A stretch of DNA of 64,000 bases, taken from NCBI GenBank assembly GCA_018648685.1, contig JABGQT010000182.1, forward strand, positions 1 through 64,000, given 5' to 3'. Source of the DNA: Anaerolineae bacterium. GTDB taxonomy: Bacteria > Chloroflexota > Anaerolineae > Anaerolineales > Villigracilaceae. Positions 1 to 64,000 of the stretch are shown here, piece by piece (the first letter of the stretch is position 1; each line of letters opens with the position of its first letter). The notes beneath the pieces were generated by a model. It worked only from the letters and a program-made list of their open reading frames with translations. It made no database searches and was not told where the DNA came from. The translations under genes were made by a program, and so were the position numbers.

Positions 1-6
1 CCCACT

Positions 7-34
7 ATTATACGCAGAGTCATTTTTGTGTCAA
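7..34 (-). promoter_or_regulatory. Sigma-70 promoter firing out of the window's left edge
   Basis: On the minus strand TTGACA (29-34) and TATAAT (7-12) are separated by 16 bp. Both hexamers are perfect consensus. It lies beyond the recR hairpin, so it must serve a transcript outside the window. Confidence 0.7.
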
Positions 35-44
35 GAGGAAAATC

Positions 45-75
45 GACCAATTTGGTACCAATTTTGAAATTGGTC
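45..75 (-). terminator. Hairpin downstream of recR
   Basis: A perfect 9-bp stem, GACCAATTT with AAATTGGTC, starts just after the recR stop codon. On the minus strand it is followed only by GATTTTCC, so it is a weak intrinsic terminator at best. Confidence 0.45.
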
Positions 76-76
76 A

Positions 77-682
77 TTATTCCATCTCTTGCCTTCCGGA
101 CAGGGCACGCAAAAGGGTGTTTTGGTCGGCATATTCAAGATCGCCACCAATGGGAAGACCACGCGCAAGGCGCGTCACTCGCAGATCGGAGCCAGCCAAG
201 CGTTGGCTCAAATAGAGTGCTGTTGCATCTCCCTCCATACTGGGATTGGTCGCCAAGATAATTTCTCTTATATTCTCTCGCTTAACCCGCTCAAAAAGCG
301 GATGTATCTTCAAATCATCGGGACCAACACCCTCAATGGGAGAGAGTGCGCCGTGCAAAACGTGATACTTTCCTTTATAACCAGCTGTTCTTTCAAGACT
401 CAAAACGTCAAGCGCATCTTCTACTACGCAAATCACACTCTCATCTCGCTGAGAATCATCGCAAATATCACAACGTTCGCGTTCTTTGACCATGATATTG
501 AAGCATTCAGGGCAAAAGGCAAGTTTGCCTTTAAAACCATCCAAGGCATCCGAGAGGTCTTGACCAAGGTCGCTCGCATCTCGCAAGAGATAAAAAGCCA
601 GCCGAGAAGCGGATTTTGGGCCAATACCTGGCAAACGCTCGAAAGCATAGATAAGGTTTTGAAGGGGTTCAGGGAGGATCAT
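77..682 (-). CDS. recR: Recombination mediator RecR
   Basis: RecR acts with RecF/RecO to load RecA on gapped DNA in recombinational repair. The 201-residue length is normal for the family. The helix-hairpin-helix is near residues 17-25 (LPGIGPKSA). The four zinc ligands are C57, C60, C71 and C74. The Toprim domain begins near residue 84 (CVVED), and the C-terminus carries the usual ARGLPIGGDLEYAD block. It is the last gene of a dnaX-ybaB-recR arrangement found in many bacteria. It is separated from ybaB by a spacer of degenerate octamer repeats, so co-transcription is probable but not certain. Confidence 0.97.
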   Translation of the reverse strand: MILPEPLQNLIYAFERLPGIGPKSASRLAFYLLRDASDLGQDLSDALDGFKGKLAFCPECFNIMVKERERCDICDDSQRDESVICVVEDALDVLSLERTAGYKGKYHVLHGALSPIEGVGPDDLKIHPLFERVKRENIREIILATNPSMEGDATALYLSQRLAGSDLRVTRLARGLPIGGDLEYADQNTLLRALSGRQEME

Positions 683-683
683 G

Positions 684-760
684 GGCGTTATCCAGTTATC
701 CGGTTATTTGGTTGCCCGGTTATCCAGTTCCGAAAAACGAACGAACTGGATAACTGAAAA
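684..760. repeat. Degenerate octamer tandem repeat between ybaB and recR
   Basis: The spacer reads as 8-bp words (GTTATCCA, GTTATCCG, GTTATTTG, GTTGCCCG, GTTATCCA) and then the complementary words GAACTGGA and TAACTG. The second half can fold back on the first. This is one member of a family of short-period spacers seen across the window. Confidence 0.7.
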
Positions 761-769
761 GCGGGAAAA

Positions 770-1114
770 CTAAAAAGGCAAACCACTCGCCAGCGGCCCC
801 ATACGCTCTGCTGCCAGCTCACGAGACTTATCTAAAGCCATGTTGACTGCCGAAAGCACCATATCCTGGAGCATCTCCGCATCTATATCTTCTAAAAAGT
901 CGGGGGCAATTTTTACCTCTGTGCATTTTTGGTCGCCGGTCATCGTTACAGAAATCGCGCCGCCGCCAGCCGTTGCTGTAACAGTTTCTATTGCCAGTTT
1001 TTCTTGAGCATCGGCTAATTGCTGCTGCATCTGCTGGAGTTGCTGCATCATGCCAGCTTGTCCTCCACCTCCGCCCATTGAAAAACCCTTATTACGTCCT
1101 TTACCTTTTGCCAT
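770..1114 (-). CDS. YbaB/EbfC family nucleoid-associated protein
   Basis: A 114-residue DNA-binding protein of the YbaB/EbfC family. It has the expected Gly-rich N-terminus, a Gln-rich helix (about residues 22-45), and the strand region around VTMTGDQKCTEVKIAPDFL. Family members form tweezer-like dimers that bind DNA. It starts 2 bp after the dnaX stop codon, so it is surely co-transcribed with dnaX. The dnaX-ybaB-recR order is conserved widely and supports the call. The exact cellular role of the family is not settled. Confidence 0.94.
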   Translation of the reverse strand: MAKGKGRNKGFSMGGGGGQAGMMQQLQQMQQQLADAQEKLAIETVTATAGGGAISVTMTGDQKCTEVKIAPDFLEDIDAEMLQDMVLSAVNMALDKSRELAAERMGPLASGLPF

Positions 1115-1116
1115 TT

Positions 1117-2688
1117 TTACTCCTGAATATCCACTACTTTGCCGCCTGCCTGGATAGCAGCAGCGACAAGTCCGTTTTGGTCAACCCCTGAAGGCATTTT
1201 TCCATTTGCATTCGTGACCACACATTTGATTTTTAATAGTACACCAAGCGCATCGTTAATCGCTTTTTGTGTAACTTCAACACTCTCTTCTTTTTCAATT
1301 TTTTCGGCTAAAACTTCACTCGCCATACCTAAGATAAGTGTATCGCCTTTTACTTCTAAAGATTTACATGAATTCAGTAATGCTTCCAGATTTCTATCCG
1401 ATTCTTTGACGCGCGCGCGGATGTCTTTCCAAGCACCTACAATTTTTTGAGTGCTAATTTTTGGATCTGAAACCGCTTCGTTCTTTTTCTCGGGGCTGGA
1501 TTCCGTTTTTTTGACGGGAGCAGGTTCAGGAACTTGAGTCCGTTTAACCTCTGCTGGAGCAACAGTGCGCTGTTTGGGCTGGGTACTCTGCTGAACAACG
1601 GGAGCAGGTTCATTAATCTCCAAAATATCTGCCAAAGCCAACTCAAGACCAAGCGATGGCTGCCAGCCACCACGCTGATCGACGGCCGCGCTATTGAAAG
1701 CGCGCATCATTTTTAGCACCGCCGTAGCTGAGAAGTTTTTGGCGTGTGCGTTCATTCGTGTCTTAATATCTTGCGTGGCGTCAATTTGATCATCATTCCC
1801 CATCTGGAAAAGCATGAGTGCGCGTAGATATTCGACAATTTGCCGCGCAAGCTGACGGGGATCTGAGCCAGCATCAAGAGCACGATGAATTGCTTGCAAG
1901 CCCACACCGGGAGCATTATCTCGAATTGCATCAATCAATTCGATGACGGTCTGATTTGTGGCTGTACCAAGCACAGTTTGTGCCAGCTCGAGGGTAATTT
2001 TTTCGCTGGTAGATGAAAGTTGGTCAAAGAGAGAAATAGCATCGCGCATGCCGCCATTGGATTGACGGGCAATAAGCTGCATGGCATCTGCATCGGCGGT
2101 GATATTTTCGCCCTCTGCAATAATATTAAGCTGCTTGACAATGCTCTCAACAGAAACTCGTCGAAACTCATGACGCTGACAGCGAGAAAGCACTGTGGCC
2201 GGAATCTTATGCGTTTCCGTAGTCGCCAAGATAAAAATAGCATGTGGTGGTGGCTCTTCGAGCGTTTTTAAGAGCGCATTGAAGGCAGGTGTGGAGAGCA
2301 TATGAACTTCATCGATGATATATATCTTATATTTTCCTTGCGAAGGGGAAAAATTAATCTTATCCCGCAAGTCACGGACATCGTCCACCCCATTATTGGA
2401 GGCAGCATCAATTTCAATCAGGTCAAGAAAACGACTTTCATTAACAGCTTTGCAATATTCACATTCGTCACAGGGACGCGCAGCGACATCTTCTTCCTGA
2501 CAATTGACAGCTTTCGCAAGCAGACGTGCTACGGATGTTTTACCGATACCACGCGGTCCTGCAAAGAGATAGGCATGCCCCACACGATCGCTAACGAGCG
2601 CATTTTGGAGCGTGTCTGTAACGTGCGCTTGTCCGAGAACTTCATCCCATCTTTGGGGTCGCCATTTTCTGTAGAATGCTTGGGTCAT
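1117..2688 (-). CDS. dnaX: DNA polymerase III subunit gamma/tau
   Basis: The ATPase of the clamp loader, which opens the sliding clamp and tethers polymerase cores. The AAA+ N-terminal half has Walker A at residues 44-51 (GPRGIGKT), zinc-binding cysteines C63, C73, C76 and C79, and the Walker B/DExx element IIDEVH. A sensor stretch ILATTETHKIP follows, then domain III. After a low-complexity Pro/Lys/Glu linker (about residues 360-410) there is a short C-terminal domain. At 523 residues it is compact compared with E. coli tau. I saw no obvious slippery A-run with a hairpin that would imply programmed frameshifting. First gene of the dnaX-ybaB-recR set. Confidence 0.97.
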   Translation of the reverse strand: MTQAFYRKWRPQRWDEVLGQAHVTDTLQNALVSDRVGHAYLFAGPRGIGKTSVARLLAKAVNCQEEDVAARPCDECEYCKAVNESRFLDLIEIDAASNNGVDDVRDLRDKINFSPSQGKYKIYIIDEVHMLSTPAFNALLKTLEEPPPHAIFILATTETHKIPATVLSRCQRHEFRRVSVESIVKQLNIIAEGENITADADAMQLIARQSNGGMRDAISLFDQLSSTSEKITLELAQTVLGTATNQTVIELIDAIRDNAPGVGLQAIHRALDAGSDPRQLARQIVEYLRALMLFQMGNDDQIDATQDIKTRMNAHAKNFSATAVLKMMRAFNSAAVDQRGGWQPSLGLELALADILEINEPAPVVQQSTQPKQRTVAPAEVKRTQVPEPAPVKKTESSPEKKNEAVSDPKISTQKIVGAWKDIRARVKESDRNLEALLNSCKSLEVKGDTLILGMASEVLAEKIEKEESVEVTQKAINDALGVLLKIKCVVTNANGKMPSGVDQNGLVAAAIQAGGKVVDIQE

Positions 2689-2694
2689 GGTTTT

Positions 2695-2799
2695 TAGTTT
2701 GGTAGTTTTTAGTTCTTAGCTTGGTAGTTCTTAGTTTAGTCGTTTTTGGGCAACAAAATGCTATTTCGTATTGCGTAGTGCGTAGTGCGTAGTGCGTAA
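2695..2799. repeat. Heptamer-rich spacer upstream of dnaX
   Basis: Two word families follow each other. The first is variants of TTCTTAG/TTTTTAG/CTTGGTAG (2695-2745). The second is four nearly perfect copies of the heptamer GCGTAGT (about 2772-2799). The complementary words ACGCACT and TACGCAA appear at about 2824-2838, so the array can partly fold on itself. No gene or promoter is visible. Confidence 0.65.
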
Positions 2800-2836
2800 G
2801 GAAAATCATTACGAAATACATTTTACGCAACACGCA

Positions 2837-3346
2837 CTAGGGCACTTTATAGCTTGCCCGTTCTACTCCCTGCGGGTCCATCAGACTTGCCACTTCACCT
2901 GATTCCCACACAGATTCACGCATACCCCAATACAGATCGACAACGGTATTTTGCCCAGACATCGTATGCACTCGCACCGCGCCTTCGGCAAATAAAATCA
3001 ACTGTGGAAAAACAAAAACATTTTTATCTTCGTCTTCCAGATACCAGCCAGCTAAATCCAACTCCCCATCTCCGCTGTAGCGCACCGACACCATCTCTGT
3101 ATCAAAAATCTCTGCGCCGATCACATTGACGATTTCAACGTCAATTTCAACATCAGGGTCAGTTGTCGCAGGATCGAGTGACTCGGCAGAAAGATTTTCT
3201 AAAGGCGCAGCAACGCTGACCGGTGCGGCAGGAATTTCATTTCTTTTCTGCGTACGGTCATACCAAAACAAAATTGCACCTGTTACAGCAGCCGAAACAA
3301 AGATATTAAGCAGTAAAAAGGGGAGCCAACGCTGACGGTCTTTCAT
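2837..3346 (-). CDS. Membrane-anchored lamin-tail (LTD) domain protein
   Basis: A 169-residue protein with one N-terminal membrane anchor (about residues 8-28) and a short disordered Ala/Pro/Asp-rich linker. A beta-rich C-terminal domain has features of the lamin-tail fold: IVNVIGAEIFDTEMVSVRY, then LDLAGWYLEDEDKNVFVFP and the terminal MDPQG turn. LTD domains in bacteria occur on exported or envelope proteins and often mediate attachment or protein binding. There is no enzymatic motif. It sits alone between dnaX and prmA, and the flanking repeat spacers suggest it is its own unit. The domain call rests on pattern only. Confidence 0.75.
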   Translation of the reverse strand: MKDRQRWLPFLLLNIFVSAAVTGAILFWYDRTQKRNEIPAAPVSVAAPLENLSAESLDPATTDPDVEIDVEIVNVIGAEIFDTEMVSVRYSGDGELDLAGWYLEDEDKNVFVFPQLILFAEGAVRVHTMSGQNTVVDLYWGMRESVWESGEVASLMDPQGVERASYKVP

Positions 3347-3373
3347 CTCCCAATAATAGCATATTTCAGAAAT

Positions 3374-3460
3374 TGGGGATTAGGTAATTAGGGAGTTAGG
3401 GATTGGGTAGCACCACAGAGACACAAAGAAATTCTTCGTACCCTTTGTGTCTCTGTGGTG
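3374..3460. repeat. Octamer words plus an 18-bp perfect inverted repeat
   Basis: Octamers (GGGGATTA, GGTAATTA, GGGAGTTA, GGGATTGG) run from about 3377 to 3408. They are followed by a perfect 18-bp inverted repeat, CACCACAGAGACACAAAG (3411-3428) and its complement (3443-3460), around a 14-nt loop. The hairpin lies between prmA (stop 3469) and the LTD gene and may end prmA transcription, although it lacks a strong T-run. Confidence 0.8.
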
Positions 3461-3468
3461 AATTTCTT

Positions 3469-4392
3469 TTATTGCAACGCTGGTCTCAGAGCAAACGCGA
3501 TCCAGTCACCCATTTGGCGGCGTTCCAAGATTTTAAGTTGATGAGATGCCGCTACCGCACGGATTCGCTCCTCCTGCTCATCCAAAATCCCGGACAGGAT
3601 CAAAATCCCACCAGGCGAGACGAGCGTGCCCAAACCTGCTTCCGTTAAACGGATCAAGATCGGGGCGAGCATATTTGCTACCACTATAGGAGCAGATTTG
3701 AATTCAAAATTCCCCGCTAAAATTTCATCTACCGATCCCTGACCGATAATAAACTCTTCACCGATCTCGTTCACATCAGCATTTTCACGCGAAGATTCTA
3801 CCGAAGCAGATTCAATATCTACGCCCAGCGCACGCTCTACGCCCAATTTGAGCGCTGCAATAGACAAAATCCCAGAGCCGCAACCTACGTCTATAAGTGT
3901 GGATGGCGCTCTTTCTATAATCATATCTTCCATCAAATCCAGCACTAACTGTGTCGTGGGGTGTGTTCCCGTCCCAAACGCCATACCGGGATCAATTTTG
4001 ATCGGGATACGACTTTCGTCAGGAGACTCCATCCACGCGGGGATAATGATCAGCTTTTTGCCAACAGAAATGGGGCGATAATGTTCTTTCCATGCTTCCA
4101 TCCAGTTGGCATCTTTTATTGGCGTAAATGTTGGGGCGGGGAGGGCGTGAATCATGTTTAGATAGCTGAGACCCTGCTCCAGCCGCTGACGCGTTTCTTC
4201 GAGACGAGCGTCTACGGGTAAATAGGCACGAACGATTACTTCATCTTTTGGCGTGCCAGGGTCATCCGCATCCAGATATTTAATCCCACGCTCGGCTACT
4301 ACGCCACCCGGTGCATAACGGGCAAAAACATCGGCAACGGCTTCTGCCATTTCGCCATCTACAGTTAAGGAAACTTCAAGCCAGTTGTTCAT
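3469..4392 (-). CDS. prmA: Ribosomal protein L11 methyltransferase
   Basis: PrmA trimethylates ribosomal protein L11 using S-adenosylmethionine. The N-terminal substrate-recognition domain (about residues 1-90) is followed by the Rossmann methyltransferase fold. The SAM-binding motif I reads LIDVGCGSGILSIAALKLG, and DPGMAFGTGTHPTT, a PrmA signature, lies just before it. Motif IV appears as VVANMLAPIL, where N replaces the D of many other methyltransferases, as is normal for PrmA. The length of 307 residues matches the family. The downstream neighbour is the LTD gene and the upstream one a Nudix hydrolase. In many genomes prmA follows dnaJ, and here it is only one gene away from it. Confidence 0.95.
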   Translation of the reverse strand: MNNWLEVSLTVDGEMAEAVADVFARYAPGGVVAERGIKYLDADDPGTPKDEVIVRAYLPVDARLEETRQRLEQGLSYLNMIHALPAPTFTPIKDANWMEAWKEHYRPISVGKKLIIIPAWMESPDESRIPIKIDPGMAFGTGTHPTTQLVLDLMEDMIIERAPSTLIDVGCGSGILSIAALKLGVERALGVDIESASVESSRENADVNEIGEEFIIGQGSVDEILAGNFEFKSAPIVVANMLAPILIRLTEAGLGTLVSPGGILILSGILDEQEERIRAVAASHQLKILERRQMGDWIAFALRPALQ

Positions 4393-4414
4393 ATCGGTAT
4401 CCAGTATTCAGTGG

Positions 4415-4867
4415 TCAGTATTCAAAAACAAGCTGTTGTATCAGTGCTTTTTCAGTGCTCAACATTTTTGGCAGTTCATCAGGAGAAAAGTATTCTATTG
4501 CTGAAATTTCGGCACTTGGCTGAAAAACGCCATCCACGATTTTACACGCATAGATCAAACTAATGTGATGATCTTCTTTTGCACTCACGGCTTTTAGCAA
4601 TTGCTCTACCCTGATTTCTAGCCCAGTCTCTTCTCTTAGTTCACGCACAATAGCATTTTTGGGGTCTTCACCATATTCAAGATTACCAGCCAAGATACCC
4701 CATGAGCAACACTTGCGATAAGTATGCTTGCCCAATAAGACTTTTCCATTTTTATCAAAAACAATGGCAGCAACAGCAACCATATATTTTGGGCGCAGCA
4801 AATGAAAGAAGAAAATTTTCAACTTAGGAGGCAGCGCTTTCCATATTTTGAGCAGAAAATGTTTCAT
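4415..4867 (-). CDS. Nudix hydrolase
   Basis: A 150-residue Nudix-fold hydrolase. The Nudix box is complete: G, five residues, E, seven residues, then RELREETGL. This glutamate-rich helix binds the divalent metal needed to hydrolyse nucleoside diphosphates linked to another moiety. Substrate cannot be told from the sequence. The N-terminal basic/hydrophobic segment (residues 1-30, LLKIWKALPPKLKIFFFHLL) is unusual for a cytosolic Nudix enzyme and may associate with the membrane. The stop codon is close to the prmA start (22 bp), and the spacer carries CAGTATT/CAGTGGT heptamers. Confidence 0.88.
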   Translation of the reverse strand: MKHFLLKIWKALPPKLKIFFFHLLRPKYMVAVAAIVFDKNGKVLLGKHTYRKCCSWGILAGNLEYGEDPKNAIVRELREETGLEIRVEQLLKAVSAKEDHHISLIYACKIVDGVFQPSAEISAIEYFSPDELPKMLSTEKALIQQLVFEY

Positions 4868-4930
4868 AATTATTCGTCTAAGCCTTTTTCAAAGAACAGA
4901 GATTACCATAAGCAACGAACTATGGCAATT

Positions 4931-4969
4931 AAAAAAAGACCTGATAGATTTCTAAAACCCATCAGGTCT
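4931..4969 (-). terminator. Terminator of the hrcA-grpE-dnaK-dnaJ operon
   Basis: On the minus strand AGACCTGAT pairs with ATCAGGTCT (9 bp, 15-nt loop) and is followed by seven T residues. It lies about 30 bp after the dnaJ stop codon. Confidence 0.8.
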
Positions 4970-4999
4970 GAATACTGAACACTATTTACTAAATACTGG

Positions 5000-6118
5000 T
5001 CATCCACCAAAAACGTCGTTCACCCAATCCATGAAGCCGCGCTCTTGCGGTTTGATCTCGGTATCAAGCGTTCCCGCAAGGCTCTCAAAGAGAGTACGCT
5101 GTTCGTCAGACAACCGTTTGGGAATATCAACATTGATGATGATTTTTTGGTCGCCACGCCCGCTGCGCTGCAAACGTGGTACGCCGCGCGCGCGCAAAGT
5201 GAAGACTTTGCCCGGTTGCGTTCCAGCAGGGATGCTGAGTTTTTCGCTGCCATCTACTGTAGGCACTTCAATATCTGCACCCAAAACAGCTTGAGCAACA
5301 TTAATATCAAGATTCAGGATAATGTCGTCATCTCGTCGCTGGAAGAATTTATGCGACTTGACATTCATTACCAGATATAGATTGCCGCGCGGGCCACCAT
5401 TTGCACCGGGTTGCCCCTCCCCACCCAAGCGGATTTGCTGTCCTTTATCGACACCGGCCGGAATTTTGACTTTCTTTTTGATCGTCTTGCGTTCTAATCC
5501 ATTCCCGCGGCAAGTACGACAAAGTGTTTCGATGGTTTGTCCTCGCCCATTACAGCTTGGGCAGGTCGTGGTTTGAACAACTTGCCCCAAAATGGTATTG
5601 CGTACCTGGCGAACTTCGCCTTGCCCTCGACAGGTAGAACAAGTGCTGATATTAGAGCCAGGTTCGGCACCGTCGCCTTTACAAGTGGAACACACTTCAT
5701 CACGCGCAAACTCGATTTCTTTTTCTATCCCAAAGATAGCTTCATCAAACTCCAACTTAATTTCTTTTTGGAGATCACGTCCACGTCGGGGAGCATTGCG
5801 AGAGCGTCCGCCCATACCGCCGAAGCCGAAACTGTTGAAGAGACCTTCAAAAAGATCGCCGAAATCGCCGGTGAAATCCTGGAATCCGCCCGTATCGCCC
5901 ATGCCAGCATGACCAAAACGATCAAATTTGGCACGCTTCTGCGAATCAGAAAGAACGCCATAGGCCTCGTTAATTTCTTTAAATTTTTCTTCGGCATTGT
6001 CTTCTTTACTCACGTCGGGATGATACTGACGCGCCAGCCTCCGAAAAGCCGATTTGATATCGCCTTCGGAAGCGTTTTTTTGAATGCCAAGAACTTCGTA
6101 ATAATCTCGTTTGCTCAT
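5000..6118 (-). CDS. dnaJ: Chaperone protein DnaJ (Hsp40)
   Basis: Co-chaperone that delivers unfolded substrates to DnaK and stimulates its ATPase. The J domain has the HPD triad (YHPDVS, near residue 33). It is followed by a Gly/Phe-rich linker, four zinc-finger repeats (CSTCKGDG, CSTCRGQG, CPSCNGRG, CRTCRGNG) and the two C-terminal substrate-binding barrels. The 372-residue length is typical of a full type I DnaJ. It is the last gene of the heat-shock operon. Its 77-bp spacer to dnaK is made of heptamer repeats and may separate translation units. Confidence 0.97.
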   Translation of the reverse strand: MSKRDYYEVLGIQKNASEGDIKSAFRRLARQYHPDVSKEDNAEEKFKEINEAYGVLSDSQKRAKFDRFGHAGMGDTGGFQDFTGDFGDLFEGLFNSFGFGGMGGRSRNAPRRGRDLQKEIKLEFDEAIFGIEKEIEFARDEVCSTCKGDGAEPGSNISTCSTCRGQGEVRQVRNTILGQVVQTTTCPSCNGRGQTIETLCRTCRGNGLERKTIKKKVKIPAGVDKGQQIRLGGEGQPGANGGPRGNLYLVMNVKSHKFFQRRDDDIILNLDINVAQAVLGADIEVPTVDGSEKLSIPAGTQPGKVFTLRARGVPRLQRSGRGDQKIIINVDIPKRLSDEQRTLFESLAGTLDTEIKPQERGFMDWVNDVFGG

Positions 6119-6124
6119 AAAAAC

Positions 6125-6193
6125 TCAGTTATCAGTAATCGGTATTCGGTTATCAGGAGAAAACACTGACCACTGAATACTGAATACCGAATT
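6125..6193. repeat. Dyad of degenerate heptamers between dnaK and dnaJ
   Basis: CAGTTAT, CAGTAAT, CGGTATT and CGGTTAT run from 6125. From 6164 the opposite-strand words CACTGAC, CACTGAA, TACTGAA and TACCGAA follow, so the two halves are roughly complementary and can form a long imperfect hairpin. The same heptamers occur at about 4395-4424, 4968-4998 and 20798-20822. Confidence 0.75.
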
Positions 6194-6195
6194 CT

Positions 6196-8079
6196 CTACT
6201 TTTCTTCGCTTACTTCACCTTCAACAACGTCTTCATCGTCATCAGGTGCGGCTTCTGCTTCGCCTTCGGGTGCAGCAGGTTCTTCATAAACGCTTGCACC
6301 GATCTTTTGAACAACTTCGGTCAAGGCTTCAGTCGCTTTTTTGATCTCTTCTACATCATCGCTATTTTGTACTTTGCGCACTTCGGCAACAGCTTCTTCG
6401 ACTTCTGATTTGACTTCATCTGGAAGTTTGTCGCCCAAATCTTTGATCGCTTTTTCTGCACCATAAGCCGTATTATCTGCCTGATTTTGGGCCTCGATCA
6501 AATCTTTTCGTTTGGCATCATCTTCAGCGTGTTCTTCGGCATCTTTGCGCATTTTCTCGACCTCGTCATCGGATAAACCGGATGAAGCCGTGATCGTAAT
6601 ATCTTGACTGCGACCCGTTGCCTTGTCTTGCGCCGAAACTTTGATGATGCCATTGGCATTGATGTCAAAAGTAACTTCGATCTGCGGAACGCCCCTGGCC
6701 GCAGGCGGGATACCGTCTAATGTGAAATTGCCGAGCGTTTTATTATCTGCCGCCATCGGACGCTCGCCCTGAAGAACGTGAATCTCAACCTGGGGCTGAT
6801 TGTCGCTCGCTGTAGAAAAAACTTGGCTTTTCCGAGTGGGAATTGTTGTGTTTCGTTCGATCAATTGAGTTGCTACGCCACCCAAAGTTTCAATGGAGAG
6901 AGAAAGCGGGGTTACATCAAGAAGCAAAACATCTTTTACTTCGCCGCCCAAAACACCGCCCTGAATGGCTGCGCCGATGGCAACAACTTCGTCAGGATTC
7001 ACACCCTTATGCGGCTCTTTCCCGAAGAAAGCCTTTACACGATCTTGCACAGCAGGCATACGAGTCATCCCACCGACCATGACGATTTCGCTGATCTCGC
7101 CTGCTGTCAAATCTGCATCGGCTAAAGCCTGTTTGACAGGAGCCATCGTGCGATCTACCAAATCAGCTGTAATTTGCTCAAGTTTGGCGCGGGTCATCGT
7201 TAAGACTAAATGTTTTGGTCCAGAAGCATCTGCGGTGATATAAGGCAAGTTAATTTCAGTCTGCATCATCGTTGAAAGCTCGATTTTCGATTTCTCAGCG
7301 GCTTCCTTCAAACGCTGCAAAGATTGGCGGTCTTTCTTCAGATCAATACCATTATCTTTCTCGAACTCAGAAGCGAGATAATCCATAATGCGCTGATCAA
7401 AATCATCGCCACCAAGGAAAGTATCACCACTCGTGGAACGAACCTGGAATACGCCATCGCCTACTTCAAGAACTGAAACATCAAAAGTTCCACCACCCAA
7501 ATCGTAAACGATAATAACTTCGTTGGCTTTTTTATCTAAACCGTAAGCTAAAGAAGAAGCTGTCGGCTCATTGATAATACGTAAAACTTCAAGACCGGCA
7601 ATTTTGCCTGCATCTTTGGTGGCATTACGCTCTGCATCATTGAAATAAGCAGGGACAGTGATCACAGCCTGCGTGACTGTTTCACCAAGATATGCTTCTG
7701 CATCTGCTTTGATCTTTGAAAGGATCATCGCAGAAACTTCGGGGGCAGAATACTTCTTACCATCGAGCGTCACGCGCACATCCCCGTTCGATGCCCCAGA
7801 AACTTCATAGGGAACACGTTCCAAAATACCCTGCACTTCTTTATCATCAAATTTTCGTCCCATAAAGCGCTTAATTGAAGAAATTGTATTTTGGGGATTA
7901 ATGATGGATTGATTGCGGGCAACACGCCCTACCAGTCGCTCTCCATTTTTATTCACGGCCACAACAGAAGGAACAAGTCGCTCTCCTTCAGATGATGGAA
8001 TAACAACCGGCTCGCCGCCATCCATTACTGCAACTGCTGAGTTAGTCGTACCAAGATCAATGCCAATAATTTTGCTCAT
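6196..8079 (-). CDS. dnaK: Chaperone protein DnaK (Hsp70)
   Basis: ATP-driven chaperone for nascent and misfolded proteins. The nucleotide-binding domain opens with [14 protein letters not shown] and has the phosphate-2 loop [14 protein letters not shown] and the adenosine motif [11 protein letters not shown]. The [14 protein letters not shown] linker leads to the substrate-binding domain and the helical lid. The tail is strongly acidic, ending in an EEK rather than EEVD variant, as expected for bacteria. The length of 627 residues is normal. It is the third gene of the CIRCE-controlled operon, 69 bp after grpE. Confidence 0.98.
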
Positions 8080-8148
8080 AATTACGTTCTCCTATTTTCA
8101 CAACGCGACACATGATACTTTTGCACATGACACGCCAAACTCTTTTTT

Positions 8149-8700
8149 TTACTCAGCAACCCTAACCATCGCAGGACGCACAACGCGCTCGCCGAGCATA
8201 TAGCCTTCTTGCAAAACTTCAACGACCTGCCCGCTCTCATGCTCATCGCTTGGCACTTGCGCAATCGCTTCGTGGAAATTGGGGTCAAATGCAGCCCCTT
8301 CTGCTTCGATACGTGTGACACCCTCAACTTCGAGAACGCCTTCCAGTTTGCGGTAAATAAGCTGAATTCCCTCCACCCAAGGGTCTTCAGGAGCGTTCTG
8401 CAACGCGCGCAACATATCATCCATTACAGGCAAAAAACGCTTTACAATATCGCCCTTCATGGTCTGATGTTTCAGCATTTGGTCACGCTCAATGCGTTTT
8501 TTATAATTAGAAAACTCTGCCAAAGAACGAAGTAGCTCATCCTTCTTGCTTTCAACTTCGGCTTTGCTGACTTCCAATTCTTCTTGCAGTGCAGCAAACT
8601 CTTCGCCTGAAACCTTTTCAACTTCTACGACTTCAGCGACTTCTTCTTCAACTTGCTCTTCTTCTTTTTTGGATTTTGTCTTCTTCTTACTTTTTGCCAT
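8149..8700 (-). CDS. grpE: Nucleotide exchange factor GrpE
   Basis: GrpE releases ADP from DnaK. The N-terminal third (residues 1-60) is highly charged, with Lys-rich then Glu-rich runs. A long coiled-coil helix follows, containing LAEFSNYKKRIERD, the family signature. The C-terminal beta domain is FHEAIAQVPSDEHESGQVVEVLQEGYMLGERVVRPAMVRV written in the usual order. The 183-residue length fits. It starts 4 bp after the hrcA stop codon, so the two are translated together from the operon mRNA. Confidence 0.97.
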   Translation of the reverse strand: MAKSKKKTKSKKEEEQVEEEVAEVVEVEKVSGEEFAALQEELEVSKAEVESKKDELLRSLAEFSNYKKRIERDQMLKHQTMKGDIVKRFLPVMDDMLRALQNAPEDPWVEGIQLIYRKLEGVLEVEGVTRIEAEGAAFDPNFHEAIAQVPSDEHESGQVVEVLQEGYMLGERVVRPAMVRVAE

Positions 8701-8704
8701 TCTT

Positions 8705-9745
8705 CTACTCTCCAGAAAGATTTTCTGTAACTAAACCACTTAATAGATCCGCCATATAACGGACAGTGGGGATCGTACGTGCATAAGGCATTCTCATGGG
8801 ACCAAGGACTCCGAGCGTACCCGTGGCTTGTCCGGCGACCCCATACTTTGCGAGCACAATAGAACATTGCCGCAATTCTTCCCAACTATCTTCTCCGCCG
8901 ATAAGCACCTGCACCCCCCCAACAGCAGAATCGATCACGGTGCTAGAGAGAAGGTCTTGCAAGCGAGAACGCTCGTCAAAAAATCGCAACGTTCGCCGTC
9001 CTTCGTCAGAATCCGCGAAGGAGGTTTCGGCCAAGATATTTGCCATGCCGTCCATATAAATCTCACCTGATGCACCCTCACCACGCGCTAACATCTCCTG
9101 CTGAATAAGCAAAAGAATATCTTGCTCTAAAAGATCTGTGCGAGGAGGCAAAGCCAAGATCATTTCTGCCGATAAAGCATGTAATTTTTTATTAAGTTGC
9201 TCTGCAACCTGACTAAGCCGAGATTGTGGAACAACTTCTGCCAGGGTCAAAATTTGCTGGGAGACATCGCCCCCCGCAAAAACCAGCACCATTAAAATTT
9301 GCCGTCCTTGCGTGGAGATCAGTTCAAGATGCTTAAAAAGCACCTGTTCATTGCGAGGTGCAGTGACCAAAGAGACTGCCTGGGTCTGATGCGCCAAAAC
9401 GGATGCGGTCAGTGTCATCCATTCACCAACGCTGGAGTGCGTTTGGACAAATTGATGCGAGATCGTCCGCTGCACGGCATTTGGCAGATTAGCATTTCTC
9501 ATCACCTGGCGAACAAAATAACGGTAACCAGCCTCGGTTGGGATTCGTCCCGTTGTTGTTCGCAGATATCCCATCTCGGTGAGAGTACGCATTTCGTTGC
9601 GTACCGTCGCAGAGCTGACATCCAATTTATAGTTTTTAACGAGCGATTTCGAGCCAACTGGTTGTCCGCTATCAATATATTCGCGCACAATCAGCATTAG
9701 TATTGTTTTTTGGCGTTCAGTCAGTGTTTTCATAGGCTCTGGCAT
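8705..9745 (-). CDS. hrcA: Heat-inducible transcription repressor HrcA
   Basis: Repressor of the heat-shock operon, which binds CIRCE; its folding depends on GroEL in other bacteria. The N-terminal winged helix includes LTERQKTILMLIVREYI and the recognition region VSSATVRNEMRTLTEMGYL. The central GAF-like and C-terminal parts carry the family pattern up to GPMRMPYARTIPTVRYMADLL. The 346-residue length is normal. I chose the ATG at 9745 because AAGGTG lies 8 nt upstream of it; an ATG at 9733 (MKTLTER) is the alternative. It is first in the operon, so it autoregulates through the CIRCE at 9750-9776. Confidence 0.97.
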   Translation of the reverse strand: MPEPMKTLTERQKTILMLIVREYIDSGQPVGSKSLVKNYKLDVSSATVRNEMRTLTEMGYLRTTTGRIPTEAGYRYFVRQVMRNANLPNAVQRTISHQFVQTHSSVGEWMTLTASVLAHQTQAVSLVTAPRNEQVLFKHLELISTQGRQILMVLVFAGGDVSQQILTLAEVVPQSRLSQVAEQLNKKLHALSAEMILALPPRTDLLEQDILLLIQQEMLARGEGASGEIYMDGMANILAETSFADSDEGRRTLRFFDERSRLQDLLSSTVIDSAVGGVQVLIGGEDSWEELRQCSIVLAKYGVAGQATGTLGVLGPMRMPYARTIPTVRYMADLLSGLVTENLSGE

Positions 9746-9749
9746 CTTT

Positions 9750-9776
9750 TTAGCACCTTGTTATTCAGAGTGCTAA
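9750..9776 (-). promoter_or_regulatory. CIRCE operator overlapping the hrcA ribosome binding site
   Basis: Read on the minus strand: TTAGCACTC (9768-9776, perfect consensus arm), a 9-nt spacer, then AGGTGCTAA (9750-9758, consensus GAGTGCTAA with two changes). The two changes create the Shine-Dalgarno AAGGTG at 9754-9759. HrcA bound here would block transcription, and the inverted repeat in mRNA could also mask the ribosome site. Confidence 0.93.
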
Positions 9777-9790
9777 AGCACTAAAAAACG

Positions 9791-9819
9791 ATGATACCAT
9801 GCGCAAAAATGAGCGTCAA
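9791..9819 (-). promoter_or_regulatory. Sigma-70 promoter of the hrcA operon
   Basis: TTGACG (9814-9819) and TATCAT (9791-9796) on the minus strand have exactly 17 bp between them. The start point would be near 9784, about 38 nt before the hrcA ATG, with CIRCE in the leader. Confidence 0.85.
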
Positions 9820-9838
9820 ATAAGAGCTTCGTTAACAG

Positions 9839-9866
9839 AAAAAGCTGCCCTTTTAGGCAGCTTTTT
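9839..9866 (-). terminator. Terminator of the Ser/Thr kinase gene
   Basis: Symmetric hairpin: AAAAAGCTGCC and GGCAGCTTTTT around a 6-nt loop. It starts 20 bp after the kinase stop codon and insulates the heat-shock promoter. It could work in both directions. Confidence 0.88.
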
Positions 9867-9886
9867 GATTGTATTTTTGAGATGCT

Positions 9887-12067
9887 TTATGGGCTCGGTC
9901 TCCATACAGGGTCAAAGTCATAACTAGGATCTGTAGTCAGTTGCGTGCGAGATGCTCCTGCTACAGTCGTAATGTATATATCTCTATTATCACCATCTTT
10001 ACCCTCAAAGACAAGCCAGAAACCATCTTCAGAGTAATCTACATCCTGCACAGGGAGAGGGTCTGCTCCTAAATCTACCCCTTCGTTACCACGATCTTCA
10101 TAGCGAATGCTCATCAGCCAAACCCTTGTGGGGATACCCGCGTAGTATTGACTATAGAGAATAACCATTCCATCAGGAGACCAAACGGGAAGAACATTCC
10201 AAATTGTGTAATTACTTCCGGTAATCTGTTCTGGTGATTGCCCTGTGTCAGTCATTGACCAGATTTGATATGCACTATACCTTTTTATAGCGTAAGCAAT
10301 CTGATTTCCAAAGGGCGACCAAGCAGGGTGTCTGGCAAATTCATCTTTTGTTGTTTCTGTCAGTCGTTGTACCGTACTATCTGCCAGATTTATAGAATAA
10401 ATTTGCATATGACCATCACGCAAAGATGTGAAAGCGATATGTTTGCCATCTGGAGACCAAGCTGGTTCAAAATCCCCTCCAGGAACAGAAGAAAGTGGCG
10501 TCAGATTTGAGCCATCGGCATCAACAATATAGAGACTTGAACCTTTGAAAACATCTTGATTTACTTCACAAGGTGAAACAAAGACAATCTTCTCTCCATC
10601 AGGAGACCAATCGGGTTGGCAAGCTCCTTCAGATAAATTGGTAATCGGGTGAATACCATTGCCTTCAGTATTTGCCAAATATATTTGGGGGGCACCGGTA
10701 CGATCAGAAGCAAAGGCGATTTGTCCAGCACCTCCACCAATCGGTGTTGGCGAGGGAGTGAATGTCTCGGTAGGCGTTGGGGTCAGGGTCGGTTCTGGAG
10801 TATTTGTTAAAGTTGGCTCCAACGTTGGGGTCAAAGTTGCAGACTCTGTCTCAATAATAACAACTGCTTCTCCCGTTTGCGTTACTGAAAGCGTTTGCGT
10901 CGCCGCAGGAATAGGCACAGACGGGAAATTTGCCATGGGAATAATGCCTATGCGAGAGAGCATTTCTGGCAATTCAGGGGCATAAAAAGCTAAGCCCACA
11001 AGACCACTAGCGATCAAAATCATCCATAATAAAAATCGAATGAACTTTCCACGGCTTTTACGGCGTTTCTGACGCGGCGTTTCTGAAGTAGGAGGTTCTT
11101 TTGGCTCTGATATTGGTTGAGATTTAATGGGAACCCCTGAAAGAGGGTTGCTTGGTGGATTTCCAGTAGTATTATCTTCGGGGACTTCTTCAATAGAAGG
11201 CAAAGGCTGAGAGGGAGAAGGGGTTATCGTAAAATCATCTTCTATTAGACGTTGCGTTTTAGAATTAGCAGCAAGTAAAGCCTTTCTAAATTCATCGGCT
11301 GTCTGGAAACGATCATCTGCATCGACTTCCATTGCTTTTTCAACAGCAGCAGCTAAACGGCGGGAAACCTTTGGTGCTCGTTTGCGAACTGGGGTTAGTT
11401 CGGCATTTTCCATTGCACGAGCCAAACCATCTTCAGGGATCACGCCTGTTAACGCAGCATAGAGCGTTGCGCCTAAAGAATAAACATCCGTCCGAGGGTC
11501 TGTCCGGGCAGTACCATATTGCTCAGGCGGAGAATAGCCGGGCGTCATCGCGCGGGCACCTGTAGTTGTTGCCTGGGTACCCTGCACTACTTTTGCCAAC
11601 CCAAAATCTACCAGGAAAATCTCTCCATCTGGGGAGATTTTTACATTACCCGGTTTTACATCACGATGCAAAATCGATGGGTTGCGACTGTGCAAGTAGC
11701 TCAGCGCTTTGCTCATTGCCGCGCCGATCAAGATAACTTCATCATCGGGGAGGAAATTCGTCCGCTCCATACGCTGACGCAGGTCTTCGCCCTCGATATA
11801 ATCCATCACGAGATACTGACCTTGATCACCGATAACAAAATGATCGGTAACACGTGGCAAATTAGATTGTCGCAAATTTGCCAATATAACGGCTTCAAGC
11901 CTAAATTGGCGTGCGTATTCGTCCGTTGTAAAAAGATTTTCCTTAACTGCAACATCTACCCCGAGGTTTTCATCCACAGCACGGTAGACGGATCCCATCC
12001 CCCCTTGCCCCAGAATTTCAACTATACGATAACGGTTGTGAAGTAGTGCGCCACGTTCAAGCGTCAT
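9887..12067 (-). CDS. Ser/Thr protein kinase with extracytoplasmic TolB-like repeats
   Basis: A 726-residue receptor-type kinase of the bacterial PknB kind. The cytoplasmic kinase domain (about 1-270) has the Gly loop LGQGGMGSVYRA, the ATP lysine in VAVKEN, the catalytic loop HRDVKPGN and DFGLA. It is therefore expected to be active. A Pro/Ser linker precedes one membrane segment (about 345-367). A Thr-Pro-rich spacer follows, then five or six WD40-like/PD40 repeats of the form APQIYLANTEGNGIHPITN and PDWSPDGEKIVFVS, which should form an extracytoplasmic propeller that senses a ligand or envelope state. It is transcribed alone, opposite to the neighbouring heat-shock operon's control region. 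Confidence 0.93.
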   Translation of the reverse strand: MTLERGALLHNRYRIVEILGQGGMGSVYRAVDENLGVDVAVKENLFTTDEYARQFRLEAVILANLRQSNLPRVTDHFVIGDQGQYLVMDYIEGEDLRQRMERTNFLPDDEVILIGAAMSKALSYLHSRNPSILHRDVKPGNVKISPDGEIFLVDFGLAKVVQGTQATTTGARAMTPGYSPPEQYGTARTDPRTDVYSLGATLYAALTGVIPEDGLARAMENAELTPVRKRAPKVSRRLAAAVEKAMEVDADDRFQTADEFRKALLAANSKTQRLIEDDFTITPSPSQPLPSIEEVPEDNTTGNPPSNPLSGVPIKSQPISEPKEPPTSETPRQKRRKSRGKFIRFLLWMILIASGLVGLAFYAPELPEMLSRIGIIPMANFPSVPIPAATQTLSVTQTGEAVVIIETESATLTPTLEPTLTNTPEPTLTPTPTETFTPSPTPIGGGAGQIAFASDRTGAPQIYLANTEGNGIHPITNLSEGACQPDWSPDGEKIVFVSPCEVNQDVFKGSSLYIVDADGSNLTPLSSVPGGDFEPAWSPDGKHIAFTSLRDGHMQIYSINLADSTVQRLTETTKDEFARHPAWSPFGNQIAYAIKRYSAYQIWSMTDTGQSPEQITGSNYTIWNVLPVWSPDGMVILYSQYYAGIPTRVWLMSIRYEDRGNEGVDLGADPLPVQDVDYSEDGFWLVFEGKDGDNRDIYITTVAGASRTQLTTDPSYDFDPVWRPSP

Positions 12068-12103
12068 AAGGAAAAACTCTCCAAAAAGAAATATGTCCTG
12101 CCG

Positions 12104-12112
12104 ATTATAACA
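12104..12112 (-). promoter_or_regulatory. Extended -10 promoter for the kinase gene
   Basis: On the minus strand TGTTATAAT fits the TGnTATAAT extended -10 form. It lies 36 nt before the start codon. No good -35 is at the right distance (a TTGACA lies too far upstream, with 29 bp between). Confidence 0.55.
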
Positions 12113-12125
12113 GAGAGCATCCCTA

Positions 12126-13109
12126 TTACTTGCTGGAATCTGTCAAATTTAGCTTAAGAAATATGAAAGGTGCGCCACCCGAAACCCAAAAACCGAGTAA
12201 AGAATAACGCAGATAACGAAAGAGAAATGCGATAAAGTTCTCACCAGAAGGAAAAACAACTTTTAAGCCAATATAGATAATAATCAGCCCAACCAAACCA
12301 ACCAAATAGCGCAAAAAGCGTTCTTTAGAAGAGCCAGAGGCTTTAAAACCTCCGTATTGATCTATCCATGCGAGGCCAGCAAAGAGACCAAATAAAGTAC
12401 CGGCGGAGGAGATGATCCCACTTAAGGAGAAAGGATGTGGCGCCTCGCCCCCCGCTCGTGCTGCATTTTGCAACCACGCTGTGGGCATTGTCCAGTCCCT
12501 GAATATCCATGCTACGAAAGCGCTAACGAAAATCAACGTTAGCGAACCCGCCAGGGCAGAAAAAATCTGTTTACCAAGACTCTGCTTCTGTGTCCACGCA
12601 GCGACAGGATTCCATGCTCGGTTGACCGCCCACAAAAGAAAAAAGCCTATTAGTAGTCCCAATACTGTATCATGAGGAAAGTGAACTGCAAGGTAAAGCC
12701 GCGAGAGGCTTATTCCCAAGATGAAAAAGATAGCCACAGCCCATGCCCATTTATTCCGGAAATAGCTGCCCACCATCCCCCAAATTGAAATTGCATTTTG
12801 AGCGTGCCCTGAAGGAACACCAAAAGAACTTTCTGCTGAAAGCGCTTTGACATCAGTAGTCACCCAATAGGGACGCGGAGCTTGAAAGGCAAATTTAAAA
12901 ATCGTGTTCACGCTGCTAGAAAGAAGCATAATTACACCCACTCTTAAAGCAAGTGCAGAATCTATAGACCAATAGAGTACAGGGATAGCTAGAATATAGA
13001 AATCTTCTGTGCCCAAAAAGCTGAATAATTTCATTGGCCCAAGCAACCACTCACCCCAATTTTGAAAGGCTAAAATTACAAGAATGCCATTATGTAGCAG
13101 GTTTTCCAT
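12126..13109 (-). CDS. PAP2-family membrane phosphatase
   Basis: An integral membrane acid phosphatase of the PAP2/VanZ-neighbour type, acting on lipid phosphates such as undecaprenyl pyrophosphate or phosphatidate. The three catalytic motifs are present: KFAFQAPRP (KxxxxxxRP form), VPSGHAQN (PSGH) and SRLYLAVHFPHD (SRxxxxxHxxxD). At 327 residues it is longer than minimal PAP2 enzymes. The extra C-terminal half (from about residue 190) has four further hydrophobic segments of unknown role. It diverges from the transglutaminase gene. The two may form an envelope module with the kinase, but that is inference. Confidence 0.88.
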   Translation of the reverse strand: MENLLHNGILVILAFQNWGEWLLGPMKLFSFLGTEDFYILAIPVLYWSIDSALALRVGVIMLLSSSVNTIFKFAFQAPRPYWVTTDVKALSAESSFGVPSGHAQNAISIWGMVGSYFRNKWAWAVAIFFILGISLSRLYLAVHFPHDTVLGLLIGFFLLWAVNRAWNPVAAWTQKQSLGKQIFSALAGSLTLIFVSAFVAWIFRDWTMPTAWLQNAARAGGEAPHPFSLSGIISSAGTLFGLFAGLAWIDQYGGFKASGSSKERFLRYLVGLVGLIIIYIGLKVVFPSGENFIAFLFRYLRYSLLGFWVSGGAPFIFLKLNLTDSSK

Positions 13110-13144
13110 CTTTTGGCTCCTTTTGCTTAAAAAGCACAGAAAAA

Positions 13145-13184
13145 CGTCAACTCAGGGATTAAGTACACCTATCTTGAGTTGACG
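13145..13184. promoter_or_regulatory. 10-bp dyad in the PAP2/transglutaminase divergent spacer
   Basis: CGTCAACTCA (13145-13154) is perfectly complementary to TGAGTTGACG (13175-13184) across 20 bp. The right arm contains TTGACG, a possible -35 for the rightward gene. The dyad may be an operator that covers both divergent promoters. Confidence 0.5.
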
Positions 13185-13214
13185 ATGAATGCTTTTTCAT
13201 TGTACACTCATTCT

Positions 13215-15539
13215 ATGCAAAAGTCACCTCAGCAATGGCGCGATTATCCGGCAATAATATTGCTGGCAATAATTATTTTTACTGCTTCCATAAAGTTAAC
13301 AGCAACTGAATGGACGCCCGATCTGGATGCAGTTCAGCCCGTTACCTTTTTGGGCTTATTACTTGGTATCGCTCTTGCTGCAAGCGGCTATAAAAAAATC
13401 ACTGTGATATTTCTTACATTGGTTGGTAGTTCAATCGCAATTCCTATTCAGATCATTAACATCAGTAATAAGGATTCTTTTTTACTTCGCTTTGTTGATG
13501 CCAGCGAGCGTTTGGGAGCTACGCTTCTTCAATTGTCCAAGCAACAGGCTGTAGATGACTATTTATTTTTCGTCTCTTTGTTGATCGTTATTTTCTGGAT
13601 CACGGGGGCATATGCCGGCTATATTTTGTTACGCTATCAGAATATCATCGCAGCTTTATTCCCATCCACATTGATCATTCTTATTGTTCAATACTACGAT
13701 CAAAGAAAAGAAGCCTCGCTTTGGGGCATTGGTGTTTACTTTTTCTTGACTTTCGTTTTACTAGTGCGATTAAACTATAAAGAAGATAAAAAGCGTTGGA
13801 AAAAAGAGAATGTCTTTATTGACTCTGGTATCGGTTTGGATATTGCAACGATAACACTTTCTTCAGTAGCGATCGTATTCTTCTTTGCCTGGAGCATTCC
13901 AGGCTCCCGTGCTGAATGGGCTGCGTTTTCAAAATGGTGGCAAGGCACAAGAAGTTCCTTGCAAGAGACAGAAAGATACTTTGACAACGCTTTTGCAGCG
14001 ATAGAGGAAAAACCCGTTACCGATAGTGGGGATTTGTATAAAAGCAGATTGTTTCTTGGGGAAAGACCTTATCAAAATGCTCAAGTACTCTTTACTGTCC
14101 GTGTTTTAGATAAAGAGCTAATGCAACGCTATTATTGGAAAATGAGAGTCTACGATATCTATCAAGACGGGTATTGGCTTCACTCTCAGGATGTGCCGAA
14201 TAAATTTATTCCTGCCATGACAGAAATGAATACACCGAATATGGACAGGAATGCTTCTCAGGAATTTCTATTTACGAACAAGATCGCGTCGCAAGATGCT
14301 CTTATCATCGTACAACAGCCTCTTTCATTTAACATCAATACGCGAACGGCTTTTGTCCCTTTGGTAGATGAAAGCATGGATGTTAACCGCTTCCTTGCTC
14401 AACCGACATTAGATTTAGAAAATACCTACACAATAAAATCTGCGATTAATCAACCAACGGTTATCGAAATGAGACAGGCGGGGACCGATTACCCACTTTG
14501 GGTAAATGAACGGTATTTACAACTCCCTGAAGATTTCCCCGAAAAAATTCGAGAACTTGCCTTCACAATCACCAAAGAGGAGGAAAGTTCTTATGACAAA
14601 GCTTTTGCGATCACCAACTATTTGCGTTCGCAAATCATTTATAACGAAAAGATACCAACACCTCCACGAGGTAAAGACCCGATAGAATGGTTCCTCTTCA
14701 CCCAAAAAGAGGGCTTCTGTAATTATTCTGCCTCTGCTGCTACAGTTATGCTGAGGTCTTTAGGCATCCCCGCCCGAATGGCAGTGGGGTTTTCTGAAGG
14801 GGATCGGGATGAAGATGGGAATTTTCTTATCCAGCAAGGGAATGCACATACCTGGGTAGAGGTTTATTTCCCCAATATCGGGTGGGTAGAGTTTGAGCCT
14901 ACTTCCAGCGAACCCCTTCTTGTTCGTCCTTCGGGGGTGCTTAGAACGGCATATACAACAGAGGAAGATATGCTCTCGGGGCGTATGTTGAATAGCCTGG
15001 ATATGGAAAGTACGGGAGAGCCTTTTTCCTCCACATCAAGAGTTGAGGATGTGGCTGTACCCGAATTTATTGTCGATGATCCAAAAGCAAATCGTCGTGT
15101 AATCGCGTTTTGGGGTATGATTGTTTTGTTAACGGGAGCTGCTTTTCTTGGGATATGGTATCTTAACCGGAAGCAAGTTTTGGTCACGCGCGGGACGCGG
15201 CTTTTCATCCGACTTTATGAGAGAAATGATCTTGCGCCGCCCAGATGGTTACTCCGACTAAAGCAGTGGAGCGAGACAAATCCGATCGAACGTGCTTTTT
15301 ATGGTGTGAATACAAGTTTGCGCTGGTTGGGGGAGGAAATCCCCACGCATTTCACGCCGCAGGAACGGGCAAAAGCGTTGATGGATGTGTTACCTGAAAA
15401 AGAAGATGAGATCATTACTTTGTTAGCAGAACACCAAAAAGCGTTGTTTACCCCCGATAAAGGGGATTTGAAAATAGCTCGGGATGCAAGTTTTGAAATT
15501 CGCTGGTATATAATAAAAAGAAAGTTTGATCTACTCTAA
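13215..15539 (+). CDS. TgpA-like membrane transglutaminase (DUF4129 C-terminus)
   Basis: A membrane protein with five or six N-terminal membrane segments (to about residue 250), a large external region with a transglutaminase-like core, another membrane segment, and a cytoplasmic DUF4129-like tail. The catalytic Cys is in EGFCNYSASAATVMLR, the His in AHTWVEVYF, and the third acidic residue is in WVEFEPT (Glu where many have Asp). The architecture matches TgpA-type proteins, whose substrates are unclear. I chose the ATG at 13215 because TTGACG (13179) and TACACT (13203) would start transcription at about this codon. ATG 13185 or TTG 13179 would add 10-12 residues, and none has a Shine-Dalgarno. 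The stop codon is 2 bp before the cyclase gene. Confidence 0.88.
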   Translation: MQKSPQQWRDYPAIILLAIIIFTASIKLTATEWTPDLDAVQPVTFLGLLLGIALAASGYKKITVIFLTLVGSSIAIPIQIINISNKDSFLLRFVDASERLGATLLQLSKQQAVDDYLFFVSLLIVIFWITGAYAGYILLRYQNIIAALFPSTLIILIVQYYDQRKEASLWGIGVYFFLTFVLLVRLNYKEDKKRWKKENVFIDSGIGLDIATITLSSVAIVFFFAWSIPGSRAEWAAFSKWWQGTRSSLQETERYFDNAFAAIEEKPVTDSGDLYKSRLFLGERPYQNAQVLFTVRVLDKELMQRYYWKMRVYDIYQDGYWLHSQDVPNKFIPAMTEMNTPNMDRNASQEFLFTNKIASQDALIIVQQPLSFNINTRTAFVPLVDESMDVNRFLAQPTLDLENTYTIKSAINQPTVIEMRQAGTDYPLWVNERYLQLPEDFPEKIRELAFTITKEEESSYDKAFAITNYLRSQIIYNEKIPTPPRGKDPIEWFLFTQKEGFCNYSASAATVMLRSLGIPARMAVGFSEGDRDEDGNFLIQQGNAHTWVEVYFPNIGWVEFEPTSSEPLLVRPSGVLRTAYTTEEDMLSGRMLNSLDMESTGEPFSSTSRVEDVAVPEFIVDDPKANRRVIAFWGMIVLLTGAAFLGIWYLNRKQVLVTRGTRLFIRLYERNDLAPPRWLLRLKQWSETNPIERAFYGVNTSLRWLGEEIPTHFTPQERAKALMDVLPEKEDEIITLLAEHQKALFTPDKGDLKIARDASFEIRWYIIKRKFDLL

Positions 15540-15541
15540 TT

Positions 15542-17263
15542 ATGTCAAGAAAAAATATGGCCAACACAACAAAAATTCCTTTAAAGAACCAAATACTTGC
15601 CTTAAGTCGTCAAGTTGGGCAGACTTGCTCTACGATCAAAACGACGCTTCCTGGCGTGCCACGCGATATTACCGATGAACTTTCTCTTCTTGAAGGGCAG
15701 CTTTATAAAATGAGCCGCAGTGCGGCAGCTTTTGAAGATGAGCATAATAATATGGTTGCGCTGACAAATATTAGTCAGATGGTCAACTCTTCGCTCGAAG
15801 TAGACGAAGTCTTGCGGATTGCGATGGATACAGTTGTCAAGATGATTAGCGCCGAGCGCGGCTTTTTGATGTTGCGCGATGGCGAAAACACAATGACTAT
15901 CCGCACTGCACGGAATTGGGAACAGGAATCGATCAATGCTAAAGAATCTTCGACCAGCCGTACGATCATTAACCGAGTCATTGAAAGCGGTGAGGGGATT
16001 TTGACCACAGATGCGCAGGAAGATCCGCGTTTTGGGGCGCAAGAGAGCATTATTGCTCATAATATGCGTTCGATTTTATGTGTGCCGCTAAAAGTAAAAA
16101 ACGATCTGATCGGCGTAATTTACGCGGATAATCGCATTCGTTCGGGGATTTTCACTGAAGCATCGCGTACTGTTTTGACCACTTTTGCTAATCAGGTTGC
16201 AATCGCCATTGAAAACGCGCGCCTATTTACCTCGCTGCGCCACACCCTTGCAGAAGTGACCGAACTGAAAAACCTGATGGATAATATTTTCGCATCTATT
16301 GCGAGCGGTGTGATCACAGCAGATATACAAGACCAGATTACGCTTTGTAATAAAGCGGCTGAAGCCATTATTGGGCAATCTACCCCGAAAATTATCGGCC
16401 AACAACTTGATGAGATCATCCCCTCTATTGCAGCAGATATTCTCCCCTATCTTGCTACCATGCGCCAAACAGATGAGCCAATTACCGACTTAGAGATAAG
16501 TCATACAATTCCTGAACGTGGCGCAGTAAATTGGCGTTTAAATCTCTCTCCATTGAAAGATGCAAATGAAGACACACAAGGTGTTGCCATTGTTCTTGAT
16601 GACTTAACCGAGCGTAAAGCCCTCGAGGCACAACGTCGTCTTTTTGAGCGGATGGTTTCTCCTGCTGTTATTCAGCAAATTAACCCCGATAGTTTACGCA
16701 TGGAAGGTAAACGCAGCGACATCACAATTCTATTTGCCGATATTCGTGGCTTTACAAGTTTTAGCGAGAAGCAAAGTCCTGAAAAACTCGTTGCTGTGCT
16801 TAACCGTTATCTCGCTGCTGCGGCAGAGGCTGTTCTTGAAGAAGAAGGCACTGTAGATAAATTTCTTGGCGACGCAGTCATGGCCTGGTATAACGCGCCC
16901 ATCCGTCAGGCTGATCACGCCATGCGCGCTGTTCGCACCGCGCTCGCAATTCGGAACGCCATAGAAAAACTCTATATCGAACTCCCGCCCGAAGCACAAC
17001 TCGGCTTTGGCGTTGGCATCCATTACGGCGAAGCCGTTTTGGGGCTAATCGGGACAGAGAAGAAACTCGAATATACTGCCATCGGCGATAGTGTCAATAC
17101 TGCCAAGCGCGTGCAGGAAAACTCGCAGAAAAACCAGATTTTGATCAGCGAAGATGCCTACAAACTGGTCAAAAAACATATCTATGTAGACAAGCTAGAT
17201 GCGCTCAATGTAAAAGGAAAAAGCAAGCCAATAAAAGTTTACGAAGTGCTTGGTTTGCGCTAG
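15542..17263 (+). CDS. GAF-PAS class III adenylate cyclase
   Basis: A soluble 573-residue signalling enzyme. An N-terminal helical region is followed by a GAF domain (about 75-230) and a PAS domain (about 240-355, NIFASIASGVITADIQDQITLCNKAAE). The catalytic domain begins at about 385. Metal-binding aspartates are in ILFADIRGFTSFSE and KFLGDAVMAW. The purine-binding pair is the Lys of VDKFLGD and the Thr of EYTAIGDSVN, the combination used for ATP, so cAMP is the likely product. The transition-state Asn and Arg are in SVNTAKRV. All catalytic residues look present. It is coupled to the transglutaminase gene (2-bp gap), so an envelope or redox cue may feed the GAF/PAS domains. Confidence 0.94.
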   Translation: MSRKNMANTTKIPLKNQILALSRQVGQTCSTIKTTLPGVPRDITDELSLLEGQLYKMSRSAAAFEDEHNNMVALTNISQMVNSSLEVDEVLRIAMDTVVKMISAERGFLMLRDGENTMTIRTARNWEQESINAKESSTSRTIINRVIESGEGILTTDAQEDPRFGAQESIIAHNMRSILCVPLKVKNDLIGVIYADNRIRSGIFTEASRTVLTTFANQVAIAIENARLFTSLRHTLAEVTELKNLMDNIFASIASGVITADIQDQITLCNKAAEAIIGQSTPKIIGQQLDEIIPSIAADILPYLATMRQTDEPITDLEISHTIPERGAVNWRLNLSPLKDANEDTQGVAIVLDDLTERKALEAQRRLFERMVSPAVIQQINPDSLRMEGKRSDITILFADIRGFTSFSEKQSPEKLVAVLNRYLAAAAEAVLEEEGTVDKFLGDAVMAWYNAPIRQADHAMRAVRTALAIRNAIEKLYIELPPEAQLGFGVGIHYGEAVLGLIGTEKKLEYTAIGDSVNTAKRVQENSQKNQILISEDAYKLVKKHIYVDKLDALNVKGKSKPIKVYEVLGLR

Positions 17264-17313
17264 AGGGATAAGCTAAAAATATAGTCCGACAATCAAGAGA
17301 GAATCATCTTCGT

Positions 17314-19479
17314 ATGTCTACCGCAGCATCAATACTCAAAAACACCTTTGGCTATGACAACTTTCGTCCTTATCAGCACGAGGTAATCAAAAACGTTCTG
17401 GCCGGGCATGATACGCTCGCCATTATGCCCACAGGTGGGGGGAAATCACTTTGTTACCAAATCCCCGCTCTCATACTCGATGGGCTAACCCTCGTCGTTT
17501 CGCCTCTCATTGCCCTGATGAAAGACCAGGTTGAGCAAATGCGCGCCAGCGGCGTTCCCGCAGTGATGCTCAATAGTTCGCTTCCCGCTTACGAATATCA
17601 AAAAAATATGGATTTAGTAAAGGATGGTGCGGTTAAGCTGCTTTATCTTGCCCCCGAAACTTTGCTAACTCCACGCATCTTCTCACTTCTTTCCCGGACC
17701 CAACTTGATCTGCTTACGATAGACGAAGCGCACTGCATCTCAGAATGGGGCCACGATTTCCGTCCCGAATATCGACAAATTACAGAAATCCGTCAACGTT
17801 ATCCCGAAGCAACTTGTCTCGCTCTAACAGCCACGGCAACCCCACGCGTTCGCGCTGATATTACATCTAGCTTGAATTTCGAAGAGTCGAACGAATTTGT
17901 TGCCAGCTTTAACCGTGAAAACCTTTTCATCGAAGTCGCGCCGAAACGTGATGCAATGGGGCAAACCCTCCAATTTTTGGAGAAGCGAAAAGAAGAATCA
18001 GGGATCATCTATTGTTTCTCACGCCGCCAAGTGGATGAACTGGCAAGCTATCTTGAGATAAAAGGATTTTCTGCCCGTCCTTATCATGCTGGTCTGGAAG
18101 ATGCCACGCGCAAAGATAATCAAGAAGCCTTCATCCGTGATGATGTACAGATCATCGTCGCAACAATTGCTTTTGGGATGGGCATCAACAAGCCGAATGT
18201 TCGTTTTGTGATCCACTATGATCTACCTAAAAGCATCGAGGGCTATTATCAGGAAATTGGACGAGCAGGACGTGACGGCTTGCCCGCACATTGTCTGCTG
18301 CTTTATAACTATTCAGATGTCTCTAAACAGCGTTATTTCATCAACCAAAAAGAAGCAAATGAAAAACGTGTTGCCACTGAACATTTGGATGCCATCGTCC
18401 GCTATGCAGAAGATGAGATCCGCTGTAGGCGTAATCCACTTTTAGCCTATTTTGGTGAGAAGTACGAAATTGAAAATTGCAAAAATTGTGATAATTGCAC
18501 AAGCCAAAGAAGAGATTTAACCGACATCACTGTCCCTGCTCAGAAATTTCTTTCCTGCGTCAAACGAACGGGGGAACGATTCGGCGCAGGGCATGTAACA
18601 GCAGTTTTACGCGGCTCAAAAAACAAAAAGGTTCTACGCTATGGACACGAAAATCTCTCGACATACGGGATTGGCGATGACCTGACACAAAAACAATGGA
18701 TGCACCTTTCCAGACAACTTGTGCAGATGGGCTATCTCCAGAAAAGTGGCGAATATAGTGTCCTAAATCTAAGCTCACAAGCAATGGATGCCCTCCGTAA
18801 CAGGACAACGATCATGGGACATTTGCAGGAAGCCGAATCCCGTTCTCGAAGAAGAGACGCGCGACAAGAAGTTTTGGATTACGACAAAAATCTCTTCGCC
18901 CTCTTGCGTCAAAAACGCAAAGAGCTGGCAGACGAAGCTGGCGTGCCCCCTTATGTCATCTTTTCAGATAAAACATTAGTGGAAATGAGTGCCTATTATC
19001 CACAATCGCTAGAGAGTGTTTTGAAAATGAGCGGCGTGGGGCAGGCGAAGCTGAGAAGATATGGGGAGATATTTTTGGTTGAGATCAAAAACTATTGCAG
19101 CCAAAACGGTTTTGAAGAAAAAGAGAAACGCTCTTATCGTGAGAAGAACGACAAGAATAGACGCTATATGATCGTAGGCGAGATGTATAACACGGGAGAA
19201 AGCATCGAAAGTTTATCGGAGCGGTATCACGTTCAAGCAAGTACGATCCTTAATCATTTAATGAGATTCACTGCAGCCGGGCATCCGCTCAAAAACGGGG
19301 AGAGCTTGCAGTCGCAGACATCCCTCCCAGCCCAAGCGCAGGAGAAAGTTATTGCCGCTTTTGAAGAAGTAGGCACAGATTTCTTGAAGCCCGTTTTTGA
19401 AAAGCTAAATGGGGAAATTTCATACGAAGAACTAAAAATTATGCGTCTGATTGCGATTAGTAAGCAATCTCGTCATTAG
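17314..19479 (+). CDS. recQ: ATP-dependent DNA helicase RecQ
   Basis: 3'-5' helicase for recombination and fork repair. Walker A is MPTGGGKSLCYQIPAL and the DExH box is IDEAHCISEWGHDFRPEY. Helicase motif VI is QEIGRAGRDG. The zinc-binding cysteines are in CRRNPLLAYFGE and CKNCDNC, followed by the RQC winged helix. An HRDC domain (about 510-590) and an extra C-terminal helix-turn-helix of the HTH_40 type (YNTGESIESLSERYHVQ) make it longer (721 residues) than minimal RecQ. The last 23 bp overlap the convergent MATE gene. Confidence 0.96.
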   Translation: MSTAASILKNTFGYDNFRPYQHEVIKNVLAGHDTLAIMPTGGGKSLCYQIPALILDGLTLVVSPLIALMKDQVEQMRASGVPAVMLNSSLPAYEYQKNMDLVKDGAVKLLYLAPETLLTPRIFSLLSRTQLDLLTIDEAHCISEWGHDFRPEYRQITEIRQRYPEATCLALTATATPRVRADITSSLNFEESNEFVASFNRENLFIEVAPKRDAMGQTLQFLEKRKEESGIIYCFSRRQVDELASYLEIKGFSARPYHAGLEDATRKDNQEAFIRDDVQIIVATIAFGMGINKPNVRFVIHYDLPKSIEGYYQEIGRAGRDGLPAHCLLLYNYSDVSKQRYFINQKEANEKRVATEHLDAIVRYAEDEIRCRRNPLLAYFGEKYEIENCKNCDNCTSQRRDLTDITVPAQKFLSCVKRTGERFGAGHVTAVLRGSKNKKVLRYGHENLSTYGIGDDLTQKQWMHLSRQLVQMGYLQKSGEYSVLNLSSQAMDALRNRTTIMGHLQEAESRSRRRDARQEVLDYDKNLFALLRQKRKELADEAGVPPYVIFSDKTLVEMSAYYPQSLESVLKMSGVGQAKLRRYGEIFLVEIKNYCSQNGFEEKEKRSYREKNDKNRRYMIVGEMYNTGESIESLSERYHVQASTILNHLMRFTAAGHPLKNGESLQSQTSLPAQAQEKVIAAFEEVGTDFLKPVFEKLNGEISYEELKIMRLIAISKQSRH

Positions 19480-20791
19480 CTTCTTCTGACCAAATCCCCT
19501 TTTTTAACCAGACCCTTCCCCCGCCAAAAAGCGCACGCGTTGCCGCCCAAGCCGCAGTAACAACCCACACCCAAAGAAGGGCTTGGGATGAATTTGGATC
19601 AATCAATTGGATCCCGATCACGCCTACAAGGGTAGCGACGATCATTGCATTGCGGAGGAAGCGGTAATCGCCCGTGCCCCAATGCACCCCGTCGGTTAGG
19701 AAGGCTATCGCGTTAATGGGCTGGCTGAGGGTAGAAATGGCCCACGCAGGGAGGAACACGACAATTGCCGAGGCCGGGATCAATAAATTGATAACGAGGT
19801 CACGCCCAAACCACATCAGCGTTCCGAGGGCGAGCCCCGTCCAGAAAGACCACTTTGCCCCCACAGAAACAACTTTTTTCGCCCAGAGCAATGAATCCCG
19901 CCCAACGAAATAACCAATAAGAGATTGAACAGTGGAGGCATAGGCATCCAACGCAAGACTCGTAAAAAGGAATACCTGACGAATTGCCTGATGCGCTGCG
20001 CCCGCATCTGCGCCGATGGTAGTAGCTGTGCGCGTGGTGAATGCGAGGAAAAATGTCAGTAAACCGGTGCGGACAAAGAGATCGCCACCTACACGGAGGA
20101 GTTTTTTTGCTTTGTCGAATGTAAATGAGGGCGATATAGCTAGTTTTTGGCTAATTAGAAGGAGACCAGCCAATGCGCCAAGCCATTGACTGATAGTACT
20201 CGCAAGGGCAGAGCCGGGTACGCCCATTTCGGGAAATATGCCAATGCCAAAGATAAAAATCCAATCGAGAAGGATATTAAGGGCATTTACGCCAAGCGCA
20301 ATATAGAGCGGTGTGCGCATATCTTGAAGGCCGCGCAAAACGCCAAAAGTGACCAACATTAGCAAAAGAGCGGGTGCACCGTAGGTGCGAATTTGCATAT
20401 AACTGACGGCTTTTGCCTGAACTTCACCTGATGCACCCATTTGAGCTGCGATCCAACTGGCGTTGGGGAGAATGAGCAAGATCAGTAAAATTCCAAATCC
20501 AAATGCCATCGTGAGCGATAGACTGGCTATCCCGCTCGCTTTTTCGGGATGTCCTTCTCCATCCGCTTGCGCGACTTCGGTCTGCGCGCCAATGCTGAGA
20601 AAGTTAAAGACCCAAAAGAGACTGGAAAGCACTGTTGTACCAACACCTAAAGCTGCAAGCGGAATTGCGCCCAGCGAGGCGATAAAAGCCGTATCTATCA
20701 GCGCGGTGAGCGGCTCGGCTGTCATGGAAAGCAGGACAGGAATGGAGAGGGTTATTAATGTGCGGTGAGGGTTTTTAGTGAAAGGATGCAT
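19457..20791 (-). CDS. MATE-family efflux transporter
   Basis: A 444-residue, 12-membrane-segment transporter of the MATE/DinF type, exporting organic cations or drugs against Na+ or H+. It starts with the family pattern (RTLITLSIPVLLSMTAEPLTALIDTAFI) and has the internal two-fold repeat typical of MATE. A block near residue 170 reads GLQDMRTPLYIALGVN, close to the DinF subgroup. Substrate is not predictable. It overlaps the 3' end of recQ tail to tail by 23 bp, so the two transcripts interfere. Confidence 0.92.
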   Translation of the reverse strand: MHPFTKNPHRTLITLSIPVLLSMTAEPLTALIDTAFIASLGAIPLAALGVGTTVLSSLFWVFNFLSIGAQTEVAQADGEGHPEKASGIASLSLTMAFGFGILLILLILPNASWIAAQMGASGEVQAKAVSYMQIRTYGAPALLLMLVTFGVLRGLQDMRTPLYIALGVNALNILLDWIFIFGIGIFPEMGVPGSALASTISQWLGALAGLLLISQKLAISPSFTFDKAKKLLRVGGDLFVRTGLLTFFLAFTTRTATTIGADAGAAHQAIRQVFLFTSLALDAYASTVQSLIGYFVGRDSLLWAKKVVSVGAKWSFWTGLALGTLMWFGRDLVINLLIPASAIVVFLPAWAISTLSQPINAIAFLTDGVHWGTGDYRFLRNAMIVATLVGVIGIQLIDPNSSQALLWVWVVTAAWAATRALFGGGRVWLKKGIWSEEANDEIAY

Positions 20792-20799
20792 GAGGCAGT

Positions 20800-20890
20800 G
20801 TCCAGTATTCAGTAATCAGTGGCCGGTGGGTGATTTTAACGCGAAACCCGCGAAAAAGGCGAAATTAGCGAATTTTTCTTTTTCACGGAT
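20800..20890. repeat. Short-period words upstream of the MATE gene
   Basis: CAGTATT, CAGTAAT and CAGTGGC heptamers (20801-20822) are followed by GCGAAA-type words (CGCGAAAC, CGCGAAAA, GGCGAAAT, AGCGAATT) to about 20880. Same family of spacers as elsewhere in the window. Confidence 0.6.
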
Positions 20891-20910
20891 TTGGAACCGA
20901 AAGTTTTTTC

Positions 20911-21554
20911 TTAATTCAATTTAAATGAACGTAAAATCAAGTCAAATTCTTGACGGTCACAAAAATTCCAGGGGCAATCCAACCTGATTAAAAGGCCTCC
21001 CAGATCGAAATACGCTTCGTAAACTACTGATCCACCACCAAAGCCCTCTCCAGGAACTGTACCTTCTACAGTAAAGCCCACCATGCCATAAGGTGAAATA
21101 TCTGTGTAGACAGGATTATCAAGATTAATATTATCCCTGACTTTTTTCAAATTTCCTTGCTCAAACGCGTTAACGATAAAACTGGTTTCATTGGGAGGTG
21201 AGCCTTCCGCAACCAAGACAATAAAATCGTCTGCTTCGCTTTGACGTATTTCCATATTGAAGCGAGCTGGGAAGTTAAAGAAATATCCTTCGGGAGCATT
21301 GTAGCCTTTCCAGTCAGAATAATCAAAGGCTGGTGGAGGCGGTTCAGGAGTATTGGTGGGCGGTGTTTCTGATGGAAGCGCATTCATAGTTGCAGCAACA
21401 ATTGTACTCACCGTATCATTTGCTTGTTGCGTTTCTGCAACTGTATCTTGTACTTTTTCTGGTGAGATTTCATCTGAACTCGAGCAAGCATTTAGCGCAA
21501 CGCTGAGAAGGGAAATGACAACGAATAAAATAAAATATATAAATCTTTTTTCAT
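20911..21554 (-). pseudogene. Predicted lipoprotein with its signal peptide out of frame by one base
   Basis: The intact downstream frame encodes a soluble beta-rich domain of about 150 residues with a Thr/Pro linker (TPPTNTPEPPPP). It has no in-frame ATG at its 5' end before a stop. The ATG at 21552-21554, with GGAG upstream, leads into another frame. If the A6 run after this ATG had seven A residues, the product would begin MKKRFIYFILFVVISLLSVALNAC split as n-region MKKRF, a hydrophobic core and lipobox LNAC. That is a textbook lipoprotein leader joined to the downstream frame. So this is one gene with a -1 change in a homopolymer: a sequencing or assembly error, a mutation, or phase variation. 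A GTG at 21411 is the only other start and would give a protein without a signal. Function unknown. Confidence 0.75.
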
Positions 21555-21644
21555 TTTCTTAATTCTCCATACTACCAATAAAACAGGATGCTTTCTAAGC
21601 CTACACGGCGAATTTATCACCGTGCGCTTGAAGCTTAACGAGAG

Positions 21645-21701
21645 AATCGCGAAAGAGCGAATGCGCGAAGAAAGATTTCGCGTTGTCGCCTTTTCGCGAT
21701 T
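21645..21701. repeat. GCGAAA-word spacer with a 10-bp inverted repeat
   Basis: AATCGCGAAA (21645-21654) and TTTCGCGATT (21692-21701) are perfect complements. Between them are more GCGAA words (GAGCGAAT, GCGCGAAG, TTTCGCG, TGTCGCC). It lies between two minus-strand genes and may end the upstream transcript. Confidence 0.6.
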
Positions 21702-21723
21702 TTCGATTTTGTAAATGTATTTT

Positions 21724-22041
21724 TTAGGAAACAGGCGGAAGGGGATCGTTGTCTGCAGGAGGGTCAAAAGGCTCGGCATTGATAACGCCATCTTCATCTT
21801 TTTTGCGCAGAGTGAAGAAACCAACGGCTACAGGGATGAGGATACCGATCAGAGAAAGACAGAGTAGCGCAAATCCTAAGCCAGGGGCCATGGGCTGTGA
21901 AGTTGTTTGTCCGCTAACTGTTGTATCAATGGGCGTACCAGTTACACCGAGAATACCCCAAACGCAGAGGAAAAAGCTCGGGCAAGCACAAAGAAGTGCT
22001 GTGCCAATTGTAGCGATAAGACCAACTGTTTTCTTGTCCAT
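21724..22041 (-). CDS. Small two-segment membrane protein of unknown function
   Basis: A 105-residue protein with two hydrophobic segments (about 7-32 and 54-75) joined by a Thr/Ser-rich external loop. The C-terminal tail is acidic and Pro-rich (about 80-105). I recognise no family. The start has a good ribosome site (GGAGC, 6-7 nt before the ATG). It lies upstream of the lipoprotein gene on the same strand, with a repeat spacer between, so a shared transcript is possible. Conservation across related genomes would decide whether it is real; the signal-like N-terminus and the clean ribosome site favour it. Confidence 0.6.
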   Translation of the reverse strand: MDKKTVGLIATIGTALLCACPSFFLCVWGILGVTGTPIDTTVSGQTTSQPMAPGLGFALLCLSLIGILIPVAVGFFTLRKKDEDGVINAEPFDPPADNDPLPPVS

Positions 22042-22213
22042 TAGTGCTCCTTTTTTATTGAATGATGATTATTTCTCAGTATAAAGAATGTGAGAGGAAG
22101 ATGCAAGCGAAATAGGGAAAGATTTTCGCGAATTCTAATATAAACCGCTAAGATTTTGTTTATCAATGCGATCCAACAGCCATTTTATAATTTAGTTCGT
22201 AATAGAGATGGTA

Positions 22214-22222
22214 TGCTAAAAT
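22214..22222 (+). promoter_or_regulatory. Extended -10 promoter of pgm
   Basis: TGCTAAAAT fits TGnTAnAAT. It lies about 35 nt before the pgm start codon. No clear -35 hexamer is present. Confidence 0.45.
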
Positions 22223-22256
22223 TATTCAAAACCATAAATAAGAGCAAGAGGTGATT

Positions 22257-23909
22257 ATGAGTGCTAATGAAATGGCTGGTAAACCAGCTACCCCAGATAT
22301 GCTAGCTAACATCCCCCGTTTAGTTTCAGATTATTACACTATTCATCCCGATGCCAAAAAGATCGAGCAAAGTGTTTCTTTCGGCACATCGGGACATCGC
22401 GGCACATCTGCGAATGGCAGCTTTAACGAAGACCATATCGCCGCGATCTCTCAGGCGATTTGCATGTATCGCGATGAGCAGAATATCACAGGTCCGCTCT
22501 TTATCGGCAAAGATACGCACGCGCTTTCCGAGTCTGCCGAGCGGACGGCTATCGAAGTCTTTGCCGCCAACGGCGTTGAAATTCGCATCTCAGAAGAATA
22601 TACGCCCACACCCGTTATTTCTCACGCCATTCTCACCTACAACCAAGGTCGCAGCAGCGGACTTGCCGACGGTGTCGTCATCACCCCTTCGCATAATCCG
22701 CCCGAAGATGGCGGCTTCAAATATAACCTGATAAACGGCGGTCCCGCAGATTCCGGGACGACGGGCATCATCCAAGATTGGGCAAATGAAATCCTGAAAA
22801 AGGGTCTTGAAGGCGTAAAACGGATGTCGCTGGCAGAAGCCCTACAGGCAGAGACCACGCAAGAATATGATTATGTGCTGCCCTATGTCCGCGATCTCGA
22901 AAATGTGATCGACTTCGATGCCATCCGCGCTGCGGGCATCAAGATCGGCGTTGACCCTTTGGGAGGCGCGGCAGCCAATTATTGGGATGTGATCGCCGAC
23001 GTTCACAAACTCGACCTAACCGTCGTCAACAATCACGTTGACCCAACCTTCTCATTTATGTCTCTCGACCATGATGGAAAAATTCGGATGGATTGCTCAT
23101 CCCCCTACGCGATGACCGGATTAATCGGCTTAAAAGATGATTTTGACATCGCTTTTGGCAATGACCCTGATGTGGATCGACATGGGATCGTTACTCGATC
23201 TTCCGGTTTGCTGAATCCCAACCATTATCTCGCGGTGGCGATCTGGTATCTCTTCCGCAATCGCCCCAACTGGCGCAAGGATTTGAAAATCGGCAAAACG
23301 CTCGTCTCCAGCTCGATGATCGACCGCGTTGTAAATGATTTGGGCCTAGATTTGGCAGAAGTACCAGTCGGATTCAAATGGTTCGTGGACGGTCTCTACG
23401 ATGGCTCCTACGGCTTTGGCGGCGAAGAGAGCGCCGGGGCGTCCTTCCTGCGCAAAGACGGGAGGGTTTGGTCTACAGACAAAGATGGCATCATTCTTGG
23501 GCTTTTGGCAGCCGAAATTCTCGCCAAAACTCAACGCGACCCCGGCGAAATTTATCAGGAATTGACCGAAAACTTCGGCAACCCGCTCTACAGCCGCAGC
23601 GACATGCCCGGCTCACTGGAACAAAGAAATATCCTAAAAAACCTGACACCCGGAGCGATTACCGCCAGCACGCTGGCTGGCGACGAGATCACCAGCATCC
23701 TGACCCGCGCCCCCGGCAACGATGCCCCCATCGGCGGGCTAAAAGTTTCCTCGCAGAATGGCTGGTTTGTTATCCGCCCTTCGGGCACAGAAGATAAATA
23801 TAAGATCTACGGCGAAAGCTTTATTGACGAAAAGCATCTTGAAAAGATTTTCGCCGATGCAAGAGAGATTGTACAAACTGTTTTTCGTGAAAATGGCATA
23901 GATGACTAA
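22257..23909 (+). CDS. pgm: Phosphoglucomutase (alpha-D-glucose phosphate-specific)
   Basis: Interconverts glucose 1-phosphate and glucose 6-phosphate, linking glycogen, nucleotide sugars and glycolysis. The catalytic phosphoserine is in TPSHNPPEDGG, the Mg loop is DPDVDRHG, the sugar-binding loop is GGEESAG, and the phosphate-binding loop is RPSGTEDKYKIYGES. The early FGTSGHRG motif is typical of this enzyme group. The 550-residue length matches the bacterial Pgm type. I prefer ATG 22257 over the GTG at 22251 because AGAGG lies 5 nt upstream of the ATG. It would also use glucose 1-phosphate made by the sugar phosphorylase encoded at about 40-42 kb. Confidence 0.96.
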   Translation: MSANEMAGKPATPDMLANIPRLVSDYYTIHPDAKKIEQSVSFGTSGHRGTSANGSFNEDHIAAISQAICMYRDEQNITGPLFIGKDTHALSESAERTAIEVFAANGVEIRISEEYTPTPVISHAILTYNQGRSSGLADGVVITPSHNPPEDGGFKYNLINGGPADSGTTGIIQDWANEILKKGLEGVKRMSLAEALQAETTQEYDYVLPYVRDLENVIDFDAIRAAGIKIGVDPLGGAAANYWDVIADVHKLDLTVVNNHVDPTFSFMSLDHDGKIRMDCSSPYAMTGLIGLKDDFDIAFGNDPDVDRHGIVTRSSGLLNPNHYLAVAIWYLFRNRPNWRKDLKIGKTLVSSSMIDRVVNDLGLDLAEVPVGFKWFVDGLYDGSYGFGGEESAGASFLRKDGRVWSTDKDGIILGLLAAEILAKTQRDPGEIYQELTENFGNPLYSRSDMPGSLEQRNILKNLTPGAITASTLAGDEITSILTRAPGNDAPIGGLKVSSQNGWFVIRPSGTEDKYKIYGESFIDEKHLEKIFADAREIVQTVFRENGIDD

Positions 23910-23939
23910 TTTATTTGAATAAAGTTGTATTGATATAAA

Positions 23940-23975
23940 AGACTTCCGAGGTACTACGCAAAACTTCGGAAGTCT
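23940..23975 (+). terminator. Hairpin after pgm
   Basis: AGACTTCCGA pairs with TCGGAAGTCT (10 bp, 16-nt loop), 30 bp after the stop codon. The following sequence is GCATTTAATCTTT, so termination may be weak or bidirectional. Confidence 0.55.
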
Positions 23976-24018
23976 GCATTTAATCTTTCAATACGAGCCA
24001 ATGGTGCTTTTTTGGGTC

Positions 24019-24129
24019 TCGCCGATGGGAAGACAGGAGTCTACAATTCAACCGAAAGAGACTATTGTGGTTGAGACTCCCTTCATCTCTCGTCACTGTA
24101 AAAGGCGAAGAAATGTGCGCGACGAGATG
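24019..24129. ncRNA. Structured intergenic segment, candidate noncoding RNA
   Basis: Within a 556-bp region without a gene (23910-24465), several helices nest. TCGCC (24019) pairs with GGCGA (24104), GATG (24024) with CATC (24084), GGAGTCT (24036) with AGACTCC (24074), and CAACC (24049) with GGTTG (24069). An alternative helix pairs CATCTC-CGTC (24084-24094, one bulge) with GACGAGATG (24121-24129), excluding the GATG helix. No protein-coding frame or known RNA (RNase P, tmRNA, SRP, tRNA) was recognised. It could be a 6S-like or riboswitch-like RNA, or decayed sequence. Confidence 0.35.
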
Positions 24130-24321
24130 TGCTTGTTGAGCAGGATGAGCTGATCTTTTTTGAGAAGAGGGAGAGGAGGGGAGAGTAGAGAAAAGTTCCC
24201 TAATGTCAGTAATCTCATTGACAAATCCGAACTGGATTCTTGAATTATCAGGTCAAATTGTGTCCGGTGTGCGTAGCTAGCAAACGAGTATCATAAAAAT
24301 GGCGCTGAAAAAGGATGTTGT

Positions 24322-24357
24322 ACAGCAAATCAGACTACTCTGAGTATGACTTGCTGT
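24322..24357. repeat. Imperfect palindrome in the pgm/peptidase spacer
   Basis: ACAGCAA, TCA and ACT pair in order with AGT, TGA and TTGCTGT, interrupted by two single mismatches, around a 6-nt loop. There is no T-run after it. It could be an operator or a remnant end of a mobile element. The rest of 24130-24460 shows only a purine-rich stretch near 24160-24200. Confidence 0.45.
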
Positions 24358-24465
24358 GAAAGCGAAAGTTATTGAATCCCAAGTTATTTAATGCTACGAT
24401 GGTTTTAGAATTATTCAAAAAGAATGAAATGTTTTTTTCATTTAAGAAGAATAGGAGGATGCAAA

Positions 24466-25422
24466 ATGGAAAAGCCAACTAAAAAATTCAATGGTAATTT
24501 AGATATAGAGGGAAATGATATTATTCTAAAAACCGACAAAGGTAATATCACTTTAATTTCCTATCCACCCCAAACTGCGATTTCACTTGAAGCGATGAAA
24601 CTTGATGCTGTAAATGCATTCTCTGAGTATATTGGAAACCCTGTAACTATCTCTGGCATGAAGCAAGATGATCAAATATACGATGCGAAAATTATACGTA
24701 GTTACAAGAGTCATGAACCAGAGAAATATGGGAAAGAGTATTGGAACAATAGAATCCAAAAAGCACATATCCGATTTAAAGCTAGAAGATTGCCCGGATA
24801 CAATAAACAATTTGAAGTTGATGTTCGTCAAATGATAACCATAAATGACTCAATTATTTATGAGGATCTAAAAAAGCATTCCCTTTTAGTAAGAGATCTA
24901 GAAATATGTGACGAGGACATTTACAGAATTTATCATCATTCTCGTGTGAAGAGAATAAACCCTTATCGCTACGAATATGACGAAAAAATTTTTGGTTGCG
25001 AATTCTTTATGTATCCATACGAACTGCGCACACTACATAAAGGTGATTGTGATGACTGGGGAATAGAATTAGCATCTTATCTAATTACTGCAGGAATTCC
25101 AGAATGGCGAATTCGCTGCGTAGTTGGGAACACTTTTGGCGGGGGGGGACATCTTACAGTATATGTATTAGATGACCAACTATCTAACTGGTATCATTTA
25201 AACTCTACAACTGCATGGCCTTCGGTAATTAAAAAAGGATATGGAAAATTATCAGATTTTCCAAAAGCTAATGATTCGAATGACAAAATTGGCATCAAAG
25301 ATGTTTGGTTTAGCTTCAACAACCTCTATGCTTGGCACGCTTTTGAAACTCATACTTCAGAAGAGAATATGCACAGAGTGCCATGGATGAATAGTTTCTT
25401 GATCAGACCTATTTTAGGATAG
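24466..25422 (+). CDS. Transglutaminase-like cysteine peptidase with an OB-like N-terminal domain
   Basis: A 318-residue AT-rich gene, unlike its neighbours. Residues about 8-80 look like a small OB-type beta domain (NLDIEGNDIILKTDKG, YIGNPVTISGMKQDD). The C-terminal half has the transglutaminase-like triad: Cys195 in KGDCDDWG, His229 in GGGGHLTVYVLDD, and a third polar residue near 246 in WYHLNST. This family hydrolyses or cross-links amide bonds. No signal peptide is visible, so it acts in the cytoplasm. The start is fixed by AGGAGG at 24453-24458, 7 nt before the ATG; an upstream ATG at 24424 has no such site. The function is unknown. Base composition suggests horizontal acquisition. Confidence 0.75.
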   Translation: MEKPTKKFNGNLDIEGNDIILKTDKGNITLISYPPQTAISLEAMKLDAVNAFSEYIGNPVTISGMKQDDQIYDAKIIRSYKSHEPEKYGKEYWNNRIQKAHIRFKARRLPGYNKQFEVDVRQMITINDSIIYEDLKKHSLLVRDLEICDEDIYRIYHHSRVKRINPYRYEYDEKIFGCEFFMYPYELRTLHKGDCDDWGIELASYLITAGIPEWRIRCVVGNTFGGGGHLTVYVLDDQLSNWYHLNSTTAWPSVIKKGYGKLSDFPKANDSNDKIGIKDVWFSFNNLYAWHAFETHTSEENMHRVPWMNSFLIRPILG

Positions 25423-25461
25423 CAAAATTTGATATTATATTTGCTATAAGTATAGATGAGT

Positions 25462-25525
25462 AAAAATGGCATCTTATTCCCTTTGTGCAAAATTGGGATT
25501 TGGTGTTGTATTAATGCCATTTTTT
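25462..25525 (+). terminator. Terminator-like 11-bp inverted repeat after the peptidase gene
   Basis: AAAAATGGCAT (25462-25472) and ATGCCATTTTT (25514-25524) are perfect complements with a 41-nt loop, followed by TTCTG. It lies 40 bp after the stop codon. The loop is long for an intrinsic terminator. Confidence 0.5.
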
Positions 25526-25578
25526 CTGTATCATATATAAAATCATCTATTTTTTATCTACCTAAAAAGGAGGCTGGC

Positions 25579-25875
25579 ATGACAATAGGTATTGTAGGAT
25601 GGGGCGCAATTTCTTTCGGATTGGTTATAGGTTGGATTACCTACCGAACAATATTATTCAGAGAAGAACAGGCTGAATTAGCAGACATCGCTACCGTCAT
25701 TGGTGCAGTCGGCGGAGCAGCAGTGACAGCGTTATTTAAATCTGAGATGCTATTTGGGGCTTACTGCATTGGATTGGCAGTTGGCTTCTTTGCATTTCTA
25801 ATTGTTCGCAATATTAAAACTGGTAAAGATAAAGATGGGAACACAATATACCTAATCATGAACAAAGATCGATAA
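25579..25875 (+). CDS. Small membrane protein of unknown function
   Basis: 98 residues with three hydrophobic segments: about 2-20 (IGIVGWGAISFGLVIGW), about 42-58 (VIGAVGGAAVTALF) and about 63-82. A charged tail follows (KTGKDKDGNTIYLIMNKDR). The start is set by AAAGGAGG at 25567-25574, 5 nt before ATG 25579; the reading frame is open further upstream (to 25456) but without a ribosome site. Gly-rich central segments resemble small holin-like or transporter-associated proteins, but I cannot name a family. AT-rich like the peptidase gene upstream. Confidence 0.6.
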   Translation: MTIGIVGWGAISFGLVIGWITYRTILFREEQAELADIATVIGAVGGAAVTALFKSEMLFGAYCIGLAVGFFAFLIVRNIKTGKDKDGNTIYLIMNKDR

Positions 25876-25901
25876 GAAATATTAATAATTCAACAATGAA
25901 T

Positions 25902-25943
25902 ATAAAAACCGCTGCCATAATAACAAATGGCAACGGTTTTTAT
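25902..25943. terminator. Bidirectional terminator between the small membrane gene and pheT
   Basis: ATAAAAACCG, TGCCAT, ATGGCA and CGGTTTTTAT form a long stem with one mismatch and an 8-nt loop. A and T runs flank both sides, so it can stop transcripts from both strands. The remaining 180 bp to the pheT stop codon show nothing clear. Confidence 0.8.
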
Positions 25944-26121
25944 ATTGACTCAGTGAAATACTCCCCCCACACAAAAATTCACATACGCCACCAACGCTCT
26001 GCTCATATTCGCCATAATGTCAAGCCAAATGTCAACTTAAAAAAACGCACCACAAAAAGGGCTCATTCAGTCCTTCGACCTCGGAAGCCTTTCACGTTCA
26101 ACATTAAACCTTCAAACCAAC

Positions 26122-28656
26122 CTACCCTCGCAACTCCGCTCCTACCTCATACTCAAGCCGCTTCACGATCTTCTTGCGAATCTTTGCCGCTTCTTTATCG
26201 GTCAGTGTGCGGTCGGGAGCTTGATAGGTCAGAGCATAAGCCAAAGATTTTTTGCCTTCACCGAGTTGTTCGCCGCGATAAACGTCGAAGAGACGCGCTT
26301 CGGCGAGCATTTTGCCGCCAGTTTGGCGGATGAGATGTTCTACCTTGGCGGCGGGGAGAGCTTCGTCCACGATCAGGGCGATGTCTTCGAGCATTGGCGG
26401 GAAGGCGGGGACGGGGGTGATCTCGTAGGCGGGTTGTACGCCGCGCAATGTTGATAGATCGAATTCTGCGGCTAGAACGGGGGTATCAGCGAACTCATAT
26501 TTCTCTGCTGCCGATGGATGCAATTCGCCAAATGCGCCAACGACGATACCATCCACGCTCACTTGGGCAGATTTGCCGGGGTGAAAAGCTGCGCCGGGCA
26601 TTAACGAAGAATCCGCTGGGGTGTAGACGATGTTTTTTAATCCGAGCCCAGCCAAAAACGCGTCCGCCACGCCTTTCATATCGTAGAAATCCATCACGGG
26701 CGCATCGCTCACATCCCAGGCGGGCGGCTGTCTGCGTCCCGTCATCGCAATCGCTAACTTGCGCGGTTCGTCGGGTAAATCGCCTTTATTCGGCACGAAA
26801 ACAGGTCCGATTTCAAAGAATGCGAGCGAGTCACGCAGGCGAGCGTTCTTCTCGACGACCTCCAAAACCGACGCCATCAGGCTGCGGCGCAAAACGCCTT
26901 TTGATGGCGTGCTGGGGTTGGCAATTTTTACAAACTCGCCGTGCATGCCAATGCGCTCCTGTGTTTCGGGCGAAGTCAGGCGGTAGGTGATCGCTTCCTG
27001 CAAGCCGAGCGTGGCGAGCTGGTCACGCAGTTTTTCTTCCCAATCGTGCACGGGATTTCCGACCTGCGGCGGGAGCGGGTCGCCGATGCGCGTTTCGGGG
27101 ATATTGTCGTAGCCGTACATGCGGGCGATTTCTTCGATGACATCCGCCACGCCGACGATGCCTTCGCCGATGTCCATGCGGATTGGCGGAGTTGCCGCCG
27201 TGACGCTCGTGCCCTCAACTTGCGTGCTGAACTCGAGCTTGGTGAGGAGTCCCGCAATTTCTTCCGCTGAAATCTCGACCCCAAGCAATCTCTTGACATC
27301 TGCTTCTGTGACGGTCACAACAGGGTCGGCGGGCGGGAGGGGGTAATTGTCTACAAGGTCGGGCGCAACTTTGCCATTGGCCCATTTTTGCATCCAGTAT
27401 AAGCCCCGTTTTACACCATCCTCCGCAAGGGCAGGATGCACACCGCGCGAGAAGCGATAAGATGCTTCGGATGGCAAATTATGGTGATTCGCCGTGCGAC
27501 GGATATTAATGAAGTTCCACGCCGCGCCTTCGAGCAGGACGTTTTTTGTCTTATCAGTAATCTCGGACTCAAGCCCACCCATTACACCAGCTAGAGCGAG
27601 CGCGCTCTGCTCATCGCAAACGAGAACATTTGATTCCTGAAGCTCGCGCTCAATTTCGTCGAGGGTGACAAGTTTTTCACCGGCATCGGCGGTACGGGTG
27701 GTGATAACGACCGGTTTGCCCTTAGCTCTTTCTGCGAGGACATCATAGTCAAAAGCGTGGAGAGGCTCACCGACTTCGAACATCGCATAGTTTGTTGCAT
27801 CAACAAGATTGCTGATCGGGCGGATACCAGCCAAACGTAAACGTCGCTGTACGAGATAGGGGCTGGGGCCAATTTCCACGTCGCGGATGAGACCGAAAAC
27901 AAAACGCGCATTAAGTTCAGGGTTAGTGATATTAACCTTGACTTTCTCCGCAATCGCTTCACCGCTGCTTTCATAAGGTTTCTTGTCGATGCGTTTTAAC
28001 GGTTGATTCGTCAGCGCAGCAACTTCTCGAGCAATGCCCAGCACGTTCACGTTACGAGCGTTATTCGGCAAAATGTCGATGCTGAAAACCGCGTCGCCCA
28101 TATAATCCGCCAAAGAGGTCCCGACAGGCGCATCATCATCCAAGAAAATAATGCCTTCGTGCTCATCCGAAATGCCAAGTTCCTTCTCGGAGCAAACCAT
28201 TGAATACGATTCTATACCGCGAATTTTGGCACGTTTAAGTTTGGTGAGCACCTGTCCTTCTTTGTGCCCATCGTAAATTTCTGCGCCTTCTTTTGCATAG
28301 GCGACTTTAAGCGGTTGCTCCAATTTACCTGTCCCTTTTAGATGCAAAAGGTTGGGCGCACCGGTTAATGCAAGATGTTCATCTTTGCCGTCAAAAAGAT
28401 CGCAAAGCACGAGACGGTCGGCATCGGGATGTGGCTTGACTTCACGAATTTCTGCCACAACCAGCTTATCGGGATCCCATGAGAGACCATAAGTTTTGAA
28501 TTCATGTTTTTCACCAGCAGCGTAATCGGGCATGGCCCAACCAACGTAGTGGATCTCTTCAACTTCGAGCCCGGCCAGCGTGAGCAGGCGAGCCAGTTCT
28601 TCAACGGATATATTGATATTGACGTAATCTTTTAGCCAACTTACGGGTAATTTCAT
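26122..28656 (-). CDS. pheT: Phenylalanine--tRNA ligase beta subunit
   Basis: The large subunit of the alpha2-beta2 PheRS. It has an N-terminal region, a tRNA-binding EMAP-like domain (about 60-190), the B3/B4 editing domain that removes Tyr mischarged on tRNAPhe, the B5 DNA-binding-like domain, a degenerate class II core and a C-terminal ferredoxin-fold anticodon-binding domain ending LTDKEAAKIRKKIVKRLE. The 844-residue length is slightly above E. coli PheT. AGGAGG lies 8 nt before the ATG, and the pheS stop TAG forms part of this site, so translation is coupled. The gene is controlled by the T-box upstream of pheS. Confidence 0.96.
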   Translation of the reverse strand: MKLPVSWLKDYVNINISVEELARLLTLAGLEVEEIHYVGWAMPDYAAGEKHEFKTYGLSWDPDKLVVAEIREVKPHPDADRLVLCDLFDGKDEHLALTGAPNLLHLKGTGKLEQPLKVAYAKEGAEIYDGHKEGQVLTKLKRAKIRGIESYSMVCSEKELGISDEHEGIIFLDDDAPVGTSLADYMGDAVFSIDILPNNARNVNVLGIAREVAALTNQPLKRIDKKPYESSGEAIAEKVKVNITNPELNARFVFGLIRDVEIGPSPYLVQRRLRLAGIRPISNLVDATNYAMFEVGEPLHAFDYDVLAERAKGKPVVITTRTADAGEKLVTLDEIERELQESNVLVCDEQSALALAGVMGGLESEITDKTKNVLLEGAAWNFINIRRTANHHNLPSEASYRFSRGVHPALAEDGVKRGLYWMQKWANGKVAPDLVDNYPLPPADPVVTVTEADVKRLLGVEISAEEIAGLLTKLEFSTQVEGTSVTAATPPIRMDIGEGIVGVADVIEEIARMYGYDNIPETRIGDPLPPQVGNPVHDWEEKLRDQLATLGLQEAITYRLTSPETQERIGMHGEFVKIANPSTPSKGVLRRSLMASVLEVVEKNARLRDSLAFFEIGPVFVPNKGDLPDEPRKLAIAMTGRRQPPAWDVSDAPVMDFYDMKGVADAFLAGLGLKNIVYTPADSSLMPGAAFHPGKSAQVSVDGIVVGAFGELHPSAAEKYEFADTPVLAAEFDLSTLRGVQPAYEITPVPAFPPMLEDIALIVDEALPAAKVEHLIRQTGGKMLAEARLFDVYRGEQLGEGKKSLAYALTYQAPDRTLTDKEAAKIRKKIVKRLEYEVGAELRG

Positions 28657-28668
28657 GATGTCGGCCTC

Positions 28669-29727
28669 CTAGAATTGTTCGAGAAAACGAGAATCGTTTC
28701 CCCAGAAATAGCGGATATCTTTGATATTATGGCGCAGCATAGCCTGACGCTCAGGCCCCATGCCGAAGGCAAAACCTGTATATCGGCGCGGGTCGTAGCC
28801 ACCAGCCTGCAAAACATTGGGATGCACCATCCCACAGCCGAGAATTTCAAGCCAACCAGATTTCTTGCATACGGAGCAGCCTTCTCCACCGCATAGAAAA
28901 CATTCCACATCCATCTCAGCGGATGGCTCGGTGAAGGGGAAATGTTGCGCGCGGAAACGCGTTCGAGCGTGTGCGCCAAACATACGGCGAGCGAAATCAG
29001 AGAGTGTCCCTTTCAGGTCACTGAAGGTGATATTTTCACCCACAGCCAAGCCCTCGACTTGGTTGAATTGGATCTCAGAACGTGATGTGATCTGCTCATA
29101 GCGATAGCACATCCCCGGCAAGGAGATACGGATCGGGGGCGGGTTATCAGGATTGCCAACCGCCGCTTCTCGCATCGCACGGATTTGCCCGGGCGAGGTA
29201 TGCGTGCGCATCAAAAGCGGATTATCTCTTTCACCTTCACTTTCCACATAGAAAGAATCCTGCATTTCACGGGCAGGATGCCCAAGGGGGAAGTTAAGAT
29301 GCTGGAAGTTATACTCATCCGATTCCACTTCACGGGATGTATAGACCTGAAAGCCCATATCCGCCAAAATGCCAAGAATACGTCGTAAAGTCTGTGTCGC
29401 GGGATGCACGCCACCATGACGAAATGGACGACCGGGCAGGGTCACGTCCAGATGATCTTCTTCTAGTGAACGGGCTAATTCTGCTTCCTTTATCAGAGCA
29501 GCACGTTCCGTTAAAGCGGCTTCGAGCGCTACTTTGACTTCGTTTGCGCGCTTCCCCACTTTGCCGCGATCTTCTTTGGCAACTTTGCCGATGCCCTTAA
29601 AAACTTCGGTCAGGGCAGAGTTCCCTCCCGTATGTTTTACCTTCCATCCCTGCAATGCCTCGCTATCTTTTACAGATTCGAGCGCATCCAGCGCAGCGGC
29701 CTGTATTTCATTCAGCTTTTCTAGCAT
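28669..29727 (-). CDS. pheS: Phenylalanine--tRNA ligase alpha subunit
   Basis: The catalytic subunit of PheRS, charging tRNAPhe. An N-terminal coiled coil (about 1-85) contacts tRNA. The class II core carries motif 1 (HPATQTLRRI), motif 2 (PPIRISLPGMCYRYE, a PheS variant) and motif 3 (GFAFGMGPERQAMLRH). Phe-binding residues lie in FTEPSAEMDV. The length is 352 residues. I chose the ATG at 29727 because AAGGAG lies 6 nt before it. The reading frame stays open much further upstream, into the T-box leader, but those codons are leader RNA. A run of cysteines (CFLCGGEGCSVCKKSG) near residue 265 forms a likely zinc knuckle, seen in many but not all PheS. Confidence 0.96.
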   Translation of the reverse strand: MLEKLNEIQAAALDALESVKDSEALQGWKVKHTGGNSALTEVFKGIGKVAKEDRGKVGKRANEVKVALEAALTERAALIKEAELARSLEEDHLDVTLPGRPFRHGGVHPATQTLRRILGILADMGFQVYTSREVESDEYNFQHLNFPLGHPAREMQDSFYVESEGERDNPLLMRTHTSPGQIRAMREAAVGNPDNPPPIRISLPGMCYRYEQITSRSEIQFNQVEGLAVGENITFSDLKGTLSDFARRMFGAHARTRFRAQHFPFTEPSAEMDVECFLCGGEGCSVCKKSGWLEILGCGMVHPNVLQAGGYDPRRYTGFAFGMGPERQAMLRHNIKDIRYFWGNDSRFLEQF

Positions 29728-29784
29728 ATCTTTCTCCTTCTTTTTCATCTCATCACTATCGTACCTTCGCAATGACATGGTGAT

Positions 29785-30072
29785 ATTAACACAAAACTCC
29801 CGTCCACAATGGGACGGGAGGGAATTCCCGCGGTACCACCCACGTTGATCTATCGCACATAACTTGCACAACAAATCCACTCTGTGCCGACTATCATCGG
29901 CTGCCCTGATAACCTTAGGCTTAGGGTCTGAACTACCAATGTGATGCAATCACATTCACACATTCACCCAGACAACTCAGGAGGGAACTTCAATCCGCTT
30001 TCGTCGAGCAGACGTTTCAGCCAATGCACCTGCCTCTCTAACGACTTCCTGCGGACTTACTTTCCTCCGTCA
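29785..30072 (-). promoter_or_regulatory. T-box leader (Phe) of pheST
   Basis: Read on the minus strand: Stem I begins near 30072 (GACGGAGGAAAGTAAG, with the AGTA loop-E element) and returns near 29980 (GCGGATTGAAG, then TTC at 29985-29987, then CCTCC). TTC is a Phe codon in the specifier position. The conserved T-box GGGTGGTACCGCGGG is at 29827-29841. The terminator is CTCCCGTCC/GGACGGGAG (29797-29820) followed by TTTTG. When uncharged tRNAPhe binds, the antiterminator forms and pheST is made. Confidence 0.95.
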
Positions 30073-30086
30073 TCGCGTTGGGGTCT

Positions 30087-30114
30087 ATTATCTGCGAAAA
30101 AGGGCTGGTGTCAA
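30087..30114 (-). promoter_or_regulatory. Sigma-70 promoter of the pheST leader
   Basis: TTGACA (30109-30114, perfect) and GATAAT (30087-30092) on the minus strand, 16 bp apart. The start point would be about 30080, at the base of T-box Stem I. Confidence 0.85.
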
Positions 30115-30164
30115 GGGTGGGGTGATTATGTTCTTGAATAAACTTCTCTAGTTTTCTGATTTTT

Positions 30165-32522
30165 TCAAGACCTTTCAAACAAATCATCAATATCTTGTTC
30201 AAAAAAATCTTCCTTCCACGCAGTTTCATCTAAGCTATTTATAGCATCATTAGAAACGATTGTTTCATACACCCATTCATTGATATCTATGCTGTCTATT
30301 ATTTCATCAATATCAATATCTATTCCATTTTGAACTCCCTCTAAATCATATGATGAGATGTATTGCGAGGGGGCTTCTCCTTCTTCCTTATCAGGAGCTT
30401 CGTAAACAGTCCGACTGACCGATTCTATACTTGAGTAACCCTCTAGCATATATTCCATACTAGCTCCAATTGCCTCTTTTGCACCCTCTTCATTAAATTT
30501 ATAATTATCTTCATCATCTATTTCATCAAAATGGTTTGATTCTGAATATGATATAAAATCTTCAATATCAATTTTTTTGTAGATCTCATCAATCAAGAAA
30601 CTTGTTATTTCGCTTTGGAATCTTTCACAAATATCATCATTATTAATTTCAAAAAATGCTATAAACTCATCAAAAATTTCTAGTTCAGTTTCGTCAAAAC
30701 TTCTGTCATCACCTATACAATCTGATATGAAACCGAAGTCTTCTATCCCTAACTCTTTGTGAAAACCTATTATTAAAGTTAATAACTTTGAAATCTCGTT
30801 GACTATTAGAGGCTTGGCCGAGATGTTTTTCAGGAATGGAATAATCGTCTGTTTTTTTCTTTGTTCGTGTCTAACTATATAAGCTACAAACACCAAATAA
30901 TCAATGGTTTTTTTTTGTTGAAAAGCGTCATCAAAAAGTTTGTTTTTAAATTCTGCTACTTCCTTAACAGGGATAATTTTTTCTCGTTCTAACGATAATA
31001 ATTGCTCCAAAGATTTAATAGTATTTAAGGATTTAAAAATATTTAGAAGATCATCTGTATTATTCCCATACTCTTCCAAAATATAATCAGCTATCGAGGG
31101 ATTAAATAGAGTATAAGTTATTTTATCTGATTGCTTACTTCGATTAAGAAACGATTTTGTAGCTAATTCCGATATAGAATTGAAATCTTTTTCTGCATGA
31201 GAAGGGTTGGTCAAATTTTCTAATCCGTTAATTTTCTTAAAACCTAATCGTAATTCCTTTTCCGAAATAGCCTTGCCATTAAGCACTGTCAGCTTTACTA
31301 AATTTCTCACATAAGCATTATTTTGTCTCTTGAAATAATCATCCCAAATATCTTTTGGATTATTTAAGTTTCCAAGAATATAGTTCCAGTAATCACTACT
31401 TAAAACATCAAATCTTTCGATATCTGTAATAAATTCTATTATTCTAGGATTAAAATTTTGGTGCTTGATTACCTTTTTATAGCGTTTGTTTTTATAGTAT
31501 TCATCAATATAGTTCTCAGGCAAGTTACTAAACCAAATATGGTTATACAATATTTTCGCGCGATCAAATAATGAAAAACTCTTTATAGACAATAGAAAAT
31601 CATTTTTTTGGATATTATAATTTTTCAGTACACTACTATACAAAATCCCTGCATTTAAGATATTTGTCCTCGAGGTCAGGATAAAGAGTTTTGTCTCATC
31701 TTTTCTTACTCTGTCTATAAACTTGGTGATGTGGGAATCTTTTTTATTTTCTATTGCCTCAAAGTAATTACTGCCAAGAAAATCATCAAAATAAAAAATC
31801 TGTTTTCTGCCTCTAGCATAAACATTCTCCGCTTCACTTAGAGATTCTTCAATATCAAAAAACTCATAGCCTTTTGCTACAAAAAATAAGCACATACTTT
31901 CAGCTAGGGTGGTTTTTCCAATTCCAGGTTCTCCTGAAATAATAAGGACATGATTTTCTTGTAAAATTTTGATAGCCTTGGAGTGTGCTTCCGTTTGAGC
32001 GTATCGAGATGATTTTTCTTGAAACCGCTCTAATTCAAATTCGCTTCTCCCTTTTATTGCATTGTTGATAATTCGATTAAAAACTGTAGTGCTTGAAATC
32101 CAAAGCTTGAAATATTTTTCTTCTATTTCAGGGTACTTACAGAGAAAATCATTTATATCTTCTTGACCAAAAACATCATTTTCTTCTTTTATGTAGGGGA
32201 AGAATATGTTCTTAATTTCCTTTTTATAATCTCGAGATAATGGTAAAGAAGTAACAAAAACATACTTTGCAGGGTTTAGTTTTTTTACTTTTTGTACTTC
32301 TTCTCTTTTTAGAGTAGATATTAAGCCTTGATATCCAGTTTTTAAATAATGCTTACATTGAATAATAGTTTCATTGTTTTCACTAGAAAAATATCGTCCA
32401 TCAACGCCACCATCTTTTCCTGATTTAAATCTTTCTATTCGAGCATCATAAACCTTAGAAAGTAAGTCAGCGGCAAGCCTTTCAAACTCTTTATCATTTA
32501 GTTGGGAAAAATCATAGTTCAT
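30165..32522 (-). CDS. Mrr-type nuclease fused to a STAND-like P-loop NTPase, probable antiphage protein
   Basis: A 785-residue protein in strongly AT-rich DNA. Residues 1-125 form a PD-(D/E)xK nuclease domain of the Mrr/restriction type: KDGGVDGRYF (Asp41) and TIIQCKHY (Gln55, Lys57). A P-loop domain follows with Walker A GEPGIGKTT (197-205), Walker B QIFYFDDFLG (Asp246-247) and an Arg sensor TSRTNIL. A winged-helix and a long helical, acidic C-terminal region follow (rich in Asp/Glu from about 600), with no clear repeats. This order resembles nSTAND3-type and Avs-like defence proteins, where an NTPase senses a phage product and triggers DNA degradation. No partner gene is adjacent. The start has no good ribosome site. 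Confidence 0.82.
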   Translation of the reverse strand: MNYDFSQLNDKEFERLAADLLSKVYDARIERFKSGKDGGVDGRYFSSENNETIIQCKHYLKTGYQGLISTLKREEVQKVKKLNPAKYVFVTSLPLSRDYKKEIKNIFFPYIKEENDVFGQEDINDFLCKYPEIEEKYFKLWISSTTVFNRIINNAIKGRSEFELERFQEKSSRYAQTEAHSKAIKILQENHVLIISGEPGIGKTTLAESMCLFFVAKGYEFFDIEESLSEAENVYARGRKQIFYFDDFLGSNYFEAIENKKDSHITKFIDRVRKDETKLFILTSRTNILNAGILYSSVLKNYNIQKNDFLLSIKSFSLFDRAKILYNHIWFSNLPENYIDEYYKNKRYKKVIKHQNFNPRIIEFITDIERFDVLSSDYWNYILGNLNNPKDIWDDYFKRQNNAYVRNLVKLTVLNGKAISEKELRLGFKKINGLENLTNPSHAEKDFNSISELATKSFLNRSKQSDKITYTLFNPSIADYILEEYGNNTDDLLNIFKSLNTIKSLEQLLSLEREKIIPVKEVAEFKNKLFDDAFQQKKTIDYLVFVAYIVRHEQRKKQTIIPFLKNISAKPLIVNEISKLLTLIIGFHKELGIEDFGFISDCIGDDRSFDETELEIFDEFIAFFEINNDDICERFQSEITSFLIDEIYKKIDIEDFISYSESNHFDEIDDEDNYKFNEEGAKEAIGASMEYMLEGYSSIESVSRTVYEAPDKEEGEAPSQYISSYDLEGVQNGIDIDIDEIIDSIDINEWVYETIVSNDAINSLDETAWKEDFFEQDIDDLFERS

Positions 32523-32558
32523 AATATGAGTATCTCATCCTAATAACTCAACAATTAC

Positions 32559-32580
32559 AAAAAGCCCCCTAAAAGGTGGC
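32559..32580 (-). terminator. Terminator of the nitroreductase gene
   Basis: On the minus strand GCCACCT and AGGGGGC form a 7-bp stem (one mismatch) with a short loop, followed by five T residues. It is 23 bp after the stop codon. Confidence 0.65.
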
Positions 32581-32602
32581 ACATATTCATTATATCTTTA
32601 TT

Positions 32603-33373
32603 TCACCCTTCCACCCACGCCTTCACCATCTCCCGTACTGAGCGACTCATCTCTACCGAAAAATCGGATGCGAATTTTCGGTTGTAAAAATATTGCCCAT
32701 AATTTGTAATACCACGCATCGCTTTGCCTTGCGGGAGTTGCTTCTCACGCTCGGCGAACATCTCAGTAAAATCATCTTCGCTCAGGCGTTGATACTGATT
32801 TTCAAAGACGATAAACCTTTTATCAAAACGATCCGTCATCTTTCGGTCTTTTTGTTGCTGTGTGGGATAACCAAAAACCAGCATCGCGATAGGAAAAACG
32901 TACGGGGGCAAATTGAACAACTCTTTATGGATTTCGTAATTTTCCATAATATCGCCAATATAGCAGGAGCCAAGCCCAAGGGAATCCGCAGCAATGACAG
33001 CATTCTGCGCGGCGATCAAGGTATCAGAACAAGCCAAGAAGAGATCGCCTTCTTCAGGTTTTCGCATTGGTTCGTCAGAGAACGTATCCGCGCCAGAAAG
33101 AAGAAAATAATCGTACCAACGTTGGTAATCCGCAAGGAAAATCCAGACCATCGGCGCACGGGCAATAAAGGGCTGGTCATCGCAGGTTTTGACCAATTTC
33201 TCCTTGATGCTTTGATCGGTAATATCCAAAATTGAGTAGAGCATCATATTTCCCGCTGTTGGGGCACGCAGAGTCGCTTCAAGGATTTTGGCCTTTACAT
33301 CGGCTTCAATATCACGTTTTTCAAAGGCACGCACAGATTTTCGGTTGAGTAAAATGTCCAGAGTTGGGTTCAT
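32603..33373 (-). CDS. Nitroreductase-family flavoprotein
   Basis: A 256-residue FMN-dependent oxidoreductase of the NfsA/FRase-like group. The N-terminal pattern LNRKSVRAFEKRDI is the FMN phosphate-binding segment. LRAPTAGNMMLYSILDI is the second FMN site, and GLGSCYIGDIMEN is the third. Members reduce nitro compounds, quinones or flavins with NAD(P)H. The natural substrate is not deducible. AAGGAGAG lies 6-7 nt before the ATG. The gene stands alone between the nuclease-NTPase gene and the divergent ProRS-like gene. Confidence 0.9.
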   Translation of the reverse strand: MNPTLDILLNRKSVRAFEKRDIEADVKAKILEATLRAPTAGNMMLYSILDITDQSIKEKLVKTCDDQPFIARAPMVWIFLADYQRWYDYFLLSGADTFSDEPMRKPEEGDLFLACSDTLIAAQNAVIAADSLGLGSCYIGDIMENYEIHKELFNLPPYVFPIAMLVFGYPTQQQKDRKMTDRFDKRFIVFENQYQRLSEDDFTEMFAEREKQLPQGKAMRGITNYGQYFYNRKFASDFSVEMSRSVREMVKAWVEG

Positions 33374-33500
33374 GGGATGTCTCTCCTTATTATTGATGGA
33401 TATATTTTACTCGCATCTGGCTGATTGCTTTTCTTGGGTATAATTGCCCCGCTTCGTACTTGATCTTAGGCTTGAGTACGTTAAATAAACATCATCTCCT

Positions 33501-33600
33501 GTAAGGGCGACCCTATAGGCTAAACAACAAAATTTATTTTCAAATCAAACAGCTTATTAACATTAGAATTTCTTTTTTCATCTAAACGGGTCGCCCCTAC
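33501..33600. repeat. Inverted repeat GTARGGGCGACCC flanking 74 bp
   Basis: GTAAGGGCGACCC (33501-33513) and GGGTCGCCCCTAC (33588-33600) are complementary at 12 of 13 positions. They lie just upstream of the ProRS-like gene. The element resembles a REP- or MITE-like unit; the inside is AT-rich and noncoding. A short hairpin (CGTACT/AGTACG) precedes it at about 33455-33480. Confidence 0.6.
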
Positions 33601-33623
33601 CGTTTAAAAGGGTACATCTAATT

Positions 33624-35165
33624 ATGAAACTCTCAGAAATATTTGGCTCTACGCTCCGCAAAGCCCCAACCCATGCAGAAACCGCATCTTATCAGTGGCT
33701 GGCACGCGGAGGTTATATCCGCGCCGCAAAAGATGGGGATTTCCTGACTCTGCCCCTCGCAGAGCGTGCAATGAACAAGCTCAGGGCAAGGATCCGTCAT
33801 GAAATGGGATCACGTGGAGGACAAGAGATCGGCGCGCACGCTGATATTCTCGCTCTCGCTGCGGGGGATATTCAATCCTATAAACAGTTGCCACAAATCC
33901 TATATTCTTTCGATGAGATCAAGCAAAAAGCTCATCCGCGTTTGGGGTTATTTGGCGCGGCACATTCCCCCAGCGTCAGCATCCATCTTTTAGGCGCAAA
34001 CGAAGAAACACTGCAAAATTGGCAAGGGGCGCTTGAAAAACTGACCAAAGAGATTTTTGAAAAACTCGATTTAGAAGCCAAAAAAAGGGATTCTGGCGGT
34101 TATGCTTTTGTTGCAGAAAAGGGCGGTGCGGATTATATCCACTGTGCGCAATGTGGCTATCTTGACAAGCAGGCAGTTGCAAAACGAGCAAAATCTATGC
34201 TTTCGACAGAAGAGCCGCGCGAACTGGAGAAAGTTGAAACGCCCGATGCGCACACGATTGAAGCGTTAGCGGCGTTTTTGAATATCCCGAAAGAGAAGAC
34301 GGCAAAAGCTGTCTTTATGACCGCGACAATAAAGGATAAAGAAAAACTCATTTTTGCCATTTTACGCGGCGATATGGCTTTAGGCGAAGCCAAATTAATC
34401 GCTTCACTCGGAGCAAGTGCTTTGCGCCCCGCCACCGATGATGAAATTTTGGCGATTGGTGCTGTACCTGGCTATGCCTCGCCCGTTGGGATGAAAGAGG
34501 TGCTCGTTGTTGTAGATGATCTCATCCCCGAATCATCAAATTTGGTCGCCGGCGCAAATGAAGAAGGTTTTCACTTACGCAATGTGAATTATGGGCGTGA
34601 TTACGAAGCCAGTATTGTGACAGACATCGCTCTTGCCCAAGCTGGCGATCGTTGCCCAAAATGCAACGCGGCATTGGACGCTGTTGAAGGTGTAGATCTA
34701 GTTGAGATAACACCTGTGCTGAGCATGAAAGAAGCAACTTTTACCGATGAAAATGGAAAAGGACAGCCGATTTTGGGCGTGAGTTGGACACTTGACCTCG
34801 GCAGAATTTTTGCCGCAGTGGCAGAAAACCATCACGACGATTATGGTCTCATCTTGCCGCCAGCAATTGCCCCCTACGATATTCATCTTGTCTGGCTGCC
34901 CAGCAAAAATGTGAATACCAAAACAGATGCTGATGATCTCTACCTGAATCTGACCAACACCGGTTTTACCGTTCTCTATGATGATCGCGATGCTCGCGCT
35001 GGGACAAAGTTCAACGACGCCGACCTGATCGGCTGTCCGGTGCGGATCACTATCGGTGAACGCACATTAGAAGAAGAAAGCGTTGAGATCAAGTTCCGTG
35101 ACAAAAAAGAAAAAGACTTGGTTGAGCTAGATGATATTGCTAATTTTGTGATTGAGAATCTTTGA
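33624..35165 (+). CDS. ProRS-derived protein lacking synthetase motifs but with editing and anticodon domains
   Basis: 513 residues against about 570 for bacterial ProRS. Residues 1-66 match the ProRS start, including motif 1. About 50 residues holding the next catalytic block (the THEE region) are missing. The motif 2 site (FRDE in E. coli) reads IKQK (99-102), and motif 3 reads WTLDLGRIF (R394) in place of YGIGVSR. So proline activation is probably lost. The editing domain (about 205-345) is intact-looking: Lys228 (TAKAV) aligns with the key Lys of E. coli, and G283-x3-P287 (GYASP) matches the GxxxP motif. CxxC pairs are at 174/177 and 344/347. The anticodon-binding domain (413-513) is complete. 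Likely role: trans-editing of Ala-tRNAPro. A genuine but divergent ProRS cannot be excluded. Confidence 0.8.
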   Translation: MKLSEIFGSTLRKAPTHAETASYQWLARGGYIRAAKDGDFLTLPLAERAMNKLRARIRHEMGSRGGQEIGAHADILALAAGDIQSYKQLPQILYSFDEIKQKAHPRLGLFGAAHSPSVSIHLLGANEETLQNWQGALEKLTKEIFEKLDLEAKKRDSGGYAFVAEKGGADYIHCAQCGYLDKQAVAKRAKSMLSTEEPRELEKVETPDAHTIEALAAFLNIPKEKTAKAVFMTATIKDKEKLIFAILRGDMALGEAKLIASLGASALRPATDDEILAIGAVPGYASPVGMKEVLVVVDDLIPESSNLVAGANEEGFHLRNVNYGRDYEASIVTDIALAQAGDRCPKCNAALDAVEGVDLVEITPVLSMKEATFTDENGKGQPILGVSWTLDLGRIFAAVAENHHDDYGLILPPAIAPYDIHLVWLPSKNVNTKTDADDLYLNLTNTGFTVLYDDRDARAGTKFNDADLIGCPVRITIGERTLEEESVEIKFRDKKEKDLVELDDIANFVIENL

Positions 35166-35167
35166 TA

Positions 35168-35178
35168 GAACGCGGATT
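35168..35178. repeat. Left inverted repeat flanking the GxxExxY gene
   Basis: GAACGCGGATT here is perfectly complementary to AATCCGCGTTC at 35667-35677. The left arm continues into short-period words (GCGCAGATTTT, GCTGATTTTT, GCTGATTTT) before the gene. Confidence 0.65.
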
Positions 35179-35253
35179 TGCGCAGATTTTGCTGATTTTT
35201 ACGGATAAAAGCTGATTTTCAAACCGCCGCTTTGCGACGTTCCTGGAGAAAAG

Positions 35254-35646
35254 ATGTTATTGCACAAAGAAATCACGTCAGAAATCATCAATGCTTTTTA
35301 CAAGGTCTACAACACTCTTGGGTATGGCTTTCTTGAAAAAGTCTATGAAAATGGGCTTGCGCTTGAATTAGAAAAGCGAGGAATAAAAGTCGAAAAGCAA
35401 GTCCCTATTCAAGTTTATTATGAGAACAAAATCGTTGGAAAGTATTTCGCTGACTTGCTTGTCACTGATGCTGTTGTTGTCGAACTTAAGGCTGCTGAAC
35501 AACTTATTGCCGCACATGAAACACAGTTGATCAATTACCTCAAAGCCACTGAAATAGAAGTAGGTCTTTTACTCAATTTTGGCAAAGAAGCCAAATACAA
35601 ACGCAGAGTTCTCTCACAGCGAAACAGAAAATTAAAAAGCCTTTAA
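35254..35646 (+). CDS. GxxExxY family protein (PDDEXK-like)
   Basis: A 130-residue small protein. The name motif appears as GYGFLEKVYENGL (G, E and Y in order), and the conserved core continues IKVEKQVPIQVYYENKIVG, YFADLLVTDAVVVELKAAE and LINYLKATEIEVGLLLNFG. The D and E-x-K (VVVELKA) spacing resembles a PD-(D/E)xK nuclease fold, to which the family has been assigned by others. No activity is proven. GGAG lies about 7 nt before the ATG. It is bounded by 11-bp inverted repeats and short-period spacers, a setting that suggests a mobile or multicopy unit. Confidence 0.88.
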   Translation: MLLHKEITSEIINAFYKVYNTLGYGFLEKVYENGLALELEKRGIKVEKQVPIQVYYENKIVGKYFADLLVTDAVVVELKAAEQLIAAHETQLINYLKATEIEVGLLLNFGKEAKYKRRVLSQRNRKLKSL

Positions 35647-35666
35647 AAATCCGCCCAACCCGCGAG

Positions 35667-35677
35667 AATCCGCGTTC
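35667..35677. repeat. Right inverted repeat flanking the GxxExxY gene
   Basis: AATCCGCGTTC pairs perfectly with GAACGCGGATT at 35168-35178. The distance between the outer ends is about 510 bp. Confidence 0.65.
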
Positions 35678-35712
35678 CATTTACTCCTCTAATAAACCGA
35701 GTCAAAAAACTT

Positions 35713-36870
35713 ATGCCAAAACTCCCCATCCCCATGTCCTCCCCTGACCTGACCGATGCTGAACGTCAGGCTGTTGCCAATGTTCTTGATACACCCATTC
35801 TTAGCATGGGGCAATATATCAAGGATTTCGAGCAAGCCTTCTGCGAACGAACCGGTGCAAGGCACGCTATCGCCGTTAATTCTGGTACAGCGGGGCTGCA
35901 TCTCTGCGTCCGCGCGGCAGGGATCGGTGAAGGTGATCTCGTTATTACCACACCATTCTCCTTTGTCGCTTCGTCCAATGTGATGCTTTTTGAGAACGCT
36001 GTTCCCCTCTTTGTAGATATTGACCCTGAAACGGGAAATATAGACACAGCCTTGGTCAAAGATGCCATAGAAAACACCGAGAAATATCTGCCACGCAAAG
36101 GCGCAAAAGCCGATGCCCCCATCAAAGCGATTTTGCCTGTAGATGTTTTCGGTCAGCCCGCCGACATGGACCCGATCATGGAACTCGCTAAAGAGCATAA
36201 TCTGACCGTCATTGAAGATTCTTGCGAAGCCCTCGGCGCAGAATATAAAGGTAATCCCGCCGGGATGCTTGGTGACTTCGGCGTTTTCGCCTTTTACCCA
36301 AATAAGCAAATGACCACCGGCGAAGGCGGTCTCGTCATTACCAATAATGATGAAGACGCCGATTATATGCGCGCGATGCGAAATCAGGGACGCGCTCCCG
36401 GCGATACCTGGCTCACGCATACACATCTCGGCTATAACTATCGGCTCGATGAAATGTCCGCTGCGCTGGGCGCGGTGCAGATGTCTCGGCTAGATGAGAT
36501 GCTCGATAAACGGGAGCAAGTGGCAAAATGGTATGAATCCGCTTTGGCAGATGTGGAGGGCGTAGAAACCCAGTTTATCGAAGAATCCACAAGCCGAATG
36601 TCCTGGTTTGTTTACGTCGTCCGCTTTGATGAAAACATAAATAGAGATAAACTGGCTCAAGAATTAATCGCAGAAGGCGTTCCCGTTCGCCCTTATTTTG
36701 CACCTATCCATTTACAGCCCTATATGGTTGAGAAATTTGGCTATCAACGGGGAGATTTTCCCATCACCGAAGATTTGGGCAATAGAAGCCTTGCGCTCCC
36801 CTTTTCGGGCGTGATGAGCAAAGCGCAAGTGGAGCAAGTTTGCGAAACGATTGCAGAGTTGCTAAAATGA
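35713..36870 (+). CDS. DegT/DnrJ/EryC1-family PLP aminotransferase
   Basis: A 385-residue sugar aminotransferase-like enzyme. It uses PLP to transfer an amino group to a keto nucleotide sugar, as in envelope polysaccharide synthesis. The PLP lysine is in FYPNKQMTTGEGG. The family start PDLTDAERQAVANVL and the active-site GTAGLHLC are present. VIEDSCEALGAEYKG supplies the Asp that binds the pyridine ring. No sugar dehydratase or glycosyltransferase is next to it, so substrate is unclear. The downstream gene follows after 29 bp. Confidence 0.93.
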   Translation: MPKLPIPMSSPDLTDAERQAVANVLDTPILSMGQYIKDFEQAFCERTGARHAIAVNSGTAGLHLCVRAAGIGEGDLVITTPFSFVASSNVMLFENAVPLFVDIDPETGNIDTALVKDAIENTEKYLPRKGAKADAPIKAILPVDVFGQPADMDPIMELAKEHNLTVIEDSCEALGAEYKGNPAGMLGDFGVFAFYPNKQMTTGEGGLVITNNDEDADYMRAMRNQGRAPGDTWLTHTHLGYNYRLDEMSAALGAVQMSRLDEMLDKREQVAKWYESALADVEGVETQFIEESTSRMSWFVYVVRFDENINRDKLAQELIAEGVPVRPYFAPIHLQPYMVEKFGYQRGDFPITEDLGNRSLALPFSGVMSKAQVEQVCETIAELLK

Positions 36871-36899
36871 TTTACTCGACAGTTGTGCGCAAATAAAAC

Positions 36900-37802
36900 A
36901 TGAGCGATAAAACCTTCCTCCCCTCCCGTCGACGTGGATTGCTCCTGCACGGGATCCTGCTAGTTCTGCTCGCGGGCTTGGCTGCCTGGGGCTTTTGGAG
37001 CGCATCTCGTGCAGAGGTGGGACCCACTTTTTTGCTCGAAATTCTGCTCACGCTGGTCGCAGCAATCCCCCTGCCAATCATCGCATATCGCCTCTACGCC
37101 CTTTTGCGCGCCAATTATCATTTAGGGCGTGAAAAACTAAATCTCTCCTGGGGCTTAAGGATTGAAGAAATCCCCCTTTCAGATATAGAATGGGTGCGCC
37201 CCGCCACTGATCTGACCACCCCGCTCAAATTACCGCGCTTCCGTTTGCCCGGTTCTATTTTGGGATTGCGCCGCCATCCCGATTTGGGATTAGTCGAATT
37301 TTTAGCTTCAGATGTGAATTCACTGCTACTCGTGGCCACAGCCAAACACGTCTTTGCGATTTCCCCAAAAGATCCGCGCCGCTTCGCTCGTGAATTTCAG
37401 CTTGCTACCGAATTAGGTGCCTTAGCCCGGTCCGAAGCATTTTCCACCTACCCCACCTTCATCGTTGCCGAAGCCTGGAAAAGTCTCCTCACCCGCTATC
37501 TCTGGCTAAGCGGATTACTGCTCAATATCGGCATTCTCGCCTGGACAAGTATCCTCGTCCCCGATCTGGAGAGCATCTCTCTCGGTTTCGACGCAACAGG
37601 CGTAGCGCATGGACCCTTCTCGCCTATTCAACTGATGCTGCTTCCTTTTATCAGCTTTATCCTCTTCATCGTTGGTTGGATAGCTGGTCTATACTTCTAC
37701 CGCTGGGAAGAACAACGCATTCTTGCCCTGATTATCTGGGCATCCAGTACCATCACGGGGATATTGTTTCTAGTAAGCATATTCTTTTCTGTATCAATTT
37801 AA
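36900..37802 (+). CDS. Membrane protein with a bacterial PH-like domain
   Basis: A 300-residue protein with two N-terminal membrane segments (about 14-33 and 43-64). A middle soluble domain (about 75-170) has the pattern of a bacterial PH-like fold (GLRIEEIPLSDIEWVRPA, then HVFAISPKDPRRFAREF). Three C-terminal membrane segments follow (about 200-295). The 'ISPKDP..F' ending of the domain is typical of such proteins. Function unknown. It starts 29 bp after the aminotransferase gene and 27 bp before DUF92, so the three are probably co-transcribed. Confidence 0.7.
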   Translation: MSDKTFLPSRRRGLLLHGILLVLLAGLAAWGFWSASRAEVGPTFLLEILLTLVAAIPLPIIAYRLYALLRANYHLGREKLNLSWGLRIEEIPLSDIEWVRPATDLTTPLKLPRFRLPGSILGLRRHPDLGLVEFLASDVNSLLLVATAKHVFAISPKDPRRFAREFQLATELGALARSEAFSTYPTFIVAEAWKSLLTRYLWLSGLLLNIGILAWTSILVPDLESISLGFDATGVAHGPFSPIQLMLLPFISFILFIVGWIAGLYFYRWEEQRILALIIWASSTITGILFLVSIFFSVSI

Positions 37803-37829
37803 TTCTGTATTCAAACTTCCCAATTCCTT

Positions 37830-38618
37830 ATGCAACTTTTACTCGGATTCATCTTCGCCCTCCTCATCGCCTTTCTCGCCTACAAAGCCAAAAGCCTCGA
37901 CAAAAGCGGCGCTATCGCAGCCACGATTGAAGGAACGCTTATCTTCGGTCTTGGTGGCTGGGAGTGGGCAATTCTACTGCTGACTTTCTTCATCTCATCC
38001 AGCGCGCTCTCTAAAATGTTCAAGGCGCGCAAAAAGGATTTGAAAGAGAAATTTGACAAAGGCAGTAAACGCGATGCCATGCAGGTCATCGGCAATGGTG
38101 GTTTGGCAGCCATCTTCGCCGCGCTGCATTTCTTCTTCCCCAACGCCCTCTGGACATGGCTCGGGTTTTCTGCCGCGTTAGCCGCCGTCAACGCCGATAC
38201 CTGGGCAACAGAATTGGGCGTGCTGAACCCATCCCGTCCGCGCATGATAACCAATCTCAGCCAAAAGGTGGAAAAAGGAACATCTGGTGGAATTTCCGTG
38301 ATGGGCACATTCGCATCTCTGGCAGGTGCGGCACTGATCGGCATCTTTGCTGGCCTATTCACCCCATCCGGGAGTTTTTTGCCCATCTTCGCCATTATCA
38401 CGCTGGCAGGTTTACTCGGTGCCCTCTTCGACTCCTATCTCGGCGCAACCGTTCAGGCGATCTACTACTGCCCAAGTTGCGAAAAAGAGACTGAAAGGCA
38501 GCCCAACCACCTATGCGGCACAGAAACCCAATACAAGCGCGGTTTTAATTGGCTCACAAACGATTGGGTCAACTTTGCTTGCGCAGCAGCAGGGGTCTTG
38601 GTCGCTCTAATTTTCTGA
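37830..38618 (+). CDS. DUF92-family integral membrane protein
   Basis: A 262-residue membrane protein of the DUF92 family, which includes plant VTE6 phytyl-phosphate kinase. It has about six membrane segments. Conserved stretches are DKSGAIAATIEGTLIFGLGGWEWAILL, KRDAMQVIGNGGLAAI, AAVNADTWATELG and GGISVMGTFASLAGA written in family order. An isoprenoid-alcohol-phosphate kinase activity is possible but not shown. Near residue 212 it has CPSCEKE, a possible metal site. The gene ends 17 bp before glycerate kinase begins. Confidence 0.88.
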   Translation: MQLLLGFIFALLIAFLAYKAKSLDKSGAIAATIEGTLIFGLGGWEWAILLLTFFISSSALSKMFKARKKDLKEKFDKGSKRDAMQVIGNGGLAAIFAALHFFFPNALWTWLGFSAALAAVNADTWATELGVLNPSRPRMITNLSQKVEKGTSGGISVMGTFASLAGAALIGIFAGLFTPSGSFLPIFAIITLAGLLGALFDSYLGATVQAIYYCPSCEKETERQPNHLCGTETQYKRGFNWLTNDWVNFACAAAGVLVALIF

Positions 38619-38635
38619 GTTCTCTTGAGCCAATT

Positions 38636-39955
38636 ATGGATTTTATCTCCCGCCTCCATACTAAAACATTAGATGCCCATCCCCAACATCTAGCCATAAA
38701 GCGGATTTTATCCGCTGCGCTGGAAGCCGCCGACCCTGCACGCGCTGTGCAAAAGATACTTCGCAAGAAAAGCGGTTTACTTCAGATAAATGGGCAAAGT
38801 TTTCATCTTGAAAAGATAGACAATATCTACTTGGTCGCCTTTGGCAAAGCAGCCCCCGCAATGGCGAGCGCAGCTCGAAAAATTTTAGGCAACGCCCTCA
38901 GCGGCGGGATCGTCGTCAGCAAATATGTTACAGACCATGATCTTGGCAATTTAAGCCTCCATATTGCGGGACATCCCGTGCCAGACGAAAAGAGCGTAGC
39001 CGCAGGCAAAGCCATTCTAGAACTTCTATCCCATACCGGCAAAAATGATCTTGTTCTCTTCCTCATCTCTGGCGGTGGCTCTGCGCTGATCACTGCACCA
39101 GCCAAGGGCGTATCGCTCTCTGATTTGCAAAATTTCACATCCCTCTTTTTGGAAAGCGGTGCGCGGATTGATGAGATCAATACTTTGCGCCGAGCCTTAG
39201 ATCGCGTAAAAGGTGGCGGCTTGGCAAATGCAGCTTATCCCGCCCAAATCGCCAGTCTAATTCTCTCTGACGTTGTCGATTCCCCGCTCGAAGCCATCGC
39301 ATCTGGTCCCACTGTGCCCAACCCCACCACCAATGCAGATGCCCTCGCCATCCTGAAAAAATATAATTTGCTGGATAAAGCACCTGCGAGCATTACCTCT
39401 GCTTTGCAAAAAGCACAAGAGGATAAAAGAAAAATTCCAAAAGGGAATGCCCACATTATTGGCAGCAATCGCATTTCAGCAGAAGCGGCGATGGATAGAG
39501 CGATTCAGGAGGGATTTAAAACACAGATTCTGACGACATCGCTCCAAGGCGAAGCAGCGAAAAAAGGGAACGAACTTGCCCTTCACTTGCTTGCTGCCAA
39601 CGAACGCCCTCTCTGCGTGATCGTGGGAGGCGAAACCACCGTTTCCCTGGGCAACTCAACAGGACACGGCGGACGCAACCAAGAAGTTGCTCTCGCGACT
39701 GTAGAAGTGCTGGCTGAAAAAGAAGATATTATGTTCATCACCCTCGCCACAGACGGAGACGATGGTCCCACCGATGCGGCAGGCGCAGTGGTGACAGGCA
39801 AAACGCAAGAGAGGGCAAAAGCCCTCGGATTTGATCTTGACGCCCATCTGCGCGAGCATAATGCCTATCCCTTTTTTGATGCACTTGATGATCTGTTAAA
39901 ACCTGGCCCGACGGGAACAAATGTGAATGATCTGGTTTGCTTATTTGCTTTTTGA
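38636..39955 (+). CDS. Glycerate 2-kinase (GckA/MOFRL type)
   Basis: Phosphorylates D-glycerate to 2-phosphoglycerate. The 439-residue protein has the DUF4147 N-terminal domain (VAFGKAAPAMASAARKIL, ISGGGSALITAP, LRRALDRVKGGGLANAA) and the C-terminal MOFRL domain (VGGETTVSLGNSTGHGGRNQE, TDGDDGPTDAAGAVV). I start it at ATG 38636, after the DUF92 stop. An upstream in-frame ATG at 38549 would overlap DUF92 by 70 bp and has no support. It converges on the glycoside phosphorylase gene, whose likely product is glycerate, so the two fit one pathway. Confidence 0.94.
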   Translation: MDFISRLHTKTLDAHPQHLAIKRILSAALEAADPARAVQKILRKKSGLLQINGQSFHLEKIDNIYLVAFGKAAPAMASAARKILGNALSGGIVVSKYVTDHDLGNLSLHIAGHPVPDEKSVAAGKAILELLSHTGKNDLVLFLISGGGSALITAPAKGVSLSDLQNFTSLFLESGARIDEINTLRRALDRVKGGGLANAAYPAQIASLILSDVVDSPLEAIASGPTVPNPTTNADALAILKKYNLLDKAPASITSALQKAQEDKRKIPKGNAHIIGSNRISAEAAMDRAIQEGFKTQILTTSLQGEAAKKGNELALHLLAANERPLCVIVGGETTVSLGNSTGHGGRNQEVALATVEVLAEKEDIMFITLATDGDDGPTDAAGAVVTGKTQERAKALGFDLDAHLREHNAYPFFDALDDLLKPGPTGTNVNDLVCLFAF

Positions 39956-39973
39956 TTGATATCGAAATTAAAG

Positions 39974-40012
39974 AAAAATCCCCTCATCTGCGCAACAAGA
40001 TGAGGGGATTTT
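39974..40012. terminator. Bidirectional terminator between glycerate kinase and the phosphorylase gene
   Basis: AAAAATCCCCTCATCT pairs with AGATGAGGGGATTTT around an 8-nt loop. A and T runs are on both sides, serving the two convergent genes. Confidence 0.9.
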
Positions 40013-40035
40013 ATATATGAGCTACTTTGCCAATA

Positions 40036-41763
40036 TTATTTCAGCCAAAGCACTTCGTAAGGGGCTAGATGAAGCTTGAGTTTCCCATTACTGATGGGGA
40101 AGGATTTATCGCTGATAATGTCTGAGAACGGATTGGTATTTTTAAAGGGTAGCAAGTTCAAATCAAGGGCGATTTCGATTTCTTGATCTGAGATATTGTG
40201 GAGGCAGAGCAGATTCTGATCCTCATCCAACGATGTGCGAATTAATCCGAAAATAGATGGATGCAAGTTGAGCACTTTTTGACCACCAAAGGGATGGAAG
40301 GCGGGCTGCGTTTGGCGGATATCCAAGAGATGATGGTAGCCCTGATAGACCCGTTGGCGAAGAGATGGGAGGCTGAGTTCGCTTTCGAGTTTTTCGATGG
40401 GAAGTTTTTGACGGTTGATGGCGCGATTGTAGCCATATTTTTCAACGCCTTCTGACCAATTTTCGGAGCCGATAAGGCTCTGAAAATAGATGCCCGGCAC
40501 GCCACGCAAGGCGAGCATGATGGATTGCGCCGCAAGGAATCGTTTGGCTGCAATGGGGTTTTGCGGGTCGCCGAGCGCGCTGAGATAATTAATATTGAGT
40601 TCGTAGGGGCTTTTGCTACCATCACCATTGCTCTTGTAGCCGATATTGCCGCCGAGATTTTGAGTACGCTGAACGACGGCGTTGATCTCTTCGGGGGTGA
40701 GGATATTTTTTGTGGGGGTCAAGCCGATACCATCGTGGCTGGCAAGAAAATTGAAGAAGGTTGCCTGGTTGGAGGGGAGTTCAAGTGTGGTTGCCCATTG
40801 GCTCAGTTTTTCGGCGTTGCCGCTCTGAAAGGAATGCAGCACAATGGGGGGAAGCACAAAATTGTAGACCATTTGCGCTTCGTTGAGACCGTCGCCAAAA
40901 TAGGCGATATTATCCTGATGCGGGACATTGGTCTCAGTGATGAGGGCGGTTCTTGGGGCAACTTCGTCCAGCACGGTGCGGACGAGTTGAATGATACGAT
41001 GGGTTTCGGGCAGGTTGGCGCAGGAGGTCTCGATGTCTTTCCAGAGATAAGTGACGGCATCCAAACGAATGAATTCCGCGCAATGCGCAACGTAGAAAAG
41101 CAGCACTTTGATGACTTCAAAAAGCACGGCGGGATTGGCAAAATTCAGGTCAATTTGATCTGCGCTAAAGGTCGTCCAGACGTGTTTCTCGCCTTCGGGG
41201 GTTTGAAAGGGTGTCAGGAGCGGCAAAGAACGGGGGCGAAAAACTTTTGAAATATCGGCGTTGGGGTCTGTGACCGTGAAAAAATCTTTGTATTTTGGAT
41301 CGCCTTTGAGAAAACCCTGAAATTCTGTGCTTTCTGCCGAAATATGATTAACAACGGCATCAAACATCAGGCGGAAATTTTCGCCGAGTTCAGCTATATC
41401 TTCCCATTCTCCCAAATTGGGATTGACTTGCCTATAATCAATGACCGAAAAACCATCGTCTGAAGAGTAAGGAAAAAAGGGCAGGATATGAACAGCGTTG
41501 ATCACATCGCCAAAGTATTTTTGCAGAAATTCGGATAGAGTTTTGAGCGGCGCTTCATCCGCTTTTTGAACCATATCGCCATAAGTAATGAGAATGACAT
41601 CTTTTTCGCTGACCCGCCCTTGTGGGGATGTAGCAGCAAGCTCGGGGTAGGCTTCTTTGTAGTCGTTGATGATCTCAATCAGTTCATTTGTTAAAGCAGT
41701 AATGTCCTTATCTTTATAAATAAAAGCCAAATGTGCCGATATTTTTTCTTGAATTTTCTTCAT
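40036..41763 (-). CDS. GH13 subfamily-18 sugar phosphorylase (glucosylglycerate phosphorylase-like)
   Basis: A 575-residue sucrose-phosphorylase-type enzyme that cleaves a glucoside with phosphate to yield glucose 1-phosphate. The nucleophile Asp is in EFIRLDAVTYLWK, the general acid Glu in ALITETNVPH, and the third acid in LASHDGIGL. The start pattern ITYGDMVQ and HILPFFPYSSDDGFSV are as in GH13_18. The operon setting (LacI, binding protein, two permeases) matches the E. coli ycj cluster, where YcjM is a glucosylglycerate phosphorylase. With glycerate kinase next to it, I favour glucosylglycerate as substrate. Sucrose or sucrose 6-phosphate are alternatives. Confidence 0.88.
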   Translation of the reverse strand: MKKIQEKISAHLAFIYKDKDITALTNELIEIINDYKEAYPELAATSPQGRVSEKDVILITYGDMVQKADEAPLKTLSEFLQKYFGDVINAVHILPFFPYSSDDGFSVIDYRQVNPNLGEWEDIAELGENFRLMFDAVVNHISAESTEFQGFLKGDPKYKDFFTVTDPNADISKVFRPRSLPLLTPFQTPEGEKHVWTTFSADQIDLNFANPAVLFEVIKVLLFYVAHCAEFIRLDAVTYLWKDIETSCANLPETHRIIQLVRTVLDEVAPRTALITETNVPHQDNIAYFGDGLNEAQMVYNFVLPPIVLHSFQSGNAEKLSQWATTLELPSNQATFFNFLASHDGIGLTPTKNILTPEEINAVVQRTQNLGGNIGYKSNGDGSKSPYELNINYLSALGDPQNPIAAKRFLAAQSIMLALRGVPGIYFQSLIGSENWSEGVEKYGYNRAINRQKLPIEKLESELSLPSLRQRVYQGYHHLLDIRQTQPAFHPFGGQKVLNLHPSIFGLIRTSLDEDQNLLCLHNISDQEIEIALDLNLLPFKNTNPFSDIISDKSFPISNGKLKLHLAPYEVLWLK

Positions 41764-42061
41764 AAACTTCTTTTCTTGTTTTCTTTGTACACGGATGACG
41801 CGGATTTCACGGAAAATGTTTAGAAACTTGTTTTACCACAAAGTACACGAAGGGGCACAAAATAAAAGCCTAAAGCTCTAACGCGAATGAGCGAATGTCA
41901 CGAATATTTTTATGTTTTTTGCTTTATTGTCGTCATTCGTCTATTCGCGACATTCGCGTTAAAAATATCCTGACAAGATTTTCGCGCTCACAAAGCTTAA
42001 ATCTTCGTACTCTTCGTAGTAGAAAAAATGTGCAAAAGGCTTACGCAATACGCAACACGTT
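41764..42061. repeat. Repeat-filled spacer between phosphorylase and glycosyltransferase genes
   Basis: 298 bp with no gene. It holds GACGCGGATTTCACGGA-type words (about 41790-41815) and an 11-bp perfect inverted repeat, TAACGCGAATG (41879-41889) with CATTCGCGTTA (41951-41961). It is filled with GCGAATG/ACGAATA words. TACGCAA/TACGCAAC words follow near 42040. The hairpin may separate or stabilise parts of the operon mRNA. Confidence 0.6.
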
Positions 42062-43369
42062 TTACGACAACTCTTCACCCAAAATCTTTCTCAACGTATC
42101 TAACGAATAATACTCTCGTCCCAAAGCGATATTTTTCTTAACCGCTCTCTCACGTAAAGCATCATTTTCCAATAATTCAATCACTTCAAGCACCGCTTGC
42201 TCGATCAGCGCTTGCGGCACTTGCGCCAAGCCCGCTTCATCGTAGCCAGTCACTTCTGTACCGAGTGAGATTACATCAAAACCCTTCTCGCCAATATCCG
42301 CAGAATAAACGGGATACTCAAAGAGCATGATCGGCAACTCAGCACGTACCGCTTCCAGAAATTGATTGCCCCAGCCCTCCCACAAACTCGGATAACTTAC
42401 CAAATCGGCGAAAACGTAGGCATCCCAAAGCGAATAAATTTTGTGTCCATTGGCGCTGCCACGCTCGTGGTCAATCCAGTCTTCAATGAAGAGCAATTCC
42501 ACATTCAGGCGGTCAGCTTTTTCCTGTAAACGCTGCACATAAGTGCCGCTGGCATCGTCACGGGCGTATCCCGCCAAGACCAGCACAATCCGCTCGGCAC
42601 GTTTTTTGCCCATTTCGGCAAGCACGTCAATTGCCAGTTCGATGCCTTTTCGTTCCACAATGCGGGTTGCTTGCAAGATCAGCCAATCGTCCTCATCTAA
42701 ACCAATCGCTTCACGAAAGTCCTTATTGTACTCATCTTTTGCCCAAGCGGGCGCATCAAAATCAAAGATATTTGGGATGATTCGAGCATCCAAATTTTTG
42801 CGTTCTTTCAATGCTTTCTGCGCCAAAGAATTAATCACCACATGCTGGATTTTCGGATGGGTCGGCGGCAAATAACTCTCGGCGACTTCAACAGCCGCCT
42901 CGCAAGTGAGCGTCTGATCATCGCCGCGTTCCCAGTAAAAATCATGATGATGGGCGATAGCGGGAAGGTCAAATTCCTGACGGATTTTCTCGAGAGCGAC
43001 CGCGACTCCAAGGCTTGCTCCCACGCACCATACATTCTGCGCAATGAGGACATCTATCTCACGGTCAACGACAAATTCCCGAAATTTTTCCGTTAAAAGG
43101 GCAACTTGCCGCTCTAACTCCGCTGAGTAGCCCAACTCGTCAAAATCTTTTAATTCCTTGAACGTGTTATACGCCAAAACCTTCGCATCGGGCAGATGAT
43201 GATACATCTCCGGGATAAGCGTCCCCTCTGCCGAGCCTAGATCCCCCGCGCAGAGATGGACGTGATGTCCCATCTCCTCGAAGACGCACTGCCACTTCTC
43301 TATCTCCAGCGAGACCCCGTCTGTGTGCCCAACTTGGTAGTGGATGATGCCGATGTTTTTTGATTTCAT
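42062..43369 (-). CDS. GT4-family glycosyltransferase
   Basis: A 435-residue retaining glycosyltransferase with two Rossmann domains. The N-terminal half begins NIGIIHYQVGHTDGVSLE and includes PAIAHHHDFYWERGD. The C-terminal donor-binding half has RIVERKGIELAIDVL and the E-x7-E region SLWEGWGNQFLEAV. Members of this kind make or lengthen small glycosides; mannosylglucosylglycerate synthases belong to such groups, and this would fit the operon, but donor and acceptor are unproven. I chose ATG 43369 (MKSKN). The upstream ATG at 43393 lies inside a hairpin. It sits between the permeases and the phosphorylase. Confidence 0.83.
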   Translation of the reverse strand: MKSKNIGIIHYQVGHTDGVSLEIEKWQCVFEEMGHHVHLCAGDLGSAEGTLIPEMYHHLPDAKVLAYNTFKELKDFDELGYSAELERQVALLTEKFREFVVDREIDVLIAQNVWCVGASLGVAVALEKIRQEFDLPAIAHHHDFYWERGDDQTLTCEAAVEVAESYLPPTHPKIQHVVINSLAQKALKERKNLDARIIPNIFDFDAPAWAKDEYNKDFREAIGLDEDDWLILQATRIVERKGIELAIDVLAEMGKKRAERIVLVLAGYARDDASGTYVQRLQEKADRLNVELLFIEDWIDHERGSANGHKIYSLWDAYVFADLVSYPSLWEGWGNQFLEAVRAELPIMLFEYPVYSADIGEKGFDVISLGTEVTGYDEAGLAQVPQALIEQAVLEVIELLENDALRERAVKKNIALGREYYSLDTLRKILGEELS

Positions 43370-43383
43370 AGCTAGATAAAAGC

Positions 43384-43426
43384 TGCGCCGCATCCCAAGA
43401 CGAAAAACGACTTAAGATACGGCGCA
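43384..43426 (-). repeat. Hairpin between permease and glycosyltransferase genes
   Basis: TGCGCCG and CGGCGCA (7 bp) surround about 29 nt. On the minus strand no T-run follows. It may be an mRNA processing or stabilising stem. Confidence 0.45.
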
Positions 43427-43446
43427 AGAATGAAAGAGTGCACGTT

Positions 43447-44340
43447 TTAGCCTTTCACACCACCAGCAGTGAGGCCTTCTGTGAGAAAGCGTTCCATCGC
43501 CAGGAAAAGCGTCACGATGGGGATGGTCATGATCGTAGATGCTGCCATTACCACATGCGGGCGTGGGCTGGGATCGTTGAAGATGGTATTGATCTTGATC
43601 GGCATGGTAAACATCGCGTGGTCATTTAAGAAAACTAGCGCATATAAGAACTCATTCCATGCGATCATGAAGGTGTATATGCTGACTGAAACTAACGCCG
43701 GAATTGCGAGTGGCAAAGTGATACGCCAGATAATCTCGAAGCGGCTGCATCCATCAATTAACCCGGCTTGCTCAATCTCATCGGGGATGGTACGGAAATA
43801 GTTGGTGAGCATATAAAGCGCAACGGGCAAAGTCTGCGCGAGATAGGTGAATATCAGCACGCCGAGATTATCCTGCACATTGAAACCCATTCTATCTCCG
43901 GCTTGTGCCAACATCGCAAAAAGCGGAATGATGAGCAGCACGCCAGGGAAGAGGTAGATCATCAGGATACTGTTGAGCAGGGCTTCTTTTCCTTTGAATT
44001 TCAGGCGAGCAATAGCATACGCACCCAACGTGGAGAGAATGACAGCGATCAGCGTCGTGGGGAGCGCAACCATAAAGGTATTAATGATATTTTGCCCAAA
44101 ATTCTGATAACTTTCGTTGTCCGGGTCAAATAACTCTTGATAAGCATCTAATCTGAATTCTGCGGGGATGTATACCGGCTCTCGCCCGCCAATTTCGGCT
44201 CGGCTTTTGAAGGAAGAACTGACCATCCAGTAGAAGGGGAAAAGGATGCCGCTCAGGAAGAAGATCAGGGTGACAGAAAAAATGAAGCGCTGCCAATTAA
44301 GCCATGCTGCCAGATGTCCGATAAAACTTTTCTTTTTCAT
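43447..44340 (-). CDS. Carbohydrate ABC transporter permease (MalG-like)
   Basis: A 297-residue inner-membrane permease with six membrane segments. It forms the channel with the partner permease encoded 2 bp upstream. The EAA loop, which docks the ATPase, reads EQAGLIDGCSRFEIIWRITLPLAIPAL with the usual EAA-G pattern near residue 200. The start FSVTLIFFLSGILFPFYWMVSSSFKS is the MalG-type first segment. No ATPase gene is in the cluster, so a shared MsmX/MsmK-type ATPase elsewhere is expected. Confidence 0.94.
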   Translation of the reverse strand: MKKKSFIGHLAAWLNWQRFIFSVTLIFFLSGILFPFYWMVSSSFKSRAEIGGREPVYIPAEFRLDAYQELFDPDNESYQNFGQNIINTFMVALPTTLIAVILSTLGAYAIARLKFKGKEALLNSILMIYLFPGVLLIIPLFAMLAQAGDRMGFNVQDNLGVLIFTYLAQTLPVALYMLTNYFRTIPDEIEQAGLIDGCSRFEIIWRITLPLAIPALVSVSIYTFMIAWNEFLYALVFLNDHAMFTMPIKINTIFNDPSPRPHVVMAASTIMTIPIVTLFLAMERFLTEGLTAGGVKG

Positions 44341-44342
44341 GA

Positions 44343-45290
44343 TTATTCCTCCGCATTCCGCATGACGAGAGTTACATAGAAGGTGACGAAGACAACGAGA
44401 ATAGTGAGCAAAATCATTGCGGTAGCTGCGCCACGTCCAAAGTCGAAGAGACGGAAACTAAATTCGTAGGTCAGGACGGGGAGAACTTTGGTGCCAAATC
44501 CGCCGCCGGTAAGCAGGAAGATGTCGTCGAATTTGTTAAAGGTCCACATCAGGCGCAGGAGGAAGATTGCGCCAAGAACATAACGTAATTCGGGAATGGT
44601 GATATTCCAGAATTTCTGCATGGTATTTGCGCCATCCACTTCGGCGGCTTCGTAGAGGGTGCTATCAATTGCCTGTAAGCGGGCAAGAATCATCAGCATC
44701 GCAAAGGGGAAATATCGCCAAGCTTCAAAGACAATGACGAGCAGTAATGCCAATCCACGCTCGGAGAGAAATGCCATTGGCAGGTCTATCACATTTAGGC
44801 GCATGAGCAGATCGTTTAGCACACCCGATGGGCGTGGATCAAGCAACCAGCGCCAAACAAAGGCGATGCTAACCACTGGCGCAACGTAGGGGAAGAGGAA
44901 AATCGCTCGGGTTAGTCCACGTCCCTTGAAGGGGCGATTAAGTAAAATAGCAGCAATCAATCCCACTACAAGGGTGAGGGCGGTAGATGTAAAAGAGTAG
45001 ACAATGCTCGTGACCGCCGCTCCCCAGCTTTGCATCCCCTGAAATTTGAAGGCAAAATCATCGAATACTTTTTGATAATTTTCCCATCCAACAAAGGGGG
45101 CGTGGAAAACGTCGTTTAGGTTGTGCAATCCCACATCATGAAAGCTGACCCAAACACTGAAGACAGCAGGGAAAATAACGATGCTAAAGACGATGAGGGC
45201 GGTAGGGGAGATTAGCATCCAAGCAAGGCGTGTTTCTTGTGCTTGCTTGCTTTTGTAATGCTTTTTGAAGGAGGCAATTAGAGTTGTCAT
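44343..45290 (-). CDS. Carbohydrate ABC transporter permease (MalF-like)
   Basis: A 315-residue permease with six predicted membrane segments. The EAA motif is YEAAEVDGANTMQKFWNITIPELR, near residue 215. The N-terminal segment LAWMLISPTALIVFSIVIFPAVFSVWVSF is typical of the MalF-type partner. It lies downstream of the binding protein gene, separated by a terminator hairpin that should lower its expression relative to the lipoprotein. Confidence 0.94.
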   Translation of the reverse strand: MTTLIASFKKHYKSKQAQETRLAWMLISPTALIVFSIVIFPAVFSVWVSFHDVGLHNLNDVFHAPFVGWENYQKVFDDFAFKFQGMQSWGAAVTSIVYSFTSTALTLVVGLIAAILLNRPFKGRGLTRAIFLFPYVAPVVSIAFVWRWLLDPRPSGVLNDLLMRLNVIDLPMAFLSERGLALLLVIVFEAWRYFPFAMLMILARLQAIDSTLYEAAEVDGANTMQKFWNITIPELRYVLGAIFLLRLMWTFNKFDDIFLLTGGGFGTKVLPVLTYEFSFRLFDFGRGAATAMILLTILVVFVTFYVTLVMRNAEE

Positions 45291-45341
45291 AGGCCTACTC
45301 TCTGATTGAAAATCAAATAAGGAAAAATAATGTCAAAAGAT

Positions 45342-45376
45342 AAAAAAATGGGGAGGCAGGGTCATCCTGCCTCCCC
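45342..45376 (-). terminator. Partial terminator between binding protein and permease genes
   Basis: GGGGAGGCAGG and CCTGCCTCCCC form a perfect 11-bp GC-rich stem with a 5-nt loop. On the minus strand it is followed by ATTTTTTT. It is 14 bp after the binding protein stop codon. It probably sets a high binding protein to permease ratio. Confidence 0.88.
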
Positions 45377-45389
45377 AAATTGGGAGGAA

Positions 45390-46820
45390 TTACTCAGCTT
45401 GTCGTTCTGCGTAGAGGGCTTCAACCTGTTCTTGCAGCCATTCGGCGGCAACTTCAGGAGTCATGATGCCTTCAAGTGCGATGTTACTAATAGCTTGTGA
45501 AATCAGCAAGCGACCTTCCATATCGCCGATGACGGCGCGTTGGGTTGCGTCGTACTCAGGGCGGAAGAGCCAGCGTTGCATGGTGTCGAAACCGTTACCG
45601 ATCTGGGCAATAGTTTCGGGGGAGTAATTGGCGAAGTAATCGCTCAAACCACCCCAGCCTTCCACTGCGCTTTCAAGCACGGGGACTTTGCCGAAGGGAG
45701 CTAAAGCCAAAACTTTGAGGTAGTTCTCGCCATCCATGAAGTAGGCAACTACATCTTGTGCAACGGGGTCTGCGCCAGCCATGATGCCCAAAGTAACGAG
45801 CTGACCGTAAGAGGCGGAGCCGTTAGGTCCTGCCATTTCGTAGGCGAAACCGGTGTTGCCGGGGAGATCTTCAACGGGGATTTCTACGTTGCCACCGCCT
45901 TCAAGACCGGAACCATCAACGAGATCGTCCATGATGTAGGTGCTGTAGAAGAGCATACCAGCTTGGTCAAGTTCGTAGGCTTCACGGGCACCACGCCAGT
46001 ATTGAGGACCGGGGGTGGCACAACGTTGCAAGTCAGCGTAGAAAGCGAGAGCTTCAACCATTTCGGGGGTGTTCATGGAGACGTTGCCGTCCACATCGAA
46101 GGGCCACGCGTTGTTAGAAATAGCAACCTGTTCAAATACCTGGATGGGGTAATTCTGTCCGGGGTCGGTGCCGAGGGTCATACCGTAAAGCAAGTTTCCG
46201 GTTCCAGGAAGAGCATCGCAGGCGGCGTTGATCGCATCCCAGCTAAGGGGGGCATCAAGACCAGCATCAGCAAATGAATCGGTGCGGTACCAAATAGCCT
46301 GAATCCAGCCATCAAAAGGAACGGCAGAGTAAGCGCCACTGGTGGGGTTGGTCACCATTGCAAGCGGACCTGCGCGGAAATCATCTTCGCCAATGGCGGC
46401 GATGGTTGCTTGTGCAGCGGCTTCGTCAAGAATGCCGTCAGCAGCAAAAGCGGAAACACGCTCAATGCCCATGCGGACAATGTCGGGAAGACGGTTTGCA
46501 GCTTGAGCAGTAGCAATACGTTGTGCAATCCCAGCTTCTTCAATGGGGATAATACGCAAGTCAATGTCGGGGTTTTCTGCCATATAAGCTGCGGCGAGTT
46601 CTTCATATACATCTACGCGAGCTTCTTCGTTATCAGTCGTCCAAAACTCAACGACGGTTTTGTCAGTTGGCTCGGCGGGGACTTCAACTTCAACTTCAAC
46701 TTCTTTGATTACTTCAACTTCTTTGATCACTTCTTCCGTAATCACCTGGGGTTGGCAGGCTGCCAAAACCATGCTTGCTGTCATCAGCAAAGCAAAAAAG
46801 ATCATAAGTTTCTTATTCAT
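45390..46820 (-). CDS. Sugar ABC transporter substrate-binding lipoprotein
   Basis: A 476-residue extracellular binding protein of the family 1 (MalE-like) type. The signal peptide ends in a lipobox LAAC (Cys21), so it is anchored by lipid. A short linker of alternating Glu and Val follows (VIKEVEVIKEVEVEVEV), common in Chloroflexota binding proteins. The binding domain starts KTVVEFWTTDNEEARVDVYEELAAAY. Ligand is unproven; the operon suggests a glucosylglycerate- or sucrose-type glycoside. First gene of the transport operon after the LacI gene, 80 bp away. Confidence 0.93.
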   Translation of the reverse strand: MNKKLMIFFALLMTASMVLAACQPQVITEEVIKEVEVIKEVEVEVEVPAEPTDKTVVEFWTTDNEEARVDVYEELAAAYMAENPDIDLRIIPIEEAGIAQRIATAQAANRLPDIVRMGIERVSAFAADGILDEAAAQATIAAIGEDDFRAGPLAMVTNPTSGAYSAVPFDGWIQAIWYRTDSFADAGLDAPLSWDAINAACDALPGTGNLLYGMTLGTDPGQNYPIQVFEQVAISNNAWPFDVDGNVSMNTPEMVEALAFYADLQRCATPGPQYWRGAREAYELDQAGMLFYSTYIMDDLVDGSGLEGGGNVEIPVEDLPGNTGFAYEMAGPNGSASYGQLVTLGIMAGADPVAQDVVAYFMDGENYLKVLALAPFGKVPVLESAVEGWGGLSDYFANYSPETIAQIGNGFDTMQRWLFRPEYDATQRAVIGDMEGRLLISQAISNIALEGIMTPEVAAEWLQEQVEALYAERQAE

Positions 46821-46870
46821 TTTCTCTATTCCTTTTTATTTTTTTAGTTTAAACAAACGAGTGAGTATTA

Positions 46871-46884
46871 CCAAAATGTTCCGA
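46871..46884 (-). promoter_or_regulatory. Degenerate LacI-type operator before the binding protein gene
   Basis: CCAAAATGTTCCGA matches 10 of 14 positions of the operator CCAAAACGTTTTGG found upstream of the LacI gene. No clear -35/-10 pair is visible here, so the transport genes may also be read from the LacI promoter. Confidence 0.45.
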
Positions 46885-46900
46885 GTTTCTACCTCCTCTA

Positions 46901-47920
46901 CTAATCAATCGACAATCCGCTAGACTGCCGCACCATCAGTTCTGGTTTGAGAAGAATATATTTCTCATCAAGCGGCTCTCCACGAATTAATTGAATAAGC
47001 ATTTCACAAACCATGCCCCCAATTTGATAAAGGGGCTGATGCAAGGTTGTCAAAGATGGGTGCGAAAATTCCGACATTGGAATATCGTCAAAACCAGTAA
47101 TTGCAATATCTTTCCCCACCATAAGCCCGCGATCCTGCGCGGCACTCATTGCGCCAAAAGCCATCAGATCATTACAAGCTGCAATAGCAGTAGGAGGGGA
47201 TGGAAGGTCAAGCAGTTTGCTCGCTTGCTCATATCCGCCACGCTGTGTCAGATCCCCTATCAGGATGAGCGAATTGTCCGCCTGTAAATCTGCTTCCGTT
47301 AAACCTTCTTTAAACCCCTGTAAACGATAGTGTGCAAACATCAGCTCCGACGGAGGGGCGAGACAAGCGATTCGTTCGTGTCCCAAAGAAGCTAAATGCT
47401 CAACGACCAACTTCATCCCATAGGTGCTGTCTTCATCCACAAAAGGAAAATCCAATCTCTCTTCAGCCCGACCAAAAGCAGCAAAGGGAAAATCTGCTTC
47501 CTGCAAAATTGAAATTCGTTCATCCTGTCTGCGTGTGCGCACAAGAACAAAACCATCTACGCGGCGACCATTTATAGCAGCCTGATACGCTGCCCGTTCT
47601 TCTTCTCCGGGTGAGCGTGTAGAAACTAGCATGTCATACCCCAGTTGTGCCGCGCGGTTTCCGATCCCTGCCAGAAGTTCACTAAAAAACGGATCGGAAA
47701 AACGCGGTCCAAAAGTAGGGATAATCAAACCAATGGTTTCTGTATGTTGTTTTTGCAGGCGTTGCGCCCAAGTGTTGGGGGTGTAGCCGAGTTCTTTTGC
47801 CACGCGCATGACAAGAGATTTGGTCTCAGCACTGACATCGTCGTAATCATTTAATGCGCGCGAAACAGTTGTAATTGATTTCCCCGTTGCTTGAGCAATA
47901 TCCTTAAGCTTTACAACCAT
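46901..47920 (-). CDS. LacI-family transcriptional regulator of the sugar operon
   Basis: A 339-residue repressor. The helix-turn-helix and hinge are at the N-terminus: [19 protein letters not shown], then [14 protein letters not shown]. The effector domain is periplasmic-binding-protein-like ([39 protein letters not shown]). I chose ATG 47920 because AAGGAA lies 6 nt before it; the frame is open to 47944. Two palindromic operators sit in its own promoter, so autoregulation is likely, and the sugar operon follows on the same strand. Confidence 0.94.
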
Positions 47921-47950
47921 GTTCTGTTCCTTAAGATTTATCAAAATCTT

Positions 47951-47964
47951 CCAAAACGTTTCGG
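47951..47964 (-). promoter_or_regulatory. LacI-type operator O1
   Basis: CCAAAACGTTTCGG, 13 of 14 positions of the perfect palindrome next to it. It lies between the -10 region and the LacI start codon. Confidence 0.8.
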
Positions 47965-47973
47965 ATTACTTTT

Positions 47974-48002
47974 ATATTATACCAAAACGTTTTGGAAGTC
48001 AA
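47974..48002 (-). promoter_or_regulatory. Promoter of the LacI gene with operator O2 in its spacer
   Basis: On the minus strand TTGACT (47997-48002) is followed by TATAAT (47976-47981, 15 bp) or TAATAT (47974-47979, 17 bp). The perfect palindrome CCAAAACGTTTTGG (47982-47995) fills the spacer, so bound repressor would block RNA polymerase. Confidence 0.8.
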
Positions 48003-48133
48003 GCACTTTTCTCTTGAGGTTCAAAATTATCCAATTTCACCGTGCATATCGCCTATACCGACGGAAGTTTTATCGGCAGAATCATTTTCTGATCATTACT
48101 AAAGGAAAAGAACCTTTCTATCTAAGTCCCCAT

Positions 48134-48166
48134 AAAAAAAACACCATCATTTTAATGGTGTTTTTT
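48134..48166. terminator. Terminator downstream of the PiT gene
   Basis: AAAAAAACACCAT and ATGGTGTTTTTT form a 12-bp stem with a 8-nt loop. A/T runs on both sides allow it to work in both directions. It is 100 bp from the PiT stop codon; the rest of 48003-48266 shows no gene. Confidence 0.78.
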
Positions 48167-48266
48167 GTGGGCGCGGAGGGGCTTTTTTTATCGATTAGCT
48201 GATTTTCAGCAAGTCAGAAGCTAATTTAACGGTAGCAAGTTAGAAACGCGCGCGCGGTACTTCACC

Positions 48267-49259
48267 CTAGAGAAATTTTTCGATGAGCCAATAAATCCCC
48301 GCTGCAACCGCGGCGGTAGCGGGAATTGTCACCACCCAAGCGACCATGATCTCTTTTGCCACGCCCCAGCGTACCATTTTGACACGATCTGCTGAACCAA
48401 CCCCCATAATAGCCGAGCTGACAACTTGTGTCGTACTAACGGGCCCACCAACCAATGACGCGCCAAGAATAACAAATGCGGAGGTAAACTGAGAGCTAAA
48501 CCCATGTACTGGGCGAATTTTGTAGAATTTGGAACCCAATGTTTTGATCAACTTCCACCCACCCAGAGCCGTACCAAGCGCAATGGCAGCTGCGCTAATA
48601 GTGATAACCCACAAAGGGACTTCAAAGCTAGGAATAACATCTCCGACAACTAAACCTAAAGTGATAATTCCCATTGTTTTTTGGGCATCGTTCGTACCAT
48701 GACTAAGCGAGAGAGCAATTGCCGAGACAATTTGAGAACGCTTAAAGAAAATATTGACCTTGGGTGTTGCATTGCGGGCCAAGAAGAAAACCAATTTTGT
48801 AAAAAAATGGCCTAGAATCAACCCGATAACAGGAGAGATAAAGAGAGCTAGCAGGATTTTCTCCATACCTCGCAACTCAATCGCATCCAAACCTGCACCG
48901 ATGCCCACCGCACCGATCATCCCACCAATTAGCGCGTGCGATGAGCTGCTTGGAATCCCTAAAAACCAAGTAAGAAGATTCCAAATAATGGCGCTCGCCA
49001 AGGCTGCAATAAGCACATTGATCGTGATCGCTTCCGCTGCTACAACTTCATGGCCAATAGTGGTTGCAACAGCCACGCCAAAGATAAAGGGGGCTATAAA
49101 GTGAGCAATTGCCGTGATCCCCAAAGCCATACGAGGGCTAAAAGCTCGTGAAGCGATCATCGTAGCCACGATATTGCTTGAATCATGAACGCCATTTAAG
49201 AAGTCGAAGATGATTGATAAAACAATCATCACTATGAGGATGGGAGGCATTATAACCAT
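48267..49259 (-). CDS. Low-affinity inorganic phosphate transporter (PiT family)
   Basis: A 330-residue membrane carrier that takes up phosphate with H+ or Na+. It has two copies of the PiT repeat: FDFLNGVHDSSNIVATMIASRA near the N-terminus and LSHGTNDAQKTMGIITLGL in the second half. Ser/His signatures of the family (WFLGIPSSSSHALIGGMIGA, GGPVSTTQVVSSAIMGVG) are present. About ten membrane segments are seen. It follows the DUF47 gene by 10 bp; this PhoU-like/PiT pairing is widely conserved and the partner likely gates the carrier. Confidence 0.95.
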   Translation of the reverse strand: MVIMPPILIVMIVLSIIFDFLNGVHDSSNIVATMIASRAFSPRMALGITAIAHFIAPFIFGVAVATTIGHEVVAAEAITINVLIAALASAIIWNLLTWFLGIPSSSSHALIGGMIGAVGIGAGLDAIELRGMEKILLALFISPVIGLILGHFFTKLVFFLARNATPKVNIFFKRSQIVSAIALSLSHGTNDAQKTMGIITLGLVVGDVIPSFEVPLWVITISAAAIALGTALGGWKLIKTLGSKFYKIRPVHGFSSQFTSAFVILGASLVGGPVSTTQVVSSAIMGVGSADRVKMVRWGVAKEIMVAWVVTIPATAAVAAGIYWLIEKFL

Positions 49260-49269
49260 AGCATGCTCC

Positions 49270-49890
49270 TTAGCTTGTCTTTACGACAATATCCGCGATC
49301 AAATTTGCTGCTTCGTCTACTCGATCGGCCGCATTACTAAGATGACGCAACACTTCACGGCGCTTTAGCATCTCAAAAACGTGATGTACATCTTCTGGGC
49401 CACTGAAAATATCAGCAATTGCCTCTCGATAAACTCTTTCTACGCGCGTCTCCAACGCTTTTGCTCGTTGAGAGTGTTCAGCAGCTACAGCAGGATGCTC
49501 TTCCAAGCGTTGCATTGCAATATAGAGCTCGTAGGTAGCGTCCTTCAAAAGAGAAGTCATCCGCGTCATAAAAGTCGTTGGCTCTACATCCAGCACGTCC
49601 ATTTCGCTGACCGTGCTATATGCATAATCTACAACGTCATCTATCGAGCGCGAAAGTGCAAAAATATCTTCACGATCAATTGGCGTTACGAAAGAACGGT
49701 TCAGTTCATCGATCAAAATACGCCGTACCTCGTCCGCTTCTTTTTCTATCCGTGTTAATTGCTCAGCCAAATCATGGTCATGCGTTTTCATATACTCTTG
49801 CAAAGCTTTAACACCTTTGTAAGTCAGAGCAGCTTGCTCAATAAGTAGCAAAATGAATTTGTCTTCTTTCTTCTTAAATAATTTGAACAT
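49270..49890 (-). CDS. DUF47 (PhoU-like) phosphate transport regulator
   Basis: A 206-residue helical protein of the DUF47/Pit accessory family. Charged helices carry the family pattern: EKEADEVRRILIDELNRSFVTPIDREDIFALSRSIDDVVDY. The start is ATG 49890, with AAGGAAG 6 nt upstream; an earlier in-frame start (49968) lacks support and touches the DeoR stop. It is coupled with the PiT gene and probably controls or regulates phosphate uptake. PhoU-like helical bundles often bind metal clusters, but the ligands are not obvious here. Confidence 0.92.
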   Translation of the reverse strand: MFKLFKKKEDKFILLLIEQAALTYKGVKALQEYMKTHDHDLAEQLTRIEKEADEVRRILIDELNRSFVTPIDREDIFALSRSIDDVVDYAYSTVSEMDVLDVEPTTFMTRMTSLLKDATYELYIAMQRLEEHPAVAAEHSQRAKALETRVERVYREAIADIFSGPEDVHHVFEMLKRREVLRHLSNAADRVDEAANLIADIVVKTS

Positions 49891-49967
49891 GTTAGTCTTC
49901 CTTTTTGTTTGTTTTTTGAGAAGAGCTGAGTATGGGATAGTGAAAAATAAACTTTCGCAAGGGAGCA

Positions 49968-50753
49968 CTATAAACCCTTCTCAGCAATTAGAACCTCCAT
50001 AGAACGTTCTAATAAAGATTCTTGTGCTTCTCTATCAAATCCGCTATCTGTTATCAGAGAATGAAATTTCTCGATTTCAGCAACTTGATAATTAGAAACA
50101 GTCCCCCATTTGCTATGGTCCGCAACAACGTAAACGGGACCGCGAGTCCGACCCATCATTGTCCGTACCACTTCGGCCTCGGCACTCGTCGGAAAAGTGC
50201 AACCATATTTCAGACTAATTCCATCCACGCCAATGAAAGTTTTATCGGCGTAAACTCGCTTAAGATTTTCATTAGCAAAATATCCACCCACAGAGAGGGA
50301 AATGGGCAAATATCTTCCGCCCAGTAAAATTAGATCAAAACCAAGATTGTCAATTTCTAAAGCAGCAAAGACATTATTAGTAATTACCGTAATATCAGCA
50401 TTTGGGCGAATATGTCGAATAACCTCTGTAGTAGTCGTGCCGCCATTTGTAAAAACAACATCCCCGTCTTCAATTAGCGTAGCCGTTAACTGTCCTATCA
50501 ATCTCTTCGAATCAGGGCTGCTCAACAGCCGCTTTTGATATTCTGGTTCTCGTGATAAGCGTTGACTAAGTACCGCACCGCCGTGTGTGCGCTCAAGAAA
50601 ACCAGTTTCTTCAAGTCTTTCAATATCACGTCGAATTGTTGCTTCAGAAGCATTTAGCATCTCGCTCAAATCAGCAAGGCGTGCTGCTCTATGAGTCGTC
50701 AAATATTCCTGAATTCGCTCGCGTCTTTGGGCTGGGATAAGAGGTTTTTGCAT
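49968..50753 (-). CDS. DeoR-family transcriptional repressor
   Basis: A 261-residue regulator. The N-terminal helix-turn-helix reads LADLSEMLNASEATIRRDIERLEETGFLERTHGGAV, the DeoR signature. The C-terminal effector domain has the phosphosugar site VVFTNGGTTTTEVIRHI and the catalytic-like GVDGISLKYGCTFPT. Such proteins normally sense a phosphorylated sugar made by the genes they control. I chose ATG 50753; GTG 50765 is possible, and neither has a good ribosome site. It diverges from the kinase-aldolase-aminotransferase locus, which is its obvious target. Confidence 0.92.
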   Translation of the reverse strand: MQKPLIPAQRRERIQEYLTTHRAARLADLSEMLNASEATIRRDIERLEETGFLERTHGGAVLSQRLSREPEYQKRLLSSPDSKRLIGQLTATLIEDGDVVFTNGGTTTTEVIRHIRPNADITVITNNVFAALEIDNLGFDLILLGGRYLPISLSVGGYFANENLKRVYADKTFIGVDGISLKYGCTFPTSAEAEVVRTMMGRTRGPVYVVADHSKWGTVSNYQVAEIEKFHSLITDSGFDREAQESLLERSMEVLIAEKGL

Positions 50754-50801
50754 AAAAACAATCACTTTCAGGATTTAGATAAATTGGCGTATGGCATCGG
50801 C

Positions 50802-50816
50802 AACTTTGCGAAAGTT
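50802..50816. promoter_or_regulatory. Palindromic operator candidate in the DeoR/kinase spacer
   Basis: AACTTTGCGAAAGTT is a perfect 6+3+6 palindrome, close to the DeoR start. Related GCAAAGTTTC appears near the divergent promoter at 50934-50943. It could bind DeoR. Confidence 0.55.
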
Positions 50817-50923
50817 GAGCTTTCAACAAAACTATTGCAGATCACAATTCTTGCAAGATTATATATAAAAGATGAGAAAGTGGCAGAGATTGAGCGATTA
50901 TGGAAGAAATTGTAGCAGATTAT

Positions 50924-50960
50924 GAAACTATTTGCAAAGTTTCGCTTTTGTAGATATAAT
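50924..50960 (+). promoter_or_regulatory. Promoter of the kinase-aldolase locus with an overlapping dyad
   Basis: TTGCAA (50932-50937) and TATAAT (50955-50960), 17 bp apart. GAAACT (50924-50929) and AGTTTC (50938-50943) form a perfect dyad around the -35. A repressor bound there would compete with RNA polymerase. Confidence 0.82.
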
Positions 50961-51033
50961 GCCGACATTATTCTACGTTTAACTATTTGTCTGCTCTCGC
51001 AAAGCAATCCCAAAGCAAAAGTGAAGCCAAATT

Positions 51034-51930
51034 ATGACTCTGACGATAGAAGAAGCAATTGCTCGTGTCCCACTATGGGCTAACGCAACCGATTTAAAAA
51101 CATCCCCTCTTACTGGCGGAATTACGAATGAGAATTTTCGCATTGAAGTAAACGGGGATGTTTTCGTTCTCCGCATTCCTGGGGCAGATACAGAGTTACT
51201 GGGTATTGTTCGGGCAACCGAATGTGCTGTCAGTCAGATTGCAGGGGATATAGGTATCGGGCCCGAAGTTTTCTTTGTGATTGAACCGGAAGGTTATCTC
51301 GTTACCAGCTTTATCGAGGGTAAGCTACCACCTCCTGTGGAGCTTGGTCAGCGTGAAAATATCCGACGTGTGGCTGAAACAGTTCGCCGCGTCCACAAAA
51401 TGGATTCGATACCCGAGATATTCTCCCCCTTCCGCGTTGTAGAAGATGCAACCGAGATTGCTCATCGCTTTAATGTTGACTTTCCAGATAATTTTGATTG
51501 GTTGATAGAGCAAATGAATACAGCCGAATCCGCTTTACTCAAATCTCCCTTTACGCCACAACTTTGCCACAACGACCTGCTCAACGCCAACTTCCTCGAC
51601 GATGGCGAAATCCGCATCTTAGATTGGGAATACGCCGGGATGGGCGACCCCGTTTTTGATTTGGCAAATTTCTCCGTTCACCACGAATTTAACGATGAAC
51701 AAGACCGCTGGTTGTTGGAGTCTTATTTTGGCGAAGTCACCTCCGCTAATTGGGCGCGGCTCAAAATTCTAAAAATCATTTCCGATTTTCGTGAGGCAAT
51801 GTGGGCAATGGTGCAGATCGGTATCTCAAAACTTGATTTTGATTTTCGCGATTATGCCGACACTTATTTCAACCGCACAGAGCAGGGAATGAAAGGGGCG
51901 ATGTGGGAGCAATGGCTAGAGCAAGTTTAG
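51034..51930 (+). CDS. Choline/ethanolamine-kinase-like phosphotransferase
   Basis: A 298-residue kinase of the aminoglycoside phosphotransferase/choline kinase fold. The catalytic loop is HNDLLNANFLDDG (Asp as base) and the metal Asp is in IRILDWEYAGMGDPVFDLANF. The N-terminal ATP lobe begins SPLTGGITNENFRIEVNGDVFVLRIPG. Substrate could be a small alcohol, amino alcohol or sugar. It is the first gene of the locus controlled by DeoR, followed by an aldolase and an aminotransferase. Such regulators usually answer to a phosphorylated intermediate, which this enzyme may produce. Confidence 0.9.
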   Translation: MTLTIEEAIARVPLWANATDLKTSPLTGGITNENFRIEVNGDVFVLRIPGADTELLGIVRATECAVSQIAGDIGIGPEVFFVIEPEGYLVTSFIEGKLPPPVELGQRENIRRVAETVRRVHKMDSIPEIFSPFRVVEDATEIAHRFNVDFPDNFDWLIEQMNTAESALLKSPFTPQLCHNDLLNANFLDDGEIRILDWEYAGMGDPVFDLANFSVHHEFNDEQDRWLLESYFGEVTSANWARLKILKIISDFREAMWAMVQIGISKLDFDFRDYADTYFNRTEQGMKGAMWEQWLEQV

Positions 51931-51963
51931 TAAGTGTTTTTTTACGGGATACGTTTTTCATCA

Positions 51964-52014
51964 AGAATCGGCTGATTAAACGGTAGCACCCAAGCCCAAA
52001 TCGGGTGCGATTCT
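51964..52014 (+). promoter_or_regulatory. Nested hairpin upstream of the aldolase gene
   Basis: AGAATC (51964) pairs with GATTCT (52009-52014), and inside it GCACCC (51986) pairs with GGGTGC (52003-52008). It lies in the 127-bp kinase-aldolase spacer and has no T-run, so it is more likely a leader structure or processing site than a terminator. Confidence 0.45.
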
Positions 52015-52057
52015 CTGTATCCTATTTATCACAAAAAAGAAAATTAAGGAGAAAGTC

Positions 52058-52933
52058 ATGTCAATTGTTAGCGCAAGAGAAATGATGTTAGAAGCTGCAG
52101 AAGGCAAATATGCTGTAGGAGCGTTCAACATCACGAATTTGATTCAAATGGAAGCTGTTGTCGAGGCTGCGATTGAAAAGAATGCCCCGCTCATCATCCA
52201 GACATCTGTTACCCCTTCCAAATTTTTAGGTAAAGAAGTGCTTGTTTCTATTTATAGAACATTAGCCGAATCTGCCCCTATTCCGATTTGTTTGCATCTC
52301 GACCATAGCACGAGCGTAGAATATTGTATCGAATGTGCAGATGCCGGGTATACAAACCTGATGATCGATGCCTCGAAACAAGATTACGAGGAGAATATCC
52401 GCCAGACGAAGCAAGTGGTGGATCATTGCCATGCGCTCGGCGCGATTTCTGTTGAAGGTGAGTTGGGGACGGTTTCTGGCGTGGAAGATCAGGTTATTGT
52501 GGCAGAGGACGAAGCCCAACTTTGCAGTCCACAACAAGCCGTCGACTTTGTTGAGCGCACGGGCGTAGATATTTTTGCTCCAGCAATTGGCACTGCGCAT
52601 GGTGTTTATAAAACGAAAAACCCTAAAGTCGATTTTGAACGCTTGGGCAAAATTAACCAGATGCTAAACGGCAATGGCGTAAAAACGCCCTTGGTTGTGC
52701 ATGGCGGAACGGGTTTAAGCAAAGAATATGCGATCAAACTTGTTGAAATGGGTGGCGCAAAATTCAATGTTTCTACTGAGTTGAAATACGCCCTGATCAA
52801 TGCAACTTATGGCTATATCTCAGAAAATAGAGAGCAGTATAACCCCGGCAAGATCGATATTGTTGTCAAAGACGCCATTCGAAATGTTGTTGGGCGATGG
52901 ATTGATATATTAGGAAGTGCCGACAAGGCGTAA
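52058..52933 (+). CDS. Class II fructose-bisphosphate aldolase family protein
   Basis: A 291-residue zinc aldolase. Zinc ligands are in LHLDHSTSVE (His), EGELGTVSG (Glu), GTAHGVYKTKNPKVDF (His) and VVHGGTGLS (His). The phosphate-binding FNVSTELK is present. Members split ketose phosphates into dihydroxyacetone phosphate and an aldehyde. Fructose bisphosphate, tagatose bisphosphate and other sugars are all handled by the family. The DeoR locus suggests a catabolic rather than central role. AAGGAG lies 6 nt before the ATG. Confidence 0.93.
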   Translation: MSIVSAREMMLEAAEGKYAVGAFNITNLIQMEAVVEAAIEKNAPLIIQTSVTPSKFLGKEVLVSIYRTLAESAPIPICLHLDHSTSVEYCIECADAGYTNLMIDASKQDYEENIRQTKQVVDHCHALGAISVEGELGTVSGVEDQVIVAEDEAQLCSPQQAVDFVERTGVDIFAPAIGTAHGVYKTKNPKVDFERLGKINQMLNGNGVKTPLVVHGGTGLSKEYAIKLVEMGGAKFNVSTELKYALINATYGYISENREQYNPGKIDIVVKDAIRNVVGRWIDILGSADKA

Positions 52934-52945
52934 AGGAGAGATAAG

Positions 52946-54046
52946 ATGACCAAAGAAGTGCAAGAGTATTTTGTTCCCTGGGTCAAAGGGATTTCGATGT
53001 ATGTTTCAGAGCATATTGAATTGGCTTGGCGCCAGCCAGAACTGCATCGGATGATGTCGAATGAGAATCCTTTTGAACCTTCTGAAAAAGTGATGAAAGC
53101 CATTCAAAACTTCGGCAAAAAAGCAAACCGCTACCCGGACCAAGGCTTGGTTGTGCGTTCAAAAATTGCTGAGATCAACAGATTGGACGGCCCTGGAAAT
53201 GTAATCATCGGAAATGGCTCAAGCGAAGTTTTCGACAATATTTTCAGATCTTTCCTTGAAGTTGGGGATGAAGTTATTCAGCATACCCCCTGCTTTGGGA
53301 TCTACAAGCTACGCTGCAACATACTTGGCGGGAAACTTGTTTCCGTTCCGATGCTCTACGCTGATGAGAAACTTAACTTTGACGTTGATGCGATCTTGGC
53401 TGCGATCACCGATAAGACGAAGATCATCGTCGTTGCAAACCCGAATAACCCCTCAGGGAATTTTATGCCAAAAGATGATTTCATCAAAATCGCTGAGACA
53501 GGCATCCCCTTCATTGTTGATGAAGCCTATATTGAGTTTGCTGGTCTTGGTAAATCTCACGTCGATTTGGTCAAGAAGTATAAGAATGTGTTAATCACAC
53601 GCACACTTTCTAAAGCCTATGGTCTGGCTGGGATGCGATTCGGCTATGCCCTCGGTGACGAGGCAGTTATTGCTCAAATTTCTGCGGCATTATTGCCCTG
53701 GAATGTTGGCACGATCCCGATGTGGGCGGCGTTGGCCGCATTGGAAGATGTTGAAGGTCTGAAGATGCGCGTTGAATTCAATAATAGCGAAGTTGAATAT
53801 ATTGAGAGTTCGCTCAGCGTTATTCCTGGCTTTACGGTCTTCCACTCTGCTTCCAATTACATCCTTTTTGATGGAACGGGCACAGGGAAAAAGGGAGATG
53901 ATCTGGTCGCTTATGCTCAAGAGAAGGGCATCATTCTTCGCCCGCAATCTGAGATGTATGGCTTCGATGGTTGGTTCCGCCTAACTTTAGGCTCAAAAGA
54001 AGAGAATCGTATGGCTGTTGAAACGATTCTTGAATTCTACGCTTAA
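52946..54046 (+). CDS. HisC-like class I/II aminotransferase
   Basis: A 366-residue PLP enzyme close to histidinol-phosphate aminotransferase and CobD-type decarboxylases. The PLP lysine is in TLSKAYGLAGMRFGYA, the Asp in VDEAYIEFAG, and the NPNNPSG loop is conserved. A 40-residue N-terminal extension precedes NENPFEP. It lies 12 bp after the aldolase with AAAGGAGAG as ribosome site. In this setting it may transaminate a phosphorylated aldehyde or ketone rather than act in histidine synthesis, because no other his gene is near. Confidence 0.9.
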   Translation: MTKEVQEYFVPWVKGISMYVSEHIELAWRQPELHRMMSNENPFEPSEKVMKAIQNFGKKANRYPDQGLVVRSKIAEINRLDGPGNVIIGNGSSEVFDNIFRSFLEVGDEVIQHTPCFGIYKLRCNILGGKLVSVPMLYADEKLNFDVDAILAAITDKTKIIVVANPNNPSGNFMPKDDFIKIAETGIPFIVDEAYIEFAGLGKSHVDLVKKYKNVLITRTLSKAYGLAGMRFGYALGDEAVIAQISAALLPWNVGTIPMWAALAALEDVEGLKMRVEFNNSEVEYIESSLSVIPGFTVFHSASNYILFDGTGTGKKGDDLVAYAQEKGIILRPQSEMYGFDGWFRLTLGSKEENRMAVETILEFYA

Positions 54047-54058
54047 TTATTAGATAAT

Positions 54059-54096
54059 AAAGGCGCATGGTGAAAAAACACCGTGCGCCTTTTCTT
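54059..54096 (+). terminator. Terminator after the aminotransferase gene
   Basis: AAAGGCGCATGGTG pairs with CACCGTGCGCCTTT (one G-T pair) around a 6-nt A loop, followed by TTCTT. It separates this operon from the HAD gene. Confidence 0.88.
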
Positions 54097-54177
54097 ACCC
54101 CAGTCTTCTCCTAGTCTCCCTAAAATTCAACATCGGAATTTAGGGGAGGGGCAGAGAAAATAAGAAAGGAAAATCTA

Positions 54178-54939
54178 ATGGCAAAAATAAAGGCAGTTTT
54201 TTTTGATCAAGATGGTGTGATTATTGATACCGAGCGTGATGGGCATCGTGTTGCTTTCAATCAGACTTTCAAAGATTTCGGCTACGATTTCGCGTGGGAT
54301 GTAGAGTATTACCACGAACTTCTCCAAGTCGCTGGCGGCAAAGAGCGGATGAAGCATCATCTTAAGACGAAAGGCTTTGGGGTTGAGATCGCTCCTGAAG
54401 AAATTGATGATCTCATTAAGAAGATGCATAAGCATAAGACAGCGGTTTTTGTTGAACTCATTGAGAGCGGAAAATTACCCTTGCGCCCTGGTGTGAAGCG
54501 GTTGATGAAAGAAGTGAATGACGCTGGCTTATTATTGGGCATCTGCACCACTTCCAATGAAAAAGCGGCGCAGGCTGTGGTCAATGGCTTGCTCAAAGAG
54601 ATTAAATTCGAGTTTGTTCTGGCTGGCGATATTGTTGAGAATAAGAAGCCTGACCCCGAAATTTATAATTTAGCCCTCACCAAAAGCGGATTTGCTCCTG
54701 ATGAGTGCATCGTCATCGAAGATTCACGCAATGGTGTTTTGGCTGCTCGTGCGGCGGAACTAAATATCGTCGCGACGACGAATATCTATACTGCGAGCGA
54801 AGACCTTTCCGATGCTAATATCATTACGACCACTCTTGGTGATGTGGATGATGAAAAAGGCGAACTAAATCAAGGCGGTGAAAGCATTGATTATGATGGT
54901 GTTTTGCGACTTGAGCAGTTGATGGCATATTTTGGGTAG
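54178..54939 (+). CDS. HAD-family phosphatase or phosphomutase (CbbY/PGMB-like)
   Basis: A 253-residue haloacid-dehalogenase-fold enzyme. Motif I is FFDQDGVIIDTE (nucleophile Asp, second Asp as acid/base), motif II the Thr/Ser of GICTTSNEKAAQ, motif III Lys of ENKKPDPEIY, and motif IV VIEDSRNGVLAARA. The second Asp in motif I is typical of beta-phosphoglucomutase/CbbY types that dephosphorylate or isomerise sugar phosphates. AAGGAAA lies about 6 nt before the ATG. It is read with or near the aldolase-aminotransferase unit. Confidence 0.9.
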   Translation: MAKIKAVFFDQDGVIIDTERDGHRVAFNQTFKDFGYDFAWDVEYYHELLQVAGGKERMKHHLKTKGFGVEIAPEEIDDLIKKMHKHKTAVFVELIESGKLPLRPGVKRLMKEVNDAGLLLGICTTSNEKAAQAVVNGLLKEIKFEFVLAGDIVENKKPDPEIYNLALTKSGFAPDECIVIEDSRNGVLAARAAELNIVATTNIYTASEDLSDANIITTTLGDVDDEKGELNQGGESIDYDGVLRLEQLMAYFG

Positions 54940-55044
54940 CGGAGGCAAATGAATCTGCCCGTATAAAGGTTTGTCAAAGGCAAGCAAGCTGACTTCACGG
55001 TCGTTTGCAAAAATCCAGTAGATTTTTAAACTAGGTTTATCCAA

Positions 55045-55098
55045 AGATGACAATCATTGATCCGGAGGTAAAATTCGGTAACTCAGTGATTGTCATCT
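55045..55098. repeat. 12-bp perfect inverted repeat in the HAD/binding-protein spacer
   Basis: AGATGACAATCA (55045-55056) and TGATTGTCATCT (55087-55098) surround 30 nt. It lies upstream of the promoter below, and so may be an operator pair or the HAD gene terminator (no T-run follows). The rest of the 398-bp spacer is AT-rich; AAAGGAGGTG at about 55254 is an orphan strong ribosome site. Confidence 0.6.
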
Positions 55099-55135
55099 CC
55101 TAAAAAGAATCGTACCGATTGTCGCAAAAGCTCCA

Positions 55136-55144
55136 TGTTATAAT
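55136..55144 (+). promoter_or_regulatory. Extended -10 promoter of the binding-protein operon
   Basis: TGTTATAAT fits the TGnTATAAT form. It would give a leader of about 185 nt before the lipoprotein start. A TTGTCG at 55119-55124 is only 14 bp upstream, too close for a normal -35. Confidence 0.55.
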
Positions 55145-55337
55145 TTTTCTTTACAATGTCCGTGTTTGGAGGTTGTTTTCCCTTTTTTATTAACTAAAAC
55201 TTAACTTAACAAAAACTAAATATCTTGTACGATTAGTGCGCGTTCTTCCGTTTAAAGGAGGTGGTGTGCAAGAAGAATGATTTGTTTTAATGTTCTATCT
55301 GTACCTAATATCCAATGTATATAAGGAGTAAAAGAGT

Positions 55338-57404
55338 ATGTTAAAGAAATCTGGATTATGGATCGTCACCCTGATGATCCTCGCGTCAATGATTTTGAGT
55401 GCTTGTGGTGGCGGTGAACCTGCTGCCCCCGCAGAAGAACCTGCCGCACCTGCGGAAGAACCCGCCGCTCCCGCAGAAGAAGATGGTGGCTGTGCCGCTG
55501 TTGCTCTGGGCGACGGTGACTATGCGCGTATTTACGAATTGGCAGATTACGAAGCTATGGCAGGTTGCACCATGTCTTTCTCAGGAAACCCCGACATGGC
55601 AGACCTCAATGGTCAAATCGGCAACAATCCTGAATTGCCCCCAGTAGAAGAACGTGTTCCTGCTGAACCTTTGGTTGTTGTACCTTACGAGGCTGTTGGT
55701 CAATATGGTGGTACTTTCCACGCAACTTCAAACGCAACAGAATCTGGTACTTCTGACTTCTTGGCAGTTCGCCACGTCAACTTCGTTCGCTACAGCGATG
55801 ATTACGTTACAATTGAACCCAATATCGCCAAAAGCTGGGAATGGAATGATGATTTCACCGAAGTAACATTCCATCTTCGTGAAGGCCATAAATGGTCAGA
55901 TGGTGCGCCCTTTACATCTGCTGATGTTGCCTTCTGGATGAATGAGATTGTTCTCAACACAGATATTTATGAAAATACACCTAGCTGGGTTCAATTCGGC
56001 GACGGTACAATGACTGTTGAAGTGATTGATGACACAACAGTCAAATTCGTCTTCCCCGTGCCAACTCCAGGCATTGTGAGCTTCTTTGCAACCTCCTTCC
56101 GCCAACCCTTCCAGCCCAAACATTTCTTTGATAAGAAAGTTGCCGATGGTATGGATTTTGTTGAAGCCGTCACTCTCTACTATGGTCTCAGCGATTGGAC
56201 TGATGTCCCCTCCCCACTACTTGGTGAAAAAGCAGACGATGTAAAACCCACGCTTGAATCCCATATTTTGGTTGAAGAGACCACCGAAGGCCGCCACTTT
56301 GTTGCCAATCCTTACTTCTTCATGGTAGACACTGCTGGCAATCAATTGCCCTATATCAACGAACAAGACGAAATCTACGTTCCTGACGCAGAAGTTCGTA
56401 ACCTAAAAATCACCAATGGTGAAGTTGACTATAAAGTTCAGTCGATCTCCATCATCGATTACCCTCTCTATAAAGATCACGAAGCAGATGGTGATTACAC
56501 CGTTGACTTAGGCTCTGGTGTTGGTGCGAATTTGTTCTATGGCTTCAACTTGACCCATGAAGATGAAGGCTTACGCGAAATTTTCATGGACCTTCGCTTC
56601 CGTCAGGCAATGTCTATTGCTATTGACCGAGACGAAATCGTTGAGTTGATTTATCTTGGACAAGCAACTCCCATGCAAGCCACCCCCGCAGATGGCAACA
56701 CTGTCAACTTCGTCACAGAAGAACACAAAAACGCCTTCATTGAATACGATCTGGCTGGTGCAAACGCATTGCTAGACGAAATGGGCTTGGTAGATGTTGA
56801 TGGCGATGGTCTCCGAGAACGTGCCGATGGCTCACCTCTTGCAATTGAACTTCAATACTCCACCCAAAGTGGTCCTGCTCAAATTCAAGAGTTGGTAAAG
56901 AGCTATTGGGATGCCGCTGGTGTTGCAACCACCCTCAAAGAAGTTACCTCTGACGAATATCGTGAAAGAGGAACAACAAATGGGGCAGATGTAGTCACTT
57001 GGTTGTATGATGCTACAACTGGTCCAGTTATTGTGCTAGATACCGCCATGCTTTTGCCACCCTTCGGATATGCGTTCAATCCTGGTATGGCTTATGGATG
57101 GGAAGAATGGCATAACACGGACGGAGCTTCAGGTATTGAGCCGCCAGCCGATGTACAAGAATTGTACGACCTTGTCGCAGAATTCCTCCAATACCCACTC
57201 GGCTCAGCAGAAAGCGATGCCGTAGGTGCAAAGATTGTTGATATTCATGTAGATAATCTACTCAAAATTGGTATTGCAGGCAATATCCAAATGCCTATCA
57301 TTCACACAAACCGCCTGCATAACTTTGGTCCTTACACTGTAGTAAGCTATGACTACTATCGTGTTTACCCCATGATCCCCGCAGAATGGTACTTCTCTGA
57401 ATAA
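55338..57404 (+). CDS. Family 5 ABC transporter substrate-binding lipoprotein
   Basis: A 688-residue extracellular binding protein of the DppA/OppA class, long for the family. The signal peptide ends in lipobox LSAC. Three 21-bp tandem repeats encode PAAPAEE spacers. The SBP_bac_5 body starts near residue 110 with PLVVVPYEAVGQYGGTF; ARSWEWNDDFTEVTFHLREGHKWSDGAPFTSADV-type signature is present in order. Family 5 proteins bind peptides, nickel, opines or, in some lineages, oligosaccharides and phosphodiesters. AAGGAG lies 9 nt before the ATG. First gene of the importer. Confidence 0.93.
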   Translation: MLKKSGLWIVTLMILASMILSACGGGEPAAPAEEPAAPAEEPAAPAEEDGGCAAVALGDGDYARIYELADYEAMAGCTMSFSGNPDMADLNGQIGNNPELPPVEERVPAEPLVVVPYEAVGQYGGTFHATSNATESGTSDFLAVRHVNFVRYSDDYVTIEPNIAKSWEWNDDFTEVTFHLREGHKWSDGAPFTSADVAFWMNEIVLNTDIYENTPSWVQFGDGTMTVEVIDDTTVKFVFPVPTPGIVSFFATSFRQPFQPKHFFDKKVADGMDFVEAVTLYYGLSDWTDVPSPLLGEKADDVKPTLESHILVEETTEGRHFVANPYFFMVDTAGNQLPYINEQDEIYVPDAEVRNLKITNGEVDYKVQSISIIDYPLYKDHEADGDYTVDLGSGVGANLFYGFNLTHEDEGLREIFMDLRFRQAMSIAIDRDEIVELIYLGQATPMQATPADGNTVNFVTEEHKNAFIEYDLAGANALLDEMGLVDVDGDGLRERADGSPLAIELQYSTQSGPAQIQELVKSYWDAAGVATTLKEVTSDEYRERGTTNGADVVTWLYDATTGPVIVLDTAMLLPPFGYAFNPGMAYGWEEWHNTDGASGIEPPADVQELYDLVAEFLQYPLGSAESDAVGAKIVDIHVDNLLKIGIAGNIQMPIIHTNRLHNFGPYTVVSYDYYRVYPMIPAEWYFSE

Positions 57405-57414
57405 TCATTAGACT

Positions 57415-57450
57415 AAACCTGACAGGTCGTAAAGACCTGTCAGGTTTTTT
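57415..57450 (+). terminator. Terminator after the binding-protein gene
   Basis: AAACCTGACAGGTC pairs with GACCTGTCAGGTTT (14 bp, 5-nt loop) followed by TTTT. As with the sugar operon, it should make the lipoprotein more abundant than the permeases. The next 280 bp (to 57733) hold no gene that I can support. Confidence 0.92.
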
Positions 57451-57733
57451 GTATCTAACGCTCTGTGTTGGATATTCTGGATTGGATACAAGTCGCAACG
57501 CGGAGCGTTACTATTAGGATGGGCTTGTCGGTTTTTTCTAAAATTTTGGACACGTTCCGCTTCACCCGTGATTTGGGCTGGGGTGTCGGATCCCAAACAG
57601 ATTCGCGGCGTGAGCAAAATTAAGTCTACGCCAGCGACAATGTTGATAGATGGCAAGCAAGTTAAAAACGCGAGCGACGCGGCTTTTCATCCCATAAAAA
57701 ACAGTATTTCTCACATCCTCATATTTAATCCTC

Positions 57734-57788
57734 GTAGTAAGGGCATTAGCTCTTTCTTTTATCTCATAAGGGGTAATGCCCTTACTAC
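57734..57788. repeat. 15-bp perfect inverted repeat before dppB-like gene
   Basis: GTAGTAAGGGCATTA (57734-57748) and TAATGCCCTTACTAC (57774-57788) flank 25 bp, ending 15 bp before the permease start. It resembles a REP-type element inserted in the operon; the GGGAGAAG after it supplies the ribosome site. Confidence 0.75.
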
Positions 57789-57803
57789 AAGGGAGAAGAA
57801 AAG

Positions 57804-58799
57804 ATGGTCAAATTTTTATTTCAACGTACAATCGGCATGGCAATCACCATGTTTTTCGTGTCGATTATGGTATTTGTTATTATGGAACTTCCGCCGGGGG
57901 ATTATGCCGAACGATGGGCGTTTCGTAAATTTTCAGGGACAGGCGCGCAAATCACCGAAGCCGACCTTGATAATATCCGAGCAAATTTCGGGCTTGATCG
58001 CCCTGCCCCAGAGCGTTATTTCAAATGGATTAGCGGCATTGTCTTACACGGCGATTTTGGTGAAGCCTTTGCTTTTCAAACTTCTGTCAACAATGTAATC
58101 GGGCAAAAAATCTGGTTAACGCTCGCAATTCTTTTCTCCACATTGATTGTGACGTATCTCGTGGCGATACCGGTGGGAATCTATGCGGCTATCAGGCGCG
58201 GATCCGCTGAAGATTATGCGCTAACTGTGTTTAGCTATTTGGGATTTGCTCTGCCGAATTTTTTGCTGGCGTTGGTCTTGCTTTATGTGTCCATCACTGT
58301 TTTCGACTCCTCTGTTGGCGGGCTTTTTTCACCCGAATACGCCGATGCCCCCTGGAGTATAGCAAAAGCGAAAGATCTTCTTGGGCATCTGATTATCCCC
58401 GCTATTATTTTAGCTTGGTCCGCGACCGCTTTTCAATTACAGACAGTGCGAGCCACCATGCTCGATGAACTTAATAATTTATCTGTGACCGCAGCCCGCG
58501 CACGCGGCGTTCCTGAGTGGAAGTTGCTGCTCAAATACCCCGCTCGCTTGGCCATTAACCCTGTTGTTAGCACGATGAGTTTTGATGCCAATCGTATCTT
58601 TTCGGAGTTACCGATTGTTGCCCTTGTTTTAGGTTTACCTGAATTAGGTGAGCTTCTGCTTAAATCATATCTTGATTTAGATATGTTTGTAGCAGGTGCA
58701 ATTTTACTCATCCTGACCTTTATGATTGTTTTTATGAATTTTCTCTCCGATATTTTTCTCGCGATTTTAGATCCGCGAGTTAAGCTAATAGAAGGTTAA
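57804..58799 (+). CDS. ABC transporter permease (DppB-like)
   Basis: A 331-residue permease with six membrane segments. The start FLFQRTIGMAITMFFVSIMVFVIME is the DppB/OppB type first segment. The EAA loop reads TVRATMLDELNNLSVTAARARGVPEWKLLLKYPAR. GDFGEAF near residue 75 is a conserved periplasmic mark. It forms the channel together with the next gene. Confidence 0.94.
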   Translation: MVKFLFQRTIGMAITMFFVSIMVFVIMELPPGDYAERWAFRKFSGTGAQITEADLDNIRANFGLDRPAPERYFKWISGIVLHGDFGEAFAFQTSVNNVIGQKIWLTLAILFSTLIVTYLVAIPVGIYAAIRRGSAEDYALTVFSYLGFALPNFLLALVLLYVSITVFDSSVGGLFSPEYADAPWSIAKAKDLLGHLIIPAIILAWSATAFQLQTVRATMLDELNNLSVTAARARGVPEWKLLLKYPARLAINPVVSTMSFDANRIFSELPIVALVLGLPELGELLLKSYLDLDMFVAGAILLILTFMIVFMNFLSDIFLAILDPRVKLIEG

Positions 58800-58804
58800 G
58801 GGAT

Positions 58805-59959
58805 ATGACACCTACTGATTTATCCCCAAAAGAAACACAGGCTCCTATTAACCAAATGGAATCAGAAGAAGCGCAGCGTTATTACTCTGCTACTCAATTT
58901 CAATTAATTTGGTGGCGTTTTCGCAAACATCGTCTTGCTCAAGTGGGTGCAATTATTCTAATCACGATGGCTGTGATTGGACTTTTTGCTGAATTTTTTG
59001 GACCCTATACTGGCACAACCCGTGTCAGTGATGCCGTTTTGGTTAGGCCTCAAGCACCGCAGTTTTGCAATGATGATGGCTGCACCTTACGCCCATTCAT
59101 TCCCGGTGTAATCTCAGAGCGTAACCCAGAGACCCTGCGGATGGAAACTAAAATTGATCCATCTGTCCGACGAGATATTTATTTCTTTGTCGAAGGTGAA
59201 GAATACAAATTATTGGGCAAATTCAAGACAAATATACATTTTTTCGGCTTAAAAGAAGGCTCAATTCACCTCTTTGGCACGGATAGTTTAGGGCGAGATA
59301 TTTTCTCACGTGTTCTTCTTGCTACTCGAACATCTTTATCCATTGGTATATTTGGTGTTGTAATCGCCTTTGTCTTGGCTTTGGTCATAGGCGGCGTAGC
59401 GGGCTATTTTGGCGGTGGGCTTGATTACGCTATTCAACGCCTAACCGAAATTGTGCGCGTTATTCCTGTAATCCCGCTCTATATGGGTTTGGCGGCAGCC
59501 TTTCCTAAAGAATGGTCATCTACTCAAGTTTATTTTGCCATGACGCTGGTTCTGGCTCTCGTTGGGTGGCCTACTTTAGCTCGTCGTATTCGAGGTAAAT
59601 TATTAAGCCTGCGTGGCGAAGATTATGTGATCGCCGCCAACTTAGCTGGGGCAGGTCCCAGTCGTATTATTGGACGACATCTACTCCCTGCCTTTATGAG
59701 CTATATCATTGTTGACTTGGTGATCTCCTTCCCATTTATGCTCTTGAGTGAAACGGCTCTCAGTTTTGTCGGGTTGGGTCTGCGCCCGCCAACAGTGAGT
59801 TGGGGAGTCCTCTTGCAAGATGCACAGACCGTTCGTGCTATTGAGCAGGCTCCGTGGCTCTTTATTCCGGCGATTTTTGTTGTAGTCGCAGTGCTATCCT
59901 TTACCGTGCTAGGTGATGGATTACGCGATGCCGCAGATCCATACCAAGTGAGTGGCTAG
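58805..59959 (+). CDS. ABC transporter permease (DppC-like)
   Basis: A 384-residue permease. After an N-terminal membrane segment there is an unusually long external loop (about 75-160), then five membrane segments. HLFGTDSLGRDIFSRVLLATRTSL is the hallmark of DppC/OppC. The EAA loop is LRGEDYVIAANLAGAGPSRIIGRHLLP. Starts 5 bp after the DppB-like gene. Confidence 0.94.
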   Translation: MTPTDLSPKETQAPINQMESEEAQRYYSATQFQLIWWRFRKHRLAQVGAIILITMAVIGLFAEFFGPYTGTTRVSDAVLVRPQAPQFCNDDGCTLRPFIPGVISERNPETLRMETKIDPSVRRDIYFFVEGEEYKLLGKFKTNIHFFGLKEGSIHLFGTDSLGRDIFSRVLLATRTSLSIGIFGVVIAFVLALVIGGVAGYFGGGLDYAIQRLTEIVRVIPVIPLYMGLAAAFPKEWSSTQVYFAMTLVLALVGWPTLARRIRGKLLSLRGEDYVIAANLAGAGPSRIIGRHLLPAFMSYIIVDLVISFPFMLLSETALSFVGLGLRPPTVSWGVLLQDAQTVRAIEQAPWLFIPAIFVVVAVLSFTVLGDGLRDAADPYQVSG

Positions 59960-59970
59960 GAGATAATTTC

Positions 59971-60996
59971 ATGGCAAATACAAAAGAAATCACTAAAGAT
60001 AATCTCTTAGAAGTAAGAAATCTTAAAATCTCTTTCAAAACAGATGAAGGGATTATCACCGCCGTTGACGGGATTGACTTTTCTGTTAAACACGGGCAAA
60101 CATTGGGTATTGTGGGCGAAAGCGGATCAGGGAAAAGCGTGAGCACATGGTCTATCATGCGCCTTCTGCCCAAAAATTCGATCATCGACAAAGGCTCATC
60201 CATTCAGTTTCATCGCAAAAGCGGAAAAGTTGTTGAGATGACGAAATTGAAAGCAAATAGCCGTGAGCTTCGTAAAATTCGCGGTGGAGAAGTCGCCTTG
60301 ATTTTTCAGGAACCAATGAGTTCCTTTTCGCCTGTATACACAATTGGCAACCAAATTGTGGAAGCGGTTCTCCAGCATCGCGATGTGAGCAAAGAAGAAG
60401 CGGAAGAAATTGCGGTGGACATGCTCGACCGCGTAGGGATTTCCAACCCTCGCCAACGTTTTAGACAATATCCTTTCGAGCTTTCAGGCGGGATGCGTCA
60501 ACGCGCGATGATCGCAGTAGCCCTCTCAATGAATCCTTCGCTATTAATCGCAGATGAACCAACCACCTCTTTAGATGTGACCATCCAAGCCCAAATTTTG
60601 GAGTTGATGAACGAGCTACAAGAAGAGTTGGGGATGTCAATTATCTTCATCACGCATAACTTAGGCGTAATCGCTCAAGTAGCAGATGAAATCGAGGTCA
60701 TGTATCTGGGCAAAATTCTGGAGCGAGGAAAAACAAAAGAGATTATTCAGCAGCCACAGCATCCTTATACGCAAGCTTTATTAGAAGCTATCCCACGTCT
60801 GGATCGGCTTGGAGAACGATTAACCGCCATCAGTGGCGATATTCCCAGCCCCTTGTCACGACCCGTTGGCTGCCCATTCTATACACGCTGCGAAAAAGTG
60901 ATGCCCGGCATCTGCGATATCGAAATGCCAAAACCAACCCAACTTAGCGAGACCCATACCGTATATTGTTTCTTACACGAGGAAAAAGATGTCTGA
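59971..60996 (+). CDS. ABC transporter ATP-binding protein (DppD-like)
   Basis: A 341-residue ATPase subunit. Walker A is GESGSGKSVST, the signature LSGGMRQRAMIA, and Walker B LLIADEPTTSLDV, with the switch His in ITHNLG. The C-terminal CxxxC type cluster (GCPFYTRCEKVMPGIC) is the oligopeptide-transporter extension that may bind an iron-sulfur centre. Starts 11 bp after the DppC-like gene and overlaps the next by 8 bp. Confidence 0.95.
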   Translation: MANTKEITKDNLLEVRNLKISFKTDEGIITAVDGIDFSVKHGQTLGIVGESGSGKSVSTWSIMRLLPKNSIIDKGSSIQFHRKSGKVVEMTKLKANSRELRKIRGGEVALIFQEPMSSFSPVYTIGNQIVEAVLQHRDVSKEEAEEIAVDMLDRVGISNPRQRFRQYPFELSGGMRQRAMIAVALSMNPSLLIADEPTTSLDVTIQAQILELMNELQEELGMSIIFITHNLGVIAQVADEIEVMYLGKILERGKTKEIIQQPQHPYTQALLEAIPRLDRLGERLTAISGDIPSPLSRPVGCPFYTRCEKVMPGICDIEMPKPTQLSETHTVYCFLHEEKDV

Positions 60997-62020
60997 TACC
61001 TTACTTGAAATCAAAGACTTAAAAGTCCATTTTCCGATTCGTAGCAAAAATTTATTCGGTGGGGTTACAAAATATGTAAAAGCTGTTGATGGGGTTAGTT
61101 TTTATATCGAAAAAGGTGAAACGCTAGGGCTAGTTGGCGAAAGTGGCTCAGGAAAAACCACTGTAGGTCGCTCTATTCTGCGTGCAATTGAACCCACCGC
61201 TGGAAAAGTCACCTTTAATGTGGATGATGAAACCTTCGATTTATCTCAATTAACAGATAAAGAGATGCGGGGTTTTCGTGAGCACATGCAATTGATCTTT
61301 CAAGACCCTTACTCTTCGCTGAATCCGCGTATGACGGTACGAGATATTATTGCCGAACCCCTCATTGCGCAAAAACTAGCAACAGGTGACGAAGTTGACG
61401 AGCGTGTGCGCGAAGCTGCCGCACTCTGCAAACTCAACCTGGAGTTTTTGCGCCGTTTCCCTCATGCCTTTAGTGGCGGTCAGCGACAGCGCATCGGCAT
61501 TGCACGCGCTCTTGTCTCACGCCCGCAGTTTATCGTTTGCGATGAATCTGTCTCTGCGCTTGATGTATCCATTCAGGCAGAAATTCTCAACCTGCTCATG
61601 GATTTGCAGGCAGAATTCGGCTTCACCTATCTTTTTATTGCCCACGATCTAAGTGTAGTAGCGCATATTTCCAAACGCGTAGCAGTGATGTATTTGGGAC
61701 AACTCGTTGAATTAGCTCCCACAAAAGACCTTTTTTACGCCCCAAAACATCCTTACACCGAAGCGCTAATGTCCGCAATCCCAGAAGTAAACCCAGATCA
61801 AGAGATGAACCCTGTGCATCTGGACGGCGAAATTCCCAGCCCTATTAATCCTCCCTCTGGTTGTCGCTTCCACACTCGCTGCCCCTATACGCAAGATAAT
61901 TGCAAGACAGACATCCCAAAATGGGAAGAGATTGAAGATAATCATTTTGTAGCTTGTCATTTTGCGAAAACACTTACGTTAAAGGGGGCAGAAATGCCAA
62001 CTTCAGTAGATGCCAATTAA
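60989..62020 (+). CDS. ABC transporter ATP-binding protein (DppF-like)
   Basis: A 343-residue ATPase subunit that dimerises with the preceding one. Walker A is GESGSGKTTVG, signature FSGGQRQRIGIA, Walker B FIVCDESVSALDV, and IAHDLSVV follows. The cysteine extension GCRFHTRCPYTQDNC is present. The ATG overlaps the end of the upstream gene, showing translational coupling. Completes a full Dpp/Opp-class importer. Confidence 0.95.
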   Translation: MSDTLLEIKDLKVHFPIRSKNLFGGVTKYVKAVDGVSFYIEKGETLGLVGESGSGKTTVGRSILRAIEPTAGKVTFNVDDETFDLSQLTDKEMRGFREHMQLIFQDPYSSLNPRMTVRDIIAEPLIAQKLATGDEVDERVREAAALCKLNLEFLRRFPHAFSGGQRQRIGIARALVSRPQFIVCDESVSALDVSIQAEILNLLMDLQAEFGFTYLFIAHDLSVVAHISKRVAVMYLGQLVELAPTKDLFYAPKHPYTEALMSAIPEVNPDQEMNPVHLDGEIPSPINPPSGCRFHTRCPYTQDNCKTDIPKWEEIEDNHFVACHFAKTLTLKGAEMPTSVDAN

Positions 62021-62070
62021 TTAGTAGCATCCTTATCGGAGTATAAATAGCTAAAAACGGAGAGCGTACG

Positions 62071-62571
62071 ATGATGAAAAAAATCCTGGTTCCCCTCACA
62101 AAATCCACTTTCAGCCATAAAATATTGGCAGAAATCGAGAAGTTTTTTCCACCAGAAGAAACCAAACTCACCCTCTACTATGTGACCAAGCCGCCCAAAG
62201 GCTCAGGTTTCGCCGCTACAGATTATCGCTCTGATTACGCGCTTGCCTCAGAGGGCGAGCCGCTGGGGCCAAAGGCACATCCTGTTTTTGCCAGCCAAGA
62301 AGAAGACAGCATTCAGGCGGATGTCGAAGTTGCTCTACTCGCCGAGACGAACGCTTTGAAGGAAAAGGGATACGAGGTTTCCGTGCAAACTTGTTTTGTT
62401 GATGATGCGATTAGTGAGATTGTACGCATTGCAAAGCGGGATAAAATTGACCTGATCGCCATGTCTACGCGCGCGCGCGTGGGCGTTTCTCGCTTCTTTT
62501 TTGCGGATATTGCTGAACAAGTCATGCAAAAAGTGGATATACCTCTTCTCCTGGTTCACCCTAAAGATTAA
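62071..62571 (+). CDS. UspA-like protein lacking the usual ATP-binding glycines
   Basis: A 166-residue single-domain Usp fold protein. The start KKILVPLTKSTFSHKIL is the family pattern, and the C-terminal strand is ADIAEQVMQKVDIPLLLVHP. The ATP-type motif G-x2-G-x9-G-S/T is replaced by STRARVGVSRFFFADIAEQ, so ATP binding is doubtful. It carries an insertion (about 42-75) rich in Gly and Ala. It starts 50 bp after the ATPase gene and may be transcribed with the importer. Either of two adjacent ATGs could be the start. Confidence 0.85.
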   Translation: MMKKILVPLTKSTFSHKILAEIEKFFPPEETKLTLYYVTKPPKGSGFAATDYRSDYALASEGEPLGPKAHPVFASQEEDSIQADVEVALLAETNALKEKGYEVSVQTCFVDDAISEIVRIAKRDKIDLIAMSTRARVGVSRFFFADIAEQVMQKVDIPLLLVHPKD

Positions 62572-62771
62572 TCGGATGGAATGCTTCGCACGTGTTTTTG
62601 ACCTGTTTCCCCTTAATAAGCGATAGTTGGAAGAGAAACTTCGTAATTCTCCATTTCTATTCTATGAATATCACGTTAAAAAAGTGTTCTACGATTACCA
62701 GAGTATGTAGGTCACGCTTGTAGCGTGACATTCTATTTTTTGTCCTCAAACCAAAACACAAAAGGTAAAAG

Positions 62772-63581
62772 ATGAATAAAGTTATCTTAGTCTTATCCGA
62801 TGGTTTACGATACGACACCGCTATTGAGCAGATGGGCTTCTTGGGACATCTGGTTGAATCGAAATTAGCCGATCTTTATAAAATTCTTGGCGAATTACCT
62901 TCTATGTCACGCCCGATGTACGAAACCACACATACGGGGCTGCCAGTTATTGAGCATGGTGTGTACTCTAATTACGTTGTGCGGCGTTCCGATCAGCCAA
63001 ATATCTTTCAAGCAGCCAGAGATGCAGGGAAAATTACCGCGGCCGTTGCCTACTCCTGGTTTTCAGAACTATATAATAACGCCCCCTACGATATGGTGAA
63101 TGACCGAGAAGTGGACGACGAATCTCTCCTCATCCAGCATGGACGATTTTACTCTGACGATGCCTATCCAGATTCAGAACTCTTCGCCACAGCAGGTATG
63201 CTGGTCCGTAAATTCAACCCCGATTATTTGCTCGTCCACCCAATGGGCATGGATGATACCGGCCATAAATACAGTGCAGATTCCGAAGAATATCGCGTTC
63301 ACGCCATCCGGCAAGATGTAATGCTCGCTAACTTAATCCCCGAATGGATTGAGCGCGGCTACAACATCATCGTTACCAGTGACCATGGGATGAACGTAGA
63401 TAAAATGCACGGCGGAACCACTCCCGACGTACGCGAAGTCCCCTTATATATAATTCGCCCGGATTCTCAAGGGAAGGGTGATACTGGCGAGACCGTTTCT
63501 CATCTGCAACTTGCCCCAACAGTTTGTACATTGCTCGATATTCCAATCCCAGAAACGATGAAGAAGGTATCTATTATTTGA
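62772..63581 (+). CDS. Alkaline-phosphatase-superfamily hydrolase (phosphodiesterase/pyrophosphatase type)
   Basis: A 269-residue metal-dependent hydrolase. VILVLSDGLRYDT holds the first metal Asp. PSMSRPMYETTHTGLP holds the nucleophile Ser/Thr. GMDDTGHKYS and TSDHGMNVDKMHGG carry the remaining Asp/His metal ligands. No signal peptide is visible, so it acts in the cytoplasm, on an imported compound. The family includes nucleotide pyrophosphatases, phosphodiesterases and phosphonoacetate hydrolases; the reaction here is not determined. It is the last gene of the run after the importer, 200 bp downstream of the Usp gene. Confidence 0.88.
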   Translation: MNKVILVLSDGLRYDTAIEQMGFLGHLVESKLADLYKILGELPSMSRPMYETTHTGLPVIEHGVYSNYVVRRSDQPNIFQAARDAGKITAAVAYSWFSELYNNAPYDMVNDREVDDESLLIQHGRFYSDDAYPDSELFATAGMLVRKFNPDYLLVHPMGMDDTGHKYSADSEEYRVHAIRQDVMLANLIPEWIERGYNIIVTSDHGMNVDKMHGGTTPDVREVPLYIIRPDSQGKGDTGETVSHLQLAPTVCTLLDIPIPETMKKVSII

Positions 63582-63599
63582 GCGGTCTATACTACAAAG

Positions 63600-63637
63600 A
63601 AAAAGCTCACCGCACTAGAATGCGATGAGCTTTTTTT
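63600..63637. terminator. Terminator after the hydrolase gene
   Basis: AAAAAGCTCA, CGCA, TGCG and TGAGCTTTTTTT form a 14-bp stem with one mismatch, followed by a T-run. It also lies downstream of the convergent DUF2179 gene and could serve both. Confidence 0.88.
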
Positions 63638-63729
63638 GTTTAATGGTAAATGCTTATTATCGAGAAAATATTCTATAAACGGTAACAAGCAAAAACTACG
63701 TGCGCTTCCTTTCGTCCTGTCACTCTATA

Positions 63730-64000
63730 TCACTTTTCTTTCTCTGCGAGCTTCCGAAAAACTCCGCCGCTGGCTTGATGTCCCTGCCCAATGACAACGA
63801 AGGCTTCCTCGTCAATCTCAGAGATGATATTTTTAAGGGTATTTGCGTCTGAGCGGATGACTGAGCAAAAGAGAACGGCGTGTTCTTTTTTCGTAAACAT
63901 CCCCTGCGCTGACCAAGAGGTTACCCCCACACCGAGACGCGCAAAAATGCCTTGAGAAATAGCATCTGGCGAGTTTGTAACGATAAAAACCGTACGGATT
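63730..64000 (-). CDS. YitT/DUF2179-family membrane protein, C-terminal part (cut by window edge)
   Basis: The frame is open from the window's right edge and ends at 63730. The 90 visible residues show the cytoplasmic DUF2179 (DUF161-associated) domain: GVGVTSWSAQGMFTKKEHAVLF, then IRSDANTLKNIISEIDEEAFVVI and a Gly-rich end. The transmembrane part would lie to the right of the window. Function is unknown for the family. An internal ATG (63930) is not the start. Confidence 0.85.
   Translation of the reverse strand, partial: IRTVFIVTNSPDAISQGIFARLGVGVTSWSAQGMFTKKEHAVLFCSVIRSDANTLKNIISEIDEEAFVVIGQGHQASGGVFRKLAEKEK

Follow-up and report, generated by a model that had tools for sequence, protein, structure and literature searches.

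A horizontally acquired Mrr-nSTAND3 gene of the candidate defence family PDC-S73: a putative compact Avs-like receptor with a conserved tip on a variable acidic tail

Why does a solitary, AT-rich gene for a predicted nuclease fused to a STAND NTPase lie between housekeeping genes of an Anaerolineae bacterium, and what might its protein do? We have addressed this question for a gene within a 64,000-nucleotide stretch of contig JABGQT010000182.1 (positions 1 to 64,000, hereafter the window). The gene is an open reading frame of 785 amino acids with an ATG start at 30165..32522 on the minus strand (ORF listing of the window), and its GC of 0.304 and GC3 of 0.243 stand against 0.512 and 0.511 for pheS, a GC3 of 0.564 for pheT and values of 0.455 and 0.486 for the nitroreductase gene. 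Its flanks are this nitroreductase gene and the T-box leader of pheST (29807..30082, minus strand; Rfam RF00230, 96.7 bits), which is intact beside the insertion, and a partner gene is absent. An initial annotation of the locus had proposed a candidate single-gene antiphage system, and the AT-richness and the single-gene layout that it described both hold. In our reading, which we hold with a probability of roughly 0.7, the gene was acquired horizontally and encodes, as a single gene, a compact STAND immune receptor that is Avs-like and belongs to the PDC-S73 family; that the gene acts against phages is what we infer for it.

The gene is horizontally acquired mobile cargo. None of the 59 relatives searched has it (8 from the source genus, a further 27 from its family and a further 24 from its order), while the source assembly, which is 88.5% complete, holds a single copy. 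A Pfam nSTAND3 search of 150 genomes of the family, its own included, gave a match in the window's own genome only, at the position in the protein where the domain search had placed it. The phylum Chloroflexota (400 genomes, own included) contributed one further clear member, from genome G417 and 30% identical, two distant relatives and a match that covered the Mrr part alone. The sister genome G008 lacks the gene: there the nitroreductase gene adjoins the pheST T-box leader, and blastn of the flanks places the inserted interval at 30119..32612, where G008 has 13 bp. The gene is thus not vertically conserved, and the recent acquisition suspected in the initial annotation is borne out. The same gap contains two other ORFs of 211 and 148 amino acids in the sister genome G007 (L004:2264-3335) and one 206-amino-acid ORF in G005 (L008:2495-3115), another sister genome. 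Since these genomes hold other genes there, the spot between nitroreductase and pheST is variable and takes up cargo repeatedly. A promoter-like TTGACA/GATAAT site at 30114-30087, next to the T-box leader, is conserved in G008. A tree built from 32 members pairs the window protein with an Ignavibacteria protein (support 100/98) and places the other Chloroflexota member, that of G417, elsewhere. This nearest relative, L002, is 55% identical in the best segment and lies in a different setting; its gene is likewise AT-rich, with a GC of 0.242 compared to 0.367 for its own contig. Around the Ignavibacteria member relatives were found in 11 of 395 genomes, two of the 11 being distant.

The family itself is already known. 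It is catalogued in PADLOC as the candidate single-gene defence system PDC-S73 (PDLC05079), and residues 1-784 of the window protein align to positions 1-751 of the 752 in this model with an E-value of 7.1e-242. Chance is excluded by such a full-length match, and the window protein is a member of the candidate family. All 22 members scanned (alignment A2) match the PDC-S73 model as well. The model also fires, at its loose default threshold, in 7 of 14 control genomes, and members were therefore counted by protein query (E 1e-6) or by a full ORF. PDCs in general are described as putative candidate systems from a guilt-by-embedding approach, mostly without experimental validation (PMC12988326). 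The open-licence literature searched contained no paper naming the family, no reported activity for it and nothing on nSTAND3 combined with Mrr, and PHROGs held no matching family for the protein.

The protein begins with a predicted Mrr_cat nuclease domain (residues 7-98; 32229..32504, minus strand, as all features of the gene given below), identified by Pfam with an E-value of 1.4e-7 and a score of 32 bits against a curated cut-off of 21. Within it the core D41-x13-Q55-x-K57 (32352..32402) is retained, each of the three residues being present in 26 of 26 aligned homologues; the catalytic residues of this predicted nuclease are invariant in the alignment, and loss of these residues in homologues was not seen. 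The NTPase that follows is an nSTAND3 domain (PF20720; residues 174-331, 31530..32003) with an E-value of 7.5e-48 and 162.6 bits against a curated cut-off of 27.2. The initial annotation had recognised its motifs correctly. The P-loop reads GEPGIGKTT, with Walker A at residues 197-204 (31911..31934; G197, G202 and K203 in 26/26), Walker B is FYFDD (residues 243-247, 31782..31796; D246 and D247 in 25/26 each), and the sensor TSR lies at residues 283-285 (31668..31676; R285 in 26/26). An NPSxxD motif (residues 474-479, 31086..31103) closes the winged-helix part, with P475 in 26, S476 in 23 and D479 in 25 of the 26 sequences. This alignment takes in the distant relatives L070, L071 and L084, which have about 19% identity. 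Dropped before counting were L072 (Mrr part only, the ORF being cut by the end of the locus), L083 (truncated, 349 amino acids), L094 (gene split in two) and L097 (protein identical to that of L089). A similar nuclease part occurs in other company, too. Residues 1-199 match positions 1-196 of the Argonaute-associated REase model PDLC02400 (E 4.5e-42), and 21 of the 22 members scanned match both this model and PDLC02416. In contrast to those systems, no short Argonaute gene is adjacent and the remainder of the window protein is nSTAND3. With nuclease and linker resembling those of the Argonaute-associated proteins, the Mrr effector is a module that recurs in at least two defence settings.

Sequence searches against proteins of solved structure gave weak or generic P-loop matches: phmmer returned only three (E 0.54-0.97), and nearly all of the profile matches listed were generic P-loop. 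A comparison of folds was therefore needed. AlphaFold2 (AF2) models, built with 11 sequences, reached a mean pLDDT of 68.5 and a pTM of 0.41 for the window protein, and 74.5 and 0.50 for the homologue L102. For both models the best Foldseek match in the PDB was Avs4 with the phage portal (E 9.4e-13 for the window protein, 7.0e-9 for L102); Avs5 filaments ranked second and NLR-type proteins followed, and for L102 the matches also included SAMD9 and Avs3. The TM-scores to the Avs structures are low (0.12-0.26), and this counts against an Avs-like reading; we attribute the low values to differently placed domains and to the moderate quality of the models. In VIA-align the top match of the window model was Avs4 (Z 13.6, rmsd 23.4, 429 aligned). 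For the L102 model Avs4 was not among the best 50 matches listed, most of which were generic AAA+ ATPases. That Avs4 leads for one of the two models only likewise counts against the Avs-like reading, although its absence from the second list excludes nothing.

Taken together, Pfam, AF2 and Foldseek outline a tripartite order of effector, STAND NTPase and helical C-terminal candidate sensor, as the initial annotation had anticipated in calling the domain order of Mrr and nSTAND3 Avs-like. The closest comparison is Avs4 (AVAST type 4; 8dgf, with the portal of phage PhiV-1), whose nuclease is of the Mrr type and which has in common with the window protein a nuclease effector, a STAND NTPase and a helical C-terminus. 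However, the window protein, with 785 residues compared to 1534 listed for Avs4, has about half its length, and the acidic, tip-bearing tail of the window protein may be a second difference. Avs5 (filaments 9nc9 and 9jap) is of similar length, but carries a SIR2 effector instead of the Mrr nuclease. It joins SIR2 to nSTAND3 of the same Pfam NTPase family (PF20720; PMC12931631). None of the named Avs models (AVAST types 1-5) was among the five PADLOC matches at E-values up to 1, and for this reason we read the models as showing an Avs-like architecture, half as long as that of Avs4, and do not place the protein within Avs.

An Mrr nuclease fused to an NTPase might also work as a type IV restriction-like enzyme. 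The nuclease would then cut modified or foreign DNA directly, gated or powered by the NTPase as in McrBC, and no phage protein would be sensed. Mrr is a modification-dependent restriction family, many homologues are annotated as restriction endonuclease, and McrB is among the weak P-loop matches to solved chains (E 2.4e-4). However, the McrB matches span only 46 residues of the P-loop, the NTPase belongs with an E-value of 7.5e-48 to a switch-type family also found in Avs5, the fold matches are Avs and NLR-type proteins, and Pfam found no separate DNA-recognition domain. We consider the restriction-like mode of action unlikely and retain the Avs-like receptor.

The region beyond the winged helix had been described initially as a long acidic helical C-terminus that was not recognised. 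It is acidic and helical, but it is not a single unit: it consists of a variable helical module (about residues 480-650) and an apparently disordered acidic tail with a tip. The order of parts is thus Mrr nuclease, nSTAND3, winged helix, variable helical module, acidic tail and conserved tip. Among 32 members conservation drops beyond about residue 482, and what emerges is a variable middle between conserved ends. The module, delimited at residues 475-650 (30573..31100) and proposed here as the sensor, is modelled as an array of helices, mostly with a pLDDT of 70-92, and Pfam found no repeat family in the C-terminus. The tail (residues 651-777, 30192..30572) has a pLDDT below 50, and the last 120 residues of the protein have a net charge of -31. 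This stretch is net negative in all 35 proteins measured (-3 to -31). From residue 601 to 774 no position exceeds 2 bits across the 32 members.

At the very end conservation returns. The tip IDDLFERS (residues 778-785, 30168..30191) is anchored by F782, fourth from the end, with 4.14 bits, and I778 and L781 reach 2.51 and 2.74 bits in the 32 members. The pattern [ILV]xx[LIM]F occurs within the last 16 residues of 21 of the 23 discovery members and of all nine viral-contig members fetched afterwards. In these proteins 3.6-3.9% of stretches of 16 residues, taken from anywhere in the chain, carry it, and shuffled tails contained it on average in 0.39 of 23 and 0.09 of 9 cases, at most in 3. The two misses among the 23 are L076, with the pattern farther from the end, and L096, with Met in place of Phe. 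Since L078, L079 and L090 are closely related, the 21 tip-bearing discovery members are not independent. The distant L070, L071 and L084, which were kept apart, have the strict pattern in none of the three cases; they end in an acidic tail followed by [IM]F and, two residues on, by an acidic or hydrophobic pair. Other nSTAND3-matching proteins served as controls. Of seven loci fetched, six yielded an ORF; the match of the seventh, L132, was listed with an internal stop, and no ORF came from it. The tip pattern was found in 0/6 of these controls and their charge ranged from -3 to +9; only five of the six are fair controls, because L137 is a helicase by Pfam. A tail shared with neighbouring genes was not found, as the six neighbours examined end differently. 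The conserved hydrophobic tip ending a variable acidic tail is a new observation made here. We have tried two known peptides as templates. The sliding-clamp motif is QLxLF, and it was rejected because I, L or V, not Gln, stands four before the Phe. The tip of SSB ends at Phe, and it was rejected because in nearly all members residues follow the Phe.

The tip is helical in both AF2 models, with a confidence of about 35 in the window protein and of 77 in L102, where the stretch preceding it stays at 32-44. This pattern suggests docking in one homologue only, L102. We read the tip as a possible autoinhibitory latch or a docking tip. In the mechanism that we propose, the variable helical module (about 480-650) would recognise a phage product, ATP binding would drive oligomerisation, and the N-terminal Mrr nucleases thereby brought together would cut DNA. 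Cleavage would stop the infection and probably kill the cell, as reported for Avs1-4: once these recognise a phage protein such as terminase or portal, their nuclease effectors cut the DNA of both phage and host (PMC12931631). We are less confident of a further step, in which the acidic tail and its Phe-anchored tip may fold back on the resting protein, either shielding the nuclease by mimicking DNA or locking the switch like a clamp, and be released on activation; this latch step draws on conservation, on charge and on the confidence of one model. The titles and abstracts of the open-licence literature searched for acidic-tail autoinhibition in phage defence contained nothing on the PDC-S73 family. 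Extended to the whole family, the idea is speculative: PDC-S73 proteins could be self-locked miniature Avs receptors, in which a DNA-like acidic tail of about 130 residues, anchored by Phe and pinned by its helix, holds nuclease or switch off until a trigger prises the tip loose. Alternatively, the tip could be a bait or dock and the protein a guard-type receptor.

Rather than a self-latch, the tip could be a peptide by which the protein docks to a conserved component of the cell, so that it guards this component or is recruited by it. The tip is kept across several phyla, plasmids and viral contigs when the preceding linker is not, and IxxLFxx(L) is an amphipathic-helix pattern at a place where both models are helical. 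Yet no partner of the tip is known, its sequence is without the Gln of the sliding-clamp motif and continues past the Phe at which that of SSB ends, and a contact within the protein accounts equally well for its conservation. We regard external docking as conceivable, though doubtful. If the self-latch is true, a tail holds a bacterial NLR-like nuclease inactive, and its tip is conserved where the sensor is not. The family is not new, and what merits follow-up is the acidic tail together with its conserved tip. The tip offers a specific and cheap hypothesis of what keeps small STAND nucleases inactive before infection, and the same question arises for NLR-type receptors at large. For a catalogued candidate family whose proteins resemble a half-size Avs receptor, this solitary gene makes a clean test case, and the small size of the protein makes expression and structure work simple.

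Homologues are carried by mobile elements: 52 plasmid records, of which 31 are predicted conjugative, and 2 phage records contain relatives. Viral contigs scanned with the single protein yielded no homologue; with alignment queries, nine usable viral-contig loci carry one (L101 and L109 are the same contigs as L100 and L099, respectively). These homologues sit in cargo positions. On the P2-type phage contig L099 the gene lies between Phage_portal and Phage_GPA, which in P2 is the site of old and tin, a known hotspot of defence genes. On L108 a phage lysozyme gene is followed by the homologue, an AAA_15 (OLD-like) gene and a type I methylase/specificity gene; an AAA_15 gene precedes the homologue on L102, a UmuC-like gene (IMS) adjoins it on L104, a gene of similar sequence on L103, and an integrase gene is near it on L100. 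Several homologues are solitary and outside defence islands, and this counts against an immune receptor. The many plasmid records, conjugative ones among them, and the prophage-like contigs would fit a defence gene whose targets are plasmids or other mobile elements, or a cargo gene of the addiction type that favours its own element, instead of an anti-phage function. However, anti-phage genes commonly travel on mobile elements as well, and no antitoxin-like partner stands beside the window gene; such a role seems rather improbable to us, and anti-phage defence remains our preferred reading.

A few further observations concern these loci. Beside the P2-type copy, at L099:9163-10000, two small ORFs resemble, as far as their sequence can be read, a RelE/ParE-type toxin and a helix-turn-helix antitoxin. 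In a Prosthecochloris plasmid (L090:550-3482) about 500 bp separate the homologue from upstream genes annotated as avd, reverse transcriptase and formylglycine-generating-enzyme family, the set of a diversity-generating retroelement. In a Priestia plasmid (L094:3998-6335) the gene is annotated as two ORFs, a restriction endonuclease of 228 amino acids and an AAA ATPase, which is either a frameshift or a genuine split form. The window itself has another AT-rich stretch across 24-26 kb (GC 0.367), in which ORFs of 332 and 139 amino acids lie beside pheT (24424-25422, plus strand). Finally, a 130-amino-acid PDDEXK_3 protein, presumably of the GxxExxY type, is encoded at 35254-35646 on the plus strand (Pfam E 5.5e-43).

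Follow-up and report, generated by a model that had tools for sequence, protein, structure and literature searches.

The 64,000-nucleotide stretch of Anaerolineae DNA analysed here (the window) encodes at 33624..35165 (+) a catalysis-dead, 513-aa paralogue of bacterial-type prolyl-tRNA synthetase (ProRS), recognized from its ORF, Pfam and NCBIfam matches, orthologues and dN/dS. Judged from its sequence, this protein is very probably a tRNAPro trans-editing factor derived from a complete bacterial ProRS, which would clear Ala-tRNAPro with the help of its anticodon-binding domain (ABD), and we propose the name 'ProRS-ed' for it. On a wider scale, we think it likely that such proteins form a widespread Chloroflexota class of trans-editors composed of the INS editing domain and the ABD, eroded from the native ProRS once charging had passed to a type I ProRS that lacks editing. 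Four stages of this process would be preserved, namely an intact copy beside type I, a full-length dead form, the 513-aa form, and a coreless form of ~400 aa.

The ORF starts with ATG and descends from a bacterial-type (type II) ProRS. Its best NCBIfam model is PRK09194 (bacterial proline--tRNA ligase), with 320.5 bits vs a cutoff of 558, and TIGR00409 gives 247.4 bits vs a cutoff of 306.7, below membership of the bacterial-type ProRS family. Bacterial-type ProRSs in the PDB match the protein along its length (ProRS 5znj, E 1.4e-73). Pfam identified tRNA_edit (206-322) and HGTP_anticodon (431-511) in the 513-aa protein, and no match to tRNA-synt_2b, the class II core; all three domains were found by Pfam in the intact homologue L044. 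The N-terminal helices, which end where motif 1 begins (residues 1-68, 33624..33827 (+)), share 83% identity within the genus and are retained in a shorter version by the ~400-aa forms. The INS or YbaK-like editing domain (residues 206-322, 34239..34589 (+)) scores 79.8 bits with PF04073 (cutoff 25.5) and is modelled by AF2 with a pLDDT of ~90. The ABD (residues 431-511, 34914..35156 (+)) scores 70 bits with PF03129 (cutoff 21) and preserves the block YDDRDxRAGxKFNDADLIGCPVR, in line with the full anticodon-binding domain claimed by the original prediction, which was made from the letters of the DNA. For the whole AF2 model (pLDDT 89.9, pTM 0.83), the nearest solved structures are those of Enterococcus faecalis ProRS (TMq 0.83-0.86; Z 39.0, rmsd 3.8, 508 residues), a likeness that is expected and uninformative on activity because the input alignment consisted mostly of intact ProRSs.

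The gene is preceded by a nitroreductase gene on the other strand and followed by a gene for a PDDEXK_3 protein. No operon link with these neighbours was found, and the Rfam scan gave no riboswitch or T-box at the gene. Upstream of the gene, at 33501-33600, lies a 34-nt inverted repeat that is imperfect (71% complementary) and has a 32-nt loop. Its arm sequence is present once in the window, and the repeat may be either a small mobile element or a regulatory hairpin. Elsewhere in the window, a T-box leader (Rfam RF00230, 96.7 bits) at 29807-30082 (-) lies just upstream of pheS-pheT (29949-26122), which fits tRNA-controlled PheRS expression, as expected. At 30165-32522 (-), a 785-aa protein combines an Mrr-type restriction nuclease domain with an nSTAND3 NTPase, an architecture reminiscent of anti-phage defence proteins.

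Alignment of the 513-aa protein with 70 intact type II ProRSs revealed a ruined aminoacylation core. At the junction formed by residues 69-71 (33828..33836 (+)), the protein lacks, between E68 and H72, ~40 residues of bacterial ProRS, and the Pro strand of motif 1 and the approach to THEE are therefore lost; the degenerate AHAD stands at the THEE position. The motif 2 remnant (residues 98-115, 33915..33968 (+)) reads EIKQKAHPRLGLFGAAHS for K(W/F)RD(D/E)xRPRxGLxRxREF, in which EIKQK corresponds to KWRDD, the motif 2 Arg becomes K100, and AHS (residues 113-115) replaces REF. The motif 3 remnant (residues 385-394, 34776..34805 (+)) is GVSWTLDLGR for MGSYGIGVGR, with the glycines gone and the Arg (R394) retained. 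In these alignments, class II motifs 1, 2 and 3 and THEE are thus not intact, showing that the old type II ProRS has lost the residues needed for ATP binding and proline activation. The original prediction had read IKQK for the FRDE of motif 2 and WTLDLGR for motif 3, and the alignments agree on both, with the kept motif 3 Arg as a refinement. Of the motif 1 region that it held to be kept, only the N-terminal helices stand, the Pro strand being deleted; of the THEE block that it held to be deleted, the ~40 residues in front are indeed missing and THEE itself aligns with AHAD.

The ProRS-like fold over the whole length and the motif 3 Arg retained in the genus would suit a prolyl-tRNA synthetase that has diverged but remains functional, charging tRNAPro through altered motifs. 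However, the motif 1 strand is deleted, REF is gone, no tRNA-synt_2b match is found, the motif 2 Arg position varies among the seven genus members (K, E, E, E, T, T and Q at position 100), the core is deleted in sister lineages, and a complete ProRS is present in the genome. This makes an active synthetase extremely improbable, and we rejected it on the motif evidence.

The editing site has a different fate. We take D350 and H369 of E. coli ProRS to be editing-pocket residues; the former corresponds to D298 (34515..34517 (+)), present in all dead forms and 69/70 intact forms, and the latter to the invariant H317 (34572..34574 (+)). K228 (34305..34307 (+)), invariant in 131 aligned proteins, aligns with the editing-essential K279, the editing residue of the E. 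coli enzyme (PMC3973320), and the GxxxP loop is formed by G283-P287 (34470..34484 (+)). The protein therefore has an INS domain with the catalytic Lys in addition to the ABD, and the intact YbaK-like editing domain with Lys228 and GxxxP at 283-287 that had been predicted is confirmed. Among the ~400-aa forms, the residue before the GxxxP glycine has changed from P to A in 14/24. Conservation also marks two CxxC pairs that flank INS, C174 and C177 at its base (34143..34154 (+)), both present in 7/7 genus members and 24/24 short forms, and C344 and C347 (34653..34664 (+)); together they may possibly form a Zn site.

A trans-editing role predicts a phylum-wide pattern in which the editing and tRNA-binding domains are conserved and the core is decayed or deleted. 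We counted site retention in columns at least 93% conserved in intact ProRSs. Between motif 1 and INS, the core sites are retained at 26% in the genus, 5% in the ~400-aa forms and 26% in the other dead forms, and in the motif 3 region at 41%, 26% and 30%, respectively. The corresponding values are 94%, 93% and 89% for INS with the CxxC sites, and 97%, 95% and 92% for the ABD. This selective conservation of INS and ABD with core decay across the phylum lends support to the trans-editing pattern put forward by the original prediction.

Selection on the gene was assessed with the window's copy and its six orthologues in the genus, all seven in the same frame and free of internal stops; the identity of the six to the window protein is 68-75%. 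The median dN/dS is 0.09 overall, with 0.084 for the N-terminus, 0.148 for the core remnant, 0.086 for INS and 0.074 for the ABD, values that are rough in view of the high dS (1.4-2.1) and the saturation of several pairs. These ratios indicate purifying selection and speak strongly against neutral decay. A decaying pseudogene, or what is left of a type II ProRS supplanted by type I, would explain the degenerate core, its faster evolution (0.148 vs 0.08) and the few relatives with an apparent frameshift or a stop (L132, L121, L038), but it is hard to reconcile with open frames at this identity and dN/dS in all seven genus members, with INS and ABD sites being selectively kept, and with matches in about 100 family genomes and more distant Chloroflexota. 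The chance that the gene is such a relic is therefore very slight, and this reading was rejected on the selection evidence.

Charging of tRNAPro can apparently be performed by another enzyme of the same genome. Besides the 513-aa ORF, the genome has one proS gene, which encodes a type I (archaeal/Thermus-type) ProRS of 479 aa (G000:C213:13821-15236; 558 bits vs a cutoff of 437) composed of tRNA-synt_2b, ABD and ProRS-C_1. Type I ProRSs are devoid of INS, and Pfam found no tRNA_edit domain in this one. A second, complete proS, whose absence would have spoken against the original prediction, is thus in place. Of 33 tRNA matches, those in 30 loci were typed; two are tRNAPro genes, with anticodons TGG and GGG, both having C1:G72 and A73, and are of the bacterial kind. 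The genome also encodes three free-standing INS-superfamily proteins, all below the TIGR00011 cutoff, so editing by the 513-aa protein could be redundant; one is closest to Thermus thermophilus TTHA1699 (2cx5, E 1e-40), a ProXp-x (PMC11295145), and the other two are nearer to YbaK. In other genomes, two complete type I copies were observed (G027:C62:9151-10569 and 146302-147720, with equal scores; G599, on C121 and C53).

Of the 152 genomes in the window's family, 150 have a match to type I ProRS and 131 have one above the cutoff. The type II protein is full-length in genera g4, g7, g13, g16 and g19. In g1 (the window's genus) and g23 it is catalysis-dead and ~510 aa long, and in most other family genera it is reduced to ~400 aa, in about 100 family genomes; among the g1 genomes, G001 has the ~400-aa form. 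The ~400-aa layout consists of the N-terminal stub, CxxC-INS-CxxC and the ABD; it lacks the core (stub to first CxxC) and the stretch that links the second CxxC to the ABD. Its presence in the single-contig genomes G016, G066 and G161 rules out an artefact of assembly. Among the matches listed from a phylum sample of 399 genomes, full-coverage matches to the ~400-aa form come only from the window's family. Dead forms of ~500-590 aa are found elsewhere in the order (families f4, f5, f7, f12 and f13, the last being Anaerolineaceae and including Ornatilinea) and outside it in G458 (one contig, 5,258,541 bp), whose homologue has 525 aa, as well as in the class-level families f16, f17 and f25. In G011, G092 and G108, an intact type II gene directly follows the type I gene with a gap of ~50-70 bp. 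L021 (SAYQE for THEE), L057 (THAE, GIDLVR) and L060 look like cases of early decay.

The window's genus and the ~400-aa forms fall in one clade (SH-aLRT 97). Free quick trees require 6-8 changes of state for the dead forms, and a tree with all dead forms monophyletic has a higher likelihood than the free trees and is not rejected (p-AU 0.795). Taken by its sequence features, the 513-aa gene appears as one stage of a reductive series. The original reading is supported, though it did not foresee how widespread such proteins are, that further-reduced ~400-aa forms exist, or that a type I synthetase has replaced the old enzyme. Some irregular copies were also observed. An otherwise intact type II ProRS (L121, G014:C23) and a ~400-aa form (L132, G017:C155) each span two reading frames, and the match in a dead form (L038, G038:C26) contains an in-frame TGA; recent decay or errors in sequencing may be the cause. 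In G015 (L033:3380-3682) and G031 (C82:28076-28189), a further short fragment that matches only the end of the ABD lies downstream of the ~400-aa gene.

Co-occurrence was analysed in order genomes at least 85% complete, of which 135 were assigned a dead form and 121 an intact type II. For ~60 dead forms the class was checked on the sequence itself; the rest were classed from match length and position, with G279, G283 and G284 assigned by similarity to G282. A type I gene, whether whole or truncated by the end of a contig, occurs in 131/135 dead-form vs 72/121 intact-type-II genomes, and the Fisher p of 1e-14 is inflated because the genomes are related, so that the direction is what counts. The four dead-form genomes in which no type I match was found (G052, G083, G128 and G174) likely reflect assembly gaps. 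Type I is present in 9/9 dead-form genomes checked outside the order, and intact and dead type II genes occur together in 0/60 fully listed genomes. Many order genomes (for example in the Anaerolineaceae genera g55, g68, g65 and g71) contain type I and no type II gene, so the function of the factor would be dispensable or covered otherwise there.

These observations are consistent with the following scheme. A type I ProRS without INS would take over the charging of tRNAPro, and the old type II ProRS has lost its charging site and kept the INS deacylase site (K228, D298, H317 and GxxxP) and the ABD. The ABD, reading G35/G36, would bind mischarged tRNAPro, the CCA end would be placed in INS, and INS would hydrolyse the Ala-tRNAPro produced by the type I enzyme; Ala-tRNAAla would be spared because it has no G35/G36 anticodon bases. 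The remaining core may serve as a scaffold keeping INS and ABD in register; it is deleted in most related genera. On its own, the INS of E. coli ProRS does not recognize tRNAPro, and it relies on the ABD reading G35/G36 (Das et al., PMC3973320; PMC11295145), and acceptor-stem changes matter little to its editing (PMC3973320). Because INS specificity depends on the ABD in this way, an INS-ABD protein would be equipped for tRNAPro-specific editing without a charging site.

Ala-tRNAPro is suggested as the substrate by analogy with the parent domain. INS-superfamily relatives vary in amino acid specificity (PMC11295145) and the short forms drift before the GxxxP glycine, so the trans-editor might act on another amino acid on tRNAPro or on a tRNA other than tRNAPro; we regard this as very unlikely, given that K, D, H and GxxxP are retained in the window protein and the tRNAPro is ordinary bacterial. 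The protein might also be mainly a tRNAPro binder, acting as a chaperone or heterodimer partner of type I ProRS or as a sensor-regulator of uncharged tRNAPro, as the equal conservation of ABD, N-terminal part and INS in the genus and the adjoining type I and intact type II genes could suggest. A pure binder, however, would not need the editing residues K, D and H, which are invariant in all dead forms, and such a role is very unlikely. We thus favour trans-editing of Ala-tRNAPro.

Compared with type II ProRSs that contain INS (E. coli; E. faecalis, 2j3l), the 513-aa protein shows whole-length homology and has the same INS site and ABD, but its motifs 1, 2 and 3 are deleted or replaced and it coexists with a type I ProRS able to charge. 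With the free-standing INS deacylases YbaK and ProXp it shares the editing fold with catalytic Lys and GxxxP, as well as a proposed trans action. Those proteins, however, are single-domain and read the acceptor stem or nothing (PMC11295145), whereas the 513-aa protein has an ABD, descends from a full synthetase and scores 15.3 bits vs 153 with TIGR00011, a layout as different as originally predicted. ProRSx of Streptomyces, the only entry for ProRS in a review of duplicated synthetases, is likewise a second ProRS-derived gene in a bacterium, but it loads Pro on a tRNA with an Ala anticodon (PMC9437257); the 513-aa protein has lost its charging motifs, and the tRNAPro genes found in its genome are ordinary. 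A 2024 review describes INS-superfamily trans-editors as single-domain and trans-editing domains generally as lacking RNA-binding domains (PMC11295145), and in the open-access literature we found no earlier description of a ProRS-derived trans-editor with INS and ABD.

If this interpretation is correct, fidelity was preserved after a synthetase was replaced by a non-proofreading one, the old enzyme staying on as a proofreader alone. The INS superfamily, otherwise single-domain apart from ProRS (PMC11295145), would gain an anticodon-reading two-domain member, and a natural minimal INS-ABD protein would become available for studying how the ABD aims the editing site, which is called poorly understood (PMC11295145). 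Automatic naming may moreover count a second synthetase in such genomes, because 'ProRS-ed' proteins score as relatives of 'proline--tRNA ligase'.

The closest parallel is archaeal ThrRS-ed, a Ser-tRNAThr hydrolase according to Korencic 2004 as cited in PMC11295145, where it is pictured as an editing domain with an ABD. Both would combine a synthetase-derived editing domain with an ABD, perform no charging, and stand beside a separate charging enzyme without editing. Unlike ThrRS-ed, the 513-aa protein comes from another synthetase and has another editing fold; its match to the ThrRS model PRK14938 reaches 16.8 bits, through the ABD, vs a cutoff of 362. The features of a split editor, namely synthetase descent, editing domain with ABD, a lost charging site and a separate charging enzyme, are all found in it. 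In conclusion, the 513-aa protein is predicted to work like ThrRS-ed with a ProRS descent, outside the definitions of both ProRS and the single-domain ProXp/YbaK proteins.
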